The position numbers and the translations under genes were made by a program. The notes under the pieces were generated by a model. That model was not told the DNA's origin, did no database searches, and was given only the letters and a program-made list of their open reading frames with translations. From positions 1 to 15,654 of the forward strand of contig JBKPCR010000512.1 of the NCBI GenBank assembly GCA_046727435.1: a DNA stretch of 15,654 nt, given 5' to 3'. The first letter of the stretch is position 1. Every line of letters begins with the position of its first letter. Shown piece after piece: positions 1-15,654 of the stretch. This DNA is from CAVPRW01 sp046727435 [NCBI: bacterium]. Its GTDB lineage: Bacteria; Tectomicrobia; Entotheonellia; J063.

Positions 1-1
1 G

Positions 2-115
2 CAGCCGGCCCGTCACATCCTGCGTTGGTCGCAATGGCGTCGGTGGCACCAGGCCACCGCCCCATACTACCACTATAGGCGTCGTCAAGCGCTGGTGGGG
101 GCCGTGGCGGCATAA
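2..115 (+). pseudogene. IS701-like transposase, 3' end only
   Basis: The frame that starts at base 2 is open to a TAA at 113-115 and encodes 37 residues. They are rich in W, R and H, with the pattern RWSQWRRWHQA followed by HYRRR. This Trp/Arg-rich tail is typical of the C-terminus of IS701-family DDE transposases, as I remember the family. The gene starts outside the window, so I cannot tell whether it is intact upstream. The Tn3 element begins 43 bases after the stop codon, so it landed just behind this IS. The family call rests on a short tail and is moderate. Confidence 0.5.
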
Positions 116-158
116 TGATCTTGTTACCACTGTAGTACTAAAACCGCTTTTACATACT

Positions 159-197
159 GGGATTTTTTGCCCAAAGCGACGAAAAGGTATATTTCAG
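159..197 (+). repeat. Tn3-family left terminal inverted repeat
   Basis: The repeat starts GGGATTTTTTGCCC and continues with AAAGCGACGAAAAGG. It is identical to the reverse complement of 8231-8269 except at repeat positions 4 (A versus G) and 36 (T versus C). The length of 38-39 bp and the G-rich outer end fit the Tn3 family. The inner edge lies 32 bases beyond the stop of tnpA. Confidence 0.9.
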
Positions 198-229
198 ACT
201 TAGCCGGTCATAACCTGCCAGACTGGGAA

Positions 230-3200
230 CTAGGCTAACTCCCGGACAATCCCATTGATGTTGATCGTTTCCGGCCCGTTGCAAAACTCGTAACGCCCAT
301 ACAAATTGATGTGCTGCCAAGCTACCGGGGAAATGTGCTTGAGCAAGGCTGCTTCCTGAACGTCCCCCGCTGCTTCCCTATAATCCAGGAGGCTGGATAA
401 GAGCATTGTATTGTAGTAGATGATGCAGTTCGTCAGCAGACGTGCACATTCGCCCCAGATTTGTTGCTCATGCTCTGTCTTGAACCGCAGCTTGCCGAAG
501 TTGGCGTGCGAGACGGCTCGGCGCAGCTGATGGTAACTCTCGCCCCGGTTGAGAGCCTGCTGGACATTGCGCCTGAGAGGCGGTGAGTCAATGTAGTCAA
601 GCAGGTACAAGCTGCGGAAGATGTTGTCATATTCCCATAGGGCGCGCCGCGTCTTGTTTTTTCGAGCAAAGGCACTCAGCTTGCGAACGATGGTGCTCTG
701 CGTGGTCGTCTTCAAGGCCAACGACACCATAATCCGCTGAATATTCTCCCACTCCTCGATGATGAGCTCAGGGCTTAGTTTACGGATGGGCTTGAGCACC
801 ATGTCCTCATCATACTGGCTTGGGTGTTTGAATCCATAGAGTGCTTCGCCGACCTCGTCATAAATATCCCGGTAGCGTGGCGCGAACTGATAGCCAAACA
901 TATTGAGGATGGCGAAGTTGACCTCGTTGGTGCCGTGTGTATCAGTAGAATGGATTTCGGGTTGGATATCGGTGGTATTGTTAAACAAGATATCGAACAC
1001 GTAGTGGCTTTCATGGTCGTTGGCACAAATGATCTCTGCATTGATGGGGACATGGTTGGCCACCAAAGTATACGAGACAATGCCTTTTTTGAGTCCGAAA
1101 TACTTGGGTGAATGGCGGGCATTGATGGTATGAATGCGAGTTTCGAATTTCTGCCCATCGCTACTGGAATGGAGGGCATCGCGGATATCATAATGCCCAA
1201 AGATGGGGAGCTCGGCGATTGCATTACTGACCCGATCGTTGGCGGCTTTGAGAGTTTCCAGGCGGATGAAATTCTCCGAGGTTGTCGACAGCGCCTGATA
1301 CCCGATATCCGAGACTTCCCCCATCCGACCCAATCCCAGGTTGGTGCCCCAGGCAATGAGACAAGCCGTCAGGGTGAGGTCATCCACCCCCTGTTTGACA
1401 TAGCGCCCCAAGACATGATCAAAGGCTTCCATAAAGCGACAGTGCCGATTGACGAAATGCAGCACGCTGCTGATGTCGACCTGTTTGAGTGCATCGAAGC
1501 AGGGATGGTTGATCAGCTCAGCGCTACGGGGATACTGCAGGGTCCACCGGGTTTGTGACCCGCGCTTTTTGATCTCAAAATGTGTATTGTCACCTGAGGC
1601 AATCCGTTGATTGACCTGGATGAGGCGGTCTTCAAGTTGCGTTTCGAGTGCGGCGAGGTGTTCCCGAATCGGCTGCTTGAGGAGCGGGAGGCCCGTGTTG
1701 GCAATCAGGTTTTCCTTGTCTTTCCACCTGTCGTCATCGATTAGGTCGTCTTCGAAACTCTGGAAGCGGACGCTATCGCGGCAGAAGACATCGCCCGCTT
1801 CCAAGCCGTTGCGCAAGAGACGATAGTCCAGAAACTCATAGCGGTCTGGGAGCACGTGCCTCTGACCATGCGCGCCTTGGGTATAGAGATAGCGTTTGGC
1901 AGTGTCGGGAATGAAGCTTAGGGGGTAAGCGTATGGAGGATATTGACTGAGCGGCCGTCCTTTCTGGAAGGCATCCTTCAGAAACGTCACGGCTTCGATC
2001 AAAGTGGTGTGCCCGGCTGACGCCGTCCAATCGACCGCCAGCAGAAGGGGGCGTACATGGCGTTTAAACTGGTGGGCTAGTTCATCCATGTGCTCCCATT
2101 GAAAGGCTGTTTCATCGAACTTCACTGTGGTGGTGATGTGGTCGGCGACGAAGTCGATTTTATCGCGCTCAAGAATACTGAATGCCTTTGCCCGGACTTG
2201 GTGGAAGGGGGTTTGCTGGGGAATACCGTCATCCGTGAAAAGTTTCAGCACTTGCCCGGCCCGGTCGAGGTCCTCGTTGCCCTCGGAGCGAGACTCATAC
2301 ACGCGATCTTTGGCGACCGTCTTTGCAGCTTCATGGTATCGTCTGACATGATGGATGAGGCTACTCATCAAATGGTCATGCAATCGCTGGTAGCGGTGAT
2401 ACACAAAGCACAAGAGGTAGACGTGGGCTGTCGCCTCCTCGAACCGTTTGAGCTTATAGACCGAGTAGTAGCCGACTAAGGAAGCATAGTATTTGACGCT
2501 CTCCTGTGAGATGCCCAGATCAGGCAACAGGCTTTTGGCCAGGTGGTACAAGTCCCGTATCTGTTCACCCCGACGGATTTCACGTGTGATTTCACTGGCG
2601 CTGAAATCTTTTGGCTCCCGTCTGAGCTGTGTGATTTCATAGAGCTCCGGCGTGTCCTCCAAGAGGCGGTCGAGGGCCTCTCGATGAGACCGATCGAGCC
2701 GATGAGAGATGACGGCGGCCAACCGTTCCTGCTCGTGCGTCAGCGCCTGACTGACGGTGTCTTGCATAAAGCTGTAGCCTGGCGCCACGATGCGTTGCTC
2801 TTTCAGATAGTGCATGAGCTCTCGGAAGACAAAGACGGGCTTTGCTGAAATCCTGGCCGCTTGTTGTGCTCTTTGGGCCAAGGCCTGACGCTGCCCAACA
2901 TCGCATGTACGGTAACGGAAGAGTTCGAGAATCACGCTCTGCTGTCTCAATCGAGTCACCTTGGTAATATCAAGATCATCGAGATGGAAATCGGGGAAAT
3001 ATTGTCCCTGGACAAACTGTGCGTCCTCTTCAACGTCGAGAAGATCGAACACAAAAAACATGTGGTGAGATTTGAAGTAGCCAAGCTGTAGAATGAAATA
3101 TATCCGGGACTTGATCGAGTGGAACTGTTCGAGCGCCGCCTTTTCCGTCGGCGCAAGTGTAAAATACTCAAGGCGTTCGTCGTCAGCAAAGTGAGGCTGT

Positions 3201-3262
3201 CCATACAGCGCTTCGATTTCGTCATCCCCCAGAATTTTCAGACGTACTCCCGTCGTGTTCAT
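230..3262 (-). CDS. tnpA: Tn3-family transposase TnpA
   Basis: This 1010-residue protein has the usual length of Tn3-family transposases (about 1000 residues) and catalyses replicative transposition by DDE chemistry at the 38-bp ends. The N-terminal part corresponds to the DNA-binding/DUF4158 region. The catalytic domain is C-terminal. I read the triad as D702 (SSDGQKFE), D774 (STDTHGTNE) and E908 (NRGES), with spacing close to that of Tn3 itself. The ATG at 3260-3262 has a GAGGG ribosome site about ten bases upstream. The gene ends with TAG 32 bases inside the left repeat. It looks intact with no internal stops, so the transposon may still be mobile. The left copy of the internal inverted repeat lies about 50 bases upstream of its start and may overlap its promoter. 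Confidence 0.95.
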   Translation of the reverse strand: MNTTGVRLKILGDDEIEALYGQPHFADDERLEYFTLAPTEKAALEQFHSIKSRIYFILQLGYFKSHHMFFVFDLLDVEEDAQFVQGQYFPDFHLDDLDITKVTRLRQQSVILELFRYRTCDVGQRQALAQRAQQAARISAKPVFVFRELMHYLKEQRIVAPGYSFMQDTVSQALTHEQERLAAVISHRLDRSHREALDRLLEDTPELYEITQLRREPKDFSASEITREIRRGEQIRDLYHLAKSLLPDLGISQESVKYYASLVGYYSVYKLKRFEEATAHVYLLCFVYHRYQRLHDHLMSSLIHHVRRYHEAAKTVAKDRVYESRSEGNEDLDRAGQVLKLFTDDGIPQQTPFHQVRAKAFSILERDKIDFVADHITTTVKFDETAFQWEHMDELAHQFKRHVRPLLLAVDWTASAGHTTLIEAVTFLKDAFQKGRPLSQYPPYAYPLSFIPDTAKRYLYTQGAHGQRHVLPDRYEFLDYRLLRNGLEAGDVFCRDSVRFQSFEDDLIDDDRWKDKENLIANTGLPLLKQPIREHLAALETQLEDRLIQVNQRIASGDNTHFEIKKRGSQTRWTLQYPRSAELINHPCFDALKQVDISSVLHFVNRHCRFMEAFDHVLGRYVKQGVDDLTLTACLIAWGTNLGLGRMGEVSDIGYQALSTTSENFIRLETLKAANDRVSNAIAELPIFGHYDIRDALHSSSDGQKFETRIHTINARHSPKYFGLKKGIVSYTLVANHVPINAEIICANDHESHYVFDILFNNTTDIQPEIHSTDTHGTNEVNFAILNMFGYQFAPRYRDIYDEVGEALYGFKHPSQYDEDMVLKPIRKLSPELIIEEWENIQRIMVSLALKTTTQSTIVRKLSAFARKNKTRRALWEYDNIFRSLYLLDYIDSPPLRRNVQQALNRGESYHQLRRAVSHANFGKLRFKTEHEQQIWGECARLLTNCIIYYNTMLLSSLLDYREAAGDVQEAALLKHISPVAWQHINLYGRYEFCNGPETININGIVRELA

Positions 3263-3314
3263 ACGCCGTTACCCTCGCTTGCTTCAAGGACGAGTTCGCC
3301 ATCCGCATAGAAAG

Positions 3315-3366
3315 GTGTAGAGGGTCACTGTCACTGTGCGACAGCGATTCACGGATAAGAGCCCGA
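3315..3366 (+). repeat. Internal inverted repeat, left copy
   Basis: The repeat starts GTGTAGAGGGTCACTG and matches the reverse complement of 7561-7616. The first 36 aligned bases differ at about five positions and similarity then fades. It contains the palindrome CTGTC-N7-GACAG at 3328-3344, a layout compatible with a tyrosine recombinase core site (inverted arms, 6-8 base spacer). It lies between the tnpA start and the end of the nucleotidase gene. Confidence 0.75.
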
Positions 3367-3407
3367 CACCCATGGTCGTACCTGAGCTCACGGATGGGGC
3401 ATGCACG

Positions 3408-5087
3408 TTACGGGACGGCGGTAATCCGATTCTGCGGACCAGGGGTGATGGGAGAGTGCGTCCGGAAGTACGCTTCGAACGCATCCAAATCCTGGACGCC
3501 GCCCAGGCGGTCAGTCCCTTCCCGGAGCGCGAGGAAGTGATCACCGCCGTCGGCGAGGAAGCTATTGACGGTCACCCGATAGGTGGCATTGAGATCGATG
3601 GCCACCCCCTTGATCTTGATACTCGCGAGGTCCACCTTGCCGCACGTCGGAGCGCTCCGGCTCCAGGCGTAGGTCAATCCCGCCGAGACCTGCAGCATGC
3701 GGTCTCGATTCTGGGTCCCGCACCCCTGAAACTGCTGCTCCAGCACAGTCTTCAGCTGCCGCCCGGTCAACGTCATGGTCACCAAGCTATTGCCGAATGG
3801 TTGCACCGTGAAGGCTTCCCCATACGTCACGTGACCATCGCCTTCACTCCCGCTTTGCGCGTAGGCTAGATCGGCGCGGATACCGCCCGGATTCATGAGC
3901 GCCACCACCGCCCCGCCAACCGCCGGGTCCGCGGTGGCCGCCCACTGCGCATCCGCAATCACATCTCCCAACGCGGACTCGCCTGCTGGGGTGGGATCGC
4001 GGGTGTGATCCGCCGTAATGGAGCCAATCACACGGTTGGCTAACGGCGCCACCAGGGTCTGGTATGTGTCCACCAGCGCGGTGAGCCGGGTGTCCGAGGG
4101 CACCTCGCGGGTCACGATGCGATTGTTCGCCTGCATGCGGACCACATCGCCGGTGGCGCGGTCAATGGTCAGGTCCACATCGGTCACGACTCGGCCGAAC
4201 GAGGACGCGCTGGTGACGAGCATGCCATTGAGGTGGCAGTTGTACGCCTGATGGGTATGACCGCTGATGACCACATCGACCGCGGGATCAAAGCGATGCA
4301 CAATATCCACGATCGCACCGGAAAGGCCCAGGCACTCATTGTACGTGCCCGTGGGGAAGCCGCCCTCGTGGATCAACACGACGATCGTTTCAATGCCCTG
4401 GGCCTTCAATGACGGGACCAGGGCATTGACCGTCTCGGCCTCATCCGTAAACGTCAGACCGGCCACGCCGGACGGCGTCACGATGGTCGGCGTGCCCTGG
4501 AGGGTCATCCCGATAAAGGCCACTTTGGCGCCGGCAAAACTGCGCACCTGATACGCCGGGAACAGGGTCGTGGCGGTGTCATGGCGGACGACATTGGCCG
4601 CCAGGAACTGGAACGTGGCCCCCGCAAACCCGTCTCCATCCCGACAACCGTCCACAGGGTGACACCCCCCGTGTTGCATCCGCAGCAATTCCGCGGCGCC
4701 TTCGTCGAACTCGTGATTGCCGACCGCGTTGTACTCGAGACCGAGCACATTAAAGGCCTCAATGGTTGGCTCGTCATGGAAGAGCGCGGAAATCAACGGG
4801 CTGGCGCCGATCAGGTCGCCGGCAGAGACCACCACGGTGTGGGGGTACTGGGCCCGCAGGGCCTGAATGTGCGCCGATAGATAGGCCACCCCCCCAGCCG
4901 GGATGTTCCGACCATCGGGCTCCGTGATGGTGCCACTCGGGCCGACGAGGTGGCCATGGAAATCATTGACGGCCAGAATGTGGACGCTCACGGTCCCCGA
5001 AGGCATAGTGCTCACAGGCACCGCCAATATGGAGAACACCAGCGTCAGCGCGATCACGAGCGGCCACCTGCGGAGTTCTTTTTTCAT
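3408..5087 (-). CDS. Exported bifunctional metallophosphatase / 5'-nucleotidase
   Basis: The predicted product of 559 residues belongs to the UshA/5'-nucleotidase family, which hydrolyses nucleoside monophosphates and related nucleotides in the periplasm or at the cell surface. I chose the ATG at 5085-5087 because GGGGAGAGG lies just upstream and it starts a clear signal peptide: basic residues 1-7, hydrophobic core about 9-25. An in-frame extension to 5141 would spoil this. The metal-binding motifs of the calcineurin-like domain are all present: NDFHGH (D42, H44), GDLIGASP (D91), GNHEFDEG (N124, H125) and SGHTHQ (H277, H279). The C-terminal half is the substrate-binding 5'-nucleotidase domain, with NPGGIRADL and LADGGDHF. 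It appears intact. As cargo between transposition genes it is unusual, and a role in scavenging phosphate or nucleosides is the family expectation, not shown here. Confidence 0.93.
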   Translation of the reverse strand: MKKELRRWPLVIALTLVFSILAVPVSTMPSGTVSVHILAVNDFHGHLVGPSGTITEPDGRNIPAGGVAYLSAHIQALRAQYPHTVVVSAGDLIGASPLISALFHDEPTIEAFNVLGLEYNAVGNHEFDEGAAELLRMQHGGCHPVDGCRDGDGFAGATFQFLAANVVRHDTATTLFPAYQVRSFAGAKVAFIGMTLQGTPTIVTPSGVAGLTFTDEAETVNALVPSLKAQGIETIVVLIHEGGFPTGTYNECLGLSGAIVDIVHRFDPAVDVVISGHTHQAYNCHLNGMLVTSASSFGRVVTDVDLTIDRATGDVVRMQANNRIVTREVPSDTRLTALVDTYQTLVAPLANRVIGSITADHTRDPTPAGESALGDVIADAQWAATADPAVGGAVVALMNPGGIRADLAYAQSGSEGDGHVTYGEAFTVQPFGNSLVTMTLTGRQLKTVLEQQFQGCGTQNRDRMLQVSAGLTYAWSRSAPTCGKVDLASIKIKGVAIDLNATYRVTVNSFLADGGDHFLALREGTDRLGGVQDLDAFEAYFRTHSPITPGPQNRITAVP

Positions 5088-5204
5088 GCCCCTCTCCCCG
5101 GCGATGACATCCGTTCCATGGGTGGTGCGGCGGCCTGCCACGGGCGGTCATGTCGTGGCCATGGCGCCACCGTGACGGCCCGTCTGTTCGGTTCGTGAGC
5201 CTGA

Positions 5205-5220
5205 CCCCGCCACGGCGGGG
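5205..5220. repeat. Short perfect GC hairpin in the 5142-5361 gap
   Basis: The perfect palindrome CCCCGCCACGGCGGGG lies in the 220-bp gap between the nucleotidase and the recombinase. There is no following T-run, so it is a poor intrinsic terminator on either strand, although it would fold in the RNA downstream of the recombinase. I see no gene in this gap. Confidence 0.4.
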
Positions 5221-5361
5221 TGCGAGCGGCGCATGACAATAGCCGGGGATATCCTCCCGCCCATTGACGCTTCCTGAGGGCACCGCTCTGCGCCGTGCTC
5301 CATGCCACGCGTCTGGTCGAAGGGCGTGGGACGTCGCACCGTTCCTGACATGCGCACCTGC

Positions 5362-6066
5362 TCACCCCGCCAGCGCCCGCTGATAGCTCTCCTTGATCAT
5401 CTCAGCCGATGACTCGGCATAGATCTGCGTCGTCTCCAGCTTGGAGTGCCCCAGAAATTTCTGGATCTGCTCGATGGGCATGCCCCGTTCCAGCAGCGTG
5501 GTTGCCACTGAGTGGCGGAGCAGATGCGGGTAGACCCGCTTGGTGATCAGCGCGTCTGTGGCCGTCTCCTTGATAATCTGCTGAATGCGCCGCGGCGAAT
5601 ACTGCGTATTCTGGACCGTCTCGAAGAGATACCCCGTGGTGCGATGGCCCAGATGGGTTCTCAGCTCCTGGGCCAGCTGTGGGAGAATCGGCACATACCG
5701 ACTCTTGCCGCCCTTGGCCTTGGCGATCAACATCATCTGCTCCTCAAAGAACACCTCGTCGGCTTTGATGTTCACAAACTCCGAGACCCGGGCGCCAGTC
5801 TGGAACAGCGTCTTAATCAGCAGCCCTCGCGTGCCCTGCACGCGGTAGGCATGGGCAATGAGCTGGCGCTCCTCTTCCCGAGAGAGCGGAGCGACCACTC
5901 TCTTTCTCGTCTTGGGCCGTTCGATGGCCAAGGCACGGCGCACTTCCTTGGCCACATAGTGGGTCTGATCATAGGTCAGATGGTGTTGCCGCCACAATTT
6001 TTTGGTGGCCGCGATGACTGATTTGAGGTCTGGAGATGATTTCGCTTTTGCAGATGTAGTACGCAT
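5362..6066 (-). CDS. Tyrosine recombinase / integrase, 234 aa
   Basis: This is a phage-integrase/XerD-type site-specific recombinase that cuts and rejoins DNA through a tyrosine. The catalytic set is complete: R93 (GARVSE), K118 (AKGGKSR), H181 and R184 (HLLRHS), H207 (LGHSKLETT) and nucleophile Y216 (IYAE). A short N-terminal core-binding region (about residues 15-55) precedes the catalytic domain, so the protein is smaller than XerC/XerD (about 300). It starts at an ATG with AAGGA five bases before it and is driven by an excellent promoter (6081-6109). It is divergent from the IS481-type transposase. Likely roles are cointegrate resolution or inversion at the internal inverted repeats. The substrate site is inferred. 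Confidence 0.9.
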   Translation of the reverse strand: MRTTSAKAKSSPDLKSVIAATKKLWRQHHLTYDQTHYVAKEVRRALAIERPKTRKRVVAPLSREEERQLIAHAYRVQGTRGLLIKTLFQTGARVSEFVNIKADEVFFEEQMMLIAKAKGGKSRYVPILPQLAQELRTHLGHRTTGYLFETVQNTQYSPRRIQQIIKETATDALITKRVYPHLLRHSVATTLLERGMPIEQIQKFLGHSKLETTQIYAESSAEMIKESYQRALAG

Positions 6067-6080
6067 AAGTCCTTGGTTTG

Positions 6081-6109
6081 AGTATACTGGAGGTCGAAAA
6101 ACCCGTCAA
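6081..6109 (-). promoter_or_regulatory. Sigma-70 type promoter of the 234-aa recombinase
   Basis: On the minus strand TTGACG (6104-6109) and TATACT (6081-6086) are separated by exactly 17 bases. The expected transcript start falls near 6074, only about eight bases before the ATG at 6066, so the mRNA would be nearly leaderless and the AAGGA at 6070-6074 would sit at its very 5' end. Confidence 0.7.
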
Positions 6110-6187
6110 AACTCGGCGCCCATTTCGCTCTTCAGGTGTTCTGCGAAATCGGATTGTACACCTTTTTGAGGTGGATGTGTCACTGCT

Positions 6188-7273
6188 ATGATGACGCCAT
6201 CATCCTATGGTCTTGCACCAGAGGAACAGCGCCTGCAGGCCGTGCTGGCACTCTTGAGGGGAGAGAAGGCCTCAGACGTGTCGACCAACTTCGGTATCTG
6301 CCGCAGCGACCTCTACAAATTGCGCACGCGAGCGCTCACCGCGATACGCGAAGCACTCCAGGATCATCCCCGCGGGCCCAAGCGACCAGGCAACCGGATC
6401 AGTGATGCGCAGGAGCAGCAGGTCGTGGTGGTATGCCAACGCCACCCGACTCACAGCTCCTATCAGATACAGAAAAAGCTTGGGTCATATGCTCCCTGTG
6501 CCCGCACGATTCAGCGCATCCGTGCTCGTAACCATCTGGCACGGCTCCCGAAGCGCGCTCCCCCCTCAGCCCCGGCACGACGGATAGCGGCACAGGTCAT
6601 GAAGCGGGCGCGATATTGTCTCAAGCTAAGGCCGCACCTGGGGCCAGAGCGCGTCGTGTGGGATCTGCGCAATGGTGAGCAGCTGGAGATCAGCACATCC
6701 ACAATTAAGCGCCTCAAGCGCAAGATTCGCGATACCCTCCATCCTGCTCCGCCGAGGCGACCTTCGCCTGTATGGCGGTTCTATGAACGCCAGCATCCCC
6801 ACAGCCTCTGGCATGTTGACTTCATGGACAAAATCACGCTCACCGATACCCAGCAGGTTGCCCACCAACTCACGCTGCAGGATGACTACTCGCGGGGGTA
6901 CGTCTTCTGCGATCTTGCCTTCGACCACGATCAACGCACCGTGATCCGGGCGCTCATGGCCGCCATGCGGCAGTGGCAGGTGATCCCCAAGGCCATGCTC
7001 TCTGACAATGGCTCACCGTTTAAGGGCACGCTCATCACGACGTTCTGCAGGAAGCTGGGTATTCGTCTCATCCACAGCGCCGTCCGACATCCCCAAACTA
7101 ACGGCAAACTGGAGCGGGCCTTCCAGGATGATATGCGGGACTTCTATGGGCAGTACGATGCGTGGCTGTTGGATCACTTGCGCCACGATCTACCCTCATA
7201 TGTGCAGTATCGCAATGGCGTCCGCGGCCATAAAGCATTGGACGGAAAGCCATCCATCACCAGATTACAATAG
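6188..7273 (+). CDS. IS481-type (rve) transposase, ended by a premature TAG
   Basis: The 361-residue product has an N-terminal helix-turn-helix region (about 10-60), a second HTH-like region (about 75-130) and an integrase core with the DDE triad D211 (WHVDF), D273 (LSDNGS) and E309 (NGKLERAF). The 35-residue spacing between the second D and the E is that of IS481/IS3-type enzymes. The frame stops at TAG 7271-7273 right after the core, but coding-like sequence continues in the same frame (see 7274-7597), so the stop is probably a nonsense mutation that removes the C-terminal domain. Two adjacent ATG codons at 6188 and 6191 could both serve, and the best ribosome site, GAGGTGGA, is rather far upstream. 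It is divergent from the tyrosine recombinase, with 121 bases between them. Confidence 0.85.
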   Translation: MMTPSSYGLAPEEQRLQAVLALLRGEKASDVSTNFGICRSDLYKLRTRALTAIREALQDHPRGPKRPGNRISDAQEQQVVVVCQRHPTHSSYQIQKKLGSYAPCARTIQRIRARNHLARLPKRAPPSAPARRIAAQVMKRARYCLKLRPHLGPERVVWDLRNGEQLEISTSTIKRLKRKIRDTLHPAPPRRPSPVWRFYERQHPHSLWHVDFMDKITLTDTQQVAHQLTLQDDYSRGYVFCDLAFDHDQRTVIRALMAAMRQWQVIPKAMLSDNGSPFKGTLITTFCRKLGIRLIHSAVRHPQTNGKLERAFQDDMRDFYGQYDAWLLDHLRHDLPSYVQYRNGVRGHKALDGKPSITRLQ

Positions 7274-7597
7274 TACACCGAGAAAGCACCGGCTCATATT
7301 CTTGACCGGCTTGAGAGCTACGCCGTGTATGAGATCGGGCGGCAGAGAGCGCACATGGATGGGTCCATTCGGGTCCTGGGACGGCCTGCCCAGCTTGATG
7401 CTCGACTGTGCGGACAGAACGTGACCATGTACGAGACCTTGCGAGGGCTGGAGGCAAAGACGCAGGAGGGGCGCTGGTATCTCTTCGCGGATTACCAGCG
7501 TTTCCGGCAGCTCAGTTGTACCGCTCCCTGGAATATGCCGACGAGCTTCTCGTTCGAAAGATGTCAGGGCTACTGTCCGCGAATTGCTGTCGCATAA
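7274..7597 (+). pseudogene. Detached C-terminal part of the IS481-type transposase
   Basis: Reading on past the TAG in the same frame gives 107 residues to a TAA at 7595-7597. The first half (LDRLESYAVYE, MDGSIRVLG, RPAQLDARLCGQNVTMYE) resembles the small beta-rich domain that follows the rve core in IS481/IS21-like transposases. The last 30 or so residues look less protein-like and overlap the internal inverted repeat. No good start codon with a ribosome site opens this piece, so it is not expected to be made alone. Confidence 0.6.
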
Positions 7598-7616
7598 TAA
7601 CAGTGACCCTCAACAC
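7561..7616 (-). repeat. Internal inverted repeat, right copy
   Basis: The reverse complement of this stretch matches 3315-3366, including GAGGGTCACTGT and GCGACAGC. Here the inner palindrome is imperfect: CTGTT-N7-GACAG. It ends 23 bases before the start codon of the second tyrosine recombinase and overlaps the tail of the transposase frame. Confidence 0.75.
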
Positions 7617-7639
7617 TATCCTCGTATGATGACGAACTC

Positions 7640-8188
7640 ATGGAAACGAGGGAGGCCAACGTGGCCTATCAGTATGTCAGGGAGCCTCTGCGAGCCCAGG
7701 AGGCCGATGCGCTGGCTCACGCCTGTGAAACCACCGAAGAGAAACTCATTGTTTGGACGCTCATCGACACCGGTCTTCGGGTGTCCGAGCTCTGCAGTCT
7801 CACATCACAACACATACTCTGGTAGCAGAAAGCGTTGCGGATACAGGGCAAGGGGGGGCCGTACGGCAAACGGTCAAAACATCGGGTGGTGCCCATGTCC
7901 AGGCGCCTTCGACCCTTGATGGAGCATTACTTTGCCCTTCATGCAAGGTGGTTTGTCGGACCTCGGCAGGTGCAGAAAATTGTCAAACGGGTAGCCAACC
8001 GGGCCAAAATCACCCAAGATGTGACACCGCATGTGTTGCGGCACACGTTCGCGACACTGACTCTTCAGAAGAACATCTCACTGGCTGCGATTCAGAAAAT
8101 CCTCGGGCATGACCGGCTTACCACCACTGCCATCTATCTGAATCTCACCGACACGCATGTCGTCGAAGAATACGAGCAAAAGTGGTAG
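7640..8188 (+). pseudogene. Short tyrosine recombinase interrupted by an in-frame TAG
   Basis: The frame encodes a catalytic-domain-only tyrosine recombinase of 182 residues if the TAG at 7823-7825 (position 62) is read through. Catalytic residues lie on both sides of the stop: R47 (TGLRVSEL) before it, and K71 (GKGGPYGK), H131/R134 (HVLRHTF), H157 (LGHDRLTTT) and Y166 (AIYLNL) after it. Neither half can be active alone. The surrounding pattern (HILW-stop-QKALRIQGKGG) suggests the stop replaced a glutamine CAG. The gene reads away from tnpA and ends 42 bases before the right terminal repeat, the position of the resolvase gene in a Tn3-family element. The cointegrate resolution step may therefore be lost, unless the 234-residue recombinase replaces it. 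Confidence 0.85.
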
Positions 8189-8230
8189 GACTGAGTTTGT
8201 CTGGGGATTCGCCCTCGCTCAGTGCAAGAC

Positions 8231-8269
8231 CTGGAATATACCTTTTCGTCGCTTTGGGCAAAAAACCCC
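8231..8269 (-). repeat. Tn3-family right terminal inverted repeat
   Basis: This is the inverted partner of 159-197, with two differences in 39 bases. The outer end reads CCCC on the plus strand. The bases that follow are AAATACT, so the left-flank 5-mer ATACT occurs two bases beyond the repeat instead of touching it. Confidence 0.9.
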
Positions 8270-8309
8270 AAATACTAATTTGTCACGAACTAGTATCAAT
8301 CCAGTATAG

Positions 8310-8790
8310 AGGAGGCTCCGCGCGCGCGGGGACGATGGGTTCATCCCCCGTCGAGGCCACGACTCCACGATTGAGTGGTTACAGCAAGCACCACGACGGA
8401 AACTCAAGGGACTGCGGGACCAGCTGGAGAAGGTCCGGTTATTGCTGTCCTTACAGGTCGAGACGTATCCACTGGACGACATTCGGCTGGAACGGCAACG
8501 CAGCTATGCCCGCCAGATGCGACGCCGGCGCCCGGCACGTTTGCGGGCACTGACAGAGCCACGCCGGACGCTGGAGATGGTATGTTTCCTGCGTATCACC
8601 TTACTGCAAAGTACCGATGTGGTCTTATCCATGGCCGATCGGCTCATCCAGGACCTCCATGCCCGCACGACCCAGGACGTGCAAGAAGCTGAGGGGCGCG
8701 GGGCCCGGAGCTTGCGCCAGTCATTGCACGCCATTCATCGCGTGCTCAGCGACCTCACGATTCCAGATGGCATGCTCCCGCGAGCTCAAC
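8310..8790 (+). pseudogene. Internal fragment of a second Tn3-family transposase
   Basis: From just after a TAG at 8307-8309 the frame encodes a segment with clear Tn3-transposase character: HDSTIEWLQQAP, then RRRRPARLRAL, then EPRRTLEMVCFLRITLLQSTDVVLSMADRLI as a run of conserved blocks, then VLSDLTIPDGML. These belong to the region between the N-terminal and catalytic domains. The N-terminus and the whole catalytic domain are missing, and no start codon with a ribosome site is present. The sequence differs from the intact tnpA at 230-3262, so it comes from a separate, older element. Beyond about 8785 the frame runs on to 8879 without recognisable similarity, and the ATPase gene takes over in another frame. 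The exact edges are estimates. Confidence 0.7.
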
Positions 8791-8871
8791 TGAATCATAG
8801 CTGTCAAACCGGAGCCACAGACGACACCGAGCCTGGCGCAGGCTATCACGCGAACCAAGGCGCGCGAGACT

Positions 8872-11800
8872 GTGGCTGACTATCATTTCACCCCGTCTCT
8901 GCGGGCGCACTTCAAACGCGTCTTCGATTGCATCGTGCATCGCAAAGGGCAGGGCTTTTGGGTTCAGGCCGAATACGGCGCCGGCAAGACACATTTTCTT
9001 GGCGCGCTCATCGATCTCCTCATCTGGCGTGACGCAGACGTTTGGGACGCCGTACGCGATGCCGAGATCAAAAGCGAATATGCGAAGGAACGGTTTGCGT
9101 TCATCTACGAGCAGATTACCAAGGTCGGGGGCTACGACGGCATGCTCTTCGTCGTAGACGAGTTCCGCTCCTGGCAAGACCGCCATGTGGCGGGCACCAC
9201 GGCCTATGCCGAGGATGAGGAGGTCCTCGAGACCCTGGCGTTCGTCTTGCCTTCCCAGCATTGCACCAGCGTCACGCTGATCGCCAGCCAGGGGGATATG
9301 CCGCAAAAGCTGTCAGGGGGTGGCGAGGGCGATCGCTTTATCCCCTTATATCTTCTGGCGGACAAGAACAAAGGGGACTTCGGCGAGATCGTCGGATTCC
9401 GATGCCGGGAGCTGAGCCCGGGAGCAGCGACTGACATCAAGGGTTACTACGACTACTGCCGCAAAGAGTATCGCTTCATTAGGCAATCCAACATCTCTCT
9501 CGAATACTTTACAGCCATCTTCCCCTTTCAGCCGCGGTGCTTCGACGTCATGCGACGGATGACACAGAACGCCGAGCGGCATAACCTCCCGACAGCCCGC
9601 TCGGCCATCTGTATGGCCTGGCAGACCCTGTCAAATCCAGTGCTGTTAAAGGGCAAGCGCCTCCTGACGCTGGCAGACATCATGCACAGCGATGAACTGC
9701 AGAAGGGCCTGAATTCTGAGCACTACCACGACGGCTATGTCAACTTCTGTGGGGCGATCGAGCAGCTGTCCGAGCTGGACATCGCTCCCGAAGAGCGTGA
9801 GCAGGCCCAGCGCCTGGTCGAGACCCTGTACCTGTGGGGCATCAGTCTGCCGGAGAACTTGCGAGACGGTCTCACTGCCCAGGAAGCGGCGGAGGCGACA
9901 TGGCTCTCGGACGATGCCGTAGGCGCGACGGCCCAGGCTGAGCATTTGCTGGAAAAGTTAGTACAGGGTGGTTTTCCCATCCGGGAAGAGAAGAGAACAC
10001 GGGACGGCAAGGAGGTGGCGATCTATGCCTACGAAATCTCGGCCGCCCAAGAGTCGCCGGTCAGATACTGTGCTCCACTCAAGAAGATAGCGACGCAAGA
10101 CCTCAAGGGGCAGAATAGCAAATGGCTGGAGAGCCTCTTTTGGCAGCTCCCAGATATTACGCCAGAGGCCCAGCAGGAGCTCGGAGCCGATGGTGGTAAC
10201 CTTGGAGGCTTTCAGCCCCAGGACCAGAGGTCGGCCCGCGACCAGCAAGAGGGCAAGCCGCCGGCATACGCTTTCCCACACCGCGCCGGGGCATCCACAC
10301 GACGCGAGCACAAGGTCTCCTACAGCGGTGAGGTGGTAGTGTGCGAGCGCTGGCGCGAGGAGTTCGGCAAGGAGATCGACAACCTCGACCAGCACTTCCG
10401 ATTGGTCTACCTGACCGGCCATCCAGACCTGGACGACGCCAAGATCGCTGCCGCTCTGAAGGATGCGCGGATCGCCGTCATGCGGCCCGAGGCCCTCGGT
10501 GAGGATACACGGGAGGCCCTGGCCGACCTGATGGCCGCCGAGCAGATGAAGCGCAACTGCTGGGCGCCGAATCAGAGCACCTTGCGTGAGTACGCCAACG
10601 GAAAGCGGCGTGAGGCGCTCAAGGCGGTGCTGAAGTGCCAACAGGATGAGTATCGGCGGGGCAAGGTGATCACGCAAAAAGCCTATGGCATTCCCGCCGT
10701 CGAAATTTTCAGATCGACGCAGAGACGGGAGGAGGATCTGGCAGGTCGGCTGCTGGAAAAAGCCTACGATACCCCGTTGTTCAGCCCCAGGGATCTTCGC
10801 AAGGAGTTTTCAGACGCGGACGCCAAGGAGGTCTTCGCCGGCCTCTTCCACAAGGACCCTGCCAGGGCGGAAAAAGATGCGGTGACCAACTTCGCCACCG
10901 GTCTCGAGCTCGTTGCCAAGTCACATCCTGCCGAGTTCAACCCGACCGCCTCACAGGCTCTGGCCAAGGTGTGCGAGCAGATGGCAGGACGATCGGACCG
11001 GCCCTTGTCTGATCTGAAGGCGGCTCTGTGTCGTCTACCCTACGGGCTGACAGAGTCGATGGTGACGCTGTACGTCTTCGCGCTGATCAAGTCAGGGGGC
11101 TTCGAGCTGGCTCTCAATCCGAATGCTGGGGTCACGCTCAGCGACGGCCGGCCCGTACCAGGCGATCGACTCACGGCGCATACCCTACCCCTGTGTGAGT
11201 GGAACGCCCGGCTCGACAGAGCCCTTCTCGGCTCCCGACTCGTCGAATCGCTGCACAAGGGGTGGAATGAAGTCCTCCCTTACGCGCGCATTCTCGACCC
11301 CGACCTGAAGCCTGCCACCACCCCCGACGAGGAGCAGGCGCGCGACGAGTCGCTCCTGGAGACCCTCGCACAGTTGCAATCTGAGATCCCTGAGGTGGAA
11401 AAGAGCCTGGTCAAACTGGCCGGTGTTCTCAATGGTTCTATGCCGCCAAGTCTCAAGGAGATCCTGGCACGCTATCGCGGCCTGGCGACTGCCGCCAGCT
11501 ACCAGGAATTCGATGCGGCCGTGCGCGAGAGCTATGCCGACAGGAACGCCTTTGCCGTGGCACATACACAGTACGACAGGGCGCGCAAAGTGCGCGACTG
11601 TGCCTTCCAGGTAAGCCAGATGGTCGATTACCTGAACAGGGCATGCGCCGTAGTCGAGGACATCGAGTTCGAGCGCGCGGCGCTCCTGAGTATGCTTGGC
11701 TTTGAGGCGATGCTGCATGACCCATCGCTTATTGGGGCACGAGAGCAAACCTTCGCCCGCTGGAAGACGCGCTACGTCCATGCCTACCGTAAGGCGCATC

Positions 11801-11895
11801 GGGCGCACTACGAGGCCGTGGCTGACCTGGCTGCGAAGCTGGACAGCCTGCGTCCCATAAGTACAAGCCCTAACACGGATAAATGGCATCCTTGA
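8872..11895 (+). CDS. Large P-loop ATPase, DUF499/DUF6079 (BrxC/PglY-like), probably a damaged gene
   Basis: The 1007-residue frame opens with a phage-defence type ATPase domain: Walker A AEYGAGKTHF (about 33-42, K39) and Walker B GMLFVVDEF (D96, E97), followed by SWQDRH. Large ATPases of this type accompany DNA methylases in BREX-like and DUF1156/DUF499 loci; the family name is my judgement, not a search result. The GTG at 8872 is only the first usual start. The frame is open back to a TGA at 8791, and residues encoded from about 8830 (SLAQAITRTKARETV) look like family sequence, so the true start was probably removed at the junction with the Tn3 fragment. Only about 55 residues lie between Walker A and B, which is short. 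The 3' end is frameshifted near 11858. Confidence 0.72.
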   Translation: MADYHFTPSLRAHFKRVFDCIVHRKGQGFWVQAEYGAGKTHFLGALIDLLIWRDADVWDAVRDAEIKSEYAKERFAFIYEQITKVGGYDGMLFVVDEFRSWQDRHVAGTTAYAEDEEVLETLAFVLPSQHCTSVTLIASQGDMPQKLSGGGEGDRFIPLYLLADKNKGDFGEIVGFRCRELSPGAATDIKGYYDYCRKEYRFIRQSNISLEYFTAIFPFQPRCFDVMRRMTQNAERHNLPTARSAICMAWQTLSNPVLLKGKRLLTLADIMHSDELQKGLNSEHYHDGYVNFCGAIEQLSELDIAPEEREQAQRLVETLYLWGISLPENLRDGLTAQEAAEATWLSDDAVGATAQAEHLLEKLVQGGFPIREEKRTRDGKEVAIYAYEISAAQESPVRYCAPLKKIATQDLKGQNSKWLESLFWQLPDITPEAQQELGADGGNLGGFQPQDQRSARDQQEGKPPAYAFPHRAGASTRREHKVSYSGEVVVCERWREEFGKEIDNLDQHFRLVYLTGHPDLDDAKIAAALKDARIAVMRPEALGEDTREALADLMAAEQMKRNCWAPNQSTLREYANGKRREALKAVLKCQQDEYRRGKVITQKAYGIPAVEIFRSTQRREEDLAGRLLEKAYDTPLFSPRDLRKEFSDADAKEVFAGLFHKDPARAEKDAVTNFATGLELVAKSHPAEFNPTASQALAKVCEQMAGRSDRPLSDLKAALCRLPYGLTESMVTLYVFALIKSGGFELALNPNAGVTLSDGRPVPGDRLTAHTLPLCEWNARLDRALLGSRLVESLHKGWNEVLPYARILDPDLKPATTPDEEQARDESLLETLAQLQSEIPEVEKSLVKLAGVLNGSMPPSLKEILARYRGLATAASYQEFDAAVRESYADRNAFAVAHTQYDRARKVRDCAFQVSQMVDYLNRACAVVEDIEFERAALLSMLGFEAMLHDPSLIGAREQTFARWKTRYVHAYRKAHRAHYEAVADLAAKLDSLRPISTSPNTDKWHP

Positions 11896-12055
11896 ACTGG
11901 GTCCCCCTCTTGCAGCCACGACCACTACCGCTGCCGGCCTCAAGGCGCTCGATGCTGCCCCGTGGATGTGCCCGGACGCCGCAGAAGCCGCTGTGACCGT
12001 GAACCGGGAGATCATTACATGGCTGCGCCAAGATCCGAGATTGCAGACCTCATAG
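11896..12055 (+). pseudogene. Out-of-frame C-terminus of the ATPase gene
   Basis: The frame shifted by one base contains RINGILELGPPLAATT, then LKALDAAPWMCPDAAEA, then NREIITWLRQDPRLQTS, ending with TAG at 12053-12055. It starts in coherent form at about 11862, inside the last codons of the annotated ATPase. Removing the T at 11858 (CCCATAAGT to CCCAAAGT) joins LDSLRP to KVQALTRINGI without any stop. The simplest reading is a one-base insertion that cut about 60 residues from the protein. The restored end overlaps the next start codon (12019) by 37 bases, as in a tight operon. Confidence 0.65.
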
Positions 12056-12393
12056 CTCGGTACTGTGCCCAGTTAGGTGAGATGGGCATTCGCGTAGAAC
12101 AGGCGTTGCTGTTTGGCTCCTATGAGGACAACATCAGGCGGCAGCTTGAAACCAAGTTGCGGCAGTGTCTTACTGCGCTCACTGAGCTTAGAAGGATGGA
12201 AACTAGATCTGGCACCCAGCAGGCGGTTGTCGCCACTGCGTCGGCTACCGGTCTGAAGTTTATCCCTGACAACTCGGTGGACTACGTCTTCACCGATCCA
12301 CCGTTCGGTGGTAACATCTTCTACTCGGATGCTTCGATGCTTTACGAGGCATGGCTCGGCGAGGTGACGAATGGGCACCGGAGCCGAACATGA
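12019..12393 (+). pseudogene. Chimera: nucleotidyltransferase start fused to DNA-methylase fragment
   Basis: The 124-residue frame has a good start: GGGAG eight bases before the ATG at 12019. Residues 1-35 resemble the start of a minimal (MNT-type) nucleotidyltransferase, ending in the motif LLFGSY, but the expected downstream catalytic aspartates are absent. From about residue 36 the sequence is that of a DUF1156-type adenine-specific DNA methylase: a charged helix, ATASAT, then FIPDNSVDYVFTDPPFGG with the catalytic motif IV (DPPF, D93-F96) and FYSDASMLYEAWLGE. The AdoMet-binding motif I and the rest of the methylase are missing, and the last seven residues before TGA are unrelated. This looks like an in-frame deletion between two neighbouring genes of a defence operon. 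Neither activity is likely to survive. Confidence 0.68.
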
Positions 12394-12767
12394 CGACGGC
12401 CACCGTTCTCGCCTGAGCGACGCGTGGCGTCATTCCACGCACCACACGCGGTCATGGTCGGAACGCGCCCGTGCAATTCGACGTGGAAGCGGTCATCGAG
12501 GTGTGACAAGCCCGTGAGACGGGGGACACGCAGGGGGAGTCGTGCTGGAACGTCTGCGGCGGACGTAGGGGCGGCGGAGTGATCAGGGATCAGACCATCG
12601 ACGCTCGACTCCACGATCGAGAGGCCAGCCCCCTGATATCAGCAGCCCCCGAATCGAAAGGCAGTATGATCATCATCGTCTCCAGGCAGGTACCGTCGCC
12701 GCACGGGGATCCGCTGTCACCGAACCCATACGATCCGCCGCCGATCGCGTGCAGATGGGAGGGGACA
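12394..12767 (+). other. No recognisable gene
   Basis: The 374 bases after the chimeric ORF contain no frame that I recognise. They include the 14-mer GGGGAGTCGTGCTG (12534-12547), which recurs directly at 13471-13484 on the other side of the IS630-like remnant. The sequence is probably eroded DNA from deletions. Confidence 0.4.
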
Positions 12768-13168
12768 GTGACCAAGGGACACCATCGTGTCACGCTGACT
12801 GACGCCCAACGGGCGCACCGATTCGCTTTCACCCAGCCAGAGGGCGTGCCCCCTCGAAGATTGATCCGAGCCCAAATCCTGCTGCACGTGGATGTCCAGC
12901 TCAGTACACCGGCGATTGCGAAGGCACGAGACGTCCCCGCCACCGCCTTGGAAGTTGCGCAGGAGGGAAACCCATATGGTCTCCGCGGGCGGTCGCTCTT
13001 CTGGCGGCGGTCGCACGCAGCACACCCTCCGCCGGTCGAAACGGGTGGACAGGCCAGCGGCTTGCCGACACCGTGGTCGAGCGCGGGATTGTGGAGTCCA
13101 ACGCTCCTGAGATGGTGCGGAGCACGCTGAGAACATTTGCCCTACACCTCGCCCAAAGTTGGACCCAG
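12768..13168 (+). pseudogene. IS630-like transposase remnant, frameshifted
   Basis: The GTG at 12768, preceded by GGGAGGGG, starts a frame with the N-terminal HTH pattern of IS630-family transposases: KGHHRVTLTDAQRAHR, then RLIRAQILLHVD, then TPAIAKARDVPATALEV. After about 12965 this frame loses sense. From about 13000 another frame gives LAAVARSTPSAGRNGWTGQ and LADTVVERGIVESNAPEMV, which matches the following part of such transposases (the wing before the DDE core). The DDE domain itself is missing. At least one frameshift and a 3' truncation are needed to explain it, so it is inactive. Confidence 0.6.
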
Positions 13169-13672
13169 GGCTTTTACGCGTCTGTCCTCATGCTGAATCG
13201 TCTGTCGAGCTTCCGCGGAGAGTCGGAGACTCTGAAAGGGGTACGCCCGGTTTGGAGGGGGCGGAGGGAACTGTACCAGCCATGGCCACTCGTCAGCCGC
13301 TTCCCACGTTCTCGCGGACGAGAACAACCAGCGGGGAAGGCAGAGCAGCATGGCGGTACCCAGGAGCCCACCGCACTGTCGACGCGGGGAAGCTGGACGG
13401 CTGAAGAAAGGTGCGGCCGGGCGCGTGATCAGTACCGGAGCCGTTCGAGTTGATCGGAGTCAGGAGCTGAGGGGAGTCGTGCTGAGGTAGGGGAGCCATG
13501 ACGCCCCGCCGGTGCCTCATGGACCTTCGCAAACCCATCCGAGCGGGGTGACACGACGCATAGGGTCGTTGTGCGATAGCGTCTCAAGCTCTGCTCGGCA
13601 CCCTACAGCACCTGCCTTGCACCGCCGTCAGCTTGGGGAGCGACCACCATTCTCGAGTTGCTGGGGTCACCG
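13169..13672 (+). other. No recognisable gene
   Basis: These 504 bases hold several short open frames on both strands, none of which I recognise or can support with a start signal. A perfect 7-bp inverted repeat with a 4-base loop (GTTCTCG/CGAGAAC) lies at 13308-13325 and the second copy of GGGGAGTCGTGCTG at 13471-13484. This is probably decayed mobile DNA. Confidence 0.4.
13308..13325. repeat. Perfect 7-bp stem hairpin
   Basis: GTTCTCG, loop CGGA, CGAGAAC. No T-run follows on either side, so a terminator is not supported. Confidence 0.35.
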
Positions 13673-13951
13673 ATGGCAGCCGGACAGGATCGGAGGGTCG
13701 AGCAGATCATTGTCAGCGTCCCGCTTGACCCGTATCTGTCCTTGAAAGCCCTGGCGACCTATAGCGGGCTCAGCGTGCGAAAGCTCCGGAATTGTCTGCG
13801 CCATCCTAGCCATCCGTTACCCCATTATCGCGTGGACGGGAAGATCTTGATCCGTCGCTCTGAGTTTGACATCTGGATAGCGGCCTACCGCCGGGTAGGA
13901 GATCCCGACGTCGATCAGATCGTTGACGATGTCATGGCGAAGCTGGATTGA
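13673..13951 (+). CDS. Excisionase-like helix-turn-helix protein
   Basis: The 92-residue protein has a MerR/excisionase-type winged HTH: LSLKALATYSGLSVRKLRNCL as the helix-turn-helix (about 23-43), followed by a wing with HYRVDGKILIRRSEFDIW. Small proteins of this kind usually sit directly before an integrase gene of a genomic island and act in excision or as regulators. Here the next gene is an integrase remnant, which agrees. The ATG at 13673 was preferred over the in-frame TTG at 13658; neither has a strong ribosome site. The frame is intact. Confidence 0.75.
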   Translation: MAAGQDRRVEQIIVSVPLDPYLSLKALATYSGLSVRKLRNCLRHPSHPLPHYRVDGKILIRRSEFDIWIAAYRRVGDPDVDQIVDDVMAKLD

Positions 13952-14051
13952 CAAGCGGAATGCTGAGGGCTATGCTGCGCCCCACTTGGAGGCGCTGCGC
14001 TGAAGGAGGCGTCGGACATGCCTCAACGTAGCTGTTGAAGAAGAACGGATC

Positions 14052-14294
14052 ATGGCCAACCCCGCGGCCCGTGTGGAGAAATGCATTTCAATGCTGATCC
14101 AAGGGGGGGAAAGCCTGGTCTATGTCAAAGAACAGCTCGGACACCATTCTATTAAGATCACCGTGGACGTATACGGGCATCTCATCCCCGGCACGAACAA
14201 GGCGGCAGTGGACCGGTTAGATAAGGCAACCGGACGCAACCCCCACGCAACCGACCTCTGGTCAGGGCTCCGGGTTGTACAAGGAGGACAATAA
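14052..14294 (+). pseudogene. Tyrosine integrase, C-terminal remnant
   Basis: Eighty residues match the end of a tyrosine integrase: GESLVYVKEQLGHHSIKIT and TVDVYGHLIPG with the catalytic histidine (H31) and nucleophile tyrosine (Y41), followed by NKAAVDRLDKATGRN. The first catalytic arginine, the lysine and the HxxR motif are missing, along with the N-terminal domains, so it cannot recombine DNA. The position 100 bases after the excisionase-like gene indicates a former xis-int pair whose integrase lost its 5' part by deletion. The first ten or so residues before LIQGGES are unlike the family and mark the junction. Confidence 0.78.
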
Positions 14295-14352
14295 TAAGCC
14301 ATTGAAGCATCAGAGTTTTTTGGCCGTCACCTCACATGAGAACAGGAGCATT

Positions 14353-15636
14353 ATGCAAATCGAGATCATCTGTACAGGCGACGAAGTATTAACCGGAAAG
14401 ACCATCAATACGAACTTCAGTCACATCAGCCAGAAGCTAGAAGATGTAGGGCTTGCAGTACGCTGGGGCACGACCGTGGGCGACGATCGCGAAACCCTCC
14501 TGCAGTCCTTTCGCGCCGCCGGGGACCGTGCCGATGCCGTCATCGTTAACGGCGGCCTCGGCCCTACCATCGACGACCTCTCACAGGAGGTAGCGGCCCA
14601 GGCCGCCGGCGTTGAGTTAGTATTGCACGAGGGCTGGCTGGCCCGTATGGAAGAGCGCTTCCGCCAACGTGGCCGTGTCATGTCGCCAAACAACCGCAAG
14701 CAAGCCTTGCTCCCCGCCGGGGCAGAAATGATCGACAACGCCATCGGCACCGCCTGCGGCTTCGCTGTGGATATTGGAAAAGCGCGCTTTTATTTCACTC
14801 CCGGTGTTCCCCGTGAATTGTATCGTATGCTTGAGGAACAGGTCCTGCCGCGGCTCCTGGCGCGTAGCGGACAGCAGACAGCGATTTATCTGAAGCGGTT
14901 CCATTCCTACGGTTTGGGGGAATCCCACGTCGACGAGATCCTCAAAGGCGTCGAAGAGTTTGCTCCTGATGGCAGCGTCAAACTTGGTTTTCGCACGCAT
15001 TATCCCCAATTGGAAACCAAGCTCACGGTACGCGGCAAGGATATGGACGACATTCAGTTCAAGTTGGCGCCCGTGGTCCAGGAAGTGCGCAAGCGTCTAG
15101 GGAATTTCATCATCGCCGAAGACGATCAGACGCTGGGAGGGGTAGTGCTGGCACAGCTCAGCACCTGTCACAATTCCCTCGCGCTAATCGAGACTTTTAC
15201 TGGCGGCCAAATTGCTGCGCGTCTCGCACCGCTGCAGGGGGCTGAGGTCGTGTTCCGCCGCGGCATCGTGGCCCGCAACATGCCTGATCTTTATGCCGCC
15301 GTTGGCCTCTCGGCGCCATCGTCCGCAGCAAGCTTCACCCCAGAGATAGCGACAGAGGTGGCGACAGTGGGGCGTCACCAGGCCAGTGCTACGCATGCTC
15401 TGGCCGTCCTGGTCGACGTCGACGGAGGGCCTGACCGGAACGATTTAGGTGGGACGATCTGTCTGGCGGTGGCCACCGCCCAAGGGGCGGCTACACGGCG
15501 CAGTCGGATTGCTGGGGGGCGCGAATGGGTGCGCTTGGGTGCCATCGAGATGGGACTAGATAGCTTGCGGCGCTACCTGCTGGGGTTACCGGTTGATGAG
15601 CGCATCGACTTCGAGCGCACCGCAGAAAAACCATAG
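14353..15636 (+). CDS. CinA-family protein, YfaY-like, with degenerate deamidase site
   Basis: I start this gene at ATG 14353, preceded by AGGAG at 14344-14348; the product has 427 residues. The N-terminal half is the MoCF-biosynthesis/CinA domain (about 1-170) with STGDEVL-like TGDEVL (8-13) and NGGLGPTIDD (66-75), linked in the family to ADP-ribose/NAD-related pyrophosphatase activity. The C-terminal domain corresponds to the NMN deamidase PncC, but the nucleophilic serine of the AESCTGG motif is replaced: the sequence is IETFTGG with T281. E. coli YfaY also lacks a normal motif (EQFTGG, from memory), so the relation is to YfaY and not to an active PncC/CinA. A longer in-frame start at 14275 has no support. 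It is intact, ends with TAG and probably marks the host backbone. Confidence 0.85.
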   Translation: MQIEIICTGDEVLTGKTINTNFSHISQKLEDVGLAVRWGTTVGDDRETLLQSFRAAGDRADAVIVNGGLGPTIDDLSQEVAAQAAGVELVLHEGWLARMEERFRQRGRVMSPNNRKQALLPAGAEMIDNAIGTACGFAVDIGKARFYFTPGVPRELYRMLEEQVLPRLLARSGQQTAIYLKRFHSYGLGESHVDEILKGVEEFAPDGSVKLGFRTHYPQLETKLTVRGKDMDDIQFKLAPVVQEVRKRLGNFIIAEDDQTLGGVVLAQLSTCHNSLALIETFTGGQIAARLAPLQGAEVVFRRGIVARNMPDLYAAVGLSAPSSAASFTPEIATEVATVGRHQASATHALAVLVDVDGGPDRNDLGGTICLAVATAQGAATRRSRIAGGREWVRLGAIEMGLDSLRRYLLGLPVDERIDFERTAEKP

Positions 15637-15654
15637 AGGCTGTGCCGTGCGCAC

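What the first reader, a model, noticed from the sequence alone, without database searches (positions are those of the whole stretch)
3315..7616. A second, inverted-repeat-bounded 4.3-kb block inside the Tn3 element
The pair 3315-3366 / 7561-7616 is about 85% identical over its first 36 bases and encloses a nucleotidase, a complete tyrosine recombinase and an IS481-type transposase. It can be read as a nested transposon carrying its own recombinase and an enzyme as cargo, which is an unusual gene set for an IS481-type element. It can also be read as two inverted core sites that allow the block to flip between tnpA and the second recombinase. The CTGTC-N7-GACAG palindrome in the left copy favours recombinase sites. 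TGT...ACA ends and the overlap with the transposase frame favour a transposon. No target duplication is visible.
Basis: partly seen in the sequence, partly recalled or inferred. Interest (0 to 1): 0.62.

Follow-up and report, generated by a model that had tools for sequence, protein, structure and literature searches.

The report
Transposon inside another transposon's recombination site
A 4.3-kb jumping gene that carries its own site-specific recombinase and an enzyme appears to have landed inside the recombination site of a larger jumping gene of a different family, which suggests that it looks for such sites.

Summary
The inverted repeats are real. They bound a 4,300-bp block (3316-7615, TGT...ACA) with ends 40/49 identical.

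The nested-transposon reading is supported; the invertible-block reading is not. The block holds an IS481-type DDE transposase, a tyrosine recombinase (rec1) and a nucleotidase. A TTCG-N16-CGAA site lies between rec1 and the transposase, as upstream of 7 of 9 rec1 relatives; one relative partners a Tn3 transposase.

The flanks are the new result. Relatives of the outer Tn3's recombinase (rec2) carry a TTCG-N17-CGAA-type core upstream in 13 of 14 loci with enough sequence. The window has no intact one. Instead TTCG-N17 abuts the block's left end and N17-CGAA its right end, the N17s directly repeated (10/17). Joined without the block, the flanks look like a normal core (mean 17.5/25 identical; cores among themselves 17.0/25).

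So the block most likely transposed into the rec2 core with a long (about 17 bp) target duplication. Published IS1202-group elements make 16-17-bp duplications, and their short-duplication relatives hunt dif sites.

One decayed copy was seen and no close relative found, so site hunting is inferred. New variant of a known kind.

The parts
158..8270 (.). Outer Tn3-family transposon (carrier), with 40-bp terminal inverted repeats 158-197 and 8231-8270
   Evidence: Inverted repeat I2, 95% complementary; flanking 5-mers CATAC (153-157) and AATAC (8271-8275) agree 4/5 (read)
230..3262 (-). tnpA of the outer Tn3 element, 1010 aa
   Evidence: NCBIfam transpos_Tn3 795.7 bits, cut-off 500; PF01526
3295..3315 (+). 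Left remainder of the rec2 core site: TTCG (3295-3298) + N17 (3299-3315)
   Evidence: N17 scores 13.8 on the distal-core matrix (leave-one-out range of members 8.4-18.9; a fraction of about 3e-5 of window 17-mers reaches it); coordinates
3316..7615 (+). Inner element: 4,300-bp unit transposon, TGT...ACA
   Evidence: Ends and length; arms 40/49 identical
3316..3364 (+). Left terminal inverted repeat of the inner element
3408..5087 (-). Cargo: metallophosphatase/5'-nucleotidase (open frame to 5141; likely start ATG 5085-5087)
   Evidence: PF02872 2.9e-37, PF00149 4.5e-9
5362..6066 (-). rec1: tyrosine recombinase, 234 aa, of the kind that partners a Tn3 transposase in Aureispira
   Evidence: PF00589 1.3e-33; the nine best plasmid relatives are 40-43% identical over 87-97% of the length; Aureispira relative divergent from a Tn3 transposase
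6124..6147 (.). Candidate rec1 core/resolution site TTCG-N16-CGAA (ATTTCGC...GCGAAAT) between divergent rec1 and transposase
   Evidence: Only TTCG-N16-CGAA in the window; same element upstream of 7 of 9 rec1 relatives looked at
6188..7597 (+). IS481-type DDE transposase frame (D211, D273, E309); in-frame TAG 7271-7273, then 107 open codons to TAA 7595-7597
   Evidence: NCBIfam IS481 178.6 bits, cut-off 224; PF00665 and HTH matches; codon-position GC pattern continues after the stop; residues
7567..7615 (-). Right terminal inverted repeat of the inner element
7616..7636 (+). Right remainder of the rec2 core site: degraded N17 (7616-7632) + CGAA (7633-7636)
   Evidence: 10/17 identical to the left N17 in direct orientation; coordinates
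7661..8188 (+). rec2: catalytic-only tyrosine recombinase (about 175 aa) of the outer element, broken by an in-frame TAG at 7823
   Evidence: 69-75% identical to five relatives whose start aligns with GTG 7661; stop position

Best explanation
The block is a unit transposon with an IS481-type (rve/DDE) transposase and TGT...ACA inverted ends. It transposed into the core recombination site of the TnpI-like tyrosine recombinase (rec2) of an older Tn3-family transposon and left an unusually long target duplication, about 17 bp. The duplicated stretch is exactly the 17 bp between the two half-sites TTCG and CGAA. The block carries a nucleotidase as cargo and its own resolution module: a second tyrosine recombinase (rec1) divergent from the transposase, with rec1's candidate core site between the two genes. 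That is the layout of Tn3 transposons with divergent tnpA and recombinase genes. Shown from sequence: the ends, the gene content, the family core geometry, the split core at the flanks, and the rec1-type site between the two genes. Inferred: that the transposase aimed at a recombinase-bound core, that the 17-bp repeat is a true target duplication, and that rec1 resolves transposition cointegrates. The copy looks inactive now: the transposase frame and rec2 each hold an in-frame stop, and the target core is split.
For: Ends: 40/49 identical, TGT...ACA, score far above resampled controls. The transposase frame runs to within 18 bp of the right end. The published IS481 transposon TnRErm46 has IR TGTTGCGGGTCATGACGTTG (passages of PMC6794481); the right end here starts TGTTGAGGGTCACTG. 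Target: 13 of 14 rec2-family loci with 260 bp upstream and an intact start carry [T/G]TCG-N17-CGA[A/C] starting 118-212 bp before rec2, including L025 (= L057), where it lies between rec2 and a divergent Tn3 tnpA. The window has no TTCG-N17-CGAA. The left N17 matches the distal-core matrix as well as members do. Length 17 is the outlier among duplication lengths 2-30 (10/17; binomial 0.003). Flanks joined without the block around the left N17 match 11 distinct family cores at mean 17.5/25, against 17.0/25 among the cores and at most 15.5/25 for any contiguous 25-mer of the window. Duplication length: eight IS1202-group members have 16-17-bp TSDs (Table 7 of PMC10132070), and IS1202 TSD classes include 15-17 bp (passages of PMC10045372). 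Resolution module: TTCG-N16-CGAA at 6124 and in 7 of 9 rec1 relatives; Aureispira rec1 relative beside a Tn3 transposase.
Against: The two N17 copies agree only 10/17, while the inverted ends agree 40/49; a fresh duplication would be perfect. With the right N17 instead of the left, the joined site matches the cores at only 15.1/25, and the right N17 fits the distal matrix only weakly (1.68; 0.5% of window 17-mers reach it). The right half-site CGAA lies 28 bp before the rec2 start (a TTCG would fall at -49), where 9 of the 13 relatives have their proximal site (-37 to -68); their distal core is at -118 to -212. So about 100 bp must have been lost, or the right flank derives partly from the proximal site. 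Transposase family is not settled: IS481 model below its cut-off, and the E+7 residue is M, where IS1202 transposases have Q (PMC10132070). The TnRErm46-like end motif was found beside 0 of 5 plasmid IS481 transposases looked at, so it is no family-wide mark. A second inner transposase-binding repeat, as in ISAjo2-type IS, was not significant. No second copy and no close relative of the transposase were found.
Confidence: 0.7

Rival explanations
1. Tyrosine-recombinase integration: the block is an integrative element whose circular form recombined with the rec2 core (by rec1 or rec2). The two ends would then be attL (TTCG-N17-TGTAGAGGG) and attR (CCCTCAACA-N17-CGAA).
For: The geometry fits: each end is half a core site plus a spacer in direct orientation. 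The block-side half-sites CCCTCAACACTAT and CCCTCTACACCTT are inverted copies of each other (10/13, read).
Against: The inverted ends run about 49 bp, much longer than a half-site, and sit at the terminus of the transposase frame like IS481-type ends. rec1's own candidate core (TTCG-N16-CGAA) is inside the block at 6124, not at its ends. The central 9 bp, which should be identical, agree 5/9 (read).
Confidence: 0.15
2. Invertible segment: two complete inverted rec2 sites flank the block and let it flip.
For: Both arms carry GAGTTCGYCATC in inverted orientation outside the TIR, and the arm similarity extends to 73 nt at 75%.
Against: The family core needs TTCG and CGAA 17 bp apart (13 of 14 loci); each arm has only one of them. 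Inverted spacers agree 8/17, and 3/9 in the centre (read). rec2 is broken at 7823.
Confidence: 0.05
3. Simple IS plus bystanders: the transposase belongs to a roughly 1.4-kb IS with its left end just before 6188; nucleotidase and rec1 are remains of something else, and the left arm at 3316 is an older copy of the IS end.
For: A TIR-like stretch (13/15, GTCACTGCTATGATG) lies at 6179-6193, right before the transposase start; 0.7% of resampled 75-bp stretches score as high.
Against: Over the whole block interior the same score is reached in 22 of 100 resampled sequences. The left arm matches the right arm far better (40/49). Divergent rec1-core-transposase is a coherent module.
Confidence: 0.08

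Closest known systems
IS1202 / ISAjo2 family insertion sequences (PMC10132070)
   Same: TGT...ACA ends; DDE transposase of similar length (394-507 aa there, a 469-codon frame here); members that sit beside tyrosine-recombinase (dif/pdif) sites; members with 16-17-bp TSDs
   Different: None of the published IS is described as carrying a recombinase; three larger tIS carry one extra ORF without a recognised Pfam function. The dif hunters have 3-5-bp TSDs and sit 3-5 bp from the XerC site, not inside the core. No target was found for the long-TSD group. The E+7 residue here is M, not Q
IS481-type unit transposon TnRErm46 (PMC6794481)
   Same: IS481-type transposase at the right end, cargo genes on the left, inverted ends beginning TGTTGNGGGTCA
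   Different: 6-bp NCTAGN target repeats there; no recombinase among its seven ORFs; cargo includes a resistance gene, here a nucleotidase
Tn5053/Tn402 res-site hunters (PMC7765201)
   Same: Transposons with their own recombinase and res that insert into res sites of carrier transposons and so become nested
   Different: Those have tniABQ-res-tniR and 25-bp IRs; here a single IS481-type transposase, a tyrosine recombinase, and a tyrosine-recombinase core as target
TnpI/irs Tn3 transposons (Tn4430, Tn5401; PMC7157771)
   Same: Tyrosine recombinase with a core of inverted half-sites plus accessory sites next to its gene; rec1 and rec2 both look like such partners
   Different: rec1 accompanies an IS481-type transposase instead of a Tn3 TnpA; rec2 is catalytic-domain only

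Membership tests
IS481 family | Transposase passes the NCBIfam IS481 model | tested here: not met
   178.6 bits, cut-off 224; still by far the best family model (next: IS3, 75.9)
IS481 family | TGT...ACA inverted ends | tested here: met
   compare passages of PMC6794481
IS481 family | Short target duplication, mostly 6 bp (2-15 in ISfinder as quoted in PMC10045372) | tested here: not met
   Lengths 2-16 give at most 5 matches; 17 gives 10/17
[quoted passage not shown]
   E309, then M at +7
IS1202 family | Long TSD (16-28 bp) in the IS1202 group | tested here: inconclusive
   17-bp direct repeat but only 10/17 identical
IS1202 family | Second inner copy of part of the TIR (shown for ISAjo2 type) | tested here: inconclusive
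   Best common ungapped offset 24: 11/28 and 10/28; local scores matched by 58-59% of shuffles
IS1202 family | Beta-barrel and C-terminal domain after the DDE core | tested here: inconclusive
   A 107-codon in-frame extension with coding base pattern exists, but no Pfam family, and the model is unusable (mean pLDDT 40.5)
Tn3 family (outer element) | About 1000-aa Tn3 transposase, 38-40-bp IRs, 5-bp duplication | tested here: met
   795.7 bits; 40-bp IRs at 95%; flanks CATAC/AATAC agree 4/5 only; the 5-bp duplication length is recalled, the IR length is in PMC7157771
TnpI-type resolution module (rec1) | Tyrosine recombinase with an inverted-half-site core next to it, here between it and the transposase gene | tested here: met
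   ATTTCGC-GCGAAAT from 6122; same N16 site in 7 of 9 relatives, six of the seven from one species
TnpI-type resolution module (rec1) | Recombination of two directly repeated sites in cointegrates | not testable with these tools
   Needs an in vivo assay
Tn5053/Tn402 res-site hunters | tniABQ-res-tniR gene set | tested here: not met
   The block's three long frames are a transposase, a tyrosine recombinase and a nucleotidase; no tniB, tniQ or serine-resolvase frame was recognised among the three scanned

The most novel reading that the evidence does not exclude
A class of IS481/IS1202-like DDE transposons that hunts the core sites of TnpI-type tyrosine recombinases in other transposons, making roughly 17-bp duplications that span the recombinase crossover region. 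It has also taken up its own TnpI-type recombinase and core as a cointegrate-resolution module, so it behaves like a replicative Tn3-style unit built on an unrelated transposase. Its own core (TTCG-N16-CGAA) resembles the target core (TTCG-N17-CGAA), so recombinase-bound DNA could be the target signal, and carrying the recombinase could serve targeting as well as resolution.
Probability: 0.3. Interest if true: 0.68.

Novelty: new variant of a known kind. Interest (0 to 1): 0.5.

Why it matters
The paper that defined the IS1202 family found dif-site hunting only for short-duplication members and reported that no target could be recognised for the long-duplication group (PMC10132070, abstract and sections 11, 12, 17-20 read). 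This element is a concrete case of an insertion with an apparent 17-bp duplication centred exactly on a tyrosine-recombinase core. It gives a testable target rule: TTCG-N17-CGAA bound by a TnpI-like enzyme. It would extend 'res-site hunting', known for Tn5053/Tn402, to another transposase family and another recombinase class, and would show resolution modules being exchanged between unrelated transposon families. A by-product is a proposal for the recombination sites of two TnpI-like recombinase families (rec1: N16 core; rec2: N17 core plus, in most loci, a proximal site).

Tried and rejected
Looking for the block elsewhere failed. The transposase had no confirmed relative in a genome-contig scan or a viral-contig scan. 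None of 95, 251, 247, 274 and 194 genomes matched at E 1e-20 or 1e-25, and only weak matches (best 2.6e-5) came from 1 of 5 genomes. The tool warns that such empty answers show nothing without a positive control. Of 184 plasmid records with a match, the 30 listed were at most 31% identical; two phage records matched at 28-31% over 43-44%. The block DNA matched only nucleotidase or recombinase pieces in four plasmids. rec1: no relative in a viral scan, 0 of 95 genomes at 1e-45, 1 of 218 at 1e-40. The end pattern gave two viral-contig hits whose surroundings hold no relative of the block's genes, judged chance.

The structure model of the transposase was too poor to use and no fold search was run. 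The internal second transposase-binding repeat was not significant. A search for the TnRErm46-like end motif beside five plasmid IS481 transposases found it in none. CinA was used to place the host: 13 of 18 genomes matched, at 24-37% identity, so the host stays unknown. Comparing the right N17 with the proximal sites was not informative, because those are A+T-rich and the window is not. A recoded TAG was considered because both broken frames end in TAG; the 1010-aa tnpA without any internal TAG speaks against it.

Rows dropped before counts: 17 distinct rec2-family loci were found; three were left out of the 13/14 count (L060 with 90 bp upstream, L069 with none, L064 with a match starting at residue 86). 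Three of the 13 cores (L059, L061, L063) are identical, so there are 11 distinct cores. In some searches, nine rec1 relatives were looked at; L055 and L056 were fetched but not scored for the site. The matrices leave out the 55%-identical locus L058/L079.


Full report
What was checked. The pair is the longest inverted repeat listed for the window (I1, 3292-3364 / 7567-7639, 75% over 73 nt). It is 85% over 41 bp with E about 1e-4 by blastn and scores 56 against a maximum of 30 in 200 resampled controls. The strongly conserved part begins at TGT 3316 and ends at ACA 7615 (4,300 bp), with 40 of the first 49 positions identical between ends. The outer Tn3 element runs 158-8270, with 40-bp inverted repeats at 95% and flanks CATAC/AATAC. 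Its TnpA scores 795.7 bits on the Tn3 model.

Genes of the block. On the minus strand lie a metallophosphatase/5'-nucleotidase (PF02872, PF00149) and a 234-aa tyrosine recombinase, here rec1 (PF00589). On the plus strand lies a DDE transposase frame whose best NCBIfam model is IS481 (178.6 bits, below the cut-off of 224). The frame has the residues D211, D273 and E309 of a DDE triad (the assignment is by motif). It meets a TAG at 7271-7273 but stays open to TAA 7595-7597, inside the right repeat, with the same codon-position G+C pattern after the stop (0.60/0.48/0.67, against 0.63/0.45/0.69 before). So the frame probably once ran to the right end, as in the IS481-type transposon TnRErm46, whose published inverted repeat TGTTGCGGGTCATGACGTTG resembles the right end here, TGTTGAGGGTCACTG (passages of PMC6794481). 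That motif was not found beside any of five plasmid IS481 transposases.

The outer recombinase and its site. The recombinase right of the block (rec2) belongs to a family of about 175-aa, catalytic-domain-only enzymes. Five relatives are 69-75% identical, and their start aligns with GTG 7661. They occur beside a divergent Tn3 tnpA only about 30% identical to the window's in L025, on plasmids of Cardinium, Piscirickettsia and Megaira, in 2 of 229 genomes of one class (one of them the source of L025) and 6 of 140 of one order, and on four viral contigs at 69-70%. Of 17 distinct loci, 14 had 260 bp of upstream sequence and an intact start. Thirteen of these carry [T/G]TCG-N17-CGA[A/C] beginning 118-212 bp before the gene, each with TCC in the N17; L048 has none. 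Nine of those 13 also carry a second TNCG-N17-CGAA beginning 37-68 bp before the gene. These are read as a core and a proximal accessory site, by analogy with TnpI/irs (passages of PMC7157771); the assignment is inferred.

The split core. The window has no TTCG-N17-CGAA. Directly left of the block is TTCG + CCATCCGCATAGAAAGG (3295-3315); directly right is CTATCCTCGTATGATGA + CGAA (7616-7636). The left N17 scores 13.8 on the distal-core matrix (members 8.4-18.9 when left out; a fraction of about 3e-5 of window 17-mers reaches it), while the right N17 scores only 1.7. The two N17s agree 10/17 in direct orientation; among duplication lengths 2-30, 17 stands out (binomial 0.003). The two natural sites of one locus agree only 2-6 of 17. 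Joining the flanks around the left N17 gives a 25-mer that matches 11 distinct family cores at mean 17.5/25, the same as cores among themselves (17.0), and more than any contiguous 25-mer of the window (15.5); with the right N17 the mean is 15.1. This is the evidence for insertion into the core.

Weak points of that reading. A true duplication starts perfect, and 10/17 is poor beside ends that agree at 40/49. The right half-site CGAA lies 28 bp before rec2, where most relatives have the proximal site. So either about 100 bp between core and proximal site were lost, perhaps by recombination between the two, or the right flank is a hybrid. I could not decide this from one copy.

The inner resolution module. 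Between divergent rec1 and transposase lies ATTTCGC...GCGAAAT, TTCG-N16-CGAA at 6124-6147, the only such N16 site in the window. Upstream of rec1 relatives the same N16 site occurs in 7 of 9 examined (six Salinibacter plasmids and Aureispira). In Aureispira the relative is transcribed away from a Tn3 transposase. rec1 plus this site therefore looks like a Tn3-type resolution module attached to an IS481-type transposase. Its role in cointegrate resolution is inferred.

Comparison with what is known. In IS481 and IS1202 elements, TSD lengths fall into classes; most IS481 make 6 bp, and the IS1202 group shows 5-6, 15-17 or 24-29 bp (passages of PMC10045372; Table 7 of PMC10132070). PMC10132070 (abstract, sections 11, 12, 17-20 read) shows ISAjo2-type elements as dif-site hunters with 5-bp TSDs, finds the same for some relatives with 3-5-bp TSDs, and states that no target was found for the long-TSD group. 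By length (469 codons), ends and duplication the present element resembles the long-TSD group, but it fails the Q-at-E+7 mark (M), matches the IS481 model best and passes no family cut-off. I therefore do not file it in IS1202. It works like a res-site hunter, as Tn5053/Tn402 do (passages of PMC7765201), but without their gene set.

Verdict. The invertible-block half is unlikely. The copy looks dead and is the only one found, so targeting is a hypothesis with a clear test, not a result.

Noticed in passing
L025 (1-900); L047, L049 (around 5000); L061, L062, L063: A family of catalytic-domain-only tyrosine recombinases (about 175 aa) with a two-part TTCG-N17-CGAA recombination region occurs in a Tn3 transposon and on plasmids of intracellular bacteria, within about 2 kb of a ParA-family gene in one Cardinium and one Megaira plasmid. 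On plasmids it may resolve multimers.
   Followed up: partly
window 230-3262 and 7661-8188; L001, L003: Two relatives of this TnpA (62% in Cytobacillus, 49% in Desulfosarcina) have a 'recombinase family protein' next to them (read as serine recombinases), while this element has rec2, which in L025 sits beside a TnpA only about 30% identical. Resolution modules appear to be swapped between Tn3 backbones.
   Followed up: no
Probably decay.
   Followed up: partly
window 8872-11895: A 1007-aa open frame just right of the Tn3 element has a P-loop-like motif (GAGKT) near its start, no Pfam match and a very weak BrxC/PglY hint (E 0.004). It may be the remainder of a BREX-like ATPase whose start was lost.
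   Followed up: partly
window 13658-14294: A helix-turn-helix/excisionase-like frame (HTH_17, 1e-6) followed by a possible tyrosine-integrase C-terminal fragment (weak, E 0.13) next to cinA: perhaps remains of another integrated element.
   Followed up: no
L045 3608-3829: A 74-aa fragment of a TnpA 86% identical to the window's lies in a Candidatus Methylomirabilis MAG, the closest match to this TnpA in that scan; rec1, rec2, the transposase and the nucleotidase were not found on the 11.8-kb locus.
   Followed up: partly
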